Below, piece after piece: positions 1 to 64,000 of a stretch of 64,000 nt of DNA. This DNA comes from Halobacteriales archaeon QH_7_66_36. GTDB taxonomy: Archaea; Halobacteriota; Halobacteria; Halobacteriales; Haloarculaceae. The translations under genes were made by a program, and so were the position numbers. Location of the stretch: positions 182,170 to 246,169 of the forward strand of contig PXQV01000015.1 of assembly GCA_003021175.1 (NCBI GenBank). The letters run 5' to 3'. The notes under the pieces were generated by a model that was not told the origin of the DNA, made no database searches, and was given only the letters and a program-made list of their open reading frames with translations. How positions within the stretch are numbered: the first letter of the stretch is position 1; each line of letters opens with the position of its first letter.

Positions 1-327
1 CTCGTCCACGGCCACCCCGACGACCCCGACCGGTACACGTATCCCCGGATGTTCTCGGCGTCGCTGCTCGGCGACGAGGACGCACTCGTCACGGGCCACA
101 CCCACGTGCAACACCACGAGCGCTACGATGCGGGCGTCGTCTGCAACCCCGGCAGCGTCGGCCAGCCACGCGACGGCGACCCGGACGCGGCGTACGCGCT
201 ACTCGATACCGAGACGCTCGACGTGACGGAGCGGCGTGTCCCGTACGATGTCGAGGCGGTCGTGGAACGGGTTGAATCGGTCGATCTGCCCGCCGAAATC
301 GGGACGCGGCTCCGGAAGGGTCGTTAA
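1..327 (+). CDS. Metallophosphoesterase, YfcE/MJ0936-type, C-terminal part
   Basis: The frame is open from base 1, so the N-terminus lies outside the window; the first internal ATG is at 49. The visible part carries three hallmark pieces of small calcineurin-like phosphodiesterases: an early GHP motif, GHTHVQ (metal-binding histidines), and NPGSVGQPRDGD near the C-terminus. Proteins of this family hydrolyse phosphodiesters with a dinuclear metal centre in the cytoplasm; the substrate is not predictable here. The stop codon overlaps the 3' end of the convergent aspartate kinase gene by 4 bp. Confidence 0.85.
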   Translation, partial: LVHGHPDDPDRYTYPRMFSASLLGDEDALVTGHTHVQHHERYDAGVVCNPGSVGQPRDGDPDAAYALLDTETLDVTERRVPYDVEAVVERVESVDLPAEIGTRLRKGR

Positions 328-1511
328 AACTCGACCGACTGGATCAGCTCCAGCGCCTTCTCGCGCTCGTCCCAGTCGACGAAGACGCCGACTGAGGTGG
401 CCGAGCTGATCACGTCGTGGACGGTGAGGCGGTTCTCCGCGAGCGGGGTGAGCGTCCGGTAGATGGTACCAGGTTCGGTGGGGAGCCCCCCGCCGGTGAC
501 GCGGACGACGGCGAGACCGTCGTCGACAGTCACCGACGAGAGCACGTCGTCGGTGACGACGGCGTCATGGAGGATCGTCTCGGCCTCCTCGGCGTGGGCG
601 GCGTCGACGTAGAAGGTGACGGAGTCCATCCCGCTGGAGACGGCGTCGATGTTGATGTTTGCCTCGGCGAGGGGTGCCGACAGCTCCGAGAGCACGCCCG
701 GCTGGTTGCGGACGGCGCGGCCGGCGACGGTGATACACGACAACTGGCCGTCGCGGAGGTCGATGAGGTTCTCGAACTGCCCCTCGATGTGGGTGCCGCC
801 GGTCAACAGGTCGCCGTGCTGGTAGTGGACGACGCGAACGTCCATTCCCTCGGTCTTGTACGCGAGCGCGGAGGGAGCGATGACCTCTGCCCCTCGAAAG
901 GAGAGGTTGCGGAGTTCGTCGACGGTGATCTCCCCGACGTTGCGGGCCCCCTCGACGACCGTCGGGTCGCCGGTCATCACGCCCTCCACGTCGGTGACGA
1001 TGACGACCTCGTCGGCGTCCATGTAGTTGCCGAGCATGACGGCCGTCGTGTCGGAGCCGCCGCGGCCGAGCGTCGTCACGTTGCCCGCGTGGTCCTGTGC
1101 GAGAAAGCCGGTCACGACGGGGACGAAGCCCTCCTGTGACATCGCGTCGGCCAGCGCCTTCGAGCGGCCCGTCGTCTCGTCCACGTCCACCTCGCCGCGC
1201 TCGTCCGTGACGACCGGCCACTCGCCGTGGCCCGGTTCGAAGAAGCGGGCGTCGACATCGCGGGCGGCCAGCGCCGCCTTCAGCATGCGAACGGCGGTTC
1301 GTTCGCCCATCGAGACGATCTCGGCGCGGTCTGCCTGCTCGGCGTCGAAGCTGATCGCGTCGAGCAGGAAGTCGGTCGTCGACCCCATCGCGCTCGCGAC
1401 GACGGTCACTTCGTGGCCGGCCTCCACCGCCGCGGCGATGGAGTCGGCCGCCCGGTTGACGCGGTCACCGTTCCCGAGCGACGTGCCGCCGAACTTGGCT
1501 ACGACGCGCAT
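324..1511 (-). CDS. lysC: Aspartate kinase
   Basis: Phosphorylates L-aspartate with ATP, the first step of the pathway to threonine, methionine, isoleucine and (in some archaea) lysine. The 395-residue product starts with the amino-acid-kinase signature KFGGTS (residues 6-11), has the nucleotide/aspartate motif GRGGSDTTA around residue 150, and ends with two ACT domains (about residues 255-325 and 335-395) for allosteric control. Length is within the normal range for monofunctional enzymes. The gene stands alone, convergent with the upstream phosphoesterase. Threonine synthase, a later enzyme of the same branch, is encoded separately at 15443-16498. Confidence 0.95.
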   Translation of the reverse strand: MRVVAKFGGTSLGNGDRVNRAADSIAAAVEAGHEVTVVASAMGSTTDFLLDAISFDAEQADRAEIVSMGERTAVRMLKAALAARDVDARFFEPGHGEWPVVTDERGEVDVDETTGRSKALADAMSQEGFVPVVTGFLAQDHAGNVTTLGRGGSDTTAVMLGNYMDADEVVIVTDVEGVMTGDPTVVEGARNVGEITVDELRNLSFRGAEVIAPSALAYKTEGMDVRVVHYQHGDLLTGGTHIEGQFENLIDLRDGQLSCITVAGRAVRNQPGVLSELSAPLAEANINIDAVSSGMDSVTFYVDAAHAEEAETILHDAVVTDDVLSSVTVDDGLAVVRVTGGGLPTEPGTIYRTLTPLAENRLTVHDVISSATSVGVFVDWDEREKALELIQSVEF

Positions 1512-1597
1512 TCGATCACCCGAACTGCCGTACGGTCGTGCATGGGAGCCTTACCCTACCGGACGGGATAATCCCTTCCATGCACGGAAGCGTTGCC

Positions 1598-2767
1598 TCA
1601 CCCGTCCGAGGGCGAGGGCGTCGAATCCGCAGCCGCGCCGTCGCCCACCGGCGTCGTCTTGCTCGCCGTCGCGTCCGACGAGGGGGCCTCGGTTTCGGGA
1701 TCCGTCTCGTCGGCCGGCTCTGCGGGCGGTTCCGTTGCCGTCTCTCCCTCCTCGGCGGGTTCCTCCTCCGCTGCCATCTGCGCCTTCGGGTCGAAGGTGA
1801 CCATCCCGGTGCCGGCGGTGTACTCGTAGGCGCGCCACTCCGGCACCACCAGCGCGCCGTTGAGCTTCCGGATGCGCGCCTGTTTGATCAGCGCGTCCGG
1901 CACGATCTCGTCGTTGAGCCGGAGTTCCACTAGCCCGTCCATCACGTACGCCAAGTCGTGGGGGAACTGGTCGCCGCCGCCACCGCCGCCACCCAGCGCG
2001 GCCCCGGCGAACACGGGGACGAAGCGGCCCTTACACACGTCGGCGCGTACGTCCTTCACGAAGTCGTACGCCTGTACCGGCTGGACGAGCGTGCCAAGCT
2101 CCGTGAGCGAGTCGACGATGACGATTCCCTCGTCGACCATCCCTCGGCCTTCGAGTGCGTTGTCGAGTTTGTTGCCCACCTCGTTGATGTCGCTCGGGTC
2201 GCGGACGGTCGTCGTGGCCTCGCGGGCCACGTCCGAGAGGTAGACGTTCAACTCGTCCATCCGCTCGAACAGGCGGTCGCGGTCGTCCAGCCGGTAGGTG
2301 AAACAGTCGACGATGTGGAACTGGTCCCGCTCCAGATACGGGAGCACGTTCCAGTCTAACGTGAGGAACTGCTGGACGACCGCGCTCGGCGGCTCCTGAA
2401 ACGACACGAGAACGACCGGCTCGCCCCGCTGGAGCGCCCGCCACACCAGCTCCGCGCCCACCGCTCGGTCGCGCGTCCCGGCCTCGCTGGAGACGAGGAC
2501 GAACGCGTTGCGCGGGAACCCCTGCGGCAGCGACGCGTCCAGCGCCGACACGCCCGGCTGTAACAGGTGGTGGCCGTGGTACTCCGTCAGCGGCTCGCCG
2601 GTTTCGGTCAGTCGGTCCCGACACGCCTCGGAGCAGAACACCCGCTCGGTGCCGTCGACCGTCGCCTCGACGGCGGCGTCCGGTATCGGGAGCCGGCAGA
2701 ACGCGCAACTCGCCGCCGACTCGTCGTCGCCGGGTGGCGACCCTGCCCCGTCAGTCCCCTCGCTCAT
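1598..2767 (-). CDS. RecA/KaiC/GvpD-like protein with N-terminal zinc finger (HTR-like)
   Basis: 389 residues. The N-terminus holds CAFC...FCSEACRD (residues ~17-50), a treble-clef/TRASH-like zinc site. Residues ~75-320 resemble the RecA-superfamily HTR-like proteins of haloarchaea: a strand running into a P-loop position, then DEGIVIVDSLTEL as a Walker-B-like strand. The P-loop is degenerate (SSEAGTRDR, no GKT), so ATP hydrolysis is doubtful. The last ~65 residues are a low-complexity Glu/Thr/Pro tail, probably disordered. A glycine run (GGGGGGGD) lies near residue 260. No operon partner is evident. A regulatory or scaffold role is inferred; no function is established from the sequence. Confidence 0.75.
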   Translation of the reverse strand: MSEGTDGAGSPPGDDESAASCAFCRLPIPDAAVEATVDGTERVFCSEACRDRLTETGEPLTEYHGHHLLQPGVSALDASLPQGFPRNAFVLVSSEAGTRDRAVGAELVWRALQRGEPVVLVSFQEPPSAVVQQFLTLDWNVLPYLERDQFHIVDCFTYRLDDRDRLFERMDELNVYLSDVAREATTTVRDPSDINEVGNKLDNALEGRGMVDEGIVIVDSLTELGTLVQPVQAYDFVKDVRADVCKGRFVPVFAGAALGGGGGGGDQFPHDLAYVMDGLVELRLNDEIVPDALIKQARIRKLNGALVVPEWRAYEYTAGTGMVTFDPKAQMAAEEEPAEEGETATEPPAEPADETDPETEAPSSDATASKTTPVGDGAAADSTPSPSDG

Positions 2768-2843
2768 GTGCCGGCGTACGTCCTCATCCCCCGAACGCGT
2801 TTCGGTCGGCCGACACGCAGACTTGGGCGCGACCGTTACGCCG

Positions 2844-2972
2844 GGTAGCGTTCGGATGAGCGGGTCGTCGCTCGACTACGTAACCGTGGCGGGTGGGACT
2901 GAAAGGGGCCGGCGGCTTTCTATACCCTGTTGCTGGCACATCCAACCACATTGCGCTTATCCGAACACTACC
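2844..2972. mobile_element. MITE-like element B, short 129-bp form with both inverted ends
   Basis: Left end GGTAGCGTTCGGATGAGC and right end (reverse complement) GGTAGTGTTCGGATAAGC match at 16 of 18 positions. The flanking 8-mers TTACGCCG (2836-2843) and TCACGGCG (2973-2980) agree at 6 of 8, which could be a decayed 8-bp target duplication. Positions 2888-2910 are identical over 23 bases to 34114-34136 in the longer relative at 34070-34333. There is no ORF inside, so this looks like an internally deleted non-autonomous element. It separates the divergent genes at 1598-2767 and 3022-3447. Confidence 0.6.
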
Positions 2973-3021
2973 TCACGGCGCGGCCGACCGTTGAAGTGTG
3001 GCGCACGCGTTATCGACTCGC

Positions 3022-3447
3022 ATGGAGGTGCGCGACGCCGTCGAGGCGGACGCCGAACGGATGGCAGAGTTGACCGGGTCACCGACGGACGTGATGCGAA
3101 ATCTCGTCCACGACCGAACAGTCGTGGTCGCCTACGAGGGGAACCCGGAGACGGACCCGACGGCAGCCCACCCTCGCAAGGGCGAGGAGACGCTCGGCTT
3201 CGTCTCCTACGACGTCCAGCGACAGACGGTCCACGTGACACAGATCGAGGGGACACCCGAAGCCTGTGACCGACTGCTCGACGAACCGGTCGGCTTCGCG
3301 GCACGAGAGGGGATGGACGCGGAGCTGCTCGTCGCGGTCGACGACGAAGAGCTCCGAAACGTCGCGAAGAACGCCGGCTTCACCAACCACGGCGAGGGGC
3401 CGCGGTTCGAGGGTGTCCGGACGGTTCGCTACCGGCGAGAGCCGTAG
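3022..3447 (+). CDS. GNAT-like acetyltransferase-fold protein
   Basis: About 141 residues from ATG 3022 (MEVRDAVEADAERMAEL); a GTG at 2998 would add eight residues, but the ATG places the beta-1/alpha-1 opening of a GNAT fold right at the N-terminus. The start 'VRDAVEADAERMAEL', the central strand LGFVSYDV and the late AKNAGFTNHGEGPRFEG (seen in many N-acetyltransferases just before the last strand) support the fold. The acetyl-CoA pyrophosphate loop is not canonical, so substrate and activity are uncertain. It sits immediately downstream of repeat element B and is convergent with the Fe-S oxidoreductase gene 6 bp away. Confidence 0.6.
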   Translation: MEVRDAVEADAERMAELTGSPTDVMRNLVHDRTVVVAYEGNPETDPTAAHPRKGEETLGFVSYDVQRQTVHVTQIEGTPEACDRLLDEPVGFAAREGMDAELLVAVDDEELRNVAKNAGFTNHGEGPRFEGVRTVRYRREP

Positions 3448-3453
3448 CTCCCC

Positions 3454-5688
3454 TCAGCTATCCGCGGGCGCGATGTCGCCCGTCGCCTCTGCTTCGACCG
3501 TCTCGGTCGCCCGGTTCGCGTCGATTGCCTCGACGACCAACTCCGCGACGTCGACGATCTCGATGTCGTTCTCGAAGTCACCTGTCTTGCGGCCGTCCTC
3601 GTACATCGTCATGCACATCGGGCAGGCGACGACGAACTTCTCGATGGCCGCGCCGGCGTCGGTGTCTTCGAGCGCCTCGCGGAGTCGCTCCTCGCTCGGC
3701 TTCTCCTCTTCCTCCTGTTCGAGCCAGAGGCCACCGCCACCCCCGCCACAGCAGAAGGAGTTGTCGCGGTTGCGCGGCATCTCGTGGAGGTCACAGCCGG
3801 TCGCGCGGACGAGTTCGCGCGGCGCCTCGTACTCGTCGTTGTACCGGCCGAGGTGGCAGGGGTCGTGGTAGGTGACGGTGTAATCGAGTTCCGTCCCCGA
3901 CAGGCCGAGCGCGTTCCGGTCGACCAGTTCCTCGACCACCTGCGTCCAGTGGTACACGTCGACCTCGCCGTCGGCGTTCCACGGCTCCTCGACGTCGAAC
4001 GGCATCATCGGGTCGTCGGCGAACTCCGCGAAGTCCACCTCCGGATACTCGTTTTTGAACGTGTTGTACGAGTGCGGGTCGGTACAGACGATCTTCTCGA
4101 ACTCGCAGTCCTCGAACGTCTCGACGTGGTGGCCCGCGAGTTCGACGTAGAGGAACTCCTCGCCGACCCGGCGGATGTCGTTGCCGTCGTACTTCTCGTC
4201 GTCGAAGAGGATACCGAAGCTCACGTCCGCGGCGTCGAAGATGCGCGCCAGCGACTCCGCGACCTGCTTGTTCCGGTCGTCGTAGGAGGGGTAGTCGCCG
4301 ACGTACCAGAGATACTCCACCTCGCGCTCGCGGGCGTCGGGCACCTCCACGTCCACCCCGTCGGTCCAGTCGCCGCGCGTCCGCTGGCTGTTGCCGAAGG
4401 TGTTCCCCTTCTGCATCACGTTCTGGAACACGTCCTGCAGGCTCGACTGGATGTCACCCTGATCGGTGAGCTGTCGGTTCAGCCGGGTGAAGCTCTTCAG
4501 GTGCTCGATCTCGACCGGACAGGCGTCCATGCAGGCCATACACGACATGCACGACTCCATCGTCTCGGCGGCGATGACGCTCTCGCCTCCGTCGGCGACG
4601 ATGTCCCTGGTATCGCCGCCGGCGTCGACGGCCTCGCGGTACTGTTTCAGGTCGAGGATCACGTCCCGCGGGTCAAGATCACGACCGGACGCCTTCGCGG
4701 GACACACCGACGAACACCGCCCGCACTTCGTACAGGCGTCCTGATCGAGCAGCTCCTTCCACGAGAAGGAGTCGATGGACTCCGCGCCTGTATCCGCGTC
4801 AAGGGCGGCGGGCACGCCGGGGAGACGCTTGCCCGCCTGCGCGTCGCGCGCGACGATGTTGGCGAACGACGACACCATGTGGAACGGCTTCGCGTACGGG
4901 ATGGCGGCGATGAAGACGAACGCGAGCAGCGCGTGTGACCACCACATGACCGGGTACGCGGCGGCGGCCATCGCGGGCGTCACGCCGGCCACCTGCAACA
5001 CGTCGGCGACGAACCAGCCGACGAAGGACACCTGTTCGAAGCTCGTGAACTCCACCGCGCCGTCGACGATCTCGGCCGTGCCGAGGATGCGCAGTCCCTC
5101 TTGGAGATAGCCGCCGACGCCGAGGAGAAACAGCGACCAGACGAGGAAGTCGTCCTCCCGAGACGTGTGTTTCCCGCGGAGGCGGTCGGTCCGCACGACG
5201 TAGCGTCGCCACAGCGCCACGGAGACGCCGGCGACGAACAGCAGTCCCATCGCGTCCATCACGAGCGAGTAGGAGAGATAGAAGTCGCCGACGAAGAAGG
5301 ACTGTCGCTCGCCAGCCAGCAGGGCCGTGAGATTGCGATAGACGTCGATGTCGATGGCGAGGATGGTTGTCCCGATGAGCAGCGTCATGAAGCCCCAGAA
5401 GATGAACGCGTGCATCACGCCGCCGACGAGATCACGGTTGAACTGCTTCTCGTTCGAGCCGACGATCTTCGCCGCGCGGACGATTCGCCCCGAGAGGTCG
5501 TCGAGTCTGTCGAACCAGTCGTCGTCCCCCTCCGCGTAGCGCGCGAACCGCCCGTACACGCCGTACGCGAAGACGATCAGCGTCAGCGTCGCGAGATAAT
5601 AGAAGACGAGCTCACCGACCGGAGAGATGCCCCAGAACGTCTCCCGTGTGACGGTCCCACCCGTCTGTAACGGCGCGGTAATCGGCAT
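3454..5688 (-). CDS. Membrane-bound Fe-S oxidoreductase, HdrD-like with NarI-like membrane domain
   Basis: 744 residues. The first ~285 residues contain about six membrane helices resembling the nitrate-reductase-gamma/HdrE haem-b subunit. Two 4Fe-4S motifs follow: CTKCGRCSSVCP (about residue 318) and CMSCMACMDACP (about residue 380). The C-terminal part has one clear cysteine-rich CCG domain (DPCHLGRY...FCCGGGGGG...CPMCM), as in heterodisulfide-reductase D and GlpC-type proteins. The first CCG repeat seems to have lost its cysteines. It probably moves electrons between a cytoplasmic donor and the menaquinone pool; EtfBA encoded at 58654-60416 is a possible but unproven partner. A run of glycines and glutamates separates the last two cysteine groups. 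Confidence 0.88.
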   Translation of the reverse strand: MPITAPLQTGGTVTRETFWGISPVGELVFYYLATLTLIVFAYGVYGRFARYAEGDDDWFDRLDDLSGRIVRAAKIVGSNEKQFNRDLVGGVMHAFIFWGFMTLLIGTTILAIDIDVYRNLTALLAGERQSFFVGDFYLSYSLVMDAMGLLFVAGVSVALWRRYVVRTDRLRGKHTSREDDFLVWSLFLLGVGGYLQEGLRILGTAEIVDGAVEFTSFEQVSFVGWFVADVLQVAGVTPAMAAAAYPVMWWSHALLAFVFIAAIPYAKPFHMVSSFANIVARDAQAGKRLPGVPAALDADTGAESIDSFSWKELLDQDACTKCGRCSSVCPAKASGRDLDPRDVILDLKQYREAVDAGGDTRDIVADGGESVIAAETMESCMSCMACMDACPVEIEHLKSFTRLNRQLTDQGDIQSSLQDVFQNVMQKGNTFGNSQRTRGDWTDGVDVEVPDAREREVEYLWYVGDYPSYDDRNKQVAESLARIFDAADVSFGILFDDEKYDGNDIRRVGEEFLYVELAGHHVETFEDCEFEKIVCTDPHSYNTFKNEYPEVDFAEFADDPMMPFDVEEPWNADGEVDVYHWTQVVEELVDRNALGLSGTELDYTVTYHDPCHLGRYNDEYEAPRELVRATGCDLHEMPRNRDNSFCCGGGGGGLWLEQEEEEKPSEERLREALEDTDAGAAIEKFVVACPMCMTMYEDGRKTGDFENDIEIVDVAELVVEAIDANRATETVEAEATGDIAPADS

Positions 5689-5848
5689 ATAGGGTCACAG
5701 GCAAGCGACAGGTTAAATCTTCTCAACCCCTCCCTGCGTGCGAGTCTCGCAAACTGCGGCGTAGCGTCACCCGCCAGCACACACGTCAGGCAAGCCCGGC
5801 TACGACCCCGCATTCATAAGTGAATCGACGCCGTCAGCTACCGTTCCG

Positions 5849-6445
5849 ATGGACGAAAAGACAGAAGAGCTCCGGGACATATTCATGGACGTTTCCGAGG
5901 AGGAAACCGTCACCGAGCAGCAGGACGACGACCGGGGCTCACTGGCCGAAGGCGGGGGAGATGCCGCCCAGATAGCGGACGTGATAGTCGAGATGCGCGA
6001 CCGCTACGACTTCTCCACGGAGCTGGCCGACGACGACTTGGTGCGCGTCGTTCGCGGCTACTTCGACGGCTCATCGGACGCGACGATAGCCGACGACCTC
6101 GGCGTCGCCCGCGACACGGTCGTCCGCGCCCGTCTCGACCTCCACCTGCTCCGCGACCGCGACACCGAAGCGCCGATCGAACTGTCGGCGCTCCGCGAGC
6201 AACTCGACGGCGGCGCGACGACGAGCGACGCGGCCGACGCGCTCGACATCTCCGAATCCACCGTCCGTCGCTACCGTCGCGTACTCGACGCACAGGCCGA
6301 ATCGCGCCGCGTCTCGGCGCGGTTCCAATCCGCGCTCGCCGATGCCGCCCCCGACGCAGACCTCTCTGGTCGCATGACTGACGAGGCGACCGAAGACGGA
6401 CTGGAAGACGCTACGGAAGGCATGGAGACGAACGTCTCCTTCTGA
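5849..6445 (+). CDS. Helix-turn-helix protein, conditioned-medium-induced protein 4 family
   Basis: 198 residues, strongly acidic, soluble. Two helix-turn-helix-like segments are visible: SSDATIADDLGVARDTVVRA (about residue 75) and TTSDAADALDISESTVRRYR (about residue 130). I recall the N-terminus (MDEKTEELRDIF) and overall layout as those of the haloarchaeal family annotated 'conditioned medium-induced protein 4'; this is memory, not a search. A likely promoter is CATTCATAAG at 5811-5820, ~30 bases before the ATG, suggesting a leaderless mRNA. Monocistronic, divergent from the Fe-S oxidoreductase. DNA binding and a regulatory role are inferred from the HTH segments. Confidence 0.7.
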   Translation: MDEKTEELRDIFMDVSEEETVTEQQDDDRGSLAEGGGDAAQIADVIVEMRDRYDFSTELADDDLVRVVRGYFDGSSDATIADDLGVARDTVVRARLDLHLLRDRDTEAPIELSALREQLDGGATTSDAADALDISESTVRRYRRVLDAQAESRRVSARFQSALADAAPDADLSGRMTDEATEDGLEDATEGMETNVSF

Positions 6446-6533
6446 ATAGCCGCTCGTTTGCGGTCGCCGCCGCTTCGCGACAGCCGCTGTAGACTGGGCT
6501 TCACTAAAGACGACCTGTGGACTGTGCCGAGAC

Positions 6534-6541
6534 TTTATATA
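6534..6541 (+). promoter_or_regulatory. TATA-like box TTTATATA
   Basis: TTTATATA preceded by GAGAC is close to the archaeal TATA consensus. No annotated start codon lies at the usual distance: the next gene starts ~350 bases away. Transcription would begin around 6560-6567, just before the inverted repeats at 6579-6651. Confidence 0.45.
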
Positions 6542-6578
6542 CGAATCCGCGGCCAGCCTCCTCGTGACCTGACCGTCG

Positions 6579-6651
6579 CACGGGCGGAACTCGACGGGAG
6601 CGCGGCTCACCCGCCCGTGTTTGGAGCGACTGAGCCGCCTGTTAGCCAAAC
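6579..6651 (+). ncRNA. Candidate small structured RNA
   Basis: CACGGGCGG (6579-6587) pairs perfectly with CCGCCCGTG (6611-6619), and GTTTGG (6619-6624) pairs with CCAAAC (6646-6651); one base is shared between the two stems. The pair lies ~15 bases after the expected start from the TATA-like box at 6534. The sequence lacks a recognisable C/D-box, SRP or RNase P core. The ends are not known. This is a prediction from structure and promoter position only. Confidence 0.3.
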
Positions 6652-6782
6652 CGTGTGACGCACACGTCGTTCACCGCCACGAGCGCCGCCCCCCGCTCGG
6701 CGAACGACCCCGTCCTCGGCCACTCGACGGGCTCGGTGACGCCGAGTCGGTCCAGAACCGACGTACACTTTGACGCTCTCAC
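6642..6782 (-). CDS. Possible 46-residue protein
   Basis: From GTG 6782 to TAA 6642. The second half (LGVTEPVEWPRTGSFAERG and onwards) has typical haloarchaeal codon choice with G/C in nearly every third position. The first ten codons do not, and a better-looking N-terminus is in another frame starting at 6804. It could be a small gene with a frameshift, or chance. No family recognised. Confidence 0.2.
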   Translation of the reverse strand: MRASKCTSVLDRLGVTEPVEWPRTGSFAERGAALVAVNDVCVTRFG

Positions 6783-6890
6783 CCTTAGCTGTCGACATCG
6801 TCATCCAGACGCAGAGGCCGTCGCCGGCCCCCTCGTGAGCGTTGAGCGACGTTCCGGTAGCATAAACTCCCTCGTCGTGAAGCCCGACGT

Positions 6891-8273
6891 ATGGACCGGG
6901 CTCGGCTGCGACGGGTCTGGCGGCGAACGGTCGGCCTCTCCGGGCCGGTCGCCGCCGAGACGGTCGTCCGGACGGCCATGCGGACGACCGACGTGTTCGT
7001 CGTGGCGCTGTTCTCGCCGGCGGCCGTCGTCGCCGTCGGCCTCGGTGATCTCTACGCGCGGTTCCCGCTGCGGGTCGGACTGGGGCTCGGCGGCGGCGCC
7101 ATCGCGCTCTCCTCGCAGGACACCGGCGCGGACGCGGCGACGACCCGCGACGAGGCCATCACACAGGCGCTCCTCATGGGCCTTCTCGCCGGAATACCGA
7201 TCGCAGTCGGTGGCCTCCTCTTCGGCGAGGCGGCCATCCGCGTGTTCGGCGCGAGCAACGAAGTCGTCACCGTCGGGGCGACGTACGTCGCCGTCGTGTT
7301 AGCGACTGCGCCGGCCCGCCACGTCACGCTCATCGGCGCACGCTCGTTGCAGGGCACCGGCGACACCCGGACGCCGATGTACATCAACGCCGTCGCGAAC
7401 CTCGTCAACATCGCCGGGTCGGTCACGCTCGGCCTCGGCCTGTTCGGCGCGCCGCGGTTAGAGGTGCTCGGCGTTGGTCTCGCGACCGCGGGCGCGAACG
7501 TACTCACGGCGGGACTCTTCCTGAGTGCTATCGCCGCCGACCGAACCGCGCCGTCGTTCGTCCGGCCGCGCGACCCCGTTATCGCGAAGCAACTCCTGCG
7601 CGTCGCTGTGCCCCGTGCCATTGAGGGGTTCGCCTCCGAGGCCGCCCAGTTCCCGTTCAACGCGCTCCTGCTGTCGTTTCCGGCCGGCGAAGCCATCACC
7701 GCGGGCTTCCAGATCGGGCGACGGCTCTACCAGCAGGCGACCGCGCCGGTGTCGCGCGGCTTCAGCGTCGCGGCGTCGATACTCGTCGGACAGTCGCTCG
7801 GGAGTGGCGACACCGACGCCGCGCGCTACGAGGGCCGCGCCGTGACGGCGCTGGGCGTCATTCTCGTCGGCGCGGCGGGACTGCTGCTGGCTGCGCTCTC
7901 GCGGCCGGCGGTCGGCCTCTTTACCGACGACCCGGAGACGGTGCGGTTCGCGGTCGCGTTCGTGCGACTGTACGCGCTCTCGGGGGTCGCGCTGGCGACG
8001 TTCGGGACGATGTCGGGGAGTCTCCGCGGTGCCAGCGAGACGCGAATCCCGTTCTTGGCACGCACGACGGGCATGTTCGGGCTGTTCCTCGGTGCCTCGT
8101 GGCTGCTCGGCTCGGTCCTCGGCTTCGGACCGCTCGGCGTGTACGCGGGTATCGGCGCCGCCTACGTCTGGATGGCCCTCGCCGTGCTGTGGGGCTTCGA
8201 GCGAACGGGATGGGCCGGGCGCGCCGCGACGATGATGGCCGAGCGAGGCACAGAGACGGCGAGCGACGACTGA
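6891..8273 (+). CDS. MATE family multidrug/sodium antiporter-type exporter
   Basis: 460 residues with about twelve hydrophobic helices in two homologous halves, as in MATE transporters. N-terminal features include LSGPVAAETVVRTAMRTTDV and, after helix 1-2, VGLGDLYARFPLRVGLGLGGGA; the second half begins near VPRAIEGFASEAAQFPFN. MATE proteins export organic cations or metabolites using Na+ or H+ gradients; in a haloarchaeon Na+ is plausible, but the substrate is unknown. It is convergent with the citrate synthase gene, the stops being 2 bp apart. Start ATG 6891 gives a short basic N-terminus before helix 1. Confidence 0.92.
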   Translation: MDRARLRRVWRRTVGLSGPVAAETVVRTAMRTTDVFVVALFSPAAVVAVGLGDLYARFPLRVGLGLGGGAIALSSQDTGADAATTRDEAITQALLMGLLAGIPIAVGGLLFGEAAIRVFGASNEVVTVGATYVAVVLATAPARHVTLIGARSLQGTGDTRTPMYINAVANLVNIAGSVTLGLGLFGAPRLEVLGVGLATAGANVLTAGLFLSAIAADRTAPSFVRPRDPVIAKQLLRVAVPRAIEGFASEAAQFPFNALLLSFPAGEAITAGFQIGRRLYQQATAPVSRGFSVAASILVGQSLGSGDTDAARYEGRAVTALGVILVGAAGLLLAALSRPAVGLFTDDPETVRFAVAFVRLYALSGVALATFGTMSGSLRGASETRIPFLARTTGMFGLFLGASWLLGSVLGFGPLGVYAGIGAAYVWMALAVLWGFERTGWAGRAATMMAERGTETASDD

Positions 8274-8275
8274 CC

Positions 8276-9433
8276 TTACCGCTCGTCCAGCGGGACGAAC
8301 GTCTGCTGCTTCCCGCCGGTGTACCGGGCGCGGGGCCGAATGAGCCGGTTTTCGGCCTGATACTCCAAGGTGTGGCCGATCCAGCCGGCGGCCCGCGACA
8401 TCGCGAAGATGGGTGTAAACATGTCCACGGGGATGCCGAGTTGGTAGTAGACGGTGCCGGAGTAGAAATCGACGTTCGGCGCGATCCCCTTCTCGACGAG
8501 TCCCGCGTCGTCGAAGTGCGACTCGATTTTGTCGGCCATGTCGTACCACGTGGGGTCGCCGGAGCTTTGCCCCAGCTCCTCGGATTTCTTCTCGAGGATC
8601 ACCGCACGCGGATCCTTCACGGAGTAGACGCGGTGGCCCATGCCGGGGACGCGCCACCCCTCATTCTCGCGGCGGTGCCCGACGTACTCGACGGGGTCCT
8701 CGTCGGACGCGTCGATATCGAGCAGGAGCTCCATCACGTCCTGATTCGCACCACCGTGGAGCGGCCCGGAGAGCGCTCCGATACCGCCGGTGACGGCCGA
8801 GTAGAGATCCGCCAGCGTCGAGCCGATCACCATCGCGGTGAACGTCGAGGCGTTGAGACCGTGGTCAGCGTGGAGGGTGAGCGCCTGATCGAACGTCTCC
8901 TCGGCGACCGGATCCGGCTCTTCGCCGGTGAGCATGTAGAGGAAGTTCGCGGCGTGGCTCAGGTCCGACCGCGGTTCGAGCGGTTCCTCGCCGCGGCGGT
9001 AGCGGTCGAACGCCGCGAGCACGGTCGGAATCTTGGCGGTGATCCGCCGGCCCTTCCGCTGTGCGGATTCGAGTGTCGCGTCCTCGGCTTCCGCCTCCGG
9101 GTCCGGGTCCTCGGCGGAGAGAAACGACACCAGCGTCCGAATCGCGGCCATCGGCTTCTCCTCGGCGTCGGCCAGCGCCGCTGCGGTGTCGAGTACGGCG
9201 TCGTCGACCGCCCGCTCGTCGGCCATCGCCGACTCGAACGCCGACAACTCCTCGGCGGTCGGCAGCTCGCCGTTCCACAGTAGATAGATCACCTCCTCGA
9301 AAGAGGCCCGACCGGCGAGATCCTCGATATCGTACCCCCGGTAGACGAGCCGGCCCGCCTCGCCGTCGATGTAACTGAGCGACGACTCGGAGACGAGGAC
9401 GCCTTCGAGCCCTTTCTGCAGTTCCTCGGACAT
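8276..9433 (-). CDS. citZ: Citrate synthase
   Basis: 385 residues, the usual length of archaeal type-I citrate synthases. Joins acetyl-CoA and oxaloacetate at the entry to the TCA cycle. Catalytic regions are visible: LHADHGLNASTF (first catalytic His region), GPLHGGANQDV (second His, substrate binding) and PGMGHRVY with KDPRA (third His and binding Arg). The N-terminus (GLEGVLVSESSLSYIDG) is typical of the family. The start codon is abutted by a perfect 8-bp inverted repeat (9435-9453) on the 5' side. Confidence 0.96.
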   Translation of the reverse strand: MSEELQKGLEGVLVSESSLSYIDGEAGRLVYRGYDIEDLAGRASFEEVIYLLWNGELPTAEELSAFESAMADERAVDDAVLDTAAALADAEEKPMAAIRTLVSFLSAEDPDPEAEAEDATLESAQRKGRRITAKIPTVLAAFDRYRRGEEPLEPRSDLSHAANFLYMLTGEEPDPVAEETFDQALTLHADHGLNASTFTAMVIGSTLADLYSAVTGGIGALSGPLHGGANQDVMELLLDIDASDEDPVEYVGHRRENEGWRVPGMGHRVYSVKDPRAVILEKKSEELGQSSGDPTWYDMADKIESHFDDAGLVEKGIAPNVDFYSGTVYYQLGIPVDMFTPIFAMSRAAGWIGHTLEYQAENRLIRPRARYTGGKQQTFVPLDER

Positions 9434-9454
9434 ACCCCCGGGTTTCCCGGGGGA
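9434..9454 (-). promoter_or_regulatory. Inverted repeat touching the citrate synthase start codon
   Basis: CCCCCGGG (9435-9442), spacer TTT, CCCGGGGG (9446-9453) form a perfect 8-bp stem ending one base before the ATG (9433-9431). In RNA it would be a very stable hairpin directly at the initiation site if the mRNA carries a leader; in DNA it could bind a dimeric regulator. Confidence 0.45.
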
Positions 9455-9533
9455 TACGTTAAGGGTTATCGTTCACGTACGAAGGCGACCGATCGTCGCG
9501 TACGTTTTTGTCCCTCCCGAGCAAGCGACGTGT

Positions 9534-10760
9534 ATGGCACGGGAGGTCGAGTACGAACCGGTCAGCGTGAAGCCGCTGCTGGCGGAGATGAAGGACACCG
9601 CCGAGCTACTCATCGACCTCTCGTACTCCGCCGTCCTCCTCCAGTCGGACGACGTGGCAGAGGAGGTGTTGGAGCTCGAAGCCCGGATGGACGTGTTGCA
9701 ACTCCGGGCTCGGATGAGCCTGCTGATGGCCGCGCGCAACCCGGACGACGCGGAGGCGCTCGCGCCCGTCCTCGGGGTGGTCGGCGCGGCAGAGAAGATA
9801 TCCGACGCCGCGGGCGACATCGCGAAGGTGGTCATCGAGGACATCGGCCTGCCGGAGGCGATGCGGGCTGCGCTTCCGGAATCCGTCCAGACGCTCGTTC
9901 GGGTTCGGGTGGCCGACGACTCACCGCTCGCCGGGCGCACGCTCGGCGACGCCAACCTCGAAACGGAGACGGGCGTCCGCGTCATCGCTATCCGGCGATC
10001 GGGCGACTGGCTTACTGATCCCGGCCCGGACACGACGCCCGAATCCGGTGACGTCGCACTCCTGCGCGGCCCCGAAACCGGCGTCGCCGGCATCTACGAA
10101 CGGCTCTCCGGGGAGACGTACGCGCCGCCGGAGCCACCGGCAGAGCCGTCTGCGGATCTCGACCGCGCGATGGACTCGGTCGTGTTGATGAAAGACGTCT
10201 CCGAACTCGCCGTCGATCTGGCGTACGGCGCGGTGTTGTTCGACGACGACGACCTCGCGTCGGAGGTGTTAGAGCTCGAAGCCGAGGTCGACGCGCTCCA
10301 GTCGCGCTTCGAGGCGTGGACGCTACAGGCGGCCGCCGAGGCCGAGGACCCGGTGTCGCTGCGCGGCCTCGTCCATCTGGCCGGCGCGACGGAGGTCATC
10401 TCCGACGCCGCCCTCGAAATAAGCGAAGGTGTCCTCCGAGGCCTCGGCACCCATCCGGTCATTCAGGAGGCCGTCCTCGAATCCGACGAGGTGTTGGCCC
10501 GCTACGAGGTCGCGACCGACAGCCCGCTGGCCGGTGCGACCCTCGGCGACGTCGCTGTCAAGACGGAGACGGGCATGCGGGTCATCGCCGTCAGGCGCGG
10601 TGACGAATCCAAGTCGCCGACCGGGAAAGAACCGGGCTGGGTCGTCTCGCCGGGCCCCGACACGGAGCTGCAAGCCGGCGACGTGCTCATCACGAAAGGG
10701 ACCGGGGCCGGGGCCGAGCGACTGGAGGAACTGGCCGCCGGCGACCACAGTGAAGACTGA
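9534..10760 (+). CDS. Tandem PhoU-like / RCK-C (TrkA-C) domain protein
   Basis: 408 residues made of two homologous halves (about 1-205 and 206-408). Each half has a PhoU-like helical bundle (MKDTAELLIDLSYSAVL and MKDVSELAVDLAYGAVLF) followed by a TrkA-C/RCK-C domain (SPLAGRTLGDANLETETGV and SPLAGATLGDVAVKTETGM). RCK-C domains bind small ligands and gate K+ or other cation transporters from the cytoplasmic side. No channel gene adjoins it, so it probably acts as a soluble regulatory subunit of a transporter encoded elsewhere. Monocistronic; the promoter region is the 100 bp shared with citrate synthase. Confidence 0.85.
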   Translation: MAREVEYEPVSVKPLLAEMKDTAELLIDLSYSAVLLQSDDVAEEVLELEARMDVLQLRARMSLLMAARNPDDAEALAPVLGVVGAAEKISDAAGDIAKVVIEDIGLPEAMRAALPESVQTLVRVRVADDSPLAGRTLGDANLETETGVRVIAIRRSGDWLTDPGPDTTPESGDVALLRGPETGVAGIYERLSGETYAPPEPPAEPSADLDRAMDSVVLMKDVSELAVDLAYGAVLFDDDDLASEVLELEAEVDALQSRFEAWTLQAAAEAEDPVSLRGLVHLAGATEVISDAALEISEGVLRGLGTHPVIQEAVLESDEVLARYEVATDSPLAGATLGDVAVKTETGMRVIAVRRGDESKSPTGKEPGWVVSPGPDTELQAGDVLITKGTGAGAERLEELAAGDHSED

Positions 10761-10824
10761 GACCACTCACACATCGACGGGGACACGGGATGCCCCTCCA
10801 GTGTGTCACTGCGTTCAATCCCTA

Positions 10825-11085
10825 CTAGCTCTCGCGGGCGAGTCGCACCGCGCTGACGACGGTGATACCTGCCGCGACGAGCAGGCCGAGTCCGACCGCG
10901 AGGACGAACCCGAGTGCGAGATACGCCACGTCCGAGTAGCTGCCGGCCGGCCCGGTGACGGCCCCGTATGTGAAGAAGACGGCGACAGCGATACCGACGA
11001 CGAAGCCGATTGTCGCGTTCCGCCGGACGCGCAGCGCCGCGAGGAACTGCGCCGTCCCCGGCCGGTCCGGTTGCTCCTGTGTCAC
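10825..11085 (-). CDS. Small two-helix membrane protein
   Basis: GTG 11085 gives 86 residues beginning MTQEQPDRPGTAQFL; the frame stays open further upstream, but that part is Arg-rich and non-coding in character. Two hydrophobic segments (about residues 23-45 and 54-76) lie after a charged N-terminus containing ALRVRRNAT. No recognised domain. It is divergent from the arylsulfotransferase-like gene, with ~110 bp for both promoters. Confidence 0.6.
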   Translation of the reverse strand: MTQEQPDRPGTAQFLAALRVRRNATIGFVVGIAVAVFFTYGAVTGPAGSYSDVAYLALGFVLAVGLGLLVAAGITVVSAVRLARES

Positions 11086-11196
11086 ACCGCGCCGTACGCC
11101 GGGCGGTCGCAAATGGGTTCCGACAGGCGAACGGTCTCCGTCGACTGACCGGAACAACCACAAAATGTACCCGACGGGCCGCCACCACACCTACCC

Positions 11197-12600
11197 ATGC
11201 AGCGCGACCGTCGCACGCTCGCTCGCGTCGCCGTGGCTCTCCTCGTCGTCGCGCTCCTCTTGCCCGCCGGCGTCTCGGCGCTCACCTACTCGCCGACGGA
11301 TTTCGAGCCGGGGACCATCGACGAACCGGCCGATAATCCGACCGTCGTCGGGATTCAGGGGTTCCACTTCCAGGGGCGCAGCGCGGCGAAGAAGCCTGCC
11401 CGCCTCGCCTCCATCGACGGCGACGGCTCGTTCGGCTGGCAGTTCGCCGGCGACCGGGTGAACGGCGTCTGGTTCTACGACGTGGACCCGCTCCCCAACG
11501 GGAATCTGCTCGCCGTCTCGACGACGCCGGGCGGGACCGTCGTCTTCGAACTCGACCCCGAGACGCGCGAACCCGTCTGGACCGAGCGGCTCGACATGGA
11601 GGACACCCACGACGTGGACCTGCTCCCGAACGGGGATCTGCTCGTCGCGAACATGCGGGAACGCGACGGCGACGAGCCGCCGGACGACCGCGTCGTCGTC
11701 TACAACCGCTCGACCGACGCGATCACGTGGGAGTGGACGTTCCGCAACCACTACCCGGAATCGACGGACGGCGGCTACAACGACGACTGGACCCACGTCA
11801 ACGACGCGGACGCGACCGGCGACGGCCGGATTCTCGTCTCCCCGCGCAACTTCGATCAGGTCATCCTGATCAACCGGTCGACGAAGGCCATCGAGATGCA
11901 GTTGGGCGACGACGAGGACTACGACGTGCTCAACGAACAGCACAATCCGGACTGGCTGGTCAGCGAGGCGGGGCGACCGACGATACTCGTCGCCGACTCC
12001 GAGAACAACCGGGTGATCGAGTACGAGCGCCGCTGTACAGGCGACCCGATGACGACCGCGCCACCGGGCTGTTCGTGGAACGCGACGTGGACGGTCGGCG
12101 TCGAGGGAAACCTCAACTGGCCGCGGGACGCCGACCGCCTCCCGAACGGCAACACGCTGATCACGGACTCCCTGAACCACCGCGTCATCGAGGTGACGCC
12201 GCAGGGCGAGATCGTCTGGGAGTACTACGCGACGTGGGGACCGTACGACGCCGAGCGACTCGGGGCGGCGAACCGCTCGGCCCCCGGGACGGGCGGCTCG
12301 GCCGCCGGCCCGACGATGGCCGACGCCGATGCGACCGGCGAGTACGCCCTCTCGGGGAGCGCGAACGATCCCCCCGTGCCGAGCGAGGCGAGTGGCCCGG
12401 CGGTGCTGCTGGCCGACGCCGGACTGGACGGGCCCGCACGGACGTGGAGCCACGTCGTCCCGTGGGTGAAACCGGTGTGGGCGTCCGGCTGGGAGTTCGT
12501 CGCCGCGGTGACGGGACTGCTCGTCGGGCTCGGCTGGGCGGGAGCAGAGGTAGCACAGAATAGGGACCGGCTGGCGGCCCGGCTCGGTGCCGACCGGTAG
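11197..12600 (+). CDS. Arylsulfotransferase-type beta-propeller, membrane anchored
   Basis: 467 residues. An N-terminal hydrophobic segment (about 9-28, signal peptide or anchor) precedes a long beta-propeller-like domain with repeated blades containing DxLPNGNxL (DPLPNGNLLAV, DLLPNGDLLVAN, DRLPNGNTLITDS), which is characteristic of the arylsulfotransferase (ASST) superfamily. A second hydrophobic segment (about 430-452) near the C-terminus anchors the protein, so most of it faces outside. The catalytic histidine of bacterial ASST cannot be assigned with confidence, so sulfotransfer is unproven. Its stop codon abuts the end of the convergent regulator gene. Confidence 0.78.
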   Translation: MQRDRRTLARVAVALLVVALLLPAGVSALTYSPTDFEPGTIDEPADNPTVVGIQGFHFQGRSAAKKPARLASIDGDGSFGWQFAGDRVNGVWFYDVDPLPNGNLLAVSTTPGGTVVFELDPETREPVWTERLDMEDTHDVDLLPNGDLLVANMRERDGDEPPDDRVVVYNRSTDAITWEWTFRNHYPESTDGGYNDDWTHVNDADATGDGRILVSPRNFDQVILINRSTKAIEMQLGDDEDYDVLNEQHNPDWLVSEAGRPTILVADSENNRVIEYERRCTGDPMTTAPPGCSWNATWTVGVEGNLNWPRDADRLPNGNTLITDSLNHRVIEVTPQGEIVWEYYATWGPYDAERLGAANRSAPGTGGSAAGPTMADADATGEYALSGSANDPPVPSEASGPAVLLADAGLDGPARTWSHVVPWVKPVWASGWEFVAAVTGLLVGLGWAGAEVAQNRDRLAARLGADR

Positions 12601-13563
12601 CTACGCGGACTCCGGTTCGTGGTCGACGCGGCCGTAGATGAGGTCGCGGAGGTCGTTGGCGTCCTCGACGTCCTCCAGTTCCTCCCGCTCGATGAGTGCG
12701 GTGCTGTCGACGTTCTCGCGGCGAGTGCTGTCGACGACGTACACCGACCGGGTGCGCGTGATCTCACCGACCGAAGACATGATGCGGGCGCGCTTCTCGG
12801 CGGTGCGGGTGAACGCCGAGTGGCCGGTGAGCAGCGACTCGTCGGACTCCTCCGAGACCGTCTTGAACGGCGCGCGCTCGGTCGGGTGGACGGTGTAGCC
12901 GGCCTCCGCAAGTACGGCGACGACGCCTTCGTCGTCGGGTTCCGGCTCGGGCTCTGCCGGCTCCGGGTCGGCGTCGCGAACCTCGTTGGCATCCTCTAAC
13001 ACCTCGACCGGCGAGGAGAGCGGCCGGTCGAACACCTCTTCGAGGCGTGCGGCCACGTCGACGGAGGCGCTCATGCCGTCCTCGTACTTCGAGACGGTGC
13101 GCCGCGACACGCCGAGTTCGGAGGCGAGTCGGCCGAGCGACCAGTCGCGCTCCTCGCGGGCGTCCTCCAACACGTCGCCGTCGATGTTGACGTAGAGGCC
13201 GCCGGGGGCCGCGTAGATGAGCGGCGGCACCTCCTCGACGAAGAGGTCGACGGCGGTGTCCGGCGACACCGCCGGGACGCCGTGACGGAAGTAGACGACG
13301 CCCGGCTTCAGTTCCTCGTCGCGGGTGCGCAGCGACAACACGAGCGGCGTCGCGTTGAGATAGTGGCCGAGACGGCGCATCTCCGCGCCGGTGGCCCCGT
13401 CGAACGCGTCGACGTTGGCGAGCACCTTCACGAGCAGGACGTCCTCGCCGCGCCGCGCCGCGAGGTCGAAGCTCTTGGGACGAACCGCGATGCGGTCGCT
13501 GACGGCGAAGCCAGCGTCCCCCAGCATCGCAGTGACGTTCCCTATCAGCGCCTGCCGTGACAT
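12601..13563 (-). CDS. XRE-type transcriptional regulator with nuclease-like N-domain
   Basis: 320 residues. The N-terminal ~120 residues ([24 protein letters not shown]) resemble the small endonuclease-fold domain present in this archaeal regulator family. A Cro/C1-type helix-turn-helix follows ([23 protein letters not shown], about 140-163). The C-terminal region (about 200-320), after an acidic linker, is conserved in archaeal homologues of the MJ0164-like group by memory. Probable DNA-binding repressor; target unknown. It is divergent from tiaS with ~110 bp between, which contains an inverted repeat (13611-13647) that could be its operator. Confidence 0.8.
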
Positions 13564-13610
13564 ACATCATACTAGCCTCGTCCTCCGATAAAGGTATTGC
13601 GGCAGATTCG

Positions 13611-13647
13611 GCCCCTTCAGGCGGTTTTCCGCCCGAACGAAAGGGGC
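13611..13647. promoter_or_regulatory. Inverted repeat in the tiaS / XRE-regulator divergent promoter
   Basis: Outer arms GCCCCTTC (13611-13618) and GAAAGGGGC (13639-13647), inner arms GGCGG (13620-13624) and CCGCC (13629-13633) around TTTT. The right arm touches the likely TATA element CTTTATG (13647-13653), ~24 bases before the tiaS ATG. The location suits an operator for the neighbouring regulator. Confidence 0.4.
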
Positions 13648-13673
13648 TTTATGTTGTAGCGGCACCCTCACGT

Positions 13674-14942
13674 ATGACAATCGTCGGGCTGGACGACACC
13701 GACTCGCGCGAGCGGGGGATGTGCACCACCCACGTCGCGGCCCGCCTCGCCGAGCGACTGGACGCGTCGGCCCGCTATCTCGTCCGCCTCAACCCGGCGG
13801 TGCCGTACAAGACTCGCGGCAACGCCGCCCTCGCCGTCGTCACCGACCGGCCGCCGGAGCGAGCGCTCGCAGTTGCCGAAGAACTCGTCGACAGCGCGGC
13901 GATGACCGGCGACGACCGCACGAATCCGGGCGTCGTCGTCGCGCCCGGAACGCCCGCCGATGTCCCCGCCGCCGTCGCCGACTGGACCGACCGCGCGATG
14001 CGGGACCTCCTCGACCCCGAGACGGCCCGCGAGCACTGTCTCGACCACGGGTATCGGACGGCTGCGTGGGAGTCCGGACAGGGGCTCGTCGGCGCGCTCG
14101 CGGCCGTCGGCGCGCCCCGCGCGTGGGAGCGTGCCGGTCTCGACCCGACGTACGAGACGCTCACCTACCGCCAGCGCGACCGCTGGGGCACCGACCGCGA
14201 GGTGGACGCCGACTCGCTGTTCGCGGCCGCCGACGAGTGGTATCCGCGCGTCTGGGACACCGTCGACCGCGAGCCGGGAGAGCCGGTCGCCGTCCCGAAC
14301 ACGCCCGGCCCGGTCCTCCACGGTATCCGGGGCGACGACCCGGCGGCGACCCGCGACTGTGCCGCCGCCGTCGACTCCGAACCGGTCGCGCACCGGGCAA
14401 CGTTCACGACGAATCAGGGCACAGATGCGCATCTCGCCCCCGGCACCGTCTCGGCCGTGCGCGACGGTCGCTCGTACCGACTCGACGGCACCGTGTCGGA
14501 TGCCCCCGAGACGCGACGCGGCGGCCACGTCTTTCTGGAACTCGCCGCGGACGACGCCACGCTCGACTGTGCCGCCTTCGCGCCGACGGGACGCTTCCGC
14601 GACCGAGTTCGGGCACTCCGGGTCGGCGACGAGCTGACCGTCTGTGGCGAGGTCACCGACGGGACGCTGAAGCTGGAGAAGTTCGCCGTGCGCTCGCTCG
14701 TCCGAACGGAGCGCGTGACGCCGACGTGTCCCGACTGCGGGCGCACGATGGAGTCCGCGGGCCGCGGACAGGGGTATCGGTGTCGCGGGGACTGTGACAC
14801 GGCCGCGGCGTCGAAGGTCGAACGCGCCACCGACCGGCGGCTCGACCTCGGTTGGTACGAGGTGCCGCCGAGCGCTCGTCGGCACGTCGCGAAGCCGCTC
14901 GTCCGCGGCGGCTTCGACGCGCCCGTCCACCCGGACCGGTAG
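13674..14942 (+). CDS. tiaS: tRNA(Ile2) 2-agmatinylcytidine synthetase
   Basis: Makes agmatidine at the wobble C34 of tRNA-Ile(CAU) using ATP and agmatine, so that AUA is read as isoleucine. ATG 13674 gives 422 residues starting MTIVGLDDTDSRERGMCTTH, the metal/ATP-binding DDTDS opening of the family. The upstream in-frame extension to 13557 is not supported. The middle has a ferredoxin-like/THUMP-type catalytic part. About residues 290-360 form an OB fold (LDGTVSDAP...), followed by a zinc ribbon CPDCGRTM...RCRGDC near residue 355. Normal length for archaeal TiaS. Confidence 0.93.
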   Translation: MTIVGLDDTDSRERGMCTTHVAARLAERLDASARYLVRLNPAVPYKTRGNAALAVVTDRPPERALAVAEELVDSAAMTGDDRTNPGVVVAPGTPADVPAAVADWTDRAMRDLLDPETAREHCLDHGYRTAAWESGQGLVGALAAVGAPRAWERAGLDPTYETLTYRQRDRWGTDREVDADSLFAAADEWYPRVWDTVDREPGEPVAVPNTPGPVLHGIRGDDPAATRDCAAAVDSEPVAHRATFTTNQGTDAHLAPGTVSAVRDGRSYRLDGTVSDAPETRRGGHVFLELAADDATLDCAAFAPTGRFRDRVRALRVGDELTVCGEVTDGTLKLEKFAVRSLVRTERVTPTCPDCGRTMESAGRGQGYRCRGDCDTAAASKVERATDRRLDLGWYEVPPSARRHVAKPLVRGGFDAPVHPDR

Positions 14943-15446
14943 CTACCCCTCGGCCGCGAGTAGATACCGCTTTCGCGCCACGTCGCGCACCGGATCGAGG
15001 TCGGCGGGTCGCGCGAACCGGACGGCGTCGGCGTCCGACCCCGCGACCGGGCTTCCGCTCGTCGCCGCCCGTTCCACGGCGTAGACGACCGGCAGGATGT
15101 TGCGGCCCTCTCTCGTCTCGTGGCCGACGCCACAGAGTCGGAGCGCCTCCGGCGACGCCCGGACGCCCGTCTCCTCTGTCAACTCACGGACCGCCCCGAC
15201 CGCCGGCGATTCGTCGGCTTCGAGGAAGCCGCCGGGGATGTCCCACTCGCCTCGGTCGGGCGAGGCCGCGCGCCGGACGAACAGCGCTCGGTCGCCGTCG
15301 AGCACGACGACCGTCGCCACCGGCACGGGGTTGTGCCAGACGAACGCCTCACAGGCCGGACAGTAGCGACGCTCGCGGCCCTCGCTCTCGCGTCGGTCGG
15401 TCGCGGTGCCGCAGTCCGGACAGAAGTCGGCGGGCTCCCCCGTCAC
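14943..15446 (-). CDS. NUDIX hydrolase with N-terminal zinc ribbon
   Basis: 167 residues. The N-terminal zinc ribbon CPDCG...YCPAC (about 9-34) precedes a NUDIX domain with a full box: GGFLEADESPAVGAVRELTE followed by ETG, which has the required REUXEEXG acids. This layout is that of NudC-like or general zinc-ribbon NUDIX enzymes that cleave nucleoside diphosphate derivatives. The substrate cannot be told. Its start overlaps the stop of the upstream threonine synthase gene by 4 bp, so the two are probably co-transcribed and translationally coupled. Confidence 0.9.
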   Translation of the reverse strand: MTGEPADFCPDCGTATDRRESEGRERRYCPACEAFVWHNPVPVATVVVLDGDRALFVRRAASPDRGEWDIPGGFLEADESPAVGAVRELTEETGVRASPEALRLCGVGHETREGRNILPVVYAVERAATSGSPVAGSDADAVRFARPADLDPVRDVARKRYLLAAEG

Positions 15447-16498
15447 GTCTTCAGCCCCGACCCCGTCAGGGGGACGACCACGTCGTCGTCGGGGGCGACG
15501 ACCCCCTGCTCGCGGTACTGCTCCAGCGCGGCCGGCGCGACCGCACAGCTCGGCTCCGTGTAGAAGCCGCGCTCGTGGAGGCGGTCGAGCGTCGCCTCCA
15601 CGGCCGACTCCGACACCGCAATCGCGTCGCCGTCGGTCGCCTCGATGGCATCGAGGATCTGGTCACGGCGCGCCGGGTCGCGTATCTGGATGCCGTCGGC
15701 GAGGTCGTTCGTCCCGCCGTCGGCACCGTGGAGCGCGGTCGCGATCGGGGCGTAGCCCGCGGCCTGCGCGCCGAGCAGTCGCGGCATCGAGTCGGTCCAG
15801 CCGGCCGCGCGCAGCGCCCGAAAGCCGCGGTACGCGCCCAAAAATAGGGTGCCGTGGCCCAGCGGCGTGACGACGGCGTCGGGGACGCTCCAGTCGCGCT
15901 CGGCGGCGACCTCGTAGGCGAACGTCGCCGTCCCGGCGTAGAAGGCCGGGTTCCACGCGTGGCTCGCGTACCAGCCGCCGCCCGCCTCGACGGCCTCGAT
16001 GCAGGCCTCGGTCACCCCCTCGCGTGACCCGTCGATCCGGACCACCTCCGCGCCGGCCCGCTCGATGGCCCGTACCTTCGACGGCTTCACCGAGGCCGGG
16101 ACGTAGATGCTCGCGTCGATGTCGGCGCGGGCGGCGTAGGTGGCGATTGCCGCGCCCGCGTTTCCGGAGGAGTCCTCGACGACGCGGTCGACGCCCAGTT
16201 CGGCCGCCAGCGACAGCGTCGCCGTCGCGCCCCGGTCCTTGAAACTCCCCGTCGGGTGGACGTACTCCAGCTTGAACTCGCAGTCCCACTCGTCGCCCTC
16301 CGTCGTCGGGGTGAATCCCTCGCCGAGCGTGACCTCGGGCCCGGTGGGGAGAAACGACTCGAAGGCCCACAGGCCCGCCGTCGGGTCGAGGTCTGGGTCG
16401 CCGTCCGGGAGCGGTCGCTCGGCGAAGTCCAGCGGCGCGCCACACGTGCAGCGCCAGCGGTCCGCGTACGTGGCTCCGCACGCGGCGCATTCGAGCAT
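15443..16498 (-). CDS. thrC: Threonine synthase
   Basis: PLP enzyme that converts O-phosphohomoserine to threonine. ATG 16498 gives 351 residues starting MLECAACGATY, with an N-terminal zinc-binding pair (CAAC...CTCG) common in archaeal threonine synthases. The PLP lysine lies in PTGSFKDRGA (about residue 80) and the phosphate-binding loop is SSGNAGAA. The longer open frame up to 16813 is Arg-rich and non-coding in character, so it was not used. The product acts downstream of the aspartate kinase at 324-1511. Coupled to the NUDIX gene by a 4-bp overlap. Confidence 0.93.
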   Translation of the reverse strand: MLECAACGATYADRWRCTCGAPLDFAERPLPDGDPDLDPTAGLWAFESFLPTGPEVTLGEGFTPTTEGDEWDCEFKLEYVHPTGSFKDRGATATLSLAAELGVDRVVEDSSGNAGAAIATYAARADIDASIYVPASVKPSKVRAIERAGAEVVRIDGSREGVTEACIEAVEAGGGWYASHAWNPAFYAGTATFAYEVAAERDWSVPDAVVTPLGHGTLFLGAYRGFRALRAAGWTDSMPRLLGAQAAGYAPIATALHGADGGTNDLADGIQIRDPARRDQILDAIEATDGDAIAVSESAVEATLDRLHERGFYTEPSCAVAPAALEQYREQGVVAPDDDVVVPLTGSGLKT

Positions 16499-16557
16499 AG
16501 CGGTAGTGGGGCACGTGTCGGCTTGTCGGTGTCGGTCCCGAGCGACGGCGCGCCCCA

Positions 16558-17397
16558 TTACGCGCCGGTCGCGTAGCGAAGGAGTGCGGCGACGCCGCCG
16601 AACTCGGCCAGCAGTCGTTCGCCCGCCTCGGTGTCGGTCGAGACGAGCGTCGCCGCCGCGTCGCGCCCGTCGGCGAGGTCGAGCAGGTGTTCGACGGCGT
16701 CCTCGCGCTCGCCCGCCGTGGCCGAGACGCGGGCACCACACGCCGAACACTCGTGGGCGGGCGTGTCCCGACTGCGGGCGACCGTCTCGCGTTCCTCGCG
16801 GCCCTCGGGACACTCGTAGGTCACCACGTCCTCGCGGAGGGCGACGGAGACGAGCAGCTGGTCGACGGCCCCCGTCCGGAGGTCACGACGCACCCGCTCG
16901 AACCCGTGTGTCGCCTCCTCGCCAGTGCGGCGTCGGTTGAGGAACTCCGCCACCAGTTCCCGCTCCCTCTCGTCTCCCGCGCCGGCGGCCATCCGCTCCA
17001 CCGGCTCGGTGAGAAACGTCGTGTCGCGGCGGTAGCGGAACGACGCCACCGGCTCGGGTGGGGAGACGAGCACCTCAGTCGTCGGCTCCGCACCGGCGTC
17101 GACGGCTCCCGCGAAGAGCACCAACCCGTTCGTCGGTGGGCTGTCGTAGTAGCCGAGTCGGTCTTTCAGCGCCGTGAGCGCGTCCTTGACGGCGGTGCGG
17201 GTTCGCTCGCTTTCGATGTCGGCCGCCTCGTCGCGTTCTCGCGTGAGACGCGCCGCCGCGTCGAAGACGGGCGTCTCCTCGGGGACGTAGACGCTGAGCA
17301 GTCGCGGCTCCGACGTCTCGTGCTCCCGAAGCTCGTCGACCGTGCGTCGGAACACGTAGCGTCGTGTCGCCGAAGCCGCGTGCTCTTGCCGACGCAT
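16558..17397 (-). CDS. aRF1 (peptide chain release factor 1) paralogue lacking the GGQ domain
   Basis: 279 residues from ATG 17397, which puts the conserved YVFRRTVDELRE about 13 residues from the start as in genuine aRF1; ATG 17424 is an alternative. Residues ~1-125 match the release factor N-domain (LLSVYVPEE, YYDSPPTNGLVLFAG), but the stop-codon-reading NIKS motif is replaced by DIES (in DIESERTR). After FLTEPVERM the sequence goes directly to the C-domain (ELVAEFLNRRRTG, GFERVRRDLRTGAVDQLL, YECPEG...HECSACGARV, LLAEFGGVAALLRY). The central GGQ domain (~130 residues) is absent, so peptide release is impossible. It might bind ribosomes or aRF3-like GTPases as a regulator; function unknown. 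Domain matches are from memory of aRF1. Confidence 0.85.
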   Translation of the reverse strand: MRRQEHAASATRRYVFRRTVDELREHETSEPRLLSVYVPEETPVFDAAARLTRERDEAADIESERTRTAVKDALTALKDRLGYYDSPPTNGLVLFAGAVDAGAEPTTEVLVSPPEPVASFRYRRDTTFLTEPVERMAAGAGDERERELVAEFLNRRRTGEEATHGFERVRRDLRTGAVDQLLVSVALREDVVTYECPEGREERETVARSRDTPAHECSACGARVSATAGEREDAVEHLLDLADGRDAAATLVSTDTEAGERLLAEFGGVAALLRYATGA

Positions 17398-17506
17398 TGG
17401 CCGAGATTGGCCGACTGCCGACAAGTACCTGTCGCCCGTCGTTCGCTTCTCGCTCGCGCCGGTCGGTTTCGCTAACGTTTACACGAGGGGTGTCTACACG
17501 TCGCGT

Positions 17507-17641
17507 ATGGCCGATACCGACGACTCGTCGATTCCGCTCTCGTGGATAATCATCTTCCTGCTTCTCACGCTCGGACTGGGAGCCGCGGCCGTTCTCTTCG
17601 TGGGCGGCGACCTGATCGCGACCGCGCTGATCCCGGTGTAG
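17507..17641 (+). CDS. 44-residue single-helix membrane protein
   Basis: ATG 17507 to TAG 17641. An acidic N-terminus (MADTDDSSIPLSW) precedes one strongly hydrophobic helix (about residues 13-42). Third positions are mostly G/C, as in neighbouring genes. The stop is immediately next to the end of the convergent argS gene. No family recognised; small haloarchaeal membrane proteins of this type are frequently missed by annotation. Confidence 0.55.
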   Translation: MADTDDSSIPLSWIIIFLLLTLGLGAAAVLFVGGDLIATALIPV

Positions 17642-19387
17642 TCACATCGACTCGGGGGCCGCCACGCCGAGCACGTCCAGCGCGTTCGCGACCGTGTGTC
17701 GGGCGGCGGCCACGAGCGCGATCCGCGCCTCGCGCACCGCCGGGTCCTCGGCGGAGAGCACCGGGCACTCGCGGTAAAAGGCGTTGAACGTCTCCGCGAA
17801 CTCGCGGGTGAACGTCGCGACCCGGTGGGGTTCCAGTTCGGTCGCCGCCTCGTCGATCACGCCGGGGAACCGCGCAATCGACCGGAGCAGGTCGCGCTCC
17901 TCGGGTTCGGTGAGCGCGGCGGCGGTGGCCCCGTCGGACACCTCGTCCGCCTCGTCCAAGATGCCGCAACACCGCGCGTGGACGTACTGGACGTACGGGG
18001 CAGACTGCGCCTCGAAGTCGAGAGCGCGTTCCCACTCGAAGGTGATCGCCTTCGTCGGCTGTTTGGCGACGATGTCGTAGCGGACGGCGCCGATCCCGAC
18101 CTGTTTGGCGATGCGCTCGATGTCGTCGTCGTCGAGTTCGTCGCGCGTCCGGTCGTCGAGGCGCGTCTCCACCTCCTCGCGGGCGCGGTCGATTGCCTCG
18201 TCGAGCAGGTCGTCGAGGTCGATGCCCGTGCCCGCGCGCGTGGACATCTTGCCTTCCGGGAGGTTGACGTAGGAGTAGATGACCGTCTGGAGTTGGTCGG
18301 CGTCGTTGCCGAGCAGGTCGAGCGCCTCGCGGAGTTGGCCCGCCTGTAGCTTGTGGTCCTCGCCGAGCACCGTCACCGCGCGGTCGTAGTTGTCGAACTT
18401 CCACTCGTGGTGGGCGAGGTCGCGGGTCGTGTACAGCGAGGTGCCGTCGGAGCGGAGGAAGACGAGGTTCTTCTCGAAGCTCGGCAGGTCGAGTTGCCAC
18501 GCGTCCGCCTCGTAGACGGCCTCGTCTAACTCCTGTAGCCGCGCCACCACGTCGTCGGTGGAGCCGTCCCGCATGAACCGCGTCTCCTTGACGAACTCGT
18601 CGAACGCCGCGGGGAGCCGCGCGAGACACGCCTTCATCCCCGCGAGCACGCCGTCGACCACCTCGCTCACGCGCTCGTGGGTCGCCTCGTCGCCCGCCTC
18701 CAGCCCCTGTAAGATGTCGTCGATTTCGGCCTCAGCCGCCTCGATCGCCTCGGGGGTCGCTCCATCGGTCTCCCCGTCGAGGAACTCGTTGCCCGTCCGG
18801 TAGTAGCGTACGAGGTCGTACTCGATGCGGTCGCGCTCCGGCTCCGGCAGGTCGCTCTCGTCGAACCGCTCGTATGCCCACGTGAACAGCGCCATCTGTC
18901 GGCCGGCGTCGTTGACGTAGTAGTGGCGCTCGACGTCGTTGCCGGCGTACGCCAGCAGGTTGGCGACTGCGTCGCCGATGACGGGATTGCGGGCGCGCCC
19001 CACGTGGACAGGCCCGGTCGGGTTCGCGCTGGTGTGTTCGACGACGACCGAGTCGCCGGTCGGGGCGAGACGGCCCGCGTCCGGGCCGGTGTCGAGTGCG
19101 CCCTCGAAGTACGCCTCGCCGGGAGTGAAGTTCACGTACGCACCCTGCTGTGTGACGCCGCCGACGTACGTCGCGTCCGAGAGGTCGACGGCGTCGGCGA
19201 GTTCGTCGGCCACCTGCGGCGGGGGGGCGCCGGCCTCGCCGGCGAGTCGGTAGGCGACGGAGGAGGCGAGCACCGCGTCGACACCCTCGGGCGGCCGTTC
19301 GATACCGAGGTCGTCGGTCGGATACTCGCGCGCACGCAGCGCGTCCGCCAGCACCGACTCGACCTCCTCGCGGAAGGCGATGAACAT
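17642..19387 (-). CDS. argS: Arginyl-tRNA synthetase
   Basis: 581 residues, class I synthetase that charges tRNA-Arg. The HIGH-like motif is in [14 protein letters not shown] (about residue 125), and a KMSKS-like loop is [10 protein letters not shown] (about residue 380). A DALR-type anticodon-binding domain forms the C-terminus, ending LGVAAPES. The N-terminal additional domain of ArgS spans about the first 100 residues. Monocistronic; 93 bp separate it from the Liv transporter genes upstream. Confidence 0.97.
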
Positions 19388-19480
19388 ACGCGTCGTTCCG
19401 TGCCGGCGCTAAAGGCGTTTGCGAAGCGCGTGCCCAGAGAGACGTCTGGACGACGCTGGCGACGCGCGGCCGCCCTAGGT

Positions 19481-20224
19481 CTACTGGCCGAGGTAGAGGT
19501 CGCGGACGCGCTGGGCGTTCCGAATAGTGTCGGCGTCCGCCTCAAACCTGTTCTCACCCATGTCGAGGACATACGCGCGGTCGGTGACATCCAGTGCTGC
19601 GGTTACGTTCTGTTCGACCATCAGCACCGCCGTTCCCGCTTGGCGAATCTGGTCGACGTGTTCGAACGTCTGCTCGATGAGCTGGGGGGCCAGCCCCGCC
19701 GACGGCTCATCGATGAGCAGGACATCCGGGTCGGGCATCAGTGCCCGGGCCATCGCGAGCATCTGGCGTTCGCCGCCGGACAGCGTCGCGGCCGCTTGGG
19801 ATTGACGCTCCGCCAGCCGTGGAAACAGTTCGAACATCTCGTGACGGCGGCCGACATCGTCGGCGTGAATCCCTCCGATGTCGAGGTTCTCCGCGACCGT
19901 GAGGTTCGGGAACACGTTCGATGTCTGGGGAACGTACGCGACACCGTGGGTCACCATCTGGTTGGATTCGAGATTTGAGCAATCCTCGCCACCGATTTCG
20001 ATGGTTCCGTTCCACAGCGGGAGCTGCTTGAACAGCGCTCGCATCAGCGTGGATTTTCCGGCACCGTTCGGCCCGAACACGAGCACAATCTCGTCGTCTT
20101 GGATATCGATGTCGACGCCGTACAGCACTTGGAGGTCGCCGTAGCCGGTCTCGACGCCACGCGCGGAGAACATCGCGTCGTCGAACCGGCGGAGCGTCTC
20201 GATGTCGGACTCGGTCTCGCTCAT
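19481..20224 (-). CDS. livF: Liv-type ABC transporter ATP-binding protein
   Basis: 247 residues. Walker A GPNGAGKST (about residue 54), signature LSGGERQML and Walker B DVLLIDEPSAG are complete. With LivG it forms the cytoplasmic ATPase dimer that drives uptake through LivHM. It is the last gene of the operon: its start overlaps the livG stop by 4 bp. Confidence 0.95.
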   Translation of the reverse strand: MSETESDIETLRRFDDAMFSARGVETGYGDLQVLYGVDIDIQDDEIVLVFGPNGAGKSTLMRALFKQLPLWNGTIEIGGEDCSNLESNQMVTHGVAYVPQTSNVFPNLTVAENLDIGGIHADDVGRRHEMFELFPRLAERQSQAAATLSGGERQMLAMARALMPDPDVLLIDEPSAGLAPQLIEQTFEHVDQIRQAGTAVLMVEQNVTAALDVTDRAYVLDMGENRFEADADTIRNAQRVRDLYLGQ

Positions 20225-21033
20225 GCGTACCCTCCGAGGTAGGCTTCGACGACGCGCTCGTCGTTCTGCACGATGTCCGGCGCGCCGGAGGCGAGCGTCG
20301 TTCCGTTGTGCATGACGACGACACGGTCGCAGTGCTGCATGACGATGTCCATGTCGTGTTCGATGAAGAGGATGGTACGGCCGTGGTCGTTCAGCTCTTC
20401 GAGCCGTCTCAACAGGTCGTCGGTCAGCGACGGATTCACGCCCGCAACCGGTTCATCGAGCAGGATGATTTCGGGGTCCATCATGAGCACGCGCCCGAGC
20501 TCAAGCAGTTTCCGCTGACCGCCAGAAAGCGCACTACCGTAATCGTCGGCGAGATGGTCGAGTTCGAGGAATTCGAGCGTCTCGTCGACACGCGTCTGAA
20601 CCTCGTGCTCTTCGCTGCGGACGGTGCCAGACTGCAACAGCGGGCCGAGCGCGCGCTCGCCGGTCTGGTTCGTCGCGGCGAACGCGAGGTTCTCGCGGAC
20701 GGTCATCCCACGGAACGTCTTTGGCGTTTGGAACGTCCGGCCGACGCCACAGCGCGCCACCTCGGTCGGGGACAACCCCTGTATCTCGTCGCCGTTCAGG
20801 CGGACGGACCCGCTCTCAGGTCCGTGGACGCCCGTGATGCAGTTGAACAGCGTGGATTTTCCAGCGCCGTTCGGTCCGATAAGGCCGGTGATGGATTCGC
20901 GTTCGACATCGAAGCTGGCACCGTCGACGGCGACGAGACCGCCGAACGCCTTCACCACCTCGTCGACCGCAAGCAGCGCGTCGTCGCCGGTCGTCGCATC
21001 GGCGGACGCGGTGCTGTTGTCGGCACCCATCAC
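20221..21033 (-). CDS. livG: Liv-type ABC transporter ATP-binding protein
   Basis: 270 residues. Walker A GPNGAGKST (about residue 53), signature LSGGQRKLLELGR and Walker B EIILLDEPVAGVNP are intact. The LivG-specific long insertion between Walker A and the signature (TFRGMTVRENLAFAA region) is present. Overlaps livF and livM by 4 bp on each side, so translation is probably coupled. Confidence 0.95.
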   Translation of the reverse strand: MMGADNSTASADATTGDDALLAVDEVVKAFGGLVAVDGASFDVERESITGLIGPNGAGKSTLFNCITGVHGPESGSVRLNGDEIQGLSPTEVARCGVGRTFQTPKTFRGMTVRENLAFAATNQTGERALGPLLQSGTVRSEEHEVQTRVDETLEFLELDHLADDYGSALSGGQRKLLELGRVLMMDPEIILLDEPVAGVNPSLTDDLLRRLEELNDHGRTILFIEHDMDIVMQHCDRVVVMHNGTTLASGAPDIVQNDERVVEAYLGGYA

Positions 21034-22082
21034 TCACTCCCCTCCTCTTCGCCGAGCGCTTCGATTTCGGCGGGATCGCCGAGCAGGCCCTCCGCCCGGT
21101 ACCGGACCACGAGCACGAACAGCAGGCCGACGATGACGAACCGCATGCTCGGGATGAACGACGGATTGTTCGGGAGCGGCCCGAATATCGCCGGGAGCAG
21201 GCCGGACAGCGCGTCCGGAAGCGTCGCCTGCATCCAGTCGTAGACGGTGGTGATGAACCGCGTGGACTCCTCGAAGGTCATCACCAGCACGGCACCGACG
21301 ACCGCACCCGTGTTCGACGCGGCACCGCCGAGCAGCATCGCTGCCCACACGGTGAACGTGACCTGTGGGACGAACTGCGCGGTGACGACGCTACCGATGT
21401 AGTGCGCGTAGACGCCGCCCGCGAACCCCGCAATCATGCCGCCGATGACGAACGATTTCAGCTTCACGAGCGTGGTGTTCTTCCCGAGCATCTTCGCGGC
21501 GTCCTCGCTCTCGCGGACGCCCTTCAGCAGGCGGCCGAACGGGGCGTCGAGCACGCGCTCGACGAGCAGATAGACGGCGAGCAGACTGAGTAGCGAAAAG
21601 GCGAGGTACGCGAGCTGCCAGCGGTCTGGACCCAGCGCCGCTTGGCCGGGCTTCGGGACGCTGTTCATACCGAACGAGCCGTTCGTCAGCCACGCCTCGT
21701 TGACGAGCACGTCGCTGAACACGCCGGCAAGCGCGAACGTCGCAATAGCGAGATAATGCGTACCGAGGCGGATACTCGTCGCCCCGATGAGCGCGGCGAG
21801 CGCGCCACCGACGAGCGTCGCGGCGGCGAGACTCACGGGGAACCCCCACGGCATCGGCAGATTGAACCCGACCGTGTAGCTGGCGTTCGTCACCGTCGAC
21901 GGCGGCGGCATGGTCAGGATAGCGGCGGCGTACGCGCCCGCAGCGAAGAACGCGACGTGCCCGAAGTTCAGCAGCCCCGTGTAGCCGTAGTGAACGTTCA
22001 GGCCGAGCGTGAGCAGGCCGTAGATGCACGCGATGGTGGCGACGCCGACGACGAACGCCGCCCACCCGGTGAGCAGTGCCAT
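21030..22082 (-). CDS. livM: Liv-type ABC transporter permease
   Basis: 350 residues with about ten membrane helices. LivM-family features include the N-terminal LNVHYGYTGLLNFGHVAFFAAGAY and a later cytoplasmic coupling loop VRESEDAAKMLGKN that contacts the ATPases. It forms the membrane channel together with LivH. The start codon overlaps the livH stop by one base. Confidence 0.94.
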   Translation of the reverse strand: MALLTGWAAFVVGVATIACIYGLLTLGLNVHYGYTGLLNFGHVAFFAAGAYAAAILTMPPPSTVTNASYTVGFNLPMPWGFPVSLAAATLVGGALAALIGATSIRLGTHYLAIATFALAGVFSDVLVNEAWLTNGSFGMNSVPKPGQAALGPDRWQLAYLAFSLLSLLAVYLLVERVLDAPFGRLLKGVRESEDAAKMLGKNTTLVKLKSFVIGGMIAGFAGGVYAHYIGSVVTAQFVPQVTFTVWAAMLLGGAASNTGAVVGAVLVMTFEESTRFITTVYDWMQATLPDALSGLLPAIFGPLPNNPSFIPSMRFVIVGLLFVLVVRYRAEGLLGDPAEIEALGEEEGSE

Positions 22083-22963
22083 CAGAACTCACCCCCGCGA
22101 ATGCCTTCCGGCTTCAACAGAAGCACGCCGACGAGGATGAGGAAGGCGTACGCTCGCGTGTAGTTCGCGGACAGATACGTTGACCCGAAGTTCATCGCGA
22201 GACCGATACAGAACGCGCCGAGCATCGCGCCGTACGGCCGTCCGATGCCGCCGAGCAGCGTCGCCGCGAAGATGACGATGAGGTACTCGAACCCGACGCC
22301 CGGCCGGAACGGCGAGAACAACACGGCGTACAGCACACCAGCGAGCGCCCCGGCGGCCGCGGAGAGAAACCACGTCTGGCGGATGACGCTCGTAGTGTCG
22401 ATGCCGGCGGTCTTGGCGAGCGAGCGGTTGCCGCTGGTGGCGCGCATGCGCTTCCCGAGCATGGTGCGCTGGAGCAACAGGTGGATGGTGAGCATCGTCA
22501 CGACGCTCGCGGCGATGACGCCGAGTTCGAGGTGGGTGAGTCGGAACAACCCGAAGTAGTCCTGCCGGCGCAACAGGGGAATGGGGAGTTGGCGCGCGTC
22601 GACGCCGACCCACCCCTGGAGTAGGTTCCGGAGGATGAACGATACGCCGATGGAGGTGATGAGCAGGGGAAGCGCGCCACGGTCCGAGATAGGCTCGAAG
22701 AACGTCCGCGACACGGCGACGCCGAGCGCGCCGACGACGACGGTAGCGACGACGGCGGCGGCGGGCAGCGGCAGCGACACGCCGAACAGGCCGCCCGCGA
22801 GGAACACCGTGAGGTACGCGCCGTACGTGAGAAATTCGCCGTACGCGAAGTTGATGAACCGCGTGACGCCGTAAGACAGCGTAAGCCCGACGGCACCGAC
22901 GGCGATGACGCTTCCCTCGATGAGACCGGAGACGACAGCCTGCAGGAACGTATCGAGACCCAT
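22082..22963 (-). CDS. livH: Liv-type ABC transporter permease
   Basis: 293 residues, about eight membrane helices. GVTRFINFAYGEFLTYGAY near the N-terminus and RATSGNRSLAKTAGID (the coupling loop) are typical of LivH. It lies between the substrate-binding protein gene (17 bp upstream) and livM. Confidence 0.95.
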   Translation of the reverse strand: MGLDTFLQAVVSGLIEGSVIAVGAVGLTLSYGVTRFINFAYGEFLTYGAYLTVFLAGGLFGVSLPLPAAAVVATVVVGALGVAVSRTFFEPISDRGALPLLITSIGVSFILRNLLQGWVGVDARQLPIPLLRRQDYFGLFRLTHLELGVIAASVVTMLTIHLLLQRTMLGKRMRATSGNRSLAKTAGIDTTSVIRQTWFLSAAAGALAGVLYAVLFSPFRPGVGFEYLIVIFAATLLGGIGRPYGAMLGAFCIGLAMNFGSTYLSANYTRAYAFLILVGVLLLKPEGIRGGEF

Positions 22964-22980
22964 ACTGAGACGGGGAGGGC

Positions 22981-24297
22981 TTACAGCGCCTCTGGCGGCA
23001 GACGCCCGGCTTCAGTCCACTCGCCGTCCTGTGCAATCTTGATGGAGAACGGCGCGACGATGTCGCCGTTCTCGTCGAAGTTGATGGGACCGACGAGTCC
23101 CTCGTAGTCGACATCGCTCCCGGACTCGATTGCGCTGGCACCCGCGGTGTAGGCCGTGACGGTCTCCTCGGGCGGCGTTGCGACCGTCGAGATGGCGTCG
23201 GCGACGTTCGGGCCGGTGAGGTCGCCGCTGCTCGCGGCGACTTGTTTCATAGCGAGACCCATGACGTTCATCGCGTCGTAGGTGTTCGTCGCGAATATCT
23301 TCGCCCCCTTATCCCAGCCCGCGTAGTCGGTGATGGCTTCAAAGAACTCGTCCAGTCGGCCGGCGCTCTGCGCGGACTGGTAGGCGGCGGCGTTCAGCCC
23401 GAGCACGTCGTTCGTGACCTGATTCTCGCTCTGGGAGAGAAAGTCCTGATTGGTCTGGTCCTGCGTGACGAACCAGTTGCCTTCGTAGCTGGCTTGGTAG
23501 CCGGCTTCCGTGATTTTGACGCTGTCCTCGACCGAGGCGATGAGGACGCAGATCTCGGGGTCGGATTCCATCATCTGCTGGACCTCGGAGGAGTAGGAGG
23601 CCTTCCCGGTGCGGATGTCCAAGGCGGTGGTGACGGTGCCGCCGAATTCCTTGAGTGAGGACCGCACCGGCTCCTTGAACGACTGGAACACCTCCTTGTT
23701 TCCGACCATGAGCGCCATGCGCTCGTAGTCTTCGAGGGAGTTGTACTGTTGGTCGCGGGCGGCTTTGGCGATGGCGCGCCCGCCCAGCGAGTCGGAGGAC
23801 ACCGTCCGGAACACGTAGTCGCCGCCCCGGTCGTCGAGGGAGGTGGTGCCGGCAGTCGGCGTGATTACGGGCACTTCGTTCTCGATAAGCGTGTCGATGA
23901 CTGCGGACATGGTGATGCTCGTCGGGCCGATGACGCCGTCGACGTTCTCTACGTTGACGAGACGGTCCGTCGCTGAGACGGCAGCATCCGGTGACGCTTC
24001 GGTATCGCCTTGGACGACCGATACCTGACGCCCATCGATGCCGCCTTGTTCGTTGATTTCGTCAACGACCATGTTCACGACGGGCAGGACGTTCGCCCCG
24101 ACCCAACCGTAATTACCAGAGAATGGCAGCAGGACGCCGATGGTGAGGCTGCTATCGTCGCCCCCTGTCGTCGTATTGTCGCCACCGCCCCCGTCGCCGT
24201 CATCGTCACCGTCACCGTCACCAGTACAGCCGGCGATGGCGGTGACGGTGGCTGCCCCTCCAGTTCGCCGCAGGAACGCCCGTCTATCGACTTCCAT
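22981..24297 (-). CDS. Periplasmic-type substrate-binding lipoprotein of the Liv transporter
   Basis: 438 residues from ATG 24297 (MEVDRRAFLRRTGG); an in-frame ATG at 24312 adds five residues. The RRAFLRR motif and the lipobox ending AIAGC indicate a Tat-exported lipoprotein. A low-complexity Gly/Asp linker follows, typical for haloarchaeal surface lipoproteins. The mature part is a Leu/Ile/Val-type binding domain (LTIGVLLPFSGNYGWVG, then VDGVIGPTSITMS). The ligand could be branched-chain or other amino acids, or urea/amides; sequence alone does not tell. First gene of the five-gene operon. Confidence 0.93.
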   Translation of the reverse strand: MEVDRRAFLRRTGGAATVTAIAGCTGDGDGDDDGDGGGGDNTTTGGDDSSLTIGVLLPFSGNYGWVGANVLPVVNMVVDEINEQGGIDGRQVSVVQGDTEASPDAAVSATDRLVNVENVDGVIGPTSITMSAVIDTLIENEVPVITPTAGTTSLDDRGGDYVFRTVSSDSLGGRAIAKAARDQQYNSLEDYERMALMVGNKEVFQSFKEPVRSSLKEFGGTVTTALDIRTGKASYSSEVQQMMESDPEICVLIASVEDSVKITEAGYQASYEGNWFVTQDQTNQDFLSQSENQVTNDVLGLNAAAYQSAQSAGRLDEFFEAITDYAGWDKGAKIFATNTYDAMNVMGLAMKQVAASSGDLTGPNVADAISTVATPPEETVTAYTAGASAIESGSDVDYEGLVGPINFDENGDIVAPFSIKIAQDGEWTEAGRLPPEAL

Positions 24298-24556
24298 GAT
24301 AGCCATGTTCATAATAGGGCATCAAAAGCATTTGCCCGTCCGTAACACCTGTCAAAATCGTGGGACGGAGCCGTAATGTCGTGTGTGCCGGGCAGCGCGT
24401 TCTCGCCGCTACACCTCTCGACCGTCGTCGGCCCTGTTACAGCTGTCATACCCGGTCGGCGGCGACCGACCAGCAAAAAGTCGGAAAACCCCGATAGGTT
24501 TCACGACTCCCACTGTGGCTCGGTAGCGACGCCAGTATTCGCGATGCTCGCCACGG
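24298..24556. other. Promoter region upstream of the Liv operon
   Basis: About 259 bp between the ALDH gene end and the livK-type start, both on the minus strand. A T-rich stretch on the minus strand (CTTTTGATG, near 24330) lies about 30 bases before the start and may be the TATA element. No other feature is evident. Confidence 0.4.
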
Positions 24557-26026
24557 TCAGGTGCCGGGGAGGTCACCGCCTGTGGCCTCGTCGAGGTTCA
24601 CGGCGACGTTCTTCGACTGGAGATACGAATCTAGCGCCGCCAACCCCTTCTCGCGGCCAATTCCGGACTGCTTGTAGCCGCCGAACGGCGTCTGGTTCGT
24701 GTCGCCGAACCACTTGTTCACGTAGACGTTCCCGGCTTCGAGACGCCGGGCTGCGCGGTGTGCGCGCCGCACGTCGTTCGTGAATACGCCCGCAACGAGA
24801 CCGTACTGCACGTCGTTCCCGATTTCGATAGGGTCCTCGCCGTCGCCGTACGGAATCACCGACAGCACAGGCCCAAAAATCTCCTCTTGGGCGACCCGCA
24901 TCCCGTTGTCGACATCCGCCAGCACGGTCGGCCGAAGGAAGTAGCCGTCGCCGTCGAGTGGTTCGCCACCCACCGCGAGCGTCGCGCCTTCCTCGACGCC
25001 AATTTCGACGTACTCGCGGACGCGCGCGAGATGCTCGGCGCTGTTCAGCGGTCCCATGTCTGGGTCCTCGCTGCCCGGGCCGAGGTCGTAGGCCCGAGCG
25101 CGGTCGGCGATGCGCTCGAGGAACTCGTCGTACAGTGACTCGTGGACGATGGCGCGGTCGGCCGCCGAGCACACCTGACCGGCGTTGGCGAAGATGCCGC
25201 GCTCGACCCACGACACCGCCTCGTCGAGGGCCGCGTCCGGATAGACGATGGCGGGGTTCTTCCCGCCGAGTTCTAGGGTTACCGGCGTGACGTTCTCCGC
25301 AGCGGCCTTCATAACGTGCTGGCCGGTGAGCACGCTGCCGGTGAACGTGATGGTGTCGACGCCCGCGTGGCCGGTGAGTGCTGCGCCCGTCTCGCCGGCA
25401 CCGGAGACGATGTTGACCACCGACTCGGGGACGCCCGCCTCGGCGCACAGCTCCGCGAGTCGGTACGCGGACAGCGGCGTGGTCGGTGCGGGCTTCACGA
25501 CGACCGTGTTGCCGCCAGCGAGTGCGGGTGCGACGCCGCGCGCGAACAGGTTTCCGGGGAAGTTCCACGGGACGATTTGCGCGGAGACGCCGTACGGCTC
25601 GCGGACGGTGTAGTCCACTTGGCCGGTGCCAACCGGCACCGAGATGCCCTCCAGTTTGTCCGCAGCACCTGCGTAGTATTCGAAGTACCGCGCCGCGCTC
25701 ATGATGTCTGCGCGCGCCTGCGAGAGGGGTTTGCCTTGGTCGCGGGACTCCAGTTCGGCCAGTCCGTCGGCGTGGTCGCGGATGCGCTCGGCGACGCGAT
25801 AGAGGGTGCGGCCGCGCTCGGCGGGGTCAGTGTCACGCCAGTCTGGGAACGCGTCGCTGGCGGCCCGTACTGCGCGGTCGACATCCGATTCGTCGGCGAC
25901 GGCGACCTCGGCGAACGCCTCGCCGGTCGCTGGGTCGACGGTCTCGACGTACTCCTCACTGGCAGGCGGGACGCGTTCGCCGCCGACGAGCAGGTCGTGT
26001 TGCACCACGGTCTCGGTATCACTCAT
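24557..26026 (-). CDS. Aldehyde dehydrogenase family protein
   Basis: 489 residues from ATG 26026 (MSDTETVVQHDLLVGGERV); the open frame up to 26344 runs into the taw1 gene and is not used. NAD(P)-dependent oxidation of an aldehyde to an acid. Catalytic elements: PWNFPGNLFARGVAPAL, the glutamate in ELGGKNPAIV (about residue 250) and the cysteine in GQVCSAADR (about residue 285), then the cofactor/structural EEIFGPVLSVI. Usual length for the family. It is upstream of and in the same direction as the Liv operon, so it might serve catabolism of the imported compound, but the 259-bp gap suggests its own transcript. Confidence 0.93.
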   Translation of the reverse strand: MSDTETVVQHDLLVGGERVPPASEEYVETVDPATGEAFAEVAVADESDVDRAVRAASDAFPDWRDTDPAERGRTLYRVAERIRDHADGLAELESRDQGKPLSQARADIMSAARYFEYYAGAADKLEGISVPVGTGQVDYTVREPYGVSAQIVPWNFPGNLFARGVAPALAGGNTVVVKPAPTTPLSAYRLAELCAEAGVPESVVNIVSGAGETGAALTGHAGVDTITFTGSVLTGQHVMKAAAENVTPVTLELGGKNPAIVYPDAALDEAVSWVERGIFANAGQVCSAADRAIVHESLYDEFLERIADRARAYDLGPGSEDPDMGPLNSAEHLARVREYVEIGVEEGATLAVGGEPLDGDGYFLRPTVLADVDNGMRVAQEEIFGPVLSVIPYGDGEDPIEIGNDVQYGLVAGVFTNDVRRAHRAARRLEAGNVYVNKWFGDTNQTPFGGYKQSGIGREKGLAALDSYLQSKNVAVNLDEATGGDLPGT

Positions 26027-26134
26027 GCCCGTGATTCGCCGTCGAGTTACTTGGTACCTCGTTTCGTGGTACTGATGGTAGCCGCTCGTGGGCGGTAACG
26101 CCACGCTTTTCCACGCGTTCGCCGACGTGGGAGT

Positions 26135-27082
26135 ATGCCGAAGCAGGTCGACGACCCGGATTACCACCACGTGAACCACACCGCCGCCCAGACCTGCGGG
26201 TGGACGGCCAACGCGCTCCGGAGTGAAGGCCGCTGCTACAAGAACCAGTTCTACGGCATTCAGAGTCACCGCTGTATCCAGATGACGCCGGTCGTGAAAT
26301 GCAACGAGCGGTGCGTCTTCTGCTGGCGCGATCACGCCGGCCACGCCTACGAGCTAGACGACGTCGAGTGGGACGACCCAGAAGCGGTGGTCGACGCCTC
26401 CATCGAACTCCAGCGGAAGCTCCTGTCGGGCTTCGGCGGCAACGACGAGGTGCCCCGCGAGGCCTTCGAGGAAGCGATGGAGCCGCGCCACGTCGCCATC
26501 TCGCTCGACGGTGAGCCGACCCTGTACCCGTACCTGCCGGAACTCATCGACGCGTTCCACGACCGCGGTATCACGACGTTCCTCGTCTCCAACGGTACCC
26601 GTCCGGCGGTGCTCCGTGCGTGTGACCCGACGCAACTGTACGTCTCCGTCGACGCCGCGGACAGACACACCTTCGACGAGACGGTGGGTGCCGTCGAGGA
26701 CGACGCGTGGCCGAATCTGCTCGACACGCTCGACGTGCTCGCCGACAAGGAGGCGACGCGCACGGTCATCCGGACGACGCTCGTGGATGGCGTCAACATG
26801 CACCCCCCGGAGTGGTACGCGGCGATGTGCCGGCGGGCGGACGCCGACTTCGTGGAGCTGAAAGCCTACATGTACGTCGGCCACTCTCGCGGCCGCCTCG
26901 ACGACGCGAACATGCCCGACCACGACGCGGTTCGCGCGTTCGCCGAGGAGATGTGCGAGTTCCTCCCCGACCACGACACGCTCCGCGAGGTGCCACAGTC
27001 CCGCGTCGTCCTGCTCGCCCGCGACGAGGACACCTGGGTGCCGAAGCTGAAGGGCGGTAGCGACTTCTGGGCGCGGGACTAG
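26135..27082 (+). CDS. taw1: tRNA 4-demethylwyosine synthase
   Basis: 315 residues, radical SAM enzyme that forms the tricyclic imidazopurine of wyosine at G37 of tRNA-Phe. The radical SAM cluster motif is CNERCVFCWRD (about residue 54). TYW1-family pieces include an N-terminal extra cysteine region (TCGWTANALRSEGRCYKNQFYG, listed in part), the SLDGEPTLYP segment and LKAYMYVGHSRGRL near residue 245. The archaeal form lacks the eukaryotic flavodoxin domain, as here. Monocistronic, divergent from ALDH. Confidence 0.95.
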   Translation: MPKQVDDPDYHHVNHTAAQTCGWTANALRSEGRCYKNQFYGIQSHRCIQMTPVVKCNERCVFCWRDHAGHAYELDDVEWDDPEAVVDASIELQRKLLSGFGGNDEVPREAFEEAMEPRHVAISLDGEPTLYPYLPELIDAFHDRGITTFLVSNGTRPAVLRACDPTQLYVSVDAADRHTFDETVGAVEDDAWPNLLDTLDVLADKEATRTVIRTTLVDGVNMHPPEWYAAMCRRADADFVELKAYMYVGHSRGRLDDANMPDHDAVRAFAEEMCEFLPDHDTLREVPQSRVVLLARDEDTWVPKLKGGSDFWARD

Positions 27083-27117
27083 TGTATCAAACGGAGCGCG
27101 TCTGTGTGTCCACAGTG

Positions 27118-27536
27118 ATGAAACGAAGAACGATGCTGTCGGCCGCCGCCTTCCTCGCCGCGAGTGCCGGATGCAGTTCGATCAGGTTCGGATCGACAGC
27201 AACTACGATCAGTTGGAGATGGAAGCCGTCGAAGACCCGGACCCCGACTCGTCGTTCATGGTCGAGTACACCGACCTGACGCCGCGGCTACGTGACCCTG
27301 TCGACGCCGCTATCTCCGACGGAGCGGTGCGACAGTGTCACCAGTTCGATAACGGCGAGCACTCCGACATCGAGGCCCTGTACGACTTCATCGCCGTCCG
27401 GTGGGAAGAGGCGGACGACCCCCCGTCTGACCTCCGGTCCCGGACGTACCTGAAGCGTGAGAGGACGTACCTCGGGATGCTCCTATCGACTCTGGACGCC
27501 GCCGCGCTCTACTCGCTCCCCGACGACTCGGAGTGA
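27118..27536 (+). pseudogene. Small lipoprotein gene, frame-disrupted after the signal peptide
   Basis: ATG 27118 reads MKRRTMLSAAAFLAASAGC, a signal peptide with lipobox, then leaves the good coding frame. The mature part, with strong haloarchaeal codon bias and acidic composition, is open in another frame from 27171 (MQFDQVRIDSNYDQLEMEAV onwards) to TGA 27536. One -1 (or +2) shift around 27160-27190 would join the two halves into a protein of ~138 residues. Either a true frameshift mutation or a sequencing error. No family recognised for the mature part. Confidence 0.6.
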
Positions 27537-27642
27537 GGCGGTCGCCAAGGGATTCCGTGGGCCGGACACGAAACCCTCTTTGACTATCCGTACCCAAGGC
27601 AGGTAGAGACGCGAACCAGATTGCTCTTCATCACGATTCTGT

Positions 27643-27655
27643 TACGGACACCGTA
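27643..27655. promoter_or_regulatory. Inverted repeat TACGG-ACA-CCGTA before rbkR
   Basis: A perfect 5-bp inverted repeat with 3-bp spacer, 40 bases before the rbkR ATG. RbkR proteins autoregulate the riboflavin genes they belong to, so this is a plausible operator. Position just upstream of the expected TATA region (~27662-27672) would suit activation. Confidence 0.35.
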
Positions 27656-27694
27656 TTCGTTACGCTTATCCGGGGAGACATCTAAGCGGTAGCT

Positions 27695-28393
27695 ATGCAG
27701 GAACAGGCGGCGTCGGTCGGTCCCGACGAACTCGCCACGCTGAAACATCTCGCGCTGCTCGGCGCGCTCGACGGCGCGACCACAGTCACGTGCGCGATCC
27801 TCGCTGACCGGCTCGACGCGTCGAACCAGACCGCCTCGCGCCGACTCCAGCGGCTGGAGGAGGCCGGCGCAGTCACGCGCGAACTGCTCGGCGACGGCCA
27901 GCAGGTCACCGTCACGGACGACGGCGAGCGCGCGCTCCGGGGCGAGTACGAGCAGTACCGGCGCGTGTTCGAGCAGCGAGACGCCGTCCGGCTCTCCGGC
28001 TTCGTCACGAGCGGCATGGGCGAGGGCCGCCACTACATCTCCCTGCCGGGCTACATGGAGCAGTTCGTCGACCGACTGGGGTACGAGCCGTTTCTCGGCA
28101 CGCTGAACGTGGAACTCGACGAGGCGAGCATCGAGGCGCGGGCCCGGATGGACGCGCTCGGCCCCGTCCGCATCGACGGCTGGGAGGACGACGACCGGAC
28201 GTACGGGCCGGCGTTCTGCTGGCCCGCGACCGTCGAGGCGGGCGAACACGAGTCCGAGCAGGCCCACGTCATCGCGCCCGAGCGCACCCACCACGGGGCC
28301 GACCAACTGGAGGTCATCGCGCCGGAGAAACTGCGTGACACCCTCGACATCGAGGACGACGAGGAGGTGACCGTCCGTGTCACGGAGCAGTAG
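27695..28393 (+). CDS. rbkR: CTP-dependent riboflavin kinase fused to HTH regulator
   Basis: 232 residues with two domains: an N-terminal winged helix (about 10-95; [20 protein letters not shown] is the recognition part) and a C-terminal archaeal CTP-dependent riboflavin kinase domain (about 100-230; [19 protein letters not shown]). The kinase makes FMN from riboflavin; the HTH makes it a regulator of riboflavin genes. It directly precedes and overlaps ribB by 17 bp, which fits co-regulation of the pathway. Length and fusion are those of the RbkR family. Confidence 0.94.
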
Positions 28394-29042
28394 CGTCGTC
28401 GCCAGCGTCGAGGACGCCATCGACGCGTTCCGGCGCGGCGACCCGGTGCTCGTCCACGACGCCGCCGACCGCGAGGGTGAGACTGACCTCGTGTATCCGG
28501 CCCACGCGGTCGACGCCGACGCCGTGCACCGACTCCGCGCGGACGCCGGCGGTCTCGTCTGTGTCGCGCTCTCCGATGCCGTCGCCGAGGCGTGGAATCT
28601 CCCGTTCGTCCAGGAGACCATCGACCACCCCGCGGCCGCGGACCACGAACTCGCGTACGACGAACGGTCGTCGTTCTCGCTTTCCGTCAACCACCGCGAG
28701 ACGTTCACCGGCATCACCGACGACGACCGCGCGCTCACTATCTCTCGACTCGGCGAGGCCGCTCGCGTCCCCGAGGCGGTCGACTTCGCCGGCGAGTTCC
28801 GCGCCCCCGGTCACGTCCACCTGCTGCGGGCCGCGCCGGACCTGCTCGGCGACCGACAGGGTCACACCGAACTGGCGGTCGCGCTCGCCGAGGTGGCCGA
28901 CCAGCCGCCCGCGGCCGTCGTCTGTGAGATGCTCGACGGCGACACCGGCGGTGCGCGCTCTCCCGCCGACGCCCGCGCGTACGCCGGCCGACACGGCCTC
29001 GCGTACGTCGAGGGCGCGGACCTGCTCGCGCGGCTGGCGTAA
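28377..29042 (+). CDS. ribB: 3,4-dihydroxy-2-butanone 4-phosphate synthase
   Basis: 221 residues, converts ribulose 5-phosphate to the four-carbon riboflavin precursor plus formate. Family motifs: [15 protein letters not shown] (metal/substrate acids), [28 protein letters not shown] and [13 protein letters not shown] 28377 lies inside the end of rbkR (17-bp overlap); no later start fits because the conserved region begins soon after. Co-transcribed with rbkR. Confidence 0.94.
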
Positions 29043-29049
29043 TCCTCGC

Positions 29050-29058
29050 GGATTTAAG
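29050..29058 (+). promoter_or_regulatory. TATA-like box before ilvE
   Basis: GGATTTAAG-type AT element within an otherwise GC-rich stretch, ~25-30 bases upstream of the ATG at 29082, so the transcript would be nearly leaderless. Confidence 0.45.
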
Positions 29059-29081
29059 TCGGCCGCGCTTCACCTTCTAGT

Positions 29082-30017
29082 ATGTCCGCGTTCGAGGAGA
29101 TGGAAGGCGACGGCGTCATCTGGCAGAACGGCGAGTTCGTCGACTGGGAGGACGCGACGACCCACGTGCTCACCCACGGACTCCACTACGGCTCGGGTAT
29201 CTTCGAGGGCGTGCGCGCATACGACACCGAGCAGGGGACGGCTATCTTCCGCTGGGACGAACACCTCGACCGGTTCTACCAGAGCGGCAAGCCGTACGAC
29301 ATGGAGATCGGCTACGACCGCGAGGAGCTGACGGAGGCGGCGGTGGAGGTGCTCAACCGCAACGACCTCGACTCCGCGTACATCCGGCCCATCGCCTTCT
29401 ACGGCTACAACAGCCTCGGCGTCTCGCCGAAGGACTGTCCCGTCGACGTGGCCGTCGCGGCGTGGCCGTGGGGCACCTATCTCGGCGAGGACGCGCTCGA
29501 AAACGGCATCGACGTGATGATCTCCTCGTGGCGCAAACACGCCTCCAGTCAGATCCCGACGAACGCGAAGACGACCGGTCTCTACGTCAACAGCCTGCTG
29601 GCCGGCGAGGAGGCCCGCCGCAACGGCTACGCGGAGGCCATCGTCCTCAACAAGGAGGGCAACGTCGCGGAGGGCCCCGGCGAGAATCTCTTCCTCGTGC
29701 GCGACGGCGAGCTATTCACCCCCGGCCTCAGCGAGTCCATCCTCGACGGCATCACCCGCGACACCGTCATCACGCTCGCCGAGGAGCGCGGCTACACGGT
29801 CCACGACAACGTCTCCGTCTCGCGTGGCGAGCTGAACACCGCCGACGAGCTGTTCTTCACCGGCTCTGCCGCCGAGGTCACGCCGATCCGCAAGGTGGAC
29901 AACGTCGTCATCGGCGAGGGGACCCGCGGCCCTGTCACCGAGGAACTCCAGCAGGCGTTCTTCGACCTCGTGGAGCGGCGCACCGACGACCACGACGACT
30001 GGTTCGACTACGTTTAA
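29082..30017 (+). CDS. ilvE: Branched-chain amino acid aminotransferase
   Basis: 311 residues, fold-type IV PLP enzyme catalysing the last step of Leu/Ile/Val synthesis. Typical features: HGLHYGSGIFEGVRAYDT near residue 30, the PLP lysine in NAKTTGLY (about residue 165) and the phosphate-binding EGPGENLFLVRDG, then SGSAAEV-like FFTGSAAEVTPI. Own promoter (TATA-like element at 29050). The stop codon is followed directly by the structured repeat at 30018-30163. Confidence 0.95.
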   Translation: MSAFEEMEGDGVIWQNGEFVDWEDATTHVLTHGLHYGSGIFEGVRAYDTEQGTAIFRWDEHLDRFYQSGKPYDMEIGYDREELTEAAVEVLNRNDLDSAYIRPIAFYGYNSLGVSPKDCPVDVAVAAWPWGTYLGEDALENGIDVMISSWRKHASSQIPTNAKTTGLYVNSLLAGEEARRNGYAEAIVLNKEGNVAEGPGENLFLVRDGELFTPGLSESILDGITRDTVITLAEERGYTVHDNVSVSRGELNTADELFFTGSAAEVTPIRKVDNVVIGEGTRGPVTEELQQAFFDLVERRTDDHDDWFDYV

Positions 30018-30163
30018 CCCACTTTTTGCACGGGCCGGCAAGGCCGGCCCGGCAAAAACTTGGGGAAAATATGCGGGCGTGCTCCTGCCGCCAGCCTCCC
30101 TCTGGTCGGCTGGCGTTAGTCCGCGCGCCCTACCGCTCGCTCACTCCGCTCGCTCGCGGTACG
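30018..30163 (+). ncRNA. Structured 3'-UTR-type element, copy 1 (after ilvE)
   Basis: Starts on the base after the ilvE stop. Conserved blocks shared with copy 2 (46048-46193, minus): CCCACTTTTTGCAC at 30018, GGCAAAAACTTGG at 30051 continuing to GAAAATATGCG, TGCTCCTGCCGC at 30080, GTTAGTCCGCG at 30115. Between them are hairpins specific to this copy: GGGCCGGC-AA-GCCGGCCC-like (30032-30050), CAGCC...GGCTGG, and TACCG...CGGTA (30131-30161). CTTTTTGC also pairs with GCAAAAAC around the first hairpin. Could act as transcript end, stabiliser or mobile sequence. Limits of the element are approximate. Confidence 0.6.
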
Positions 30164-30292
30164 TCGGAGAAAAGTAGCCGTCGGAAACGATATCTTTCGG
30201 CCCGAAACGAGCCCGTTGGCCTATGCGACTGCTTCGAATCGGTACGAGGCGTTCCCGCTCTCGCTCGTCGCCGCTCGCCGTCGACTGGGCCG

Positions 30293-31471
30293 TCACCGGA
30301 GCAACGTGAGTCCCGAAGTGGTCCCGCCCCTGACCACGAAGCCGTCCTCGACGGGCGCGAGTCCGTCGATGGTACCGAACCCGTAGTGCTCCCGCGACCA
30401 CGCGGCGCGCTGTGTGCCGTCGGCGAGGTCGTGGAGCGTGATGCCCGCGTTCGTCCGACCGAAGGCGACCCAGTCGTCGCCCACCACCGGCCGACCGGTG
30501 ACGATTCCAGTGTCCAACTGCCACTGGACCTCGCCCGTGGCCGCGTCGAGGGCGACGCTCCTTCGGCCGTTTCCGGCGGGAACGACAACGGTCTCGTCGG
30601 TCACGGCCAGCCCGGTGTGGACTTCTTCCACGCCGGCGAGCGAGCGCGACCACCGTGTCACGCCGGTGCCGGCGTCGATGGCGTAGACGGTGCCGCGGTT
30701 GTCGACAGCGTAGACCGTCCGGTCGGCCACCGACACGGAGCCGACCGTCTTTCCGAGCGCGAGGTGCCACCGCTCCTCGCCGTCGAAGTCGTACTTGCGG
30801 ACGCCCCCGGTTCTGTTGACGGTCCGCGTCGTGTAGATGCCGCTCGACCCGACTGCCACCGTCTCCCCGGTGGCGGTCCACTGGCGGTTCCCGGTTCGGG
30901 TCCCGACGGCGACCGGTTGCGGCCCCGCGACGTAGGTTGTCTCGCCGGCTGCTGCGGCCGCGCTCGGGCCGTAGCCGCCGACGTCTGCTTGCCAGTACCG
31001 CCCGCCCGTCCCGCGGTCGAGTGCCGCGAGCCGGTTCAGTCCCGGCACGACGACGGCCCCGCAGGTGAGGACGGGTACTGTATCGAAGTCCCCGCCGTCG
31101 TGGTCGTACCGCCAGACGGCACCCGCTTCCGGCGCGTCGATGTCGACCGCCACGACCTCGGTGCTCGCGGGCACGTACGCCGTCCCATCCGCGACCGCTG
31201 GGAGCGCCGACGCGAGCATCTGACGACCGTCCTCGCCGCGAACGTCGCCCAGCAGGTCCACGGCGTCGGCGTCGGGCGCGGGCGGCACGGTGTTCGTCTG
31301 TCCGGTGCGACCGGGGCCTCCACCGGCCATCCGCCACGTCGCGGCGGGGTTGTCACACGAGCCGTCGATTGGCGGGGCGCTCTGTGCCGGGTTCCGCAAC
31401 CGCTCGGCACAGCCGGCCGTGCCGACCGCTGCGGCCCCGAGGGCCGTCAGGAGGGCTCTTCGGGAGAGCAT
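30293..31471 (-). CDS. PQQ-like beta-propeller lipoprotein
   Basis: 392 residues. The N-terminus MLSRRALLTALGAAAVGTAGC is a twin-arginine-like signal with lipobox, so the protein is surface-anchored. The mature part has repeated strands with DxxTGxxxW motifs (DAGTGVTRWSRSL, DAATGEVQWQLD), typical of PQQ/BamB-like eight-bladed propellers. No quinoprotein catalytic residues are recognisable, so a binding or scaffold role is more likely. It precedes, in the same direction, no close operon partner. Confidence 0.82.
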   Translation of the reverse strand: MLSRRALLTALGAAAVGTAGCAERLRNPAQSAPPIDGSCDNPAATWRMAGGGPGRTGQTNTVPPAPDADAVDLLGDVRGEDGRQMLASALPAVADGTAYVPASTEVVAVDIDAPEAGAVWRYDHDGGDFDTVPVLTCGAVVVPGLNRLAALDRGTGGRYWQADVGGYGPSAAAAAGETTYVAGPQPVAVGTRTGNRQWTATGETVAVGSSGIYTTRTVNRTGGVRKYDFDGEERWHLALGKTVGSVSVADRTVYAVDNRGTVYAIDAGTGVTRWSRSLAGVEEVHTGLAVTDETVVVPAGNGRRSVALDAATGEVQWQLDTGIVTGRPVVGDDWVAFGRTNAGITLHDLADGTQRAAWSREHYGFGTIDGLAPVEDGFVVRGGTTSGLTLLR

Positions 31472-31600
31472 ACGATTGTACAGTACACAAACCGCTGTTA
31501 GAAAAAAGCCTACCGACAGATCCGGAGCCTCGGGCTACCGGCCGCATCACGGTCGTGGTCCGCATCGCACCGAGCGTCGCAGAAAAATTCCCGCGTCGGA

Positions 31601-32938
31601 TCAGACGAGAACGTCAGAACCGTACGAGGCGTTCCCGCTCGTCGACGCCGCGCTGGCGTCGGTCTCTACTTCGGTCTCCGTGTCCTCGTACTCGACGGTC
31701 ACCTCGACCGTCTCGGCGTCCTCGGGGACCGCGAACGTCACCTCGCCGTCCGCGTTCGTGGTGTAGTCGGTCCCGTCGTGCGTGACCGTCGCACCCTCGA
31801 CTGGCTCGTCGCCGCTCGTGACGCTGACGGTGGCGTTCTCGCCGGCGGTGACGTCGCCGACGAACTCGGCAGCGACCTCGGGCGCGTCGTCACTGTCGTT
31901 CGTCTCGCCGTCGACTCGCTCTATCGGCACGTCGATGCCGGATTCGCTCGCGACCGGCTTGATGTTGTACTTGCCTGTGTTTCCACGCTCGACGACGGTG
32001 ATGTCGTAGACGAAGTCGACCGTCGAGTTCGCCTCGACGGTGAACTCCTCGTTGAGCTGGAGCTTCTCGGACGGGAGCTTCACGTCGGCCGACGAGCCGC
32101 CCGCGAGCGTTCCGTCGACCTCGCTCACGTGGACGAACACCTTCGAGTAGTTGCCCTCCTCGGCGTCGAACGTCTCCATGAGGGTCGCGTTCGCGCCCTT
32201 CAGCTCGGTGAGGTCGACCGTCCGGTTGTCTACCTCGTACTCGGTTCGGTTGTCGGACTCGTCGCTCGGCTGGACTCCGACCTTCGTGATCGTGACGTTC
32301 AGGTGTTCGAAGTCGTCGATCGCGTTCCGCTCGTCGCTCAGATAGAAGGCGAGCGAGCCCTGCGTTTCAGTCCCGTTCTCGTCCATCGCGGCCTCGCCGT
32401 CGGCGCTCGCGTCGACCTCGTTGATCTCGACGTCCGTCCCGGACTCGCTCGCGACCGGGCGGATGACGTACTTGCCGGAGCCGCCGGCCTTCGTCACCAT
32501 GATATCGTAGACGAAGTCGACGTCCTCGCCGTCGCCGACGGTGAAGTTCTGGGTGAGTTGGAGCCGGTCGGAGGGAAGCTTCACCTCCGCCGAGTCCCCG
32601 TTCGTCAGCGTTCCGTCGATGCCGCCGACCGACAGGAACACCTTCTCGTAGTCGCCGCTTTCAAGCTCGTACTGCCCGACGAGCGACGAGTTCGCCCCGT
32701 CGAGCCGCGTCAGGTCGACCGTCGCGTCGGCTTCTTTCGTCGTCCGATTCCCGTCCGCGCGCACGAACGTCACCTCCGTGATCGTGACGTTCAGGTGGTC
32801 GAAGTCTTCGAGTGCGCCCGGCTGGTCGCTCACGTAGAAGTTCACCGTGCCCGTGCCGCTACCGGGGTCGAGCGCGGTCGAACAGCCCGCGAGCGCGAGC
32901 ATGCCGGCCATCAGTACCGCCGCAACTGTGCGTCTCAT
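31601..32938 (-). CDS. Surface lipoprotein with two DUF4382 domains
   Basis: 445 residues from ATG 32938 (MRRTVAAVLMAGMLALAGC, lipobox LAGC). Two homologous DUF4382-type domains follow (about 30-185 and 190-350), each with the pattern FYVSDQPG / FYLSDERN, HLNVTITEVTF / HLNVTITKVGV, and ...EVKLPSDRLQL / DVKLPSEKLQL. A C-terminal ~90-residue Ig-like domain (TAGENATVSVTSGDEPVEGA) ends the protein. Exported, anchored, very acidic. Function unknown. The open frame continuing to 34009 is antisense to RNase Z and was rejected. Confidence 0.85.
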   Translation of the reverse strand: MRRTVAAVLMAGMLALAGCSTALDPGSGTGTVNFYVSDQPGALEDFDHLNVTITEVTFVRADGNRTTKEADATVDLTRLDGANSSLVGQYELESGDYEKVFLSVGGIDGTLTNGDSAEVKLPSDRLQLTQNFTVGDGEDVDFVYDIMVTKAGGSGKYVIRPVASESGTDVEINEVDASADGEAAMDENGTETQGSLAFYLSDERNAIDDFEHLNVTITKVGVQPSDESDNRTEYEVDNRTVDLTELKGANATLMETFDAEEGNYSKVFVHVSEVDGTLAGGSSADVKLPSEKLQLNEEFTVEANSTVDFVYDITVVERGNTGKYNIKPVASESGIDVPIERVDGETNDSDDAPEVAAEFVGDVTAGENATVSVTSGDEPVEGATVTHDGTDYTTNADGEVTFAVPEDAETVEVTVEYEDTETEVETDASAASTSGNASYGSDVLV

Positions 32939-33076
32939 GCGCTCGCGGGGAGGTGTCAGGTACAGATAAACGGGCGACGCCGTTTCCGTCAGTTCACGAC
33001 TTAACGCGAATAAACGGTCTGAACGGTCGCCGCGCGGTTCCGATAGCCGTTTAGGGACGCCGCCGAACCCACGCAC

Positions 33077-34006
33077 ATGACCCTTTCCGTGACCTTCCTC
33101 GGGACGAGCGGGGCCGTCCCCACGGCGGCGCGCAACCCGAGCGCCGTCTTCGTCCGCCGCGACGGCGACCGCCTGCTGTTCGACTGCGCCGAGGGAACCC
33201 AGCGCCAGATGATGCGCTTTTCGACGGGGTTCGCCGTCTCTCACATCTTCCTCAGCCACACGCACGGCGATCACGTGCTCGGCATCCCCGGCCTCCTCGA
33301 ATCGTGGGACTTCAACGAGCGCGATGCCCCCGTCGCCATCCACACGCCCGACGGCACCCGACAGGCGGTGCGGAATCTCGTCACCGCCACCGGGTCGCGC
33401 CCCTCCTACCCCGTCCGTATCAACGAGGTCGGTCCGGGCGACGTCGCGCTCGCCACCGACGAGTACGAGGTGCGCGTCTTCCGGACGGACCACCGCGCCA
33501 CCTCGGTCGGCTACGCGCTCGTCGAGGACGAGCGGAAGGGCCGCTTCGACCGCGAGCGCGCGGAGGAACTCGGCGTGCCCGTCGGCCCGAAGTTCTCGCA
33601 ACTCCACGACGGCGAGCCGGTCGAGCTCGACGACGGGACGGTCGTCCGGCCGGAACAGGTCGTCGGCGACCCGCGTCCCGGACGCACGCTCGTCTACACC
33701 GGCGACACCCGTCCCACGAGCGCGACGGTGGCGGCGGCCGCCGACGCCGACCTGCTGATTCACGACGCCACCTTCACCGCGGACCGCCGCGAGCGCGCGG
33801 GCGAGACGGGCCACTCGACGGCGGTACAGGCGGCCGAAATCGCCAACCGGGCGAACGCGCGCCGACTCGCGTTCACGCACGTCTCCTCTCGGTACGCCGG
33901 GCACGAACACGACCTCGCGGCGGAGGGGGAGGCGGTGTTCGAGGGTGAGCGCGCGTTCCTCCCCGACGACGGCGACGAGATCGAGATTCCGCACCCCGAC
34001 GAGTGA
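33077..34006 (+). CDS. rnz: Ribonuclease Z (tRNA 3'-endonuclease)
   Basis: 309 residues, metallo-beta-lactamase fold enzyme that trims the 3' end of pre-tRNAs. Starts MTLSVTFLGTSGAVPT, the usual RNase Z opening. The zinc motif is SHTHGDHVLG (about residue 60); later zinc ligands are in FRTDH, YTGDTRPT and FTHVSSRY. Length is normal. Divergent from the DUF4382 gene; repeat element A lies 63 bp downstream. Confidence 0.96.
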   Translation: MTLSVTFLGTSGAVPTAARNPSAVFVRRDGDRLLFDCAEGTQRQMMRFSTGFAVSHIFLSHTHGDHVLGIPGLLESWDFNERDAPVAIHTPDGTRQAVRNLVTATGSRPSYPVRINEVGPGDVALATDEYEVRVFRTDHRATSVGYALVEDERKGRFDRERAEELGVPVGPKFSQLHDGEPVELDDGTVVRPEQVVGDPRPGRTLVYTGDTRPTSATVAAAADADLLIHDATFTADRRERAGETGHSTAVQAAEIANRANARRLAFTHVSSRYAGHEHDLAAEGEAVFEGERAFLPDDGDEIEIPHPDE

Positions 34007-34069
34007 CACGTCGACTGTTGAGCTGTTGGTGCTGTCGGGTCATACTGTCCGCCTCTGCCCCGACACATC

Positions 34070-34333
34070 GGTAGTGTTCAGATACGTGAGTCGTCGCTCG
34101 ACCGAGCAACTGCGGCGGGTGGGACTGAAAGGGGCCGTCGTCTCGGCGAACCCGGACGATGCAAGCAGCGAGGGAGCTTCGCTCCCTCGGGCCGCTCGCG
34201 CGGTGCAACCGCGCGAGGACACCGCAGGCCGAAGGCCGAGGAGCACAGCGAGTCCCGGGAGTCGAGACGACGGGGGCTTTCCACACCTCGTTGGTCGAAT
34301 AGTTTCCAGAGTCACTGTTATCTGAACACTACC
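34070..34333. mobile_element. MITE-like element A, 264 bp with both inverted ends
   Basis: Left end GGTAGTGTTCAGATA and right end (reverse complement) are identical over 15 bases. Flanking 8-mers GACACATC (34062-34069) and GACGCACC (34334-34341) agree at 6 of 8. The body contains hairpins such as GAGGGAG-CTTCG-CTCCCTC and GCGCGGT-GCA-ACCGCGC, and outer arms around GTCGTCTC / GAGACGAC. Shares 23 identical bases (34114-34136) with element B, and its reverse strand aligns with elements C and D. There is no transposase; it would need one in trans. The ends resemble those of IS6-type haloarchaeal elements by memory. Confidence 0.65.
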
Positions 34334-34352
34334 GACGCACCTTTCGCAACTA

Positions 34353-34360
34353 CCATATAG
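34353..34360 (+). promoter_or_regulatory. TATA-like box of the ATP synthase operon
   Basis: CCATATAG is the only AT-rich hexamer in range, 31-38 bases before the atpH ATG at 34391. It lies 20 bases from the right end of element A, so the insertion has replaced whatever once lay upstream of the core promoter. Confidence 0.45.
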
Positions 34361-34390
34361 TCCGTCACCCAATCCTCGCACGATACGAAT

Positions 34391-34723
34391 ATGGCGAGGC
34401 CAGAGGTCCTAAGCCGAATCAAGGAGGCCGAAGAGGAGGCCGACGACATCGTCGCCGAGGCCGAGACAGAGCGTGACGACCGGATCACCGAGGCCCGCCG
34501 GGAGGCCGAAGAGATCAGGGAGTCCGCTCGCGAGGAGGCGAGCGAACTGACGGAGGAGCGACTCGCCGAGGCCCGCGAAGAGATCGACGCCGAGGTCGAG
34601 GCCATCCTCGGCGAGGCGGAAGAAGAGCGCGAGCGGCTCCGCGACCGCGCGGCCGACCACGAAGCGGAGGTGGTCGAGGACACCCTCGAACGGTTCACGG
34701 AGGCGGTCCATGCTCAGACCTGA
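34391..34723 (+). CDS. atpH: A-type ATP synthase subunit H
   Basis: 110 residues, almost entirely a charged coiled coil (AEEEADDIVAEAETERDDRI onwards). In A-ATP synthases subunit H pairs with E to form the peripheral stalk. First gene of the operon; its stop overlaps the start of atpI by 14 bp, suggesting coupled translation. Confidence 0.9.
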   Translation: MARPEVLSRIKEAEEEADDIVAEAETERDDRITEARREAEEIRESAREEASELTEERLAEAREEIDAEVEAILGEAEEERERLRDRAADHEAEVVEDTLERFTEAVHAQT

Positions 34724-36902
34724 GCGGATGAGCCGGGTCTCGGTGACGGGATCCAAGGCGGTCATGGACGATGTCGTCTCGACCGTCCACGACCTCCAAC
34801 TGTTCGACGTGACCGACTACGACGGCGAGTGGGAGGGCTTCACGCCCGGCGACCCCGCCGAAGGGGCCGACGACGCGTCCACCAAGCTCGTCACCGTCCG
34901 GTCGCTCCAGAGCATCCTCGGGGTGGCCCCCGACGAGTACGACGGGCCGACGCGTCACCTCGACGACGATGAACTCGACGACGAACTCGCCTCGGTGCGC
35001 GAGCGCGTGAACGCGCTCGACGACCGCCGCGACGAACTTGACGACGAACTGCGCGCGGTCGAGGAGCGTCTCGCCGCCGCCGAACCGTTCGTCGAGCTGG
35101 GCATCGACCTCGACCTGCTCCACGGCTACGAGAATCTCACCGTCACCGTCGGACAGGGCGACCGCGACGACATCCGGCGTGCGCTCGTCGAGTCCGACGA
35201 GGTCGACCGCTACGAGATCTTCGGTGAGGGTGACACCCTCGCCGTCTTCGCGTATCCGGCGGACGCCGCCCTCGAAGACGCGCTCGTCGGCGCGACGTTC
35301 GCGAGCCTCGAAATCCCCGACACGGACGCCGGTCCCGAGGGGTACGTCGAGCAACTGCGCGACCGGAAGCGCGACCTCGAAGCCGAACTGGACGACGTGG
35401 CGGCGGAGCTGGCCGAGGTCCGCGAGGAGGTCAGCGGCTTCCTGCTGGCCGCGGAGGAACGACTTGCCATCGACGTGCAGCAGCGCGAGGCCCCGCTCTC
35501 CTTCGCGACGACGGAGAACGCCTTCGTCGCCGAGGGGTGGCTCCTGACCGAGCGGTTCGTCGACCTCGCGGAAGGACTACAGGACGCGGTCGGCGACCAC
35601 GTCGAAATCGAGGAACTGGAGCGCGCCGACTACGACGAACACGGCTTCGCGACCGGCCCGGCCGACGAGGTCGCGGGCGACGCGGGCGGCGACCCGGTCG
35701 CGGCCGACGGCGGCCACGTCGAGGGCGACCAGCCGATGAGCGGCGGCGCGCCGCCGGTCGTGCAGGACAACTCCGGCGCGGTGAAGCCGTTCGAGGCGCT
35801 CGTCGAGATCATCAACAAGCCGAAATACTCCGAGCTGGACCCGGCAGTGGTCCTGTTCCTGACGTTCCCGCTCTTCTTCGGCTTCATGATCGGTGACCTC
35901 GGCTACGGGCTGTTGTACATGGGGCTCGGCTACGCCCTCGTCTCGCAGTTCGACTCCGATGTCATCAACGCACTCGGCGGTATCGGCCTGCTATCCGGTT
36001 TGTTCACCGTCGTATTCGGCGTGCTGTACGGGGAGTTCTTCGGACTCCACCAGCTCGGTGACATCCTGTGGGCCGGCCACCCGCCGATTCACAAAGGGCT
36101 TCAGCCGCACTTCATCAAGTACGCGCAGGCGTGGCTCCTGCTCAGTGTCGTCGCCGGCGTGCTCCACATGGCCGTCGGTCGGTCGTTCGACTTCGTGAAC
36201 AACCTCAGCCACGGCGTCGGCGAAGCGGTTGAGGAGAGCGGGTCGTGGATCCTCCTCACCGTCGGCCTGTGGGTGTGGGTGTTCTCGACCGTTGGCGACA
36301 GCGCGAAGCCGGGGTTCATGTTCGAGGTGCTCGCCTCGGGTGAGAAGGCGGCGATCCCGCTCGGCTACACTGGCTTCTCGCCGGCGGTTGGCTGGGCCGG
36401 ACTCGCTATCGCGGCCGTCGGGTTCGTGCTCGCGCTACGGGCCGAGGGCGGTATCGTGATTATCGAGTCCATCACGCAGGCGTTCGGGCACGTCATCTCG
36501 TACACCCGGCTCGCCGCGGTGCTCCTAGCGAAGGCGGGGATGGCACTGGCGGTGAATCTGCTCACCTTCGGGGCGTACGCCCACGACGGCGAGTTCCACC
36601 TCATCTGGTTCACGAGCGCCGAGGAGATGGCCGAGGTACCCGCCGAGGAGATAGTCTTCTCGGGACTGTTCAACCTCGGGGCGTCGGACGGAACCTCCAT
36701 CGCTATCGTGGCGCTCGGGGCACTGTTCGGTCTCGTCGTCCTCGTGCTCGGACACGTGCTGGTGCTGGTGCTCGGTATCACGTCCGCGGGGCTACAGGCA
36801 GTGCGTCTCGAATACGTGGAGTTCTTCGGGAAGTTCTACGAAGGCGGCGGTCGCGACTACGAGCCGTTCGGCTACGAGCGGCGGTTCACCACCGAACAGT
36901 AG
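34710..36902 (+). CDS. atpI: A-type ATP synthase subunit I (a-subunit)
   Basis: 730 residues. The N-terminal half is cytoplasmic with coiled-coil stretches (about 85-130 and 215-250); the C-terminal half has about seven or eight membrane helices including the ion-path helices with EGGIVIIESITQAFGHVISY and RLAAVLLAKAGMALAV, in which an arginine facing the c-ring is expected. It forms the ion channel with the K ring. The start in MLRPERMSRVSV lies within the end of atpH. Usual length for archaeal subunit I. Confidence 0.95.
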   Translation: MLRPERMSRVSVTGSKAVMDDVVSTVHDLQLFDVTDYDGEWEGFTPGDPAEGADDASTKLVTVRSLQSILGVAPDEYDGPTRHLDDDELDDELASVRERVNALDDRRDELDDELRAVEERLAAAEPFVELGIDLDLLHGYENLTVTVGQGDRDDIRRALVESDEVDRYEIFGEGDTLAVFAYPADAALEDALVGATFASLEIPDTDAGPEGYVEQLRDRKRDLEAELDDVAAELAEVREEVSGFLLAAEERLAIDVQQREAPLSFATTENAFVAEGWLLTERFVDLAEGLQDAVGDHVEIEELERADYDEHGFATGPADEVAGDAGGDPVAADGGHVEGDQPMSGGAPPVVQDNSGAVKPFEALVEIINKPKYSELDPAVVLFLTFPLFFGFMIGDLGYGLLYMGLGYALVSQFDSDVINALGGIGLLSGLFTVVFGVLYGEFFGLHQLGDILWAGHPPIHKGLQPHFIKYAQAWLLLSVVAGVLHMAVGRSFDFVNNLSHGVGEAVEESGSWILLTVGLWVWVFSTVGDSAKPGFMFEVLASGEKAAIPLGYTGFSPAVGWAGLAIAAVGFVLALRAEGGIVIIESITQAFGHVISYTRLAAVLLAKAGMALAVNLLTFGAYAHDGEFHLIWFTSAEEMAEVPAEEIVFSGLFNLGASDGTSIAIVALGALFGLVVLVLGHVLVLVLGITSAGLQAVRLEYVEFFGKFYEGGGRDYEPFGYERRFTTEQ

Positions 36903-36995
36903 CCGGTCGCGCCCCTCGTCTTCTGTCGAGACGGGTCTGGTACTGACATGTGTTCTCATATCGACGCGTACGCGCCTCAAAACGCGTTTGGGAAG

Positions 36996-37003
36996 TTTTA
37001 TGG
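36996..37003 (+). promoter_or_regulatory. Possible internal promoter before atpK
   Basis: TTTTATGG in the 139-bp gap between atpI and atpK, about 40 bases before the atpK ATG. It is the longest gap inside the H-to-B run, which otherwise has gaps of 24 bp or less. An extra promoter would suit the multi-copy c-ring subunit. Confidence 0.35.
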
Positions 37004-37041
37004 ATGCTTTGGGCTGAAATTCTACTCGTTCGGAGACAACA

Positions 37042-37299
37042 ATGTTCGACATCGCCACTACGCTGCTCGGGAGTATCGCACCAGTCCTACAGGCTACCGG
37101 AAACGTCGGGACGTTCGGCGCAGCCATCGCCGTCGGTCTCGCGGCGCTCGGTGCCGGTATCGCCGAGCGTGGGATCGGTGCCGCCGCCGTCGGTGCCGTC
37201 GCCGAGGACGACGACATGTTCGGTCGTGGCCTGATTTTCACGGTCCTGCCGGAGACACTGGTCATCCTCGCGCTCGTCGTCGTGTTCCTGACGCTGTAA
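37042..37299 (+). CDS. atpK: A-type ATP synthase proteolipid subunit K (c-ring)
   Basis: 85 residues, two membrane helices forming one hairpin. The first contains GTFGAAIAVGLAALGAGIAERG, listed in part; the second carries the ion-binding glutamate in VLPETLVILAL. A single hairpin with one carboxylate is the standard haloarchaeal form. Part of the rotating membrane ring. Confidence 0.96.
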   Translation: MFDIATTLLGSIAPVLQATGNVGTFGAAIAVGLAALGAGIAERGIGAAAVGAVAEDDDMFGRGLIFTVLPETLVILALVVVFLTL

Positions 37300-37323
37300 C
37301 AACGTCTCCATCTTTTCCCACCA

Positions 37324-37908
37324 ATGAGTCTTGATACGGTCGTAGAGGACATCCGGGACGATGCTCGCGCGCGTGCGGAAGAGCTGCGCGAGGAGGGCGA
37401 GACTCGCGCCGAGGAGATCACCTCCGAGGCCGAGGCTGAAGCCGAGGAGATCGTCGCGGAGGCCGAGCGGGAAGCAGAACAGGAGATCGACCAAGAGCGC
37501 GAACAGCGACTCTCCTCCGCCAAGCTGGAGGCGAAGCAGGACCGGTTGGAGGCGCGCCGCGAGGCGCTTCAGGACGTGCACGACAGCGTCGAGGCGGCCG
37601 TCGCCGACATCGACGGCGAGGAGCGCGAGGAACTGACGCGTGCGCTGCTCGACGCCGCCGCGACGGAGTTCGGCGACGCGGACAGCGTGCAGGTGTACGG
37701 TCGCGAAGACGACGCCGACCTGTTGGAGAGCGTGCTCGCGGACTACGACGGCTACGAACTGGCCGGCGAGACGGCGTGTCTCGGCGGCGTCGTCGTCGAG
37801 GCCGAGGGGTCACGGGTCCGCGTGAACAACACCTTCGACTCCGTGCTCGAAGCGGTCTGGGAGGAGAACCTCCGAGAGATATCCGACCAACTGTTCGAGG
37901 GACGATGA
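37324..37908 (+). CDS. atpE: A-type ATP synthase subunit E
   Basis: 194 residues. A long N-terminal helix rich in Ala/Glu/Arg (about 1-105) joins a globular C-terminal domain (VQVYGREDDADLLES, GGVVVEAEGSRVRVNNTFD). Forms the peripheral stalk with subunit H. The TGA stop overlaps the atpC start by 4 bp. Confidence 0.95.
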   Translation: MSLDTVVEDIRDDARARAEELREEGETRAEEITSEAEAEAEEIVAEAEREAEQEIDQEREQRLSSAKLEAKQDRLEARREALQDVHDSVEAAVADIDGEEREELTRALLDAAATEFGDADSVQVYGREDDADLLESVLADYDGYELAGETACLGGVVVEAEGSRVRVNNTFDSVLEAVWEENLREISDQLFEGR

Positions 37909-38960
37909 GCGCGGCACGGGGCACAGCGAACTACGAATACGTCACGTCGCGGGTTCGGTCTCGCCGCGCGTCGCTGTTCGACGCGGACGACTACCGAAAG
38001 CTCGTCCGCATGGGACCCGGCGAGATCGCTCGGTTCATGGAGGAGACGGAGTACGAGACGGAGATGAACGCGCTCGGCTCGCGGTTCGAGGGCGTCGACC
38101 TCATCGAGTACGCACTCAACCGCAATCTCGCGAAACACTTCGACGACCTCCTCAACTGGGCGGACGGCGCGCTGTACGGTTACCTCGCCCGCTACCTCCG
38201 GAAGTTCGACGCGTGGAACGTGAAGACCACCTTCCGGGGGATCTACTCGGACGCCGACCCGAGCGAGATCGAGGACGACCTCATCACGGCCGGCGAGCTC
38301 TCCGAGACGCTGCTGTCGCGGCTCGTCGACGCGGGGTCCATCGAGGAGGCCGTCGACCTGCTGGACGGGACGCTGTTCGCGGACGCACTCGATGAGGCGT
38401 ACGAGCTGTACGAGCAGGAGTCGCTGCTCGTGCCGCTGGAGAACGCGGTCGACCGCGCCTACTACGCCGACCTGATGGCGAATCTGCCGAGCGAGCCGAA
38501 CCGCGCCGAGGAGCTGTACCTCCAGTTCCTCCGGGCGGAGATCGACTTCCGCAATCTCCGGAACGCGCTCCGCATCTCGCGGTCGGGCGCGGACATCGAC
38601 CCGGCGGAGTTCTACATCGACGGCGGCCGGCTGTTCGACGCGACGACGCTGCGGCAGTTGGCGTCGAACCCGGACGAATTAGTCGCTCGCGTTCGTGAGT
38701 CCGTGTACGGTGACGAACTCGACGCGACCCTCGACGCGTTGGCCGAGGCCGACGACCTCATCGCGTTCGAGCACGCGCTCGACGCGGCGCTGCTGTCGTA
38801 CTCGGACACGCTGTCGAACCGGTATCCGCTGTCGGTGTGTCCGGTGCTCGCGTACGTGCTCGCCAAGGAGCGCGAGGTGGACAACGTCCGGGCCATCGCT
38901 CGCGGCCGCGAGGCCGGCCTCGACCCAGAGGAGATCGAAACCGAACTGGTGATCGCATGA
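37905..38960 (+). CDS. atpC: A-type ATP synthase subunit C
   Basis: 351 residues from ATG 37905 (MSAARGTANYEYVTSRVRSR), in ATGA overlap with atpE; the frame open from 37776 antedates this start. All-helical funnel-shaped subunit (V-ATPase subunit d/AC39 family) linking the central shaft to the K ring. Typical segments: YRKLVRMGPGEIARFMEE and FLRAEIDFRNLRNALRI. Overlaps atpF by 4 bp. Confidence 0.95.
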   Translation: MSAARGTANYEYVTSRVRSRRASLFDADDYRKLVRMGPGEIARFMEETEYETEMNALGSRFEGVDLIEYALNRNLAKHFDDLLNWADGALYGYLARYLRKFDAWNVKTTFRGIYSDADPSEIEDDLITAGELSETLLSRLVDAGSIEEAVDLLDGTLFADALDEAYELYEQESLLVPLENAVDRAYYADLMANLPSEPNRAEELYLQFLRAEIDFRNLRNALRISRSGADIDPAEFYIDGGRLFDATTLRQLASNPDELVARVRESVYGDELDATLDALAEADDLIAFEHALDAALLSYSDTLSNRYPLSVCPVLAYVLAKEREVDNVRAIARGREAGLDPEEIETELVIA

Positions 38961-39280
38961 GCCAAGAGATCGGTGTCATCGGCAGTCCGGACTTCACGAC
39001 CGGCTTCCGACTCGCGGGCGTGCGCCGCTTCGCGAACGTTCCCGACGAGGAGAAGCCGGCGCAGCTCGACGACGCCGTCGAGGAGATGCTCGACGACGAG
39101 GATGTCGGCATCGTCGTGATGCACGACGACGACCTCGATCACCTCTCCCGTACCGTCCGACAGAACGTCGAAACGAGTGTCGAACCCGTGCTCGTCACGC
39201 TCGGCGGTGGGGCCGCGGCAGGCGGTCTCCGCGAGCAGATCAAGCGAGCTATCGGGATCGACCTGATGGAGGAAGACTAA
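38957..39280 (+). CDS. atpF: A-type ATP synthase subunit F
   Basis: 107 residues, Rossmann-like N-domain beginning [17 protein letters not shown] and a C-terminal helix ([15 protein letters not shown]). Central-stalk subunit that binds subunit D. ATGA overlap with atpC; the stop is one base before atpA. Confidence 0.96.
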
Positions 39281-39281
39281 C

Positions 39282-42200
39282 ATGAGTCAAGCACAGGAAA
39301 CCGACGTTACAGAAGATGGCGTCATCGAGAGCGTGAGCGGTCCGGTCGTGACCGCCACGGACCTCGCTGCCAAGATGAACGACGTCGTCTACGTGGGCGA
39401 CGAGGGTCTGATGGGCGAGGTCATCGAGATCGAAGGAAACGTCACCACGGTTCAGGTGTACGAGGAGACGTCCGACGTCTCGCCGGGCGAACCGGTCGAG
39501 AACACCGGCGAGCCGCTGACGGTCGATCTGGGTCCGGGGATGCTGGACTCGATTTACGACGGCGTCCAGCGCCCGCTCGACGTGCTCGAACAGCAGATGG
39601 GCGCGTTCCTCGACCGCGGCGTCGACGCCCCGGGTATCGACCTCGACAAGGAGTGGGAGTTCGAGCCAACGGTCGAGGAGGGCGATGCCGTCGCCCCCGG
39701 TGACGTGGTCGGCGTCGTCGAGGAGACGGTCCAGATCGACCACAAGGTGCTCGTCCCGCCGGACTCGGAGGGCGGCACCGTCGCCGAGGCCCGCGAGGGC
39801 GAGTTCACAGTCGACGAGGCGGTCGTCGGACTGGAGAACGGCGAGGAGATCGCCATGCGACAGGAGTGGCCCGTGCGCGAGGCGCGGCCGTCGGCCGAGA
39901 AGCAGACGCCGACGACGCCGCTCGTCTCCGGCCAGCGCATCCTCGACGGGATGTTCCCGCTGGCAAAGGGCGGCACGGCGGCCATCCCGGGGCCGTTCGG
40001 CTCGGGGAAATGCGTCACGCCCGAGACGCCGGTACTGCTCGCGGATGGCGAGACGGTCCCCATCGAGACGCTGTTCGAGCGGTACACGGACGACGACACC
40101 GAGACATCGGGGGAAACGCTCGTCGAGGCGGACGCGGAAATCCTGACCTTCGACGAGTCGGCCCGCGAGCTGCGACCCGCGAGTACCTCGCACGTCTACC
40201 GGGGGTCGACCGACCGACTGGTTCGCGTCCGCACGGCCAGCGGCCGCGAGATGGAGGTGACACCTGCTCACAAGCTGTTCCGGATGCGCGGCGATCTCGA
40301 AATCGAGGAGACCCCGGCTGAACAGCTCGATGTCGGTGATTCGCTCGTCATGCCGCGGCGGCTCGATATCGACGGTGACCGGACGGTGCTCGACCCGTAC
40401 GAACTCGTCCCGGACGCGCGCGCGACTGGTGAGACAGCCACCGACAGGGTCCGTGCGGCAATCGCGTCGGCCGACGAACCGAAGACGGAGCTTGCGGCTG
40501 ATCTCGGTGTGTCCTACGACGTGTTCATGAACTACGCGCTCGGGCGGACGGCCCCGCCGCTGTGGTTCGTCTCGGACGCCTGCGAGCGGCTCGACGTAGA
40601 CCGGCCGCCCGTCGAGACGGTGAAACCCGGGAGCAACGGGAAGTCGGTGAGTGTTCCCGACTCGGTGGATGCGGCGTTCGCCGAGTTCCTCGGGCTGGTG
40701 TGCTCGGACGGGATGCTCACCGCCAAGACGGTCCGGTTCCACAACAACGACGACCGGCTCCGCGACCGGTTCTGCGAACTCGCGGCGGCGCTGTTCGGTG
40801 TCGACGCCGCCTCGACCGTCCACAACACCGTCGAAACGGTCGAAATACGGAGTACGGTCGTCTCCTCGCTGCTCTCGGCGCTCGGCGTGCCCGAGACGGA
40901 GAAATCGACCACATGTAGCGTGCCCGACGTGGTCCGTACCGGTCCCGACGAGCTCGCGGCTGCGTTCCTGCGTGGCTACTATCTCGGCGACGGCTCGTTC
41001 AGCGGTGGCACCGTCGAGATTACGACAGCCAGCGAGGCGATGGCGTCCGGCCTGACGTACCTGCTGGGTCGCCTCGGCGTCCTGTTCCGGATTCGGCACC
41101 GCGATAACGGTGCCAGCCGCGTCACCGTCACCGGTGCGGACGAGCTGGCGACGCTCGCCGACGCGCTCGCCGACGAGTTCGACCACGAGAAGCTGACGAG
41201 CATCGAGACGTACGCCAGCGAGACGGTCGGCAACACGAACGTCGACACGGTGCCGGTCGGCGCGGAGACGATGCTCGAGATCGCCGACGCCGCACGGTAC
41301 ACGGACTTTGCGGACGCTGGCATCGAGACACACAACTACACCGGCCTCGACCAGCAGCCGAGCCGCGAGGCGTTCGACGGTATCGAGGCGGTGCTCGCGG
41401 ACGGCGGGAGCGCGGTCGCCGACCGGGTTGATGCTGTGACCGACATGCTCGAGGACGTGTTCTTCGACCCCATCGTGGACATCGAGACGGTCGAGGAGGA
41501 ACAGCCGGTGTACGACGTGACCGTGCCCGGTACACAGAACTTCGTCGGCGGCCACGTCCCGTCGGTGCTCCACAACACCGTCACCCAGCACCAACTCGCC
41601 AAGTGGGCCGACGCGGACATCGTCGTCTACGTCGGCTGTGGCGAGCGGGGCAACGAGATGACGGAGGTGATCGAGGACTTCCCGGAGCTGGAGGACCCCA
41701 TCACCGGGAACCCGCTGATGTCCCGGACGTGTCTCATCGCCAACACCTCGAACATGCCGGTCGCGGCGCGGGAATCCTGCGTGTACACGGGTATCACCAT
41801 CGCAGAGTACTACCGCGACATGGGGTACGACGTGGCGCTGATGGCCGACTCCACCTCGCGGTGGGCAGAGGCGATGCGGGAGATCTCCTCGCGGCTGGAG
41901 GAGATGCCCGGCGAGGAGGGCTACCCCGCGTATCTCGCCGCCCGGCTCTCGGAGTTCTACGAGCGGGCCGGCAAGTTCGAGAACATCAACGGGACGGACG
42001 GGTCCATCTCCGTCATCGGCGCGGTCAGTCCCCCGGGCGGGGACTTCTCCGAGCCGGTGACCCAGAACACGCTGCGCATCGTGAAGACGTTCTGGGCGCT
42101 GGACGCGGATCTGGCCGAACGGCGGCACTTCCCGGCGATCAACTGGAACGACTCCTACTCGCTGTACCAGGACCAGCTCGACCCGTGGTTCCGCGAGGAG

Positions 42201-42605
42201 GTGTCCGAGGACTGGCCCGAGCAGCGCCAGTGGGCCGTCGACACGCTCGACGAGGAGGACGAGCTACAGGAGATCGTCCAGCTCGTCGGCAAGGACGCGC
42301 TGCCGGAGGACCAGCAGCTCACGCTGGAGGTCGCCCGCTATCTGCGCGAGGCGTACCTCCAGCAGAACGCGCTCCACGAGGTCGACACCTACTGCGAGCC
42401 GGAGAAGACCTACCGGATGCTCGGGGCCATCAAGGCGTTCAACGACGCGGCCTTCGAGGCGCTCGAAGCCGGCGTCCCGGTCGAGGAGATCATCGACATC
42501 GACGCCGCGCCCCGGCTGAACCGCATCGGCACGACCGCGGAGTACGACGAGTTCATCGACGAACTCGAATCGGACATCCGGACGCAACTGGAGGAGAAGT
42601 ACTGA
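39282..42605 (+). CDS. atpA: A-type ATP synthase catalytic subunit A, with intein
   Basis: 1107-residue precursor: N-extein residues 1-243, intein 244-765, C-extein 766-1107. Joined exteins give 585 residues, the standard AtpA length. The P-loop is split at GPFGSGK | intein | TVTQHQ. C-extein catalytic features include [13 protein letters not shown] and the nucleotide region [20 protein letters not shown]. Must be spliced to be active. Hydrolyses or makes ATP in the soluble A3B3 head. One base after atpF, two bases before atpB. Confidence 0.97.
40011..41576 (+). other. AtpA intein with LAGLIDADG homing endonuclease
   Basis: Residues 244-765 of AtpA (522 residues). Block A begins with Cys244 ([13 protein letters not shown]), block B has TPAH (Thr327-His330), and the C-terminus is VLHN (Asn765) followed by Thr766 as the +1 nucleophile. 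Two LAGLIDADG-type helices are FLGLVCSDG (469-477; Asp476) and [10 protein letters not shown] (562-571; Asp570), so the endonuclease looks complete. The insertion point after the P-loop lysine is the one used by the archaeal VMA-b type inteins, for example of Thermoplasma, by memory. Its GC content is similar to the surrounding gene. Confidence 0.95.
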
Positions 42606-42607
42606 CC

Positions 42608-44020
42608 ATGCAGAAGGAATACAAGACTATCACGGAGATAAGCGGCCCGCTGGTGTTCGCCGAGGTCGACGAGCCCGTCGGCTACGACGAGATCGTCGAG
42701 ATCGAGACGCCAAGCGGCGAGACGCGCCGGGGTCAGGTGCTCGAATCCACCGCCGACTACGTCGCCATTCAGGTGTTCGAGGGGACGGACGGCATCGATC
42801 GCGAGTCGTCGGTGCGATTCCTCGGCGAGACGCTCCAGATGCCGCTGACCGAGGAACTGCTCGGTCGCGTGCTCTCGGGGTCGGGCCAGCCCATCGACGG
42901 CGGCCCGGACATCGAACCCGAAGAGGAGCGATCCATCGTCGGCGCGGCGATCAACCCGACGGCCCGCGAGTACCCCGAGGAGTTCATCCAGACGGGCGTC
43001 TCCGGCATCGACGGGATGAACACGCTCGTGCGCGGCCAGAAGCTCCCCATCTTCTCGGGGTCGGGGCTGCCGCACAACGACCTCGCGCTCCAGATCGCCC
43101 GGCAGGCGACCGTGCCGGAAGAAGCCGAGGGCGACGAGGAGGGTAGCGAGTTCGCCGTCATCTTCGGCGCGATGGGTATCACGCAGGAAGAGGCCAACGA
43201 GTTCATGGACGACTTCGAGCGCACCGGCGCGCTGGAACGCTCGGTCGTCTTCATGAACCTCGCGGACGACCCGGCCGTCGAGCGGACGATCACGCCGCGG
43301 CTGGCGCTCACCACTGCGGAGTATCTCGCCTTCGAGCAGGATTACCACGTGCTGGTCATCCTGACGGACATGACGAACTACTGTGAGGCGCTCCGGCAAA
43401 TCGGTGCCGCCCGCGAGGAGGTGCCGGGCCGCCGTGGCTACCCCGGTTACATGTACACGGACCTCGCCACCCTCTACGAGCGGGCCGGCCGCATCGAGGG
43501 TCGTGACGGCTCCGTCACGCAGATCCCCATCCTGACGATGCCGGGTGACGACGACACGCACCCGATTCCGGACCTGACCGGCTACATCACGGAAGGCCAG
43601 ATCTACGTCGACCGTGACCTACAGAGTCAGGGGCTGAAGCCGCCGGTGCAGGTGCTCCCGAGCCTCTCGCGGCTGATGGACGACGGTATCGGCGAGGGGC
43701 TCACCCGCGAGGACCACGGCGACGTGTCCGACCAGCTGTACGCCGCCTACGCCGAGGGTGAGGACCTGCGCGATCTGGTGAACATCGTTGGTCGCGAGGC
43801 GCTCAGCGAGCGCGACAACCGGTATCTCGACTTCGCTGACCGGTTCGAAGAGGAGTTCATCGATCAGGGCTTCGACCGTAACCGCGACATCGAGGAGACG
43901 CTCGAAATCGGCTGGGAACTGCTGTCGATGTTCCCCAAGTCCGAGCTGAACCGGATCGACGAGGAACTCATCGAGGAGTACTACGACGAGGAGGCGGCGG
44001 CGGAAGTCACCGCCGACTGA
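42608..44020 (+). CDS. atpB: A-type ATP synthase subunit B
   Basis: 470 residues from ATG 42608 ([17 protein letters not shown]); the open frame upstream of it is a shadow of atpA. Non-catalytic nucleotide-binding subunit of the A3B3 head. Features: [17 protein letters not shown] at the former P-loop position, [11 protein letters not shown] and [13 protein letters not shown]. Usual length. Confidence 0.97.
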
Positions 44021-44058
44021 TCCTCGCTTCTTTACTTTTCCCACACGTACGCCACCTA

Positions 44059-44697
44059 ATGGCCGACGCGCCGCCGCTGATCGACGCGCTCGACGACGCG
44101 CGCAACGTCCTCGTGTCGGCGGACTCGCTCACGGCGACGAAAGACGCAGCCTGTGGCTCGTTGCTCGTTCGCGCCCCGCCAGCGGAGACGACGCTTCTCG
44201 CCGTCACGTGCGACCGGTCGGGTACCGAGTGGCTGGAACACGCCCGTTCGGCGCTCGGCGGCGACGCCGAGACGGCGCGGGTGGTCGACGCCAGCGGCAC
44301 GACCAACGGCGAGCAACCGTCGGCCGTCACCACCGCGCAACCCGACGACCTGACCGGTATCCAGATCGGACTCGCGGAGGTGATGCCGGTCGACGGCACC
44401 GCCGTGTTCTGTCTCGACTCGCTGACGACGATGCTCCAATACACCGACCCGACCACGCTGTTTCAGTTCGTCAACGAACTGCTCGGACGGCTCTGGAACG
44501 TCGGCGTCAACGCCCACATGCATCTCGACGTGAACGCACACGACCAGTCGACGGTTCGCTCGATCTCCTCGCTGTTCGACGCCGTGGTGGCACCCGCCGT
44601 CGATGAGGTGCCGGTGCCGACGACCGCTGCCACCGTCGGTGACACGAAGGTCGCCGTCGCGCGGCGGCCCCCTACTGGGGTCGAAGGAAACGACTAA
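44059..44697 (+). CDS. Degenerate RecA/KaiC-like protein inside the ATP synthase cluster
   Basis: 212 residues, acidic, soluble. The fold pattern resembles the RecA-like HTR family: LLAVTCDRSGTEWLEH, then a Walker-B-like strand TAVFCLDSLTTMLQY (about residue 115), FQFVNELLGRLW, and ending VGDTKVAVARRP. No P-loop lysine is visible, so it is probably not an ATPase. It sits between atpB and atpD in the same direction (38-bp and 27-bp gaps), so it is likely co-transcribed with the ATP synthase. Function unknown. Confidence 0.65.
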   Translation: MADAPPLIDALDDARNVLVSADSLTATKDAACGSLLVRAPPAETTLLAVTCDRSGTEWLEHARSALGGDAETARVVDASGTTNGEQPSAVTTAQPDDLTGIQIGLAEVMPVDGTAVFCLDSLTTMLQYTDPTTLFQFVNELLGRLWNVGVNAHMHLDVNAHDQSTVRSISSLFDAVVAPAVDEVPVPTTAATVGDTKVAVARRPPTGVEGND

Positions 44698-44724
44698 CTC
44701 CCTCGGGTCGCTACGCTCACGCAA

Positions 44725-45420
44725 ATGGCCAAGGAAGTCAAGCCCACCCGGAAGAATCTGATGGCGATCGAGGATCGCATCGAGCTCTCCGAGCGGGGCC
44801 ACGACACGCTGGAAAAAAAGCGTGACGGGCTCATCATGGAGTTCATGGACATCCTCGATCAGGCACAGGAGGTCCGCGAGAACGTCGACGACCAGTACCA
44901 GCGGGCTCAGCGCGCCATCAACATGGCTCGCGCGATGGAAGGCGACGTGGCCGTGCGGGGTGCCGCCAGCGCGCTCAAGGAACACCCGGAGATCACCTCC
45001 GAATCGAAGAACATCATGGGTGTCGTCGTCCCGCAGATCGAGTCCTCGAAGGTGCAGAAGGACCTCGACGAGCGCGGCTACGGCGTCCTCGGCACGAGCG
45101 CTCGCATCGACGAGGCCGCCGAGGCGTACGAGGATCTCCTCGAAACGATCATTCTCGCCGCCGAGGTGGAGACGGCGATGAAGAAGATGCTCGAAGAAAT
45201 CGAGAAGACCAAACGCCGGGTGAACGCCCTCGAATTCAAGCTCCTCCCCGACCTCTACAGCTCACAGGAGTACATCGAGCAGAAGCTCGAAGAGCAGGAA
45301 CGCGAGGAGATCTTCCGCATGAAGAAAATAAAAGCGAAGAAAGAAGAGGAGGAGGACGCCGACCACCTCACCACCGACGAGGAAGAGGAGACGGAAGAGC
45401 CGCTGACCGCCGACGACTAA
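44725..45420 (+). CDS. atpD: A-type ATP synthase subunit D
   Basis: 231 residues. Long central-shaft coiled coil: [20 protein letters not shown] at the start and [17 protein letters not shown] near residue 165, a signature of the family. The C-terminus is a very acidic tail ([16 protein letters not shown]), common in haloarchaea. Last gene of the ATP synthase cluster. Confidence 0.95.
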
Positions 45421-45468
45421 CGCGGTGGGCACGCCGACTTGCACACGAAGACGACATTCATCTATTGT

Positions 45469-45987
45469 ATGTCGGTTTCTCAACCTCTACCGCTGACTGC
45501 ATCAATTCTCTTGACTGTAGGTTCTGGATATTTTGCCATCTCATTGCATGAGCTTACGCACTGGGTGGTCGCTGGAATCTGGACGGACAAAGCGGTCATC
45601 CGATTCGACTATTTGATTATTCCATCCTATGTGGATTTTCAGGGTGTTGAACTTCCGTCAATGGTAATTCGAGCGATTGGAATCGCGCCCATGGTGATCT
45701 GGCTTGTGCCAACATACGTTTTCGTTAATTCGTTTGTGGTCCCATCCTTCGTTGAGTATGGCGCGGATTCGATAGGATTCGCTCTACTTCCGTTATGTGG
45801 CGTAGTCCTTACAACAAGTCCATCTGATCTATTGGCTGCGTTTTCCCCTCGGCATGGCGGGAACGCTATCCAGCCGAAGAAACTAGTTATGAACTTAGCC
45901 ACCAAGCGGACCTATCCGCACTGGTACGTGAGATTCAAAAGAGAATCTGAATATATCGAGTACAGTGGCTGGATAACTTGGAAATAA
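45469..45987 (+). CDS. AT-richer membrane protein with HExxH motif
   Basis: 172 residues from ATG 45469. About four hydrophobic helices (near 8-24, 60-85, 88-105, 108-130). HELTH occurs at residues 27-31 at the end of the first helix, as in membrane zinc metalloproteases (M50 or DUF3267-type) but without a recognised second zinc motif. Base composition is far lower in GC than that of its neighbours and codon use is atypical (many TTG, ATT, GAA), which suggests recent acquisition. No family assigned. Follows atpD and is convergent with the thermosome gene. Confidence 0.65.
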   Translation: MSVSQPLPLTASILLTVGSGYFAISLHELTHWVVAGIWTDKAVIRFDYLIIPSYVDFQGVELPSMVIRAIGIAPMVIWLVPTYVFVNSFVVPSFVEYGADSIGFALLPLCGVVLTTSPSDLLAAFSPRHGGNAIQPKKLVMNLATKRTYPHWYVRFKRESEYIEYSGWITWK

Positions 45988-46047
45988 ATACGGTGCGGAG
46001 TAGGCGATTTGGAGGAAAATGTCCGCGCGAGCGAAGCGAGCGCGGTT

Positions 46048-46193
46048 CACGGCGCGGCTCTGCCGCGCCGTAGCGCCCGCGGACTAACGCGGCGCGCGGT
46101 TTGCGCCGCGGCAGGAGCAGGCGCGCATATTTTCCCCAAGTTTTTGCCCGACCGAGCGCGGCTTCGCCGCGCGAGGGAGGTGCAAAAAGTGGG
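46048..46193 (-). ncRNA. Structured 3'-UTR-type element, copy 2 (after thermosome)
   Basis: Begins two bases after the thermosome stop on the minus strand. Shares with copy 1 (30018-30163) the blocks CCCACTTTTTGCAC, GGCAAAAACTTGG running to GAAAATATGCG, TGCTCCTGCCGC and GTTAGTCCGCG. The intervening hairpins differ in sequence but keep pairing: CGCGGC-GAA-GCCGCG, GGCGC...GCGCC, and CACGGCGCGGC...GCCGCGCCGTG (46048-46071). A further hairpin (CGCGAGCGAAGCGAGCGCG, 46025-46043) follows. Same position and orientation relative to the upstream gene as copy 1. Confidence 0.6.
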
Positions 46194-46195
46194 TG

Positions 46196-47890
46196 TTACA
46201 TCGCCCCGCCCATGCCACCCATACCGCCCATGCCACCCATGCCGCCGCCCATACCGCCGGGGCCGCCGGGACCGCCGGGTGCGTCGTCGCCGTCGTCGTC
46301 GCCGGTCTTCCCGCCGACGAGGTCACCGGCCGCGATGACATCGTCGATGCGGAGGATCATGACGGCCGCTTCGGTGGCGCTTTCGACGGCCTGCGTCTTG
46401 ACGCGGAGCGGCTCGACGACGCCGTCCGTCTCCATGTCCACGACGCCGCCGGAGTAGGCGTCGAGACCGGCAGTGGACTCGTCGCCGGCGTGCTGCGAGC
46501 GGAGGTCGACCAGCGAGTCGATGGGGTCGAGACCGGCGTTCTCCGCGAGCGTGCGCGGGATGACGTCGATGGCGTCGGCGAAGGCCTCGACGGCGAGCTG
46601 CTCGCGGCCGCCGACGGAGTCGGCGTACTCGCGGAGACCGAGCGCGAGCTCCGTCTCGGGCGCGCCGCCGCCGGGCAGTACCTGTCCCTCTTCGAGTGTC
46701 GTGCGGACGACGCCGAGCGAGTCGTCGATGGCGCGCTCGACTTCGTCGACGACGTGTTCCGTGCCGCCGCGGAGGACGAGCGTGACGGACTTGGCCTCGT
46801 CGACCTCCTCGACGAAGATCTTGGTGTCGCCGCCGATTTCCTTCTCGGCGACGGAGCCGGCGAAGCCGAGGTCGGCGGCGGTGATGTCGTCGAGGTTGGA
46901 GACGATGCGAGCGCCCGTGGACCGCGAGAGCGCCTTCACGTCGGACTTCTTCGCGCGGCGGACGGCGAGGATGCCCTCCTGTGCGAGGTAATGCTGGGCC
47001 ATGTCGTCGATGCCCTTCTGACAGAAGACGACGTCGGCACCGGCGTCCTTCAGCTGGTCGACCATCTCGCGGAGCTGCTGTTCCTCCTGATCGAGGAACT
47101 GCTGGAGCTGGTCCGGGTCGGTGACGTTGACCTCGGTGTCGATCTCCGTCTCCTTCACCTCGATAGGGGTGTCGAGCAGCGCGATGTCGGCGTCCTCGGC
47201 GAAGTAGGGCATGTTCTCGTGGACGCGCTCTTTGCCCACGATGACGCCCTCGACGAGCTCGGAGTCGGCGACGGAGCCGCCGACGACCGTCTGGACGTTG
47301 ATGTTGTCCGTATCGACGCCCTCGTCGTCGGCGACGGCGCGGACGGCGTCGACGACGAGCTGTGCGAGCGTGTCCTTCGAGTTCTCGGCACCCTTGCCGG
47401 TCATGGCGGTGCCGGCGATCTGCTGGAGGGTCTCGGTGTCGTCGGCGTCGACCTCGATGGCGATGTCGTCGAGAATCTCCTTTGCCTTCGCGGCGGCCTG
47501 CCGGTATCCCTGCGCGAGGATGGTGGCGTGGATGTCCTGTTCGAGGAGGTCCTCGGCCTTGGCGAGGAGTTCGCCCGCGATGACGACGCTGGTGGTCGTG
47601 CCGTCGCCGACCTCGTCCTCCTGCGTCTCCGCGACCTCGACGACCATGTTGGCCGCGGGGTGCTCGATGTCCATCTCCTGCAGGATGGTGACGCCGTCGT
47701 TCGTGACGACGACGTTGCCCGAGTCGTCCACGAGCATCTTGTCCATCCCCTTCGGGCCGAGCGTCGTCCGGACGGACTCGGCGACGGCCTTGCCGGCCGT
47801 GATGTTCATCGACTGCGCGTCCTGTCCGGATGTCCGCTGGCTATCCTCCGAGAGTACGATAAGTGGTTGGTTACCCATTTGCTGAGCCAT
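46196..47890 (-). CDS. ths: Thermosome (group II chaperonin) subunit
   Basis: 564 residues from ATG 47890 ([13 protein letters not shown]); an upstream TTG at 47896 adds two residues. Folds proteins in an ATP-driven double ring without a separate lid protein. Family motifs: [15 protein letters not shown], the ATP site GDGTTS (about residue 95) and GGGAPE near residue 405. The C-terminus is a Gly/Met repeat ([13 protein letters not shown]), as in other haloarchaeal subunits. A TATA box is 27 bases before the start. The stop is followed by the structured element at 46048-46193. Confidence 0.96.
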
Positions 47891-47916
47891 AGTCAAATTA
47901 AGATTGTCGGTGCTTC

Positions 47917-47924
47917 TATATAAA
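47917..47924 (-). promoter_or_regulatory. TATA box of the thermosome gene
   Basis: TTTATATA on the minus strand, 27-34 bases before the ATG at 47890, in an AT-rich stretch. This spacing predicts a transcript starting within a few bases of the ATG, that is, leaderless. Confidence 0.65.
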
Positions 47925-48021
47925 TGTTATGTACTGCGGAGGCGGGGAATCACACGAAGGAGCGCTACTCGGTGTCGTGGTACGAGCTGTCACGGAGCGG
48001 GGTTGAAAAGGGCTGACGGGG

Positions 48022-48657
48022 CTACGGCTCCGGTTCCTCGAACTCGACGTCGGAGTCCGGATTCGTTTCGATCTTGAAGTCGGCCTCGGCCTCCTGCGGG
48101 CCGCCCTCGCCGCCGGGGTAGCGGTGGTAGCCCATCCCCTGCTGTTGCATCTCGTTGTGCTTCCGTTCGAGGAACGAGTACACCGCGCCGTGGGGCGCAC
48201 CGTCGAGGATCATCTCGACGGCCGAACGGACGACCTCGACCTGCTCGGGGCCGCCGATGATGCCGGCCGTCTTCCCGTAGACGACGACCGACGCGCCCGA
48301 CAGCTCCTCCATCAGCTCGCGGGTGCGGCCGTCCTCGCCGATGAGCCGTCCCTTCTGTCGCTGGAGGTCGTTTTGGTTGCGCGTCGCGTCGTCCAGATCC
48401 ACGAGTTCGAACATCCGCATCTCGTCGTCGAGCAGCGTGAGCGCGTCGTCGGGATGGAAGCCGCGGCCGATGGCCCGCACGATGTCCGGCCCCTTCAGCC
48501 CCGTGACCGGGTCGCCGACCGTCTCGATCTCGACGGCTCCGGTCTCGGAGTCTACGTTGAGTCGAACCTCGGCCCGGTCTTCGATCTCGCGTAACGTCTC
48601 GCCGCCTGCGCCGATGAGCGCGCCCAAGCGGTCCTGCGGAATCGTCACGTGTTGCAT
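48022..48657 (-). CDS. KH-domain RNA-binding protein, Pno1/Dim2-like
   Basis: 211 residues with two KH domains: IPQDRLGALIGAGGETLREI (about 5-24) and QKGRLIGEDGRTRELMEEL (about 95-125), plus the Pno1-type linker. In archaea and eukaryotes Pno1/Dim2 helps late small-subunit rRNA maturation. Archaeal homologues commonly neighbour eIF1A and Rio1 genes, which here lie ~1.5-3.2 kb upstream on the same strand. The C-terminal tail is acidic and Gly-rich (YPGGEGGPQEAEAD). Confidence 0.9.
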   Translation of the reverse strand: MQHVTIPQDRLGALIGAGGETLREIEDRAEVRLNVDSETGAVEIETVGDPVTGLKGPDIVRAIGRGFHPDDALTLLDDEMRMFELVDLDDATRNQNDLQRQKGRLIGEDGRTRELMEELSGASVVVYGKTAGIIGGPEQVEVVRSAVEMILDGAPHGAVYSFLERKHNEMQQQGMGYHRYPGGEGGPQEAEADFKIETNPDSDVEFEEPEP

Positions 48658-48732
48658 ACGTTCGCTATCTGCCGCAGAAATTTAAGCGTTGGTTAGCATG
48701 TCTAACCACGGCGCACGCAGAGGAACCGAGAG

Positions 48733-49194
48733 TCAGTCGTCGTCCTCTTCGGACGCTTCCTCGTCGTCAGCGTCGGCCTCCTCCTCGTCTTCTGCTTCGT
48801 CTTCGTCCTCTGCCTGCTCGTACTCGTACTCCTCCTCGAGGAGTTGGAGGTTCCCGTCCTGCAGCGCGTACGAGAGCTCCGCCTCGAAGCCGTCGCCCTC
48901 GACTTCCACGCCGAGCTCCTCACCGGCCTCGAGGTCGACGTTCTCGGCGGTCACCGTGCCGTTCGCGTCGGTGGTGTACTCCTCGTCCGCCACCTCGACG
49001 GACGCGTTCTCGACGGGCGCGCCGTCCTGCGTGACGGCGACGGTGACGGCCCCGTCGGTGTACGTCGTCTCTACGGTCACGTCACCGGACGCGGCCGTGC
49101 CCGCGTCCGAGAGTCCTGTGCCTGTCACGGCGGCCGCGCCGCCAGCGACGGTCAGCATCGCGGCCAGCGCAACTACGATTGATTTGACGTTCAT
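48733..49194 (-). CDS. Secreted acidic protein with Ig-like domain and acidic tail
   Basis: 153 residues from ATG 49194 (MNVKSIVVALAAMLTVAGG), an N-terminal Sec signal peptide. A beta-rich Ig-like part follows (TVAVTQDGAPVENASVEVAD), similar in style to the C-terminal domain of the DUF4382 protein at 31601-32938. The last ~40 residues are almost only Glu/Asp/Ala, probably disordered. No anchor is seen, so it may be released. Function unknown. Confidence 0.6.
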   Translation of the reverse strand: MNVKSIVVALAAMLTVAGGAAAVTGTGLSDAGTAASGDVTVETTYTDGAVTVAVTQDGAPVENASVEVADEEYTTDANGTVTAENVDLEAGEELGVEVEGDGFEAELSYALQDGNLQLLEEEYEYEQAEDEDEAEDEEEADADDEEASEEDDD

Positions 49195-49277
49195 CGCAGT
49201 TACCCCTCGGAGCCAGAGGGGTATGAACGAGTGAAGCCGTTTAGACGTTTCAGACGGGCTATCGGGCCGCAAACGGT

Positions 49278-49778
49278 CTAAACGGAATCAACGGAACACT
49301 CCAGCACGTCCTCCGGATGAGGGTCGTCGCCGACCTCGGTCTGTACGGTTTCGACCCGCTCGAATCCGTGGGCCTCGAAGAATCCGCGCGCTCCGTGATT
49401 CCCCGAGAGCACGCCCGCTCGGAGCCGGTCGGCGTCTGCATCCCGCGCGGACGCCACGACGCTCTCGAACAGCGCCGTACCGACGCCCTCTCGCTGGTGG
49501 TCGGGATGGACGAACAGCGTGTGTATCTCGGCCTCGTCGGCGAACGTCTGTCCCGCGGAGGCGAAGCCGACGACCTTCTCCTCGCGTTCCGCGACGACGA
49601 ACAGCACGTCCTCACGCTCCGCGAGCACGCGCTCTAGGAAGTCGGGATCGTACAGGCTGTCGAGTGCCGTCCGAATCCGGTCGGCGTCGAGTACGCCGGG
49701 GTAGGTGTCCCACCACGCGGCGTCGGCGACCTCGCGAATCCGCTCGATGTCGTCGACGGTCGCCGGTCTGATCTCCAT
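49278..49778 (-). CDS. GNAT family N-acetyltransferase
   Basis: 166 residues. GNAT motifs: an N-terminal IRPATVDDIERIREVADAAWW, the central strand KVVGFASAGQ, and the acetyl-CoA loop VHPDHQREGVGTALFESV (about residue 92), then NHGARGFFEAHGFERV. Substrate unknown. It lies inside the KH-Rio1-eIF1A neighbourhood on the same strand. Confidence 0.9.
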   Translation of the reverse strand: MEIRPATVDDIERIREVADAAWWDTYPGVLDADRIRTALDSLYDPDFLERVLAEREDVLFVVAEREEKVVGFASAGQTFADEAEIHTLFVHPDHQREGVGTALFESVVASARDADADRLRAGVLSGNHGARGFFEAHGFERVETVQTEVGDDPHPEDVLECSVDSV

Positions 49779-49825
49779 ACCGAGGGTTGCGCGCCCGGCC
49801 TAATCAGCGTTCGTCGTCCGCGACT

Positions 49826-50100
49826 GGTAGTGTTCAGATAAGAGTGACCCCGGAGACCGGGAGAACAACGAGATGCAGAAAGCCCACGGTCGCTCGCCCG
49901 GCCGCGGATCGCTGTCGCCGAAAATCAAAGATTTTCGAGATGACGAGAGAGCGAAGCTCTCTCGAACCACGCTCCTCGCGTTGCTGCGGTGCTTGCGTCG
50001 TCCTCAGAAATCTTCGATTTCTGATGGGCTGCGGAAGACGCACCGCGTCTTCCGAACGCCGGGGCCGAATCGAGCGCGCAGGGGCTTCCGAAGCCTCCGC
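49826..50100. mobile_element. MITE-like element C, left end present, right end lost
   Basis: Starts GGTAGTGTTCAGATAAG at 49826, the same end as element A. Then ACGAGATGCAGAAAGCCC and a chain of hairpins (GAAAATC-AAA-GATTTTC, GAGAGC-GAA-GCTCTC, AGAAATC-TTC-GATTTCT, GAAGACGC-ACC-GCGTCTTC). The core GCTCCTC...GCTGCGGTG is shared with A (reverse strand) and D. GGGGCTTCC near 50080 is the start of the right arm. No right inverted end is found before the Rio1 stop at 50128, so the element is truncated. It fills most of the 349-bp gap; the right limit is approximate. Confidence 0.5.
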
Positions 50101-50127
50101 CGCTTCTCTCACGGCAACTCCATGGCT

Positions 50128-50994
50128 TCACGAAACAGCACCCTGCGACTCCGGTTCCGCGTCGGTGACGTACGCGAGCAGATCCTCGGTCGACACGTCG
50201 TGGCCCTGTCGCGTGAAGAACGCGGCGACGTTCTCGCAGTCGCGTTCGAGGAAGTCGCGGCTGTTCGGGTGGTGGACCGTGACGGCCTGCCCCAAGTCGA
50301 GGACGACGAGTTGGTCGTCGTGGACGACGACGTTGTACTCCGAGAGGTCGCCGTGGATCAGGCCGGCCCGGTAGAGCCGCCGCATGTACTCGCGGACCAC
50401 CTCGTAGGCCGTCTCGGGGTTCTCGACGTTCACCTCGCTGAGCCGCCGCGCCCGCCGGCTGTTCTGCCCGAGAAACTCCATCACGAGCACGTTTCGCTGG
50501 ACCGCCTTCGGCGTCGGGACGCGCACGCCCCCCTCTCGTGCGCGTCTGAGGTTGGCGAACTCCTTCTTCGTCCACGCGACGACGACCTTCTTCTTGTCCG
50601 AGCCGATGCCCTCGAAACGCGGGTCGCCGTCGAGGTAGTCGCGCATCGCGCGGAAGTCGGAGGCGTTGATCCGGTATATCTTCACCGCGAGTTCCGCCTC
50701 GGACCCCTGCGCGAGATACACGTTCGCCTCCTTTCCCGTCGAGAGCGGGCCGCCGAACGCGTCCACGTAGCCGTCCTGGACGAGTTTGTACAGCGCACCG
50801 AGCGTGGCGTCGTCGAACACCGAGTCGGTGACCTTGAACTGCTCGGTGTTCTCGATCCGCTTGCGAAACTCCAGAAACTCCCGATCCTGTCTGCGGGCGA
50901 TTCGGTCGGCCTCCTCGTCTGCAACGTCGAGCGATTCCCACTCGTCGCCGGGCGCGTCCGTCTCGTCCACGTCGACGAGGTCGTACTCGCTCAT
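50128..50994 (-). CDS. rio1: RIO1-type serine/threonine protein kinase
   Basis: 288 residues. Atypical kinase/ATPase of ribosome biogenesis acting on the small subunit. Motifs: the P-loop-like STGKEANVYLA (about residue 78), catalytic HGDLSEYNVVV (about residue 215) and metal-binding LDLGQAV. Seven bases downstream of eIF1A, so co-transcribed. The C-terminus is adjacent to element C. Confidence 0.95.
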   Translation of the reverse strand: MSEYDLVDVDETDAPGDEWESLDVADEEADRIARRQDREFLEFRKRIENTEQFKVTDSVFDDATLGALYKLVQDGYVDAFGGPLSTGKEANVYLAQGSEAELAVKIYRINASDFRAMRDYLDGDPRFEGIGSDKKKVVVAWTKKEFANLRRAREGGVRVPTPKAVQRNVLVMEFLGQNSRRARRLSEVNVENPETAYEVVREYMRRLYRAGLIHGDLSEYNVVVHDDQLVVLDLGQAVTVHHPNSRDFLERDCENVAAFFTRQGHDVSTEDLLAYVTDAEPESQGAVS

Positions 50995-51001
50995 ACGCCG
51001 A

Positions 51002-51289
51002 TCATGCTTGGATGTGGCCCTCTTCGCGGAGTTGGTCCGCCTCGCTCTTCTCGTAGCGCCACGTCACGTCGCCCTTCTCGTCCTGCCAGTCCCACGGCTC
51101 GACGAGCACCACGTCGTCTTCGCGTATCCAGACGCGCTTCTGCATCCGCCCGGGGATGCGTGCCGTCCGCTCCTGACCGTCCATACACCGTACCGTCACG
51201 CGGTTCGCGCCGAGCATCTCCGTGACGACGGCGAACACCTCGTCGTCGTCCGGCATTCTGAGGTCCCGCCGGCCCTCGTTATCGCTCAT
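51002..51289 (-). CDS. eif1A: Translation initiation factor aIF1A
   Basis: 95 residues from ATG 51289 ([20 protein letters not shown]); the frame continues 20 codons upstream without a better start. An OB-fold: [20 protein letters not shown] followed by [18 protein letters not shown]. Binds the A site of the small subunit during initiation. First gene of an eIF1A-rio1 operon. Confidence 0.95.
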
Positions 51290-51337
51290 ATCGGGGGTTT
51301 GCGCGTCCCGACGTATAACTCTTCGAGCTATGGACTG

Positions 51338-51690
51338 GGTAGTGTTCAAATAAGCCCGGATGAGCCGTCAGAGTTAGTGTGACGAGCTTGGAAGCCCCCG
51401 ACGGCTCGACGTCTGCGCGCGGCCAACGGCCGCTCGCACGGCCCGTGAAGCGTCGCTTCACGCTGTCCGGGCCTCGCTGCGCTCCTCACTTCGTTGCGGT
51501 GTCCTCGCGCGGCGGTGCCGCGTGAGCGGCCCGAGGGACCGTCGGTCCCTCGCTGTCGTCGGCGCTCCGCGCCGACTGCCCGAGGTGGCGGAGCCACCTC
51601 GCCGCTTACGTCGGCCGGGTTCGTCGAGCGCGAGGCCGGCAGAGCCGGCCTCGATTGGTCGCGGCGGCTGTGCCGCCGCGCACGTCGAGA
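51338..51690. mobile_element. MITE-like element D, left end present, right end lost
   Basis: Starts GGTAGTGTTCAAATAAG at 51338, one base different from element A over the first 15. Then GGAAGCCCCCGACGGCTCG and many perfect hairpins (GTGAAGC-GTC-GCTTCAC; GAGGGACC-GTC-GGTCCCTC; GAGGTGGC-GGA-GCCACCTC; GAGGCCGG-CAGA-CCGGCCTC). The core GCTCCTC.ACTTCGTTGCGGTG and GCGGCCCGAGGGA are shared with element A. No right inverted end is found before the alcohol dehydrogenase gene at 51752. It occupies most of the 462-bp gap between aIF1A and ADH; the right limit is approximate. Confidence 0.5.
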
Positions 51691-51751
51691 GCTAACGTCT
51701 CAGCGAATGCCGGTCAGCCGCATTTATCAGCGTCGGGGCTGAGGCCACTCC

Positions 51752-52816
51752 ATGCGCGCTGTCGTCTTCCAAGCGGCCGGCGAGCCGATGGAGATACGGG
51801 AGGTGGACCGACCGACGTGTGATCCGGACGGCATCGTCGTCGAGACGGAGGCCTGTGGCGTCTGTCGGTCAGACTGGCACGCGTGGCGCGGTGACTGGTC
51901 GTGGATCGGCGTCGAGGCGACGCCGGGTCTGATATTCGGCCACGAACCGGTCGGCACCGTCCGGGAGGTCGGCGAGAACGTCACCTCCGTCAGCGAGGGG
52001 GATCTGGTCACGAACCCGTTCAACCTCGCGGACGGCAGCTGCCCGCTCTGTCAGCGCGGGAAGCAGAACGTCTGTGATCGGTCGACGCCGATGGGGTTCG
52101 TCGAGTGGTCGAAGGGTGCCTTCGCCGAGGAGTACGCCGTGAGCGCGGCGGACACGAACGTGGTCACGCTTCCGGACGACGCCGACCCCGTCGACGTGGC
52201 CGGGCTCGGCTGTCGGTTCGCCACCGCCTTCCACGGCATCACCGAGCGCGTCGACCTCGGGCCGGGCGACTGGGTGGCGGTCCACGGCTGTGGCGGCGTC
52301 GGCCTCTCCGCCGTCCACATCGCGGACGCGCTGGGTGCGAACGTCATCGCCGTCGACCCGAAGGAGGCGGCGCTGTCGCGGGCACGCGACCTCGGCGCGA
52401 GCCACACCGTCGACGCCACTGTCGACGACGTACCCCGCGCCGTGAAGGGACACACGGCGCGAAACCGCGGCGTGGACGTGAGCGTCGACGCGCTCGGCAT
52501 CGCGGCGACCTGTCGCAACTCCGTGCGCAGTCTCGCCACGCACGGTCAACATCTCCAGATCGGCCTCACGACGAGCGAGGAGCGCGGCGAGGTGTCGCTG
52601 CCGGTCGACGAGATCGTCTTCGGCGAGCAGGAGTTCCTCGGCTCCTACGGGATGCCGGCCCACGAGTACGACGAGATACTCCGGATGATGGACGCCGGCA
52701 CCATCTCGCCGGGCGAAATCGTCTCCGAGACGATCACGCTTGAGGAGGTGCCCGACACCATCGCCGCGATGGGCGAGTACGACACCGTCGGTATCCCCGT
52801 CTGCACCGGGTTTTGA
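51752..52816 (+). CDS. Zinc-dependent alcohol dehydrogenase
   Basis: 354 residues, medium-chain dehydrogenase/reductase. Catalytic zinc ligands: CGVCRSDWH (Cys, about residue 37) and GHE in IFGHEPVGTV; structural zinc site CPLCQRGKQNVC (about residue 92). The NAD(P) fold is VAVHGCGGVGLSAVHIADALG. Oxidises an alcohol to aldehyde or ketone; the substrate is unknown. Its promoter would be within or just after element D (likely TATA CATTTATC near 51720). Convergent with the DUF460 gene. Confidence 0.93.
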   Translation: MRAVVFQAAGEPMEIREVDRPTCDPDGIVVETEACGVCRSDWHAWRGDWSWIGVEATPGLIFGHEPVGTVREVGENVTSVSEGDLVTNPFNLADGSCPLCQRGKQNVCDRSTPMGFVEWSKGAFAEEYAVSAADTNVVTLPDDADPVDVAGLGCRFATAFHGITERVDLGPGDWVAVHGCGGVGLSAVHIADALGANVIAVDPKEAALSRARDLGASHTVDATVDDVPRAVKGHTARNRGVDVSVDALGIAATCRNSVRSLATHGQHLQIGLTTSEERGEVSLPVDEIVFGEQEFLGSYGMPAHEYDEILRMMDAGTISPGEIVSETITLEEVPDTIAAMGEYDTVGIPVCTGF

Positions 52817-52819
52817 GAG

Positions 52820-54808
52820 CTACCCGCTTCGCTGCTCCTTCTTCCGCTCGGCGCGGTGTTCGCTGATGAGTTCGTCGACCATCGACTCCGTCTGCTCCTG
52901 TTCGCGCTCGGCGGCCCGCTCCGCCCAGTCGTCGACGACGGCCTCGACGGCGGCCTCCTCCGCGACCGCGAGTTCGTCGATCTCGCGGACGGTCACGTCC
53001 TCGCTTGGTCCGTACGGCACGCCGTACTCGTGGAGTATCTCGCGGGCCTGCTCCGACAGCGTCCCGTCCTTCAACACGACGCGTGGGTCGACGGCAGCGA
53101 GTCGCTCTGCCGACGAACGGCCTGCGCCCGAGGCGTCCCGCAGTAAGATTACGTCGTCCTCGGCGAGTCCGAACGCGTCGTCGGCCGCCTCGATGGCGTT
53201 CGTCGTGAACTGCTCGATGGGTTTCACGGGGACGAGGTCGGTCCCGTCGGCCACGTCGGCGAAGTTGGAGTGGTCGAGCTTCCAGAGCCGCTTCAGCTCG
53301 TCGAGCTTCGCCTCCACCGCCTCCGTGCGCTCCTGCTGGTCGGCGAGTTCCGTCTCCAGTCGCTCGTTCTCGCGTCGGAGCCGGGTCACCTCGCGGCGCT
53401 CGCGGGCCTCGCGGCGCTCCTCGCGGCGGGCCGCGGAGAGTTCCGCCTCGTACTCCTCGATTTCCGTCTCCTTCTCGGCGACGGTGTCCTGCAGGTCCGA
53501 GACGTGGGCCTCCAGTCGGTCGACCCGCTCCTGCAGGCGGTTTATCTCCTTCTCCTCGGCGGTGAGTTCGCGCGCCTGATGTTCGACGCCGTCCTCGTCG
53601 TCGCTCTCCTCGACGACCATCCGGTCGAGGACGGCTTCGACCGACTCCTCCTCCGCGAGGACGGTCGCCGTCACCTCGCCGCGGTCGAACTGCGGCGGCA
53701 CCTTCCGGGCGATGCGCTCGAACTGGTCGGCGTGGGCGTCGAAGGCGTACAGCGCCGCCGCCAGCGCGTCCCGCTCGTGGTCGTTGTCGCACGTCGCGTC
53801 GCGGGTCCGGTGTTTCTTGCCGTCGACCGGGAGGTCCGTCGCCGGCTCCCACCCCGCCGCGTCGAACGACCGGCGGAACTTCTCGACCGTTTCGGGCATC
53901 GGCTCCACGTCGGCGGCGACGAGCAGCGGTCGCCCCCGCTCGATTATCCACTCGATGACGGCAGCCGAGTCGTCCGTCCGCGTCGAGTACACGTCGAGCG
54001 GGGTGCCGTCGAGGTCGACCAGCGCGACCGCCGTCGTCGTCCCGGGGTCGATGCCGACGAGCACGTGGTCGCGGCGCTTCGCCAGCGGCGAGAAGTCGAT
54101 GCCGTCGCGCCGCTCCCGTTCGATCTCGACCCGCACGTCGCCGTTCCGCGACGTCGAGACTGGGATGTCGGACGGACGTGCCTCGACGGTGAACAGCGCC
54201 TGCGAGTAGCCGCCGTACTTCTCGGTGACCTCCCGTTCGAAGTCGAGGCCGGCGTCGTTCAGTTGGGCTTCCACCTCGCGGGCGCGCTTGCGGACGTTGC
54301 CGTGGATGCGGCGCGTGTAGCGGTCCTCGCTCCAGCCGCCCTTTCCCGTCGAGCGCCCCCGAGACACCTTCACGCGTGTCGTGTCGGCGAAGGCGGAGAC
54401 GACTTGGCCGACGTTCGCCGCGGCGAGACGTGCGGCCGCCTCTGCCTCCTTCATCGGCTTCTTGCCGTAGGGGACGCCGTGGCGCTTTGCCACCCGCGAG
54501 AGCGGTTCGGGCTGTTCGGCTCCCGTCACCTGCACGAGTCGCGTCCCGTCCGGCAGGTCGCGGAGGAGCGCGACGAGCGCGTCCGTGTCCTCGGCGAGTT
54601 CGTACACGTTGTCCGTGGCGACCACGTCCGGCTCCTCGCGGTCGATCAGTCGGCGAAGCTTCCGGTGAGAGACCACGTTTCGGTCGACGTGCTCCCCGTC
54701 GAACGCGACCACGGCGTAGGAGGGAGCGTCGCCGCGGACATCGCCGCTCTGCACGTCGACGCCGAAGACGATCGCGTCGAGCGCGGTCGTCCGGGTGCTC
54801 ACGGCCAC
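52820..54808 (-). CDS. DUF460 protein with RNase H-like fold and coiled coil
   Basis: 662 residues. The N-terminus VFGVDVQSGDVRGDAPSYAV and the later LVGIDPGTTTAVALVDLDG give two actin/RNase H-like beginnings of the DUF460 family. A long coiled coil (about 400-510) precedes a C-terminal domain. The family is broadly conserved in archaea; the function is not established, though nuclease-fold relationship suggests nucleic acid work. Monocistronic, divergent from the methyltransferase gene. Confidence 0.88.
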   Translation of the reverse strand: MAVSTRTTALDAIVFGVDVQSGDVRGDAPSYAVVAFDGEHVDRNVVSHRKLRRLIDREEPDVVATDNVYELAEDTDALVALLRDLPDGTRLVQVTGAEQPEPLSRVAKRHGVPYGKKPMKEAEAAARLAAANVGQVVSAFADTTRVKVSRGRSTGKGGWSEDRYTRRIHGNVRKRAREVEAQLNDAGLDFEREVTEKYGGYSQALFTVEARPSDIPVSTSRNGDVRVEIERERRDGIDFSPLAKRRDHVLVGIDPGTTTAVALVDLDGTPLDVYSTRTDDSAAVIEWIIERGRPLLVAADVEPMPETVEKFRRSFDAAGWEPATDLPVDGKKHRTRDATCDNDHERDALAAALYAFDAHADQFERIARKVPPQFDRGEVTATVLAEEESVEAVLDRMVVEESDDEDGVEHQARELTAEEKEINRLQERVDRLEAHVSDLQDTVAEKETEIEEYEAELSAARREERREARERREVTRLRRENERLETELADQQERTEAVEAKLDELKRLWKLDHSNFADVADGTDLVPVKPIEQFTTNAIEAADDAFGLAEDDVILLRDASGAGRSSAERLAAVDPRVVLKDGTLSEQAREILHEYGVPYGPSEDVTVREIDELAVAEEAAVEAVVDDWAERAAEREQEQTESMVDELISEHRAERKKEQRSG

Positions 54809-54907
54809 TGATTGGTGGTTCCGGCAGATAAGTTCCCTGCCCGGCCCACTCGCGACGGACCCCCGCGAAACCGGGGAACTATGACTGCCCGCGCCCTACT
54901 GCGACCA

Positions 54908-55570
54908 ATGGGAATCCTCGAGAACAAGGCGCGGGCACGGCTGTTCTACAAGTACTTCTCGAACCTCTACGACACGGTGAACCCGTTCATCTGGAACGAG
55001 GAGATGCGCGACCAGGCGCTGGCGTGGTTCGACGTCGACGCCGGCGACCGCGTGCTCGACGTGGGCTGTGGGACGGGCTTCGCCACCGAGGGACTCCTCC
55101 AGCACACCGACGAGGTTCACGGTCTCGACCAGTCGGACGGCCAACTCTCGAAGGCGTTCGCGAAGTTCGGGAAGCAGGGCGACGTGCGTTTCTACCGCGG
55201 CGACGCCGAGCGACTCCCGTTCCAGACGAACAGCGTCGACGCGCTGTGGTCGTCGGGAAGCATCGAGTACTGGCCGAACCCGGTCGACGCGCTCGAAGAG
55301 TTCCGCCGCGTCACCCGGCCCGGCGGCACCGTCCTCGTCGTCGGTCCCGACTATCCGGACTCGACGCTGTTCCAGAAGCTCGCGGACGCCATCATGCTGT
55401 TTTACGACGAAGCGGAGGCCGACCGGATGTTCGCGGCCGCCGGCTTCGAGACGTTCGAACACCACATCCAGCAGCGCAAACCCGGCACTCCACGGGCCAT
55501 CACGACGGTCGCGACCGTTCCCGAGTCCGAGGAGACGGAGCCGGCGCGCGACCCGGTCACGAACCCTTAG
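54908..55570 (+). CDS. SAM methyltransferase, VTE3/MPBQ-like (quinone methylation)
   Basis: 220 residues from ATG 54908 (MGILENKARARLFYKYFSNLYD). SAM-binding motif VLDVGCGTGFATEG (about residue 48), then LDQSDGQLSKAF and GSIEYWPNPVDALEEFRRV, a pattern I recall from the plant 2-methyl-6-phytyl-benzoquinol methyltransferase VTE3 and its archaeal relatives. Here it probably methylates the ring of a menaquinone precursor. ATG 54908 puts the conserved FYKYFSNLYD right after the start; the frame is open upstream but unlikely coding. Convergent with the pilin-like gene, 4-bp overlap. Confidence 0.85.
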   Translation: MGILENKARARLFYKYFSNLYDTVNPFIWNEEMRDQALAWFDVDAGDRVLDVGCGTGFATEGLLQHTDEVHGLDQSDGQLSKAFAKFGKQGDVRFYRGDAERLPFQTNSVDALWSSGSIEYWPNPVDALEEFRRVTRPGGTVLVVGPDYPDSTLFQKLADAIMLFYDEAEADRMFAAAGFETFEHHIQQRKPGTPRAITTVATVPESEETEPARDPVTNP

Positions 55571-56043
55571 TCCCGGACGGTCGTCTCGGCGCGTGCGACC
55601 CGTCCGTTCTCGACGTGCAGGTCGACCGTGAGCCGCGCGCCCGGCGTCAGCGCGGGCGCGTTCGTCCCTGCGAGCCGGAGGCCCGCGCGCTCGCCGGCGG
55701 TCCACTCTCCGTCGCTCGCGGCGTTGAACGGCCCCGAGGGAGCGCCCCGATAGCCCCGCGCGCCGACGAACGGCACCGGTGGCTGATGTACCAACGGCTC
55801 ACCGTCCACTCGTATCTGCACCGTCAGCGCCGCCACGTCGAGCGCCGCGCCGCCACGGTGGTGTAGCGTCACGCGCCCGTCGGCCGTCGCCGTCACGTCG
55901 ATAGCGGCCGACGGCACCGGCTCTGGCGGCGCGAGCGGAAGCATCGCGGCCCCGACGGCGGCACTGGCGACGACCGTCACGGCGACCAGCGAGGCGACGC
56001 CAACCACCGGTGAGAGCCCACGGTCGGTTACGGTCGGTGACAC
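55567..56043 (-). CDS. Pilin-like protein with archaeal type IV N-terminal domain
   Basis: 158 residues. DRGLSPVVG-VASLVAVTVVAS is a class III signal sequence of archaeal pilins: hydrophilic start, cleavage region, then a hydrophobic helix with conserved pattern. The rest is a beta-rich exported domain with no recognised function. It may build a pilus or act as a single pseudopilin. Followed on the same strand (upstream) by the exported protein at 56069-57373. Confidence 0.7.
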   Translation of the reverse strand: MSPTVTDRGLSPVVGVASLVAVTVVASAAVGAAMLPLAPPEPVPSAAIDVTATADGRVTLHHRGGAALDVAALTVQIRVDGEPLVHQPPVPFVGARGYRGAPSGPFNAASDGEWTAGERAGLRLAGTNAPALTPGARLTVDLHVENGRVARAETTVRD

Positions 56044-56068
56044 GCGGTGCGTGGCCGCGCCTTCGTAG

Positions 56069-57373
56069 TTAAATGCTCGTCGTGGCGGTGACGTTCCCGT
56101 TCGGGGTAGACGCGGTGACGACGAAGGAGTCGCGGGGTCCGAGGGTCCACAGCGACTCGTTGCCGGTGCGGCCGACCCGGTCGCCGTTGAGCGTGACCCG
56201 CGCGTCGACCGGCGTTCCGGCCGTGGCGTTCACCACGCGGACGTTGAGCGGTCCGCCGGGATGCGTCGCGTGGAGTTCGAGACGGAGTCCATCGCCCGTG
56301 GTCGAGGCGACGAGCGGATGAGGTGTGGCCTCCACGTCCCTCCGCTGGATCTCGTAGAAGACCTCGCCCGTGCCGGCGTCGTAGAAGACGATGAGGTCGC
56401 TATCGCCGACCGTACCGTGCGGATGTTTGAACGCAATTCCGTAGACGCCGGCGCGCTGGTAGAACGGCTCGCTCGTCAACACGGTGTCCCTGCCGCCGTT
56501 GTTCGCCCAGGTCCACGGGTACAGCTCCGAGAGCCGCTGCTCGAACGTGTCGATGCTGATCGGACGGTCGCTGAACTGGTCGTCGAAGCCGCCGCCGTAG
56601 AACGACTCGCGCACGTAGCGCGTGGTGAACTCCCCTTCAACGAGCGTCGCGAGGACGACGCCGGTCTCCGAGGCCATCACGTGGACCCGGTCCGTCTGCC
56701 CGCTCGTGACGCTCGCGGCGAGGCGAGCCCGGACGGGCCCTTGGAGCGGGACGAGCCGCGCCTTGAGGCGAGCAATCGACGACTGCGAGACGGGCATGTC
56801 GGCGCCGCGGTCGAACGTGTACAGCTGGTCGACGGTCGTCTCCATCGCGTCGGCGGCCGCGTGGATGGCGACGAGTTCGCGCAGGAACGCCGTCTTCGAG
56901 AGGTCGCCGCGGTTGTACGCCGCGAGCGCGTCTGCCTGCCGGTGTTCGAGTTCGTCGAGTCGACCGTCGAGCCGGCGCGTCGTGTTCCGAATCACTGCCC
57001 GCTGAGCAGCGTCGGTTTCGGCGGCGGTGAACGTCTCGCGGAGGTGAATATTCGTGTAGCGGCCGTGGAGCCGGGCGGTCCGGACGCTGGTGGCGGCCGC
57101 CGGGTCTAACTCCACGACGGCGAACGCCTCGCTCTGAACCGAGTCCGCCGGGAGGTTGAGATACGCGGAGGTGTTCTCCACCTGTACGACCGGAGCCGAC
57201 GCCGCGGCCGGTCCGGGATTCTCGGCGGTGGCCGCTCGGTCGGGCGACGGTCGCTCGGCGATGACCGGGACGACCGCCACCGACGAGACGACGAGGAGGG
57301 CGACTCCGACGACGGCGAGCGACCTCCGGCGACCGGCGAGGAGGGCTCGGAGTGTGGGGAGGGGACCGGACAT
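56069..57373 (-). CDS. Membrane-anchored exported protein
   Basis: 434 residues. One hydrophobic helix near the N-terminus (about 18-40) then a large extracellular part with no further helix. A helical stretch around residues 115-215 (TAAETDAAQRAVIRNTTRRL, then DELEHRQADALAAYNRG) is followed by a beta-rich C-terminal domain with Asn/Thr-rich strands. No catalytic motif seen; a haloarchaea-specific family is likely. It ends 25 bp upstream of the pilin-like gene start, in the same direction, so co-expression is possible. Divergent from the membrane HTH protein at 57480. Confidence 0.6.
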   Translation of the reverse strand: MSGPLPTLRALLAGRRRSLAVVGVALLVVSSVAVVPVIAERPSPDRAATAENPGPAAASAPVVQVENTSAYLNLPADSVQSEAFAVVELDPAAATSVRTARLHGRYTNIHLRETFTAAETDAAQRAVIRNTTRRLDGRLDELEHRQADALAAYNRGDLSKTAFLRELVAIHAAADAMETTVDQLYTFDRGADMPVSQSSIARLKARLVPLQGPVRARLAASVTSGQTDRVHVMASETGVVLATLVEGEFTTRYVRESFYGGGFDDQFSDRPISIDTFEQRLSELYPWTWANNGGRDTVLTSEPFYQRAGVYGIAFKHPHGTVGDSDLIVFYDAGTGEVFYEIQRRDVEATPHPLVASTTGDGLRLELHATHPGGPLNVRVVNATAGTPVDARVTLNGDRVGRTGNESLWTLGPRDSFVVTASTPNGNVTATTSI

Positions 57374-57479
57374 ATCAGCAACTGTGACCGGCGGTTACAA
57401 AAAGCCCGCTCTCCGCGTTGGTTGGTCCGGTGGCCGACCGATGGAAAGCGTTTTGCTGACGGCCAGCACACGCGATGGT

Positions 57480-58571
57480 ATGCGGTTCTTGCCGGGACTC
57501 GCCCTCCTCTGTCTGCTCTGCGCCCTGGTGGTCGCCCCGGCCGGGGCCCTCGGGACTGCAGCACCCGGCACGGCGATCCAACAGGAGGAGCCGCTCGCCC
57601 CCGCCTCGACGACGCTCACGCTCCAACTGCGCGCCGACGGCGACGCCGAGTGGACCGTGAGCACGCGGTTCCGTCTCGACGACGAGAACGACGCGCGAGC
57701 GTTCGAACGGCTCGCGGCCAACTCGGGTGACTCGAACATCGCCTACGACGCCGAGACGTTCACTCGGGCGGCGGCGGCCGCCTCGAACGCCACCGGCAGG
57801 AACATGTCGATCACCGACGTTCGCTACAACGCGAGCAGGCAGACGGTCGACAACGTCACCTACGGCCGGCTCGCGCTCCAGTTCCGGTGGACGAACTTCG
57901 CGGAGCAGGCCGGCACGCAGCTCCGCATCGGCGACGCGTTCAACACGAGCGACGGCACGTGGCTGCCCGGGCTGGCGACCGGCCAGACGCTCGTGATCCG
58001 GCCGCCCGAGGGCTACGCGGTGCTCAACAGCCCGCCCGACATCGGCGTGGAGAACGGCGTCCTCCGGTGGGAGGGACCGCGCTCCTTCGAGCCACGGTAT
58101 CTGGGCCAGATCACGTACACCGGCAACACCCCGACCGCGACGCCGGACCAGTCGATTCCGCCCGGCCTGCTCAGTGGCGGCGCGGCGTTGGTCGTGGCCG
58201 TGGTGACCGCCGCGGTCGTGCTCTCGCGCCGACGCGGCCCGACCGAGGACGGTGCCGGCGGTGCGGACGACAGCGGGACCGGTGCCGGCGGCGCGGCGGC
58301 CGCGACCACAGACACCGACACCCAGCCCGTCACCGGTCCCTCGGACCCCGAACTGCTCTCCGACGAGGAGCGGATCGAGCGACTGCTCGAACGGAACGGC
58401 GGCCGGATGAAGCAGACGAACATCGTCGACGAGACGGGGTGGTCGAACGCGAAGGTGTCACAGCTCCTCTCGGATATGGCCGATGCGGACCGCGTCGACA
58501 AGCTCCGAATCGGCCGCGAGAACCTCATCTCGCTGCCCGACGAGGACGTGGCCGACCTCGACGACGAGTGA
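57480..58571 (+). CDS. Membrane-anchored winged-helix regulator with exported sensor domain
   Basis: 363 residues from ATG 57480 (MRFLPGLALLCLLCALVVA, signal peptide); an in-frame ATG 57441 is an alternative. An exported beta-rich domain (about 35-225) is followed by one membrane helix (about 229-250, LVVAVVTAAVVLSRRR), an acidic/Gly-rich linker and a C-terminal winged helix (about 295-345; NGGRMKQTNIVDETGWSNAK, then VSQLLSDM). This layout is a one-component transmembrane regulator. Targets unknown; the divergent exported gene upstream is an obvious candidate. Confidence 0.78.
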   Translation: MRFLPGLALLCLLCALVVAPAGALGTAAPGTAIQQEEPLAPASTTLTLQLRADGDAEWTVSTRFRLDDENDARAFERLAANSGDSNIAYDAETFTRAAAAASNATGRNMSITDVRYNASRQTVDNVTYGRLALQFRWTNFAEQAGTQLRIGDAFNTSDGTWLPGLATGQTLVIRPPEGYAVLNSPPDIGVENGVLRWEGPRSFEPRYLGQITYTGNTPTATPDQSIPPGLLSGGAALVVAVVTAAVVLSRRRGPTEDGAGGADDSGTGAGGAAAATTDTDTQPVTGPSDPELLSDEERIERLLERNGGRMKQTNIVDETGWSNAKVSQLLSDMADADRVDKLRIGRENLISLPDEDVADLDDE

Positions 58572-58653
58572 CGACGCGGTCGGGGCGTTCCGCCGTTCCC
58601 GCGATTGTTGCCATCGGAAACTCTTAACCGCCGAGCGCCGCCAAACGGAACCG

Positions 58654-59454
58654 ATGAGCACCAAGATACTTGTCACTGTAAAGGAGGTGGCGGAAGTCGA
58701 CGACGAGTTCGAGATCAGCGGGCTCGACATCGACGACCGGTATCTGGAGTACGACCTCAACGAGTGGGACGACTACGCCGTCGAGGAGGCTGTCCAGCTC
58801 TCCGAAGCCGGCGATGACGTGGAGGTCGTCACCGTCACCCTTGGCCCGGAGCGGAGCGAGGAGACGATCCGGATGGCGCTGGCGAAGGGTGCCGACCGCG
58901 CCGTCCGCGTCTGGGACGACGCGCTCGCCGACGCGGGGCTGCTCGACGCGACGACGAAGGCGGATCTGCTGGCTGCCGTCGTCGAGTCGGAGGAGCCAGA
59001 TCTGGTGCTCACGGGCGTGCAGGCTGCCGACGACTCTTTCGGCGCGACCGGCGTCGCGCTGGCCGAACGGGTCGGCTTCGAGTGGGCCGCCGTCGTCAAC
59101 GACCTCGACTACGACGCCGACGCGAACGTCTCCAGCGTCCGCCGCGAACTTGAGGGCGGCGTCGAGGAGCTGACCGACGTGGAGGGGCCAGCCGTGCTCA
59201 CGATCCAGACGGGGATCAACGAGCCGCGGTACGCCTCGCTGCGCGGCATCCGGCAGGCACAGCGGAAGCCGCTCGACGTGCACGCGCTCGACGATCTGGG
59301 CCTCGACGAGTCGGTCGTCGACTCGCCGGTCGATCTCACGTCGATGTACGAACCGGAGTCGGAGGGCGACGCCGTCGTCTGGGAGGGGTCGCCCGACGAG
59401 ACGGCCGACGAGCTGGCGACGTTCCTCCGCGAGCAGGGGGTGGTCGAGGGATGA
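58654..59454 (+). CDS. etfB: Electron transfer flavoprotein beta subunit
   Basis: 266 residues from ATG 58654 (MSTKILVTVKEVAEVDDEFE). Binds AMP and one flavin side; motifs DDYAVEEAVQLSEAGDDVEV and LVLTGVQAADDSFGATGVAL. Carries electrons from dehydrogenases to a membrane acceptor. Overlaps etfA by 4 bp. Confidence 0.94.
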   Translation: MSTKILVTVKEVAEVDDEFEISGLDIDDRYLEYDLNEWDDYAVEEAVQLSEAGDDVEVVTVTLGPERSEETIRMALAKGADRAVRVWDDALADAGLLDATTKADLLAAVVESEEPDLVLTGVQAADDSFGATGVALAERVGFEWAAVVNDLDYDADANVSSVRRELEGGVEELTDVEGPAVLTIQTGINEPRYASLRGIRQAQRKPLDVHALDDLGLDESVVDSPVDLTSMYEPESEGDAVVWEGSPDETADELATFLREQGVVEG

Positions 59455-60416
59455 CGGTCCTCGCGGTCACCGAACACCGCCGCGGCGAACTCCGAACCCC
59501 CTCCTTCGAGATCATCACTGCGGGACGTGACCTCGCCGACGCGCTCGACGCCGAACTCCACCTCGCGGTCATCGGCGGCGACGTGGACGGCTTCGCCGAC
59601 CGACTGAACCGCGACGGCGTCGACGCCGTCCACACCGTCGCCGAGGGCGAGGAGTTCAACCACGACGTGTACACGCAGGCCGTCACCGCGATGGCCGAGG
59701 CCCACGACCCGGACGCGCTCCTGATGCCGAACACGGTCAACGGCCTCGATTACGCGCCCGCCGTCGCCGGCGCGCTCGACCTGCCGCTCGTGACCGACGC
59801 CGTCGACTTCGACGCCGACGGCACGCTGGAGGTGACACGCGAGCAGTACGGCGGCAAGGTCGAGACGACCGTCGATGTCGAGGCGGACGCGTTCGCGCTC
59901 ACCATCCGCCCGGCCGAGTGGCCCGCCGCCGAGGGCACCGGCGACGCCGAGATCACGCCGTTCGACGTCGACATCGACGAGTCGGCGGTCGGCTCGACGG
60001 TAACGGGATTCGAGGAGGTCGGCTCCGGCGACGTGGACATCACGGAGGCGGACGTGCTCGTCTCCGTCGGTCGCGGCATCGACGAGGAGGAGAACCTCCC
60101 GCTCGTGGAGGCGCTCGCGGACGCGCTGGGCGCGACGCTCTCCTCGTCGCGACCCATCGTCGACAACGGCTGGCTCCCGAAGAACCGACAGGTCGGGCAG
60201 AGCGGGAAGGTCGTCACCCCCGACGTGTACATCGCCGTCGGCATCTCCGGTGCCGTCCAGCACGTCGCCGGCATGAAGGGGTCGGACACCATCATCGCCA
60301 TCAACACGGACCCCAACGCGCCCATCATGGACATCGCCGACTACGCCATCGTCGACGACCTGTTCGACGTGGTGCCGGAACTCATCGAGCAGTTCGGCGG
60401 ACAAGCCCCGAGCTGA
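59451..60416 (+). CDS. etfA: Electron transfer flavoprotein alpha subunit
   Basis: 321 residues. The FAD-binding C-terminal domain is well conserved: VSVGRGIDEEENL, SSSRPIVDNGWLPKNRQVGQ, PDVYIAVGISGAVQHVAGM and INTDPNAPIM. Forms the EtfAB heterodimer with etfB. Its last 11 codons are repeated, with synonymous changes only, 364 bp downstream (60745-60778). Confidence 0.95.
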   Translation: MTVLAVTEHRRGELRTPSFEIITAGRDLADALDAELHLAVIGGDVDGFADRLNRDGVDAVHTVAEGEEFNHDVYTQAVTAMAEAHDPDALLMPNTVNGLDYAPAVAGALDLPLVTDAVDFDADGTLEVTREQYGGKVETTVDVEADAFALTIRPAEWPAAEGTGDAEITPFDVDIDESAVGSTVTGFEEVGSGDVDITEADVLVSVGRGIDEEENLPLVEALADALGATLSSSRPIVDNGWLPKNRQVGQSGKVVTPDVYIAVGISGAVQHVAGMKGSDTIIAINTDPNAPIMDIADYAIVDDLFDVVPELIEQFGGQAPS

Positions 60417-60627
60417 ACGTATCCGGGCTTTCGTGATCTGCGTTTTTTGAGCGTCGTTTTGCTCGCAGCGACACTGGACTCATAGAGGCATCTCTGACGC
60501 TCTCGCTGATTCACTGGCTCGCTCGCTGGACCTGTTCCACCACCGCAGGACTGAGCGAGTGACACGAGCGAAGGAGTCGGCTGGGGAGGCGTGTGGCCGC
60601 GGTCGGCGGTGCGGTTCCGTTAGAATC

Positions 60628-60655
60628 GCGCTAGCAGAGCGTTACTGCGTCTCCA
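60628..60655. repeat. 28-bp direct repeat, copy 1
   Basis: GCGCTAGCAGAGCGTTACTG and eight further bases; differs from copy 2 at one base (position 12, G versus A). The copies start 65 bp apart. Confidence 0.8.
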
Positions 60656-60692
60656 ACTCTGTCTCCGGTCGCGCATCTGAATCAACCAGCCT

Positions 60693-60720
60693 GCGCTAGC
60701 AGAACGTTACTGCGTCTCCA
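60693..60720. repeat. 28-bp direct repeat, copy 2
   Basis: GCGCTAGCAGAACGTTACTG and eight further bases, ending CTCCA as in copy 1. It lies 24 bp before the etfA 3' remnant. Confidence 0.8.
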
Positions 60721-60744
60721 GCCCATCAGCGCGAGAACGGCGCG

Positions 60745-60778
60745 CTCATCGAGCAGTTCGGCGGACAGGCTCCAAGCT
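60745..60778 (+). pseudogene. etfA 3'-end remnant
   Basis: 31 of 34 bases match 60381-60414 of etfA. All three differences fall in third codon positions and are synonymous (Gln, Ala, Pro), so both code for LIEQFGGQAPS. The stop TGA is replaced by TAC. The match ends abruptly on the 5' side. Confidence 0.7.
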
Positions 60779-60798
60779 ACCCCCGCCTGCTCTCCCTT

Positions 60799-61104
60799 CT
60801 ACGCCGTCGCACGCTCGTCTCCGTCGAGTGCTACCATCAGCGCACGGATCGGAGGCACGAGGGCGGCCACGACGACGACGGCGAGAGCGACGACGGAGAG
60901 GCGTCCGGCGATGGTGAGCAGCAGATATCCGATCGCGGCCCCGACGATGACGGTCGGCGAGCGGGTGAGGAGTGTATTGCCGAACTGCTTGAGACGCGGG
61001 CGGTCGGTGCGGTAACCGGTGGAGTATCCACTCGCGCCGAGGAACACGTACGCTAATCCCACCCCCAGACCAGCGAGCACGAGCGTGAACCGGAACGAGT
61101 ACAC
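60799..61104 (-). CDS. Small membrane protein
   Basis: 101 residues with three hydrophobic segments (about 5-25, 48-64, 68-88) separated by a short charged loop (RTDRPRLKQFGN). No recognised family. High G/C third positions. Divergent from the isoprenyl diphosphate synthase gene with about 86 bp between starts. The C-terminus ends DGDERATA. Confidence 0.55.
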   Translation of the reverse strand: MYSFRFTLVLAGLGVGLAYVFLGASGYSTGYRTDRPRLKQFGNTLLTRSPTVIVGAAIGYLLLTIAGRLSVVALAVVVVAALVPPIRALMVALDGDERATA

Positions 61105-61190
61105 ACTCTTCGTGCAGGTGGCCGCCGTGTCAATCCGGCGGTTCCCCGCGTTTCGTCACCTACTTGCGCGCCGCTCCCCTTCGCCCGGTA

Positions 61191-62045
61191 ATGGAGTATC
61201 TCGAGCGGCGACGCGAACGCGTCGAGGACCGACTGGAGGCGGTTCTCGACGACGTGGCCCCCGCGACGCTGCGCGAGCAGGTGGAGCACGTGTCGCTGTC
61301 TGGGGGGAAACGGGTCCGGCCGACCGTCGCCGTCCTCGTCTGTGAAGCCGCCGAGGGGTCGCCAGCGGGGGCAACCGACGACGCCGTCGACTTCGCCGTC
61401 GGCGTCGAACTCGTCCACAACGCCTCGCTCGTGATCGACGACATCATCGACGAGTCGTCGGTTCGCCGCGGCGTCCCCGCCGCACACGCCGAGTACGGCC
61501 ACGGCTCGGCCATCATCGCGTCCGACGGCCTGCTGGGCGAGGCGTTCGAACTGTTCTCTCGCGACGAGCGCGCGATGCGGGCGGTCGCCGACGCGATGGT
61601 CGAACTCGGGGAGGGGGAGGCGACGGAACTCGTCGCTCGGCCGACGACCGAGGACGAGTACATGCGACTGGCGCGGCGCAAGACGGGGGCGCTGTTCCGC
61701 GCCGCCGCGGAACTCGGCGCTATCGCGGCGGACGCGGACGCCGAAACCGTCTCGTCGTTCGGCGACTACGCCGAGCGGGTCGGCGTCGCCTTCCAGATTC
61801 GCGACGACGTGCTCGACGCGACGGCCGACGCCGAGGCGTTGGGCAAGCCGACCGGGCAGGACGAGGAGATGGAACGGCCCTCGCTCGTGCAGGTGACCGA
61901 CGTCACGCCCGAGGAGGCGGACGAACGGGCCCACGAGCAGTCGGAGGCCGCGTTGGAGGCGCTGACCGCGACCGGTGCGCCCGAGTCGCAGGCGCTGGCG
62001 TATCTCCGCGACCTCGCGGAGTTCGTCGTCGTCCGAGAGCGGTAG
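61191..62045 (+). CDS. idsA: Short-chain isoprenyl diphosphate synthase (GGPP/FPP-type)
   Basis: 284 residues from ATG 61191 (MEYLERRRERVEDRLEAVL); the frame is open earlier, but this start fits the family. Adds isopentenyl diphosphate units to make C15-C20 or longer chains for archaeal lipids or quinone tails. First Asp-rich motif VIDDIIDESS (about residue 82), substrate GGKRVRP (about residue 40), second Asp motif QIRDDVLDATAD (about residue 208). Slightly shorter than some GGPP synthases, so the exact product length is uncertain. Confidence 0.9.
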   Translation: MEYLERRRERVEDRLEAVLDDVAPATLREQVEHVSLSGGKRVRPTVAVLVCEAAEGSPAGATDDAVDFAVGVELVHNASLVIDDIIDESSVRRGVPAAHAEYGHGSAIIASDGLLGEAFELFSRDERAMRAVADAMVELGEGEATELVARPTTEDEYMRLARRKTGALFRAAAELGAIAADADAETVSSFGDYAERVGVAFQIRDDVLDATADAEALGKPTGQDEEMERPSLVQVTDVTPEEADERAHEQSEAALEALTATGAPESQALAYLRDLAEFVVVRER

Positions 62046-62066
62046 CGCCCGCGGCCGAGCGTGCCC

Positions 62067-63149
62067 TCACGTCGCCGTCGGCGATTTCTCCTGAAACCGC
62101 GACTCGGCGACGGCGAAGGCGAGCGTGCTCGCGACGCCGAGGAGCGTGCCGCCGGCGAGCGCGACGGCGAGATACCGGAGCGTCGCGAACCCCAATCCGA
62201 GCAGAAACGCCGACAGCGCGTGGACGACGACCGCAATCGCGAGCACGTAGAAGGGGGCGTTGAGATAGCGCCACCGGAAGCCGTCGGCGAGATACTCGTC
62301 GGTGACGCGGCCGAGCGCGGCGACGACGCCGCCCGCGGCGATCCAGTCGACGGCACCGTAGGTGACCGCCGCGGCCGCCTGTAACAGGCCATCCGTCGGC
62401 AGGGTCTGGAGAAACGTCCGGCCGTTGACGAGGCCGACGGCGAACAGCGCCAGCGCGGCGACGCTCGTCACGACCGTCACCCGGCCGGTGTACAGCGCCG
62501 TCCGGATCCGTTCGACGGCACTGTCGATGGACTCCTCCAGTCCGAATCCCCGCGAGAGGACGTACAGCCCGAGGAGCGTCGAGACGAGGCCCAGCGACGA
62601 TCCCGGGAGATCCAGCGCGTTAGCGACGACGGCAGCCGGATAGATGAGGAGGAGGATGCCGAGCGGGACGAGGATGGTACCGCGCGTCTCCGGGTCGTCG
62701 AGCACCTGCTTGATGGTGTAGTACATCGATTCGAGGTCCTGTGCCTGCCGGACGACGACCCGGCGAACGGAGTCGACCGGCACCCGCGAGCGGATGACTG
62801 GGACGACCGACTCGTCCTGTGCGCCGTCGGTGACGACGACCGCACGAACATCCTCGCCCGTCTGGAGCGACGCCAGCACGCGGTCGACCTCTTCCCCGAC
62901 GGTTCGGTTGGCCGCCACGTCGCCACTCTCCTCGCCGGCGACGACGGCGACCGCGACGGACTCCTCGTCGCGTAGGTCGTCGTGGATGTGAATCCCCTGA
63001 AAGGCGACGTTCACGTCGGAGTCCTCGGGGTCGGCAGTCGCGAGCGCGACCGCCGCTTTCTCGACGCCGTCCCGGCCGATGACCGGAGTCTCGAACTCGG
63101 TCTTGCGGCCGAGGTCGTCGTCGAGGTCGACACACAGCACCAGCAGCAT
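62067..63149 (-). CDS. DUF373 family membrane protein
   Basis: 360 residues. A soluble N-terminal domain (about 1-140; LLVLCVDLDDDLGRKTEFETP at the start) is followed by about six membrane helices (about 155-350). This is the layout of the archaeal DUF373 family as I recall it; the function is not known. It sits 21 bp from the end of the isoprenyl synthase, convergently, and 24 bp downstream of the GtrA gene. Confidence 0.85.
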   Translation of the reverse strand: MLLVLCVDLDDDLGRKTEFETPVIGRDGVEKAAVALATADPEDSDVNVAFQGIHIHDDLRDEESVAVAVVAGEESGDVAANRTVGEEVDRVLASLQTGEDVRAVVVTDGAQDESVVPVIRSRVPVDSVRRVVVRQAQDLESMYYTIKQVLDDPETRGTILVPLGILLLIYPAAVVANALDLPGSSLGLVSTLLGLYVLSRGFGLEESIDSAVERIRTALYTGRVTVVTSVAALALFAVGLVNGRTFLQTLPTDGLLQAAAAVTYGAVDWIAAGGVVAALGRVTDEYLADGFRWRYLNAPFYVLAIAVVVHALSAFLLGLGFATLRYLAVALAGGTLLGVASTLAFAVAESRFQEKSPTAT

Positions 63150-63173
63150 GGACGGTAGCTACACGGTCCCCGC

Positions 63174-63608
63174 TTAATTCTCTTCGGGGGAGACCGACTG
63201 CCACGTCCACTTGGCGTCGAGGACGTACCGGTAGACGCCCGAGGGGACGATAGCACAGAGGTTGGCGAGGAGATAGCCGAGACCGCCCCACGTGACGAAC
63301 ACGTACAAAAGTGCAGTCTGTAACGGAATCGCGGAGCCGCGAACCACGTTCGTCCGGAGGAGGCCGCCGAGGAACGCGTCACCCTGATTGGCGCGGTCGG
63401 CGAACGTCCACGCGTTGTTGACGACGTACTGCGTGACGATGGTTATCTCGATGGCGATGACGGAGCCGAGCAGATAGTAGAGGCCGCCGATGTCGACGAA
63501 CAGCCACAGGAGTCCGCTCTGGAGCGCGGCCGCGGCCCCACCGACGAGCGCGAACTGCATGAGCCGGGAGACCGGAAACCCAGCGAACGTGCTTCCGGTG
63601 CTGGACAT
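63174..63608 (-). CDS. GtrA family membrane protein
   Basis: 144 residues from ATG 63608 (MSSTGSTFAGFPVSRLMQFA). Four hydrophobic helices and the typical QFALVGGAAAALQSGLLWLF, then NNAWTFADR, seen in GtrA-like proteins that help move lipid-linked sugars across membranes. Upstream of, and in the same direction as, the DUF373 gene, so an operon is likely. Confidence 0.88.
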   Translation of the reverse strand: MSSTGSTFAGFPVSRLMQFALVGGAAAALQSGLLWLFVDIGGLYYLLGSVIAIEITIVTQYVVNNAWTFADRANQGDAFLGGLLRTNVVRGSAIPLQTALLYVFVTWGGLGYLLANLCAIVPSGVYRYVLDAKWTWQSVSPEEN

Positions 63609-63765
63609 GTCAGTACCTACGTCTCGTGAGTGATAACGTCTGTTGCAGCGCGTCTGCCGTGTGTCTGACGGTGACACGGAACTCACGAGACCCGGTCTGT
63701 GTCCGGTCGCCCCCGTCTCGTGAACGCACGACTTTTGAGCCTCGACGGGGTATAACTGACAACTG

Positions 63766-64000
63766 ATGATCTCGAAGGGCTGTGAACAGTGCGCCAAGGG
63801 CGGGAAGATGGTGCTGTTCGTCTACGGCTACTGTGACCAGCGCGACTGTTTCTACTGTCCGCTCGGCGAGAACCGGAAGAACGTCACGCAGACGTACGCG
63901 AACGAGCGGCCCGTCGACTCGCCCGAGGACGTCATCGCGGAAGCGAAGCTGATGGACGCGCTCGGCACCTCTATCACCGGCGGCGAGCCACAGGAAGCCT
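63766..64000 (+). CDS. Radical SAM protein, N-terminal part
   Basis: Runs off the window edge after 78 residues. ATG 63766 starts MISKGCEQCAKGGKMVLFVY. CDQRDCFYC (about residue 23) is a cluster-binding motif with CX5CX2C-like spacing, and SITGGEPQ near residue 71 is the GGE motif of radical SAM enzymes. This opening is shared with archaeal proteins annotated as pyruvate-formate-lyase-activating-like. The N-terminal CEQC may bind a further metal. Function not assigned. Confidence 0.8.
   Translation, partial: MISKGCEQCAKGGKMVLFVYGYCDQRDCFYCPLGENRKNVTQTYANERPVDSPEDVIAEAKLMDALGTSITGGEPQEA

Follow-up and report, generated by a model that had tools for sequence, protein, structure and literature searches.

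The window analysed here is a stretch of 64,000 nucleotides from Halobacteriales archaeon QH_7_66_36, and it holds two copies of a structured element that lie behind unrelated genes. Copy 1 (30018-30163, forward strand) follows ilvE, and copy 2 (46048-46193, reverse strand) follows a gene for a thermosome subunit. These coordinates, which came from a sequence-only reading, were correct when checked on the sequence, as was the claim that the element starts 0-2 bases past the stop codon (0 in copy 1 and 2 in copy 2) and runs in the same direction as its host gene. The common blocks CCCACTTTTTGCAC, GGCAAAAACTTGGGGAAAATATGCG, TGCTCCTGCCGC and GCGTTAGTCCGCG/CTAC occur in identical order in both copies; the sequence between the blocks is unlike, and its folding is retained. 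The segments between the blocks, described as perfect hairpins, are so in their variable parts; P2 has a conserved imperfect internal loop. The start of the originally drawn extents also stands, whereas the conserved unit stops earlier, at CTAC (~30133 in copy 1 and 46070 in copy 2), with a variable P3 beyond it (Table 1).

Table 1. Positions of the host genes and of the parts of the two copies in the window.
Feature	Position	Strand	Basis
ilvE, branched-chain-amino-acid transaminase, host of copy 1	29082..30017, stop TAA 30015-30017	+	ORF list; NCBIfam TIGR01122 / NF005146
Copy 1 P1 hairpin: CCCAC-TTTTT (30023-30027)-GC-A-variable perfect stem-GGC-AAAAA (30054-30058)-CTTGGGG	30018..30065	+	sequence, folding, covariance model, covariation
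Copy 1 linker AAAATATG, A-rich, unpaired	30066..30073	+	sequence, folding
Copy 1 P2 hairpin, conserved internal loop CTCCTGC / TTAGTCC, REP-like as reverse complement	30074..30130	+	sequence, folding, covariation
Copy 1 CTAC (other strand GTAG), end of conserved unit	30130..30133	+	covariance model; CTAC in family copies
Copy 1 P3, variable hairpin; stand-alone haloarchaeal palindrome, not element-specific	30132..30161	+	sequence, folding
Thermosome subunit gene, host of copy 2	46196..47896, stop TAA 46196-46198	-	ORF list; NCBIfam NF041082 thermosome_alpha
Copy 2 P1 hairpin, T5 at 46184-46188	46134..46193	-	sequence, folding, covariance model
Copy 2 linker AAAATATG	46126..46133	-	sequence, folding
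Copy 2 P2 hairpin, internal loop as copy 1, stem different	46073..46125	-	sequence, folding, covariation
Copy 2 CTAC	46070..46073	-	sequence, covariance model
Copy 2 P3, variable hairpin	46049..46071	-	sequence, folding

The minimum free energy of folding was -81.1 kcal/mol for copy 1 and -89.5 kcal/mol for copy 2 (z of -6.8 and -5.5 against dinucleotide shuffles), and both copies also formed structure when folded as single-stranded DNA. A covariance model derived from 11 trimmed copies scored each of them at ~95 bits (E ~1e-21) and found no further strong copy in the window. The conserved cassette is ~115 bases long, within a total of 115-150 nt, and its parts follow the order P1 (CCCACTTTTTGC-hairpin-GGCAAAAACTTGGGG), linker AAAATATG, P2 with CTAC, and variable P3. 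The P1 consensus consists of CCCAC TTTTT GC, then a stem that varies and is usually perfect, and GC AAAAA C(T/G)TGGGG, and the linker is AAAAA in other genera. P2 has a variable stem of ~8 bp, an internal loop with CTCC(T/A)GC opposite TTAGTCC, a second variable stem and the terminal CTAC, which is present in 101 of 126 copies from the family of the window's genome. Read as the reverse complement, P2 and CTAC become GTAG plus an imperfect hairpin, an arrangement that is REP-like, and the TAA/GCA internal loop of P2 in copy 1 presumably resembles that of the E. coli REP. The final ~30 nt of copy 1 form a hairpin that is found independently of the element in many haloarchaea. P1 without P2, or P2 without P1, was almost never found, and a combination of independent REPs with an unrelated P1 was rejected on this ground.

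In genus g44, which belongs to another family and is probably Halobacterium, P1 is conserved and P2 is replaced by a different hairpin; GTAG was absent from the Halobacterium-like copies among the further loci examined. A second subfamily, likewise at gene ends, has P1 and a P2 core with a linker of the form ...CATCAAAAAGACACG / GATGAAAAAGACAC (L179, L180, L121:1125-1217, L137:1201-1293, L108:1228-1318 and the orthologue, in the congener G005, of the L002 gene). A KaiC/RadA-like gene is followed by this second subfamily in G005 and by the main form in the window's genome. At L295 (G057:C51), the element was found tandemly duplicated together with a tRNA 3'-end repeat.

The copies are not a product of chance, as the 2.6-Mb genome has 14 instances of a 23-nt block of the element and none of the reversed pattern. 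The window's genome (G000) carries ~14-16 copies, with 16 matches to the covariance model; Halorarius genomes carry 11-14 and Natronomonas at least 27, and copy number is lineage-specific (2 vs. 14 vs. at least 27 per genome), all such numbers being lower bounds. Carriers make up 65 of the 146 genomes and 14 of the 22 genera in the family of the window's genome. A gapped P1 pattern applied across the order matched 51 of 392 genomes from 13 genera and several families, while the reversed control matched none, and the Halobacteria as a whole hold hundreds of copies. The hairpins may be hard to assemble, so that copies in MAGs may be under-counted; in the public assembly of the congener G001, the orthologue of L013 has a short N run inside P3, downstream of P2. 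No element match was found in viral contigs or plasmids, and spread on either was thus rejected. A cmscan of the window with Rfam gave no family match at the site of either copy, and a known riboswitch or ncRNA was rejected on this basis and on the position of the element, which is always downstream of genes. Elsewhere in the window, a sub-threshold Guanidine-II match at 53623-53678 on the forward strand (25.6 bits against a gathering threshold of 32, E 0.5) is probably due to chance. The literature searched on haloarchaeal REP, MITE and 3'-UTR repeats and on bidirectional terminators yielded no description of the element.

We checked whether the copies lie at random with respect to genes and strands, and their positions were far from random: they are on the sense strand, usually 0-4 nt past a stop codon or tRNA end, and always in the same orientation. 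With gene calls based on ORFs and a same-strand ORF of at least 80 codons as the criterion, 103 of the 126 distinct family copies start -3 to +9 nt from a stop (104 of 127 matches, at about -3 to +9 nt, before duplicate removal), compared with 4% of random points; the copies are mutually related, so these are not counts of independent events. Among the further loci, mostly from other genera or families, 37 of 51 were within -1 to +5 nt of a stop, and in the window's own genome 13 of 14 copies follow a stop codon and the remaining one follows a copy of a tRNA end. Directly upstream lie core genes with no relation to one another (pdxS, nuoI, aspartate kinase, sucD, topoisomerase VI A, orc1 and tatC are examples). 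Some hosts recur; an NDH-type oxidoreductase precedes the element in 7 genomes, for instance, and the thermosome in 16, which belong to two families. When most of the non-adjacent exceptions were read singly, several proved to sit after a tRNA end. In other families, intact tRNA genes lie directly upstream (tRNA-Val at L299, with 1 nt of overlap, and tRNA-Phe at L301, 3 nt away), and other tRNA-associated copies follow a duplicated tRNA 3' end. Thus, the element needs a gene end rather than a stop codon. The downstream neighbour is convergent in 77 cases and co-directional in 45; the co-directional gaps have a median of 256 nt and are shorter than 40 nt in just 3 of 37.

The 103 adjacent stop codons comprise 52 TAA, 43 TAG and 8 TGA. 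TGA is therefore rarer beside the element than in a crude background (8/103 vs. 51/126), for which a leaky UGA before a structure and the history of insertion are both candidate causes. Sequence-specific insertion at TAA or TA is an insufficient explanation of the placement since the element also follows TAG, TGA and tRNA ends, though TGA is depleted. A further observation concerns tRNA-Ala, -Val and -Phe genes (L014, L166, L295, L223, L302), whose own 3' end is directly repeated ~100-130 nt further on. The insert between gene and repeat is small and non-coding, shares the words ATTTGAA...CAGTCGCAGCCCGCGCAG...GAGCAGGAACGTCTGAC, and looks like a tiny integrated element that targets tRNA genes. 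The same words interrupt P1 at L040.

The sequence-only reading had treated covarying helices as the mark of an RNA element. Covariation was strong across 108 distinct copies: 90.7% of the cells were paired, and double changes were seen in 30 of 33 pairs (421 cells vs. 120 in shuffles). Thus, neither outcome set out in the original note as refuting, a lack of covariation or random placement, came about. If the sense RNA were the working form, G-U should be better tolerated than A-C, and this expectation served as a test of the strand. Outside two fixed wobble columns, there were 34 G-U and 42 A-C; in the P1-distal stems, there were 20 and 21, respectively, and G-U made up 0.6% of the pairs. 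The step from covariation to RNA is therefore unsupported: G-U is no commoner than A-C, which gives the sense RNA no advantage over the opposite strand. Both fixed wobble columns, which lie in P2 (U-G in 54 and G-U in 62 sequences), are compatible with a hairpin of RNA or of single-stranded DNA alike. The swapping of entire hairpin modules between copies at different genes is the main source of the covariation, and the palindrome is most likely maintained at the DNA level. Two other options in the original note, a terminator and a palindromic repeat favouring gene ends, are both nearer to the evidence and are not mutually exclusive.

These data bear directly on the possibility that the cassette forms the end of the mRNA as a structured 3'-UTR RNA, which would protect the message or would offer, in the P2 loop and the A-rich linker, a site for a protein that binds or cleaves it. 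The exclusively sense orientation at gene ends, the conserved anchors and the covarying helices recall the structured 3'-UTR families of Rfam. The conserved internal loop CTCC/AGTC with its two wobble columns also fits such an RNA, and the total length of 115-150 nt is near the Haloferax 3' UTR median of 97 nt (PMC7237163). However, the element has neither an Rfam match in the window nor an excess of G-U over A-C, its modules are swapped whole rather than mutated pair by pair, and it also stands behind tRNA genes, whose transcripts are trimmed to the mature 3' end. We consider this reading somewhat unlikely.

Thirteen gene ends of the window's genome were compared with those of three congeners (G001, G004 and G005). 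In G001, where the DNA is mostly 93-98% identical, 10 of the 11 sites that could be compared carry the element, ilvE being the sole exception. In G004 and G005 (~82-94% identity), most sites were empty and the ends of the reading frames were unchanged; the absence of the element from almost all of the same genes indicates that it is dispensable. Between G000 and G001, modules matched a paralogous copy at 94-98% and the orthologous copy at 54-75%. For example, the lrpA1 P2 of G000 is 98% like the P2 of another G000 gene and 68% like that of its own orthologue, and the pdxS module is 95-97% identical to a paralogous copy vs. 54% to the orthologue. Because conserved sites carry differing, paralogue-like modules, the location has been kept while the content has been exchanged between loci, and the pattern of identities suggests that the exchange was most likely ectopic and resembled gene conversion.

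Near-identical P2 modules at different genes, together with the lineage-specific copy number, would also be expected of a non-autonomous mobile palindromic repeat that spreads, with gene ends as sites where its copies are tolerated or favoured. REPs have GTAG next to a short palindrome, usually with more than 100 copies per genome and units of 20-40 bp (PMC3733652, PMC2817692), and most of them are situated behind coding regions (PMC3733652). The element resembles GTAG-type REPs in P2: like REPs and BIMEs, it is a many-copy non-coding palindrome with shared modules, GTAG at one end (in 101 of 126 family copies) beside an imperfect hairpin, and a location downstream of coding regions. It differs in being a P1-P2 composite of ~115 nt, whose halves almost never separate, with 14-30 copies rather than more than 100, in the GTAG that Halobacterium-like copies lack, and in having no linked RAYT; on copy number and linked transposase, it is not a member of the REPs. 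Mobilisation by a RAYT/Y1 enzyme was unsupported, since Y1_Tnp was absent in the carriers G157, G032 and G070 and the surroundings of 18 Y1 genes gave a single weak match of 20 bits. In addition, spread of this kind accords poorly with a single orientation and a spacing of 0-4 nt in the absence of a shared target sequence (TAA, TAG, TGA and tRNA ends), with the retention at 10 of 11 orthologous sites in G001, and with the lack of copies on viral contigs and plasmids. We regard a REP-like mobile repeat as unlikely.

That palindromes stand where transcription units end, many with convergent neighbours, also raises the idea of a BIME-like site of DNA topology, where hairpin-rich repeats past transcribed genes would take up positive supercoils and serve as binding sites for gyrase or another protein. 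The idea of REP/BIME as topological insulators has been put forward, in a work among the references of PMC3733652, and the symmetry at the DNA level, with both window copies folding as single-stranded DNA, would suit it. However, such a site requires neither the 0-4 nt spacing nor a fixed orientation, and a topological role, suggested by analogy with REP/BIME, seems very improbable.

The explanation that we favour, with a probability of about one half, is that the element is a repetitive DNA-level cassette at 3' boundaries, a putative T-tract terminator of unit ends that is homogenised by ectopic exchange. The cassette would sit directly after the last codon or the tRNA 3' end, in the sense direction, and close the transcription unit. 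On the sense strand, the P1 T5 would end the host gene's transcript just beyond the stop codon; the opposite strand has a T4 and a T5 in close succession (CATATTTTCCCCAAGTTTTTGCC), which would halt antisense transcription arriving from downstream. We infer both the termination, by the archaeal T-tract route, and its action in both directions; the element is probably bidirectional. Hairpin modules would be copied between loci by ectopic exchange, with the position and the anchor sequences held by selection.

In 102 of the 103 adjacent copies, the T tract begins 3-14 nt past the stop (T5 at 4-10 nt). Around these gene ends, the sense strand has no other common T4 tract than the P1 T5; T4 tracts immediately downstream of the element are rare, and within the window just a few other genes have one in the first 80 nt past the stop. 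T stretches are a confirmed motif of intergenic termination in Haloferax, with 95% termination in a reporter (PMC7237163). The element resembles these archaeal terminators in P1, with a sense-strand T5 near the end of the unit, and differs in that the T5 lies within a conserved repeated structure and its terminator activity is putative. A terminator of the bacterial intrinsic type, a G+C-rich hairpin followed by a U run, was absent at copies 1 and 2, where the T5 is on the 5' side of P1; the archaeal route does not need that arrangement. The terminator reading fits the adjacency to protein and tRNA genes, the orientation and the layout of neighbours. However, it implies a 3' UTR of ~10-15 nt, far below the Haloferax median of 58-97 nt (PMC7237163), and if P1 is bidirectional, convergent pairs in which each gene has its own copy (e.g., L144, L126 and L150) would be redundant. 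The T tract also leaves the conserved P2 loop, the GTAG-like end, the A-rich linker and the very short spacing to the stop unaccounted for. A bolder reading is a dedicated copying process that would recognise the functional end of a gene rather than a DNA target, place the cassette exactly there and keep refreshing every copy's hairpins through exchange, which would make the element a mobile, concertedly evolving 3'-end system; we hold this to be quite improbable.

The element carries a caution for RNA discovery, as the exchange of whole palindromes has here produced strong covariation with no RNA-strand signature, and a covariation pipeline alone would probably label it a new RNA family. The ending of transcription and the definition of 3' ends in archaea are still being worked out. 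The putative terminator cassette offers dozens of matched sites per genome in carriers that include cultivable genera (Natronomonas, Halorarius, and Haloarcula-like and Halobacterium-like genomes), and related genomes in which the same genes stand without the element are natural controls.
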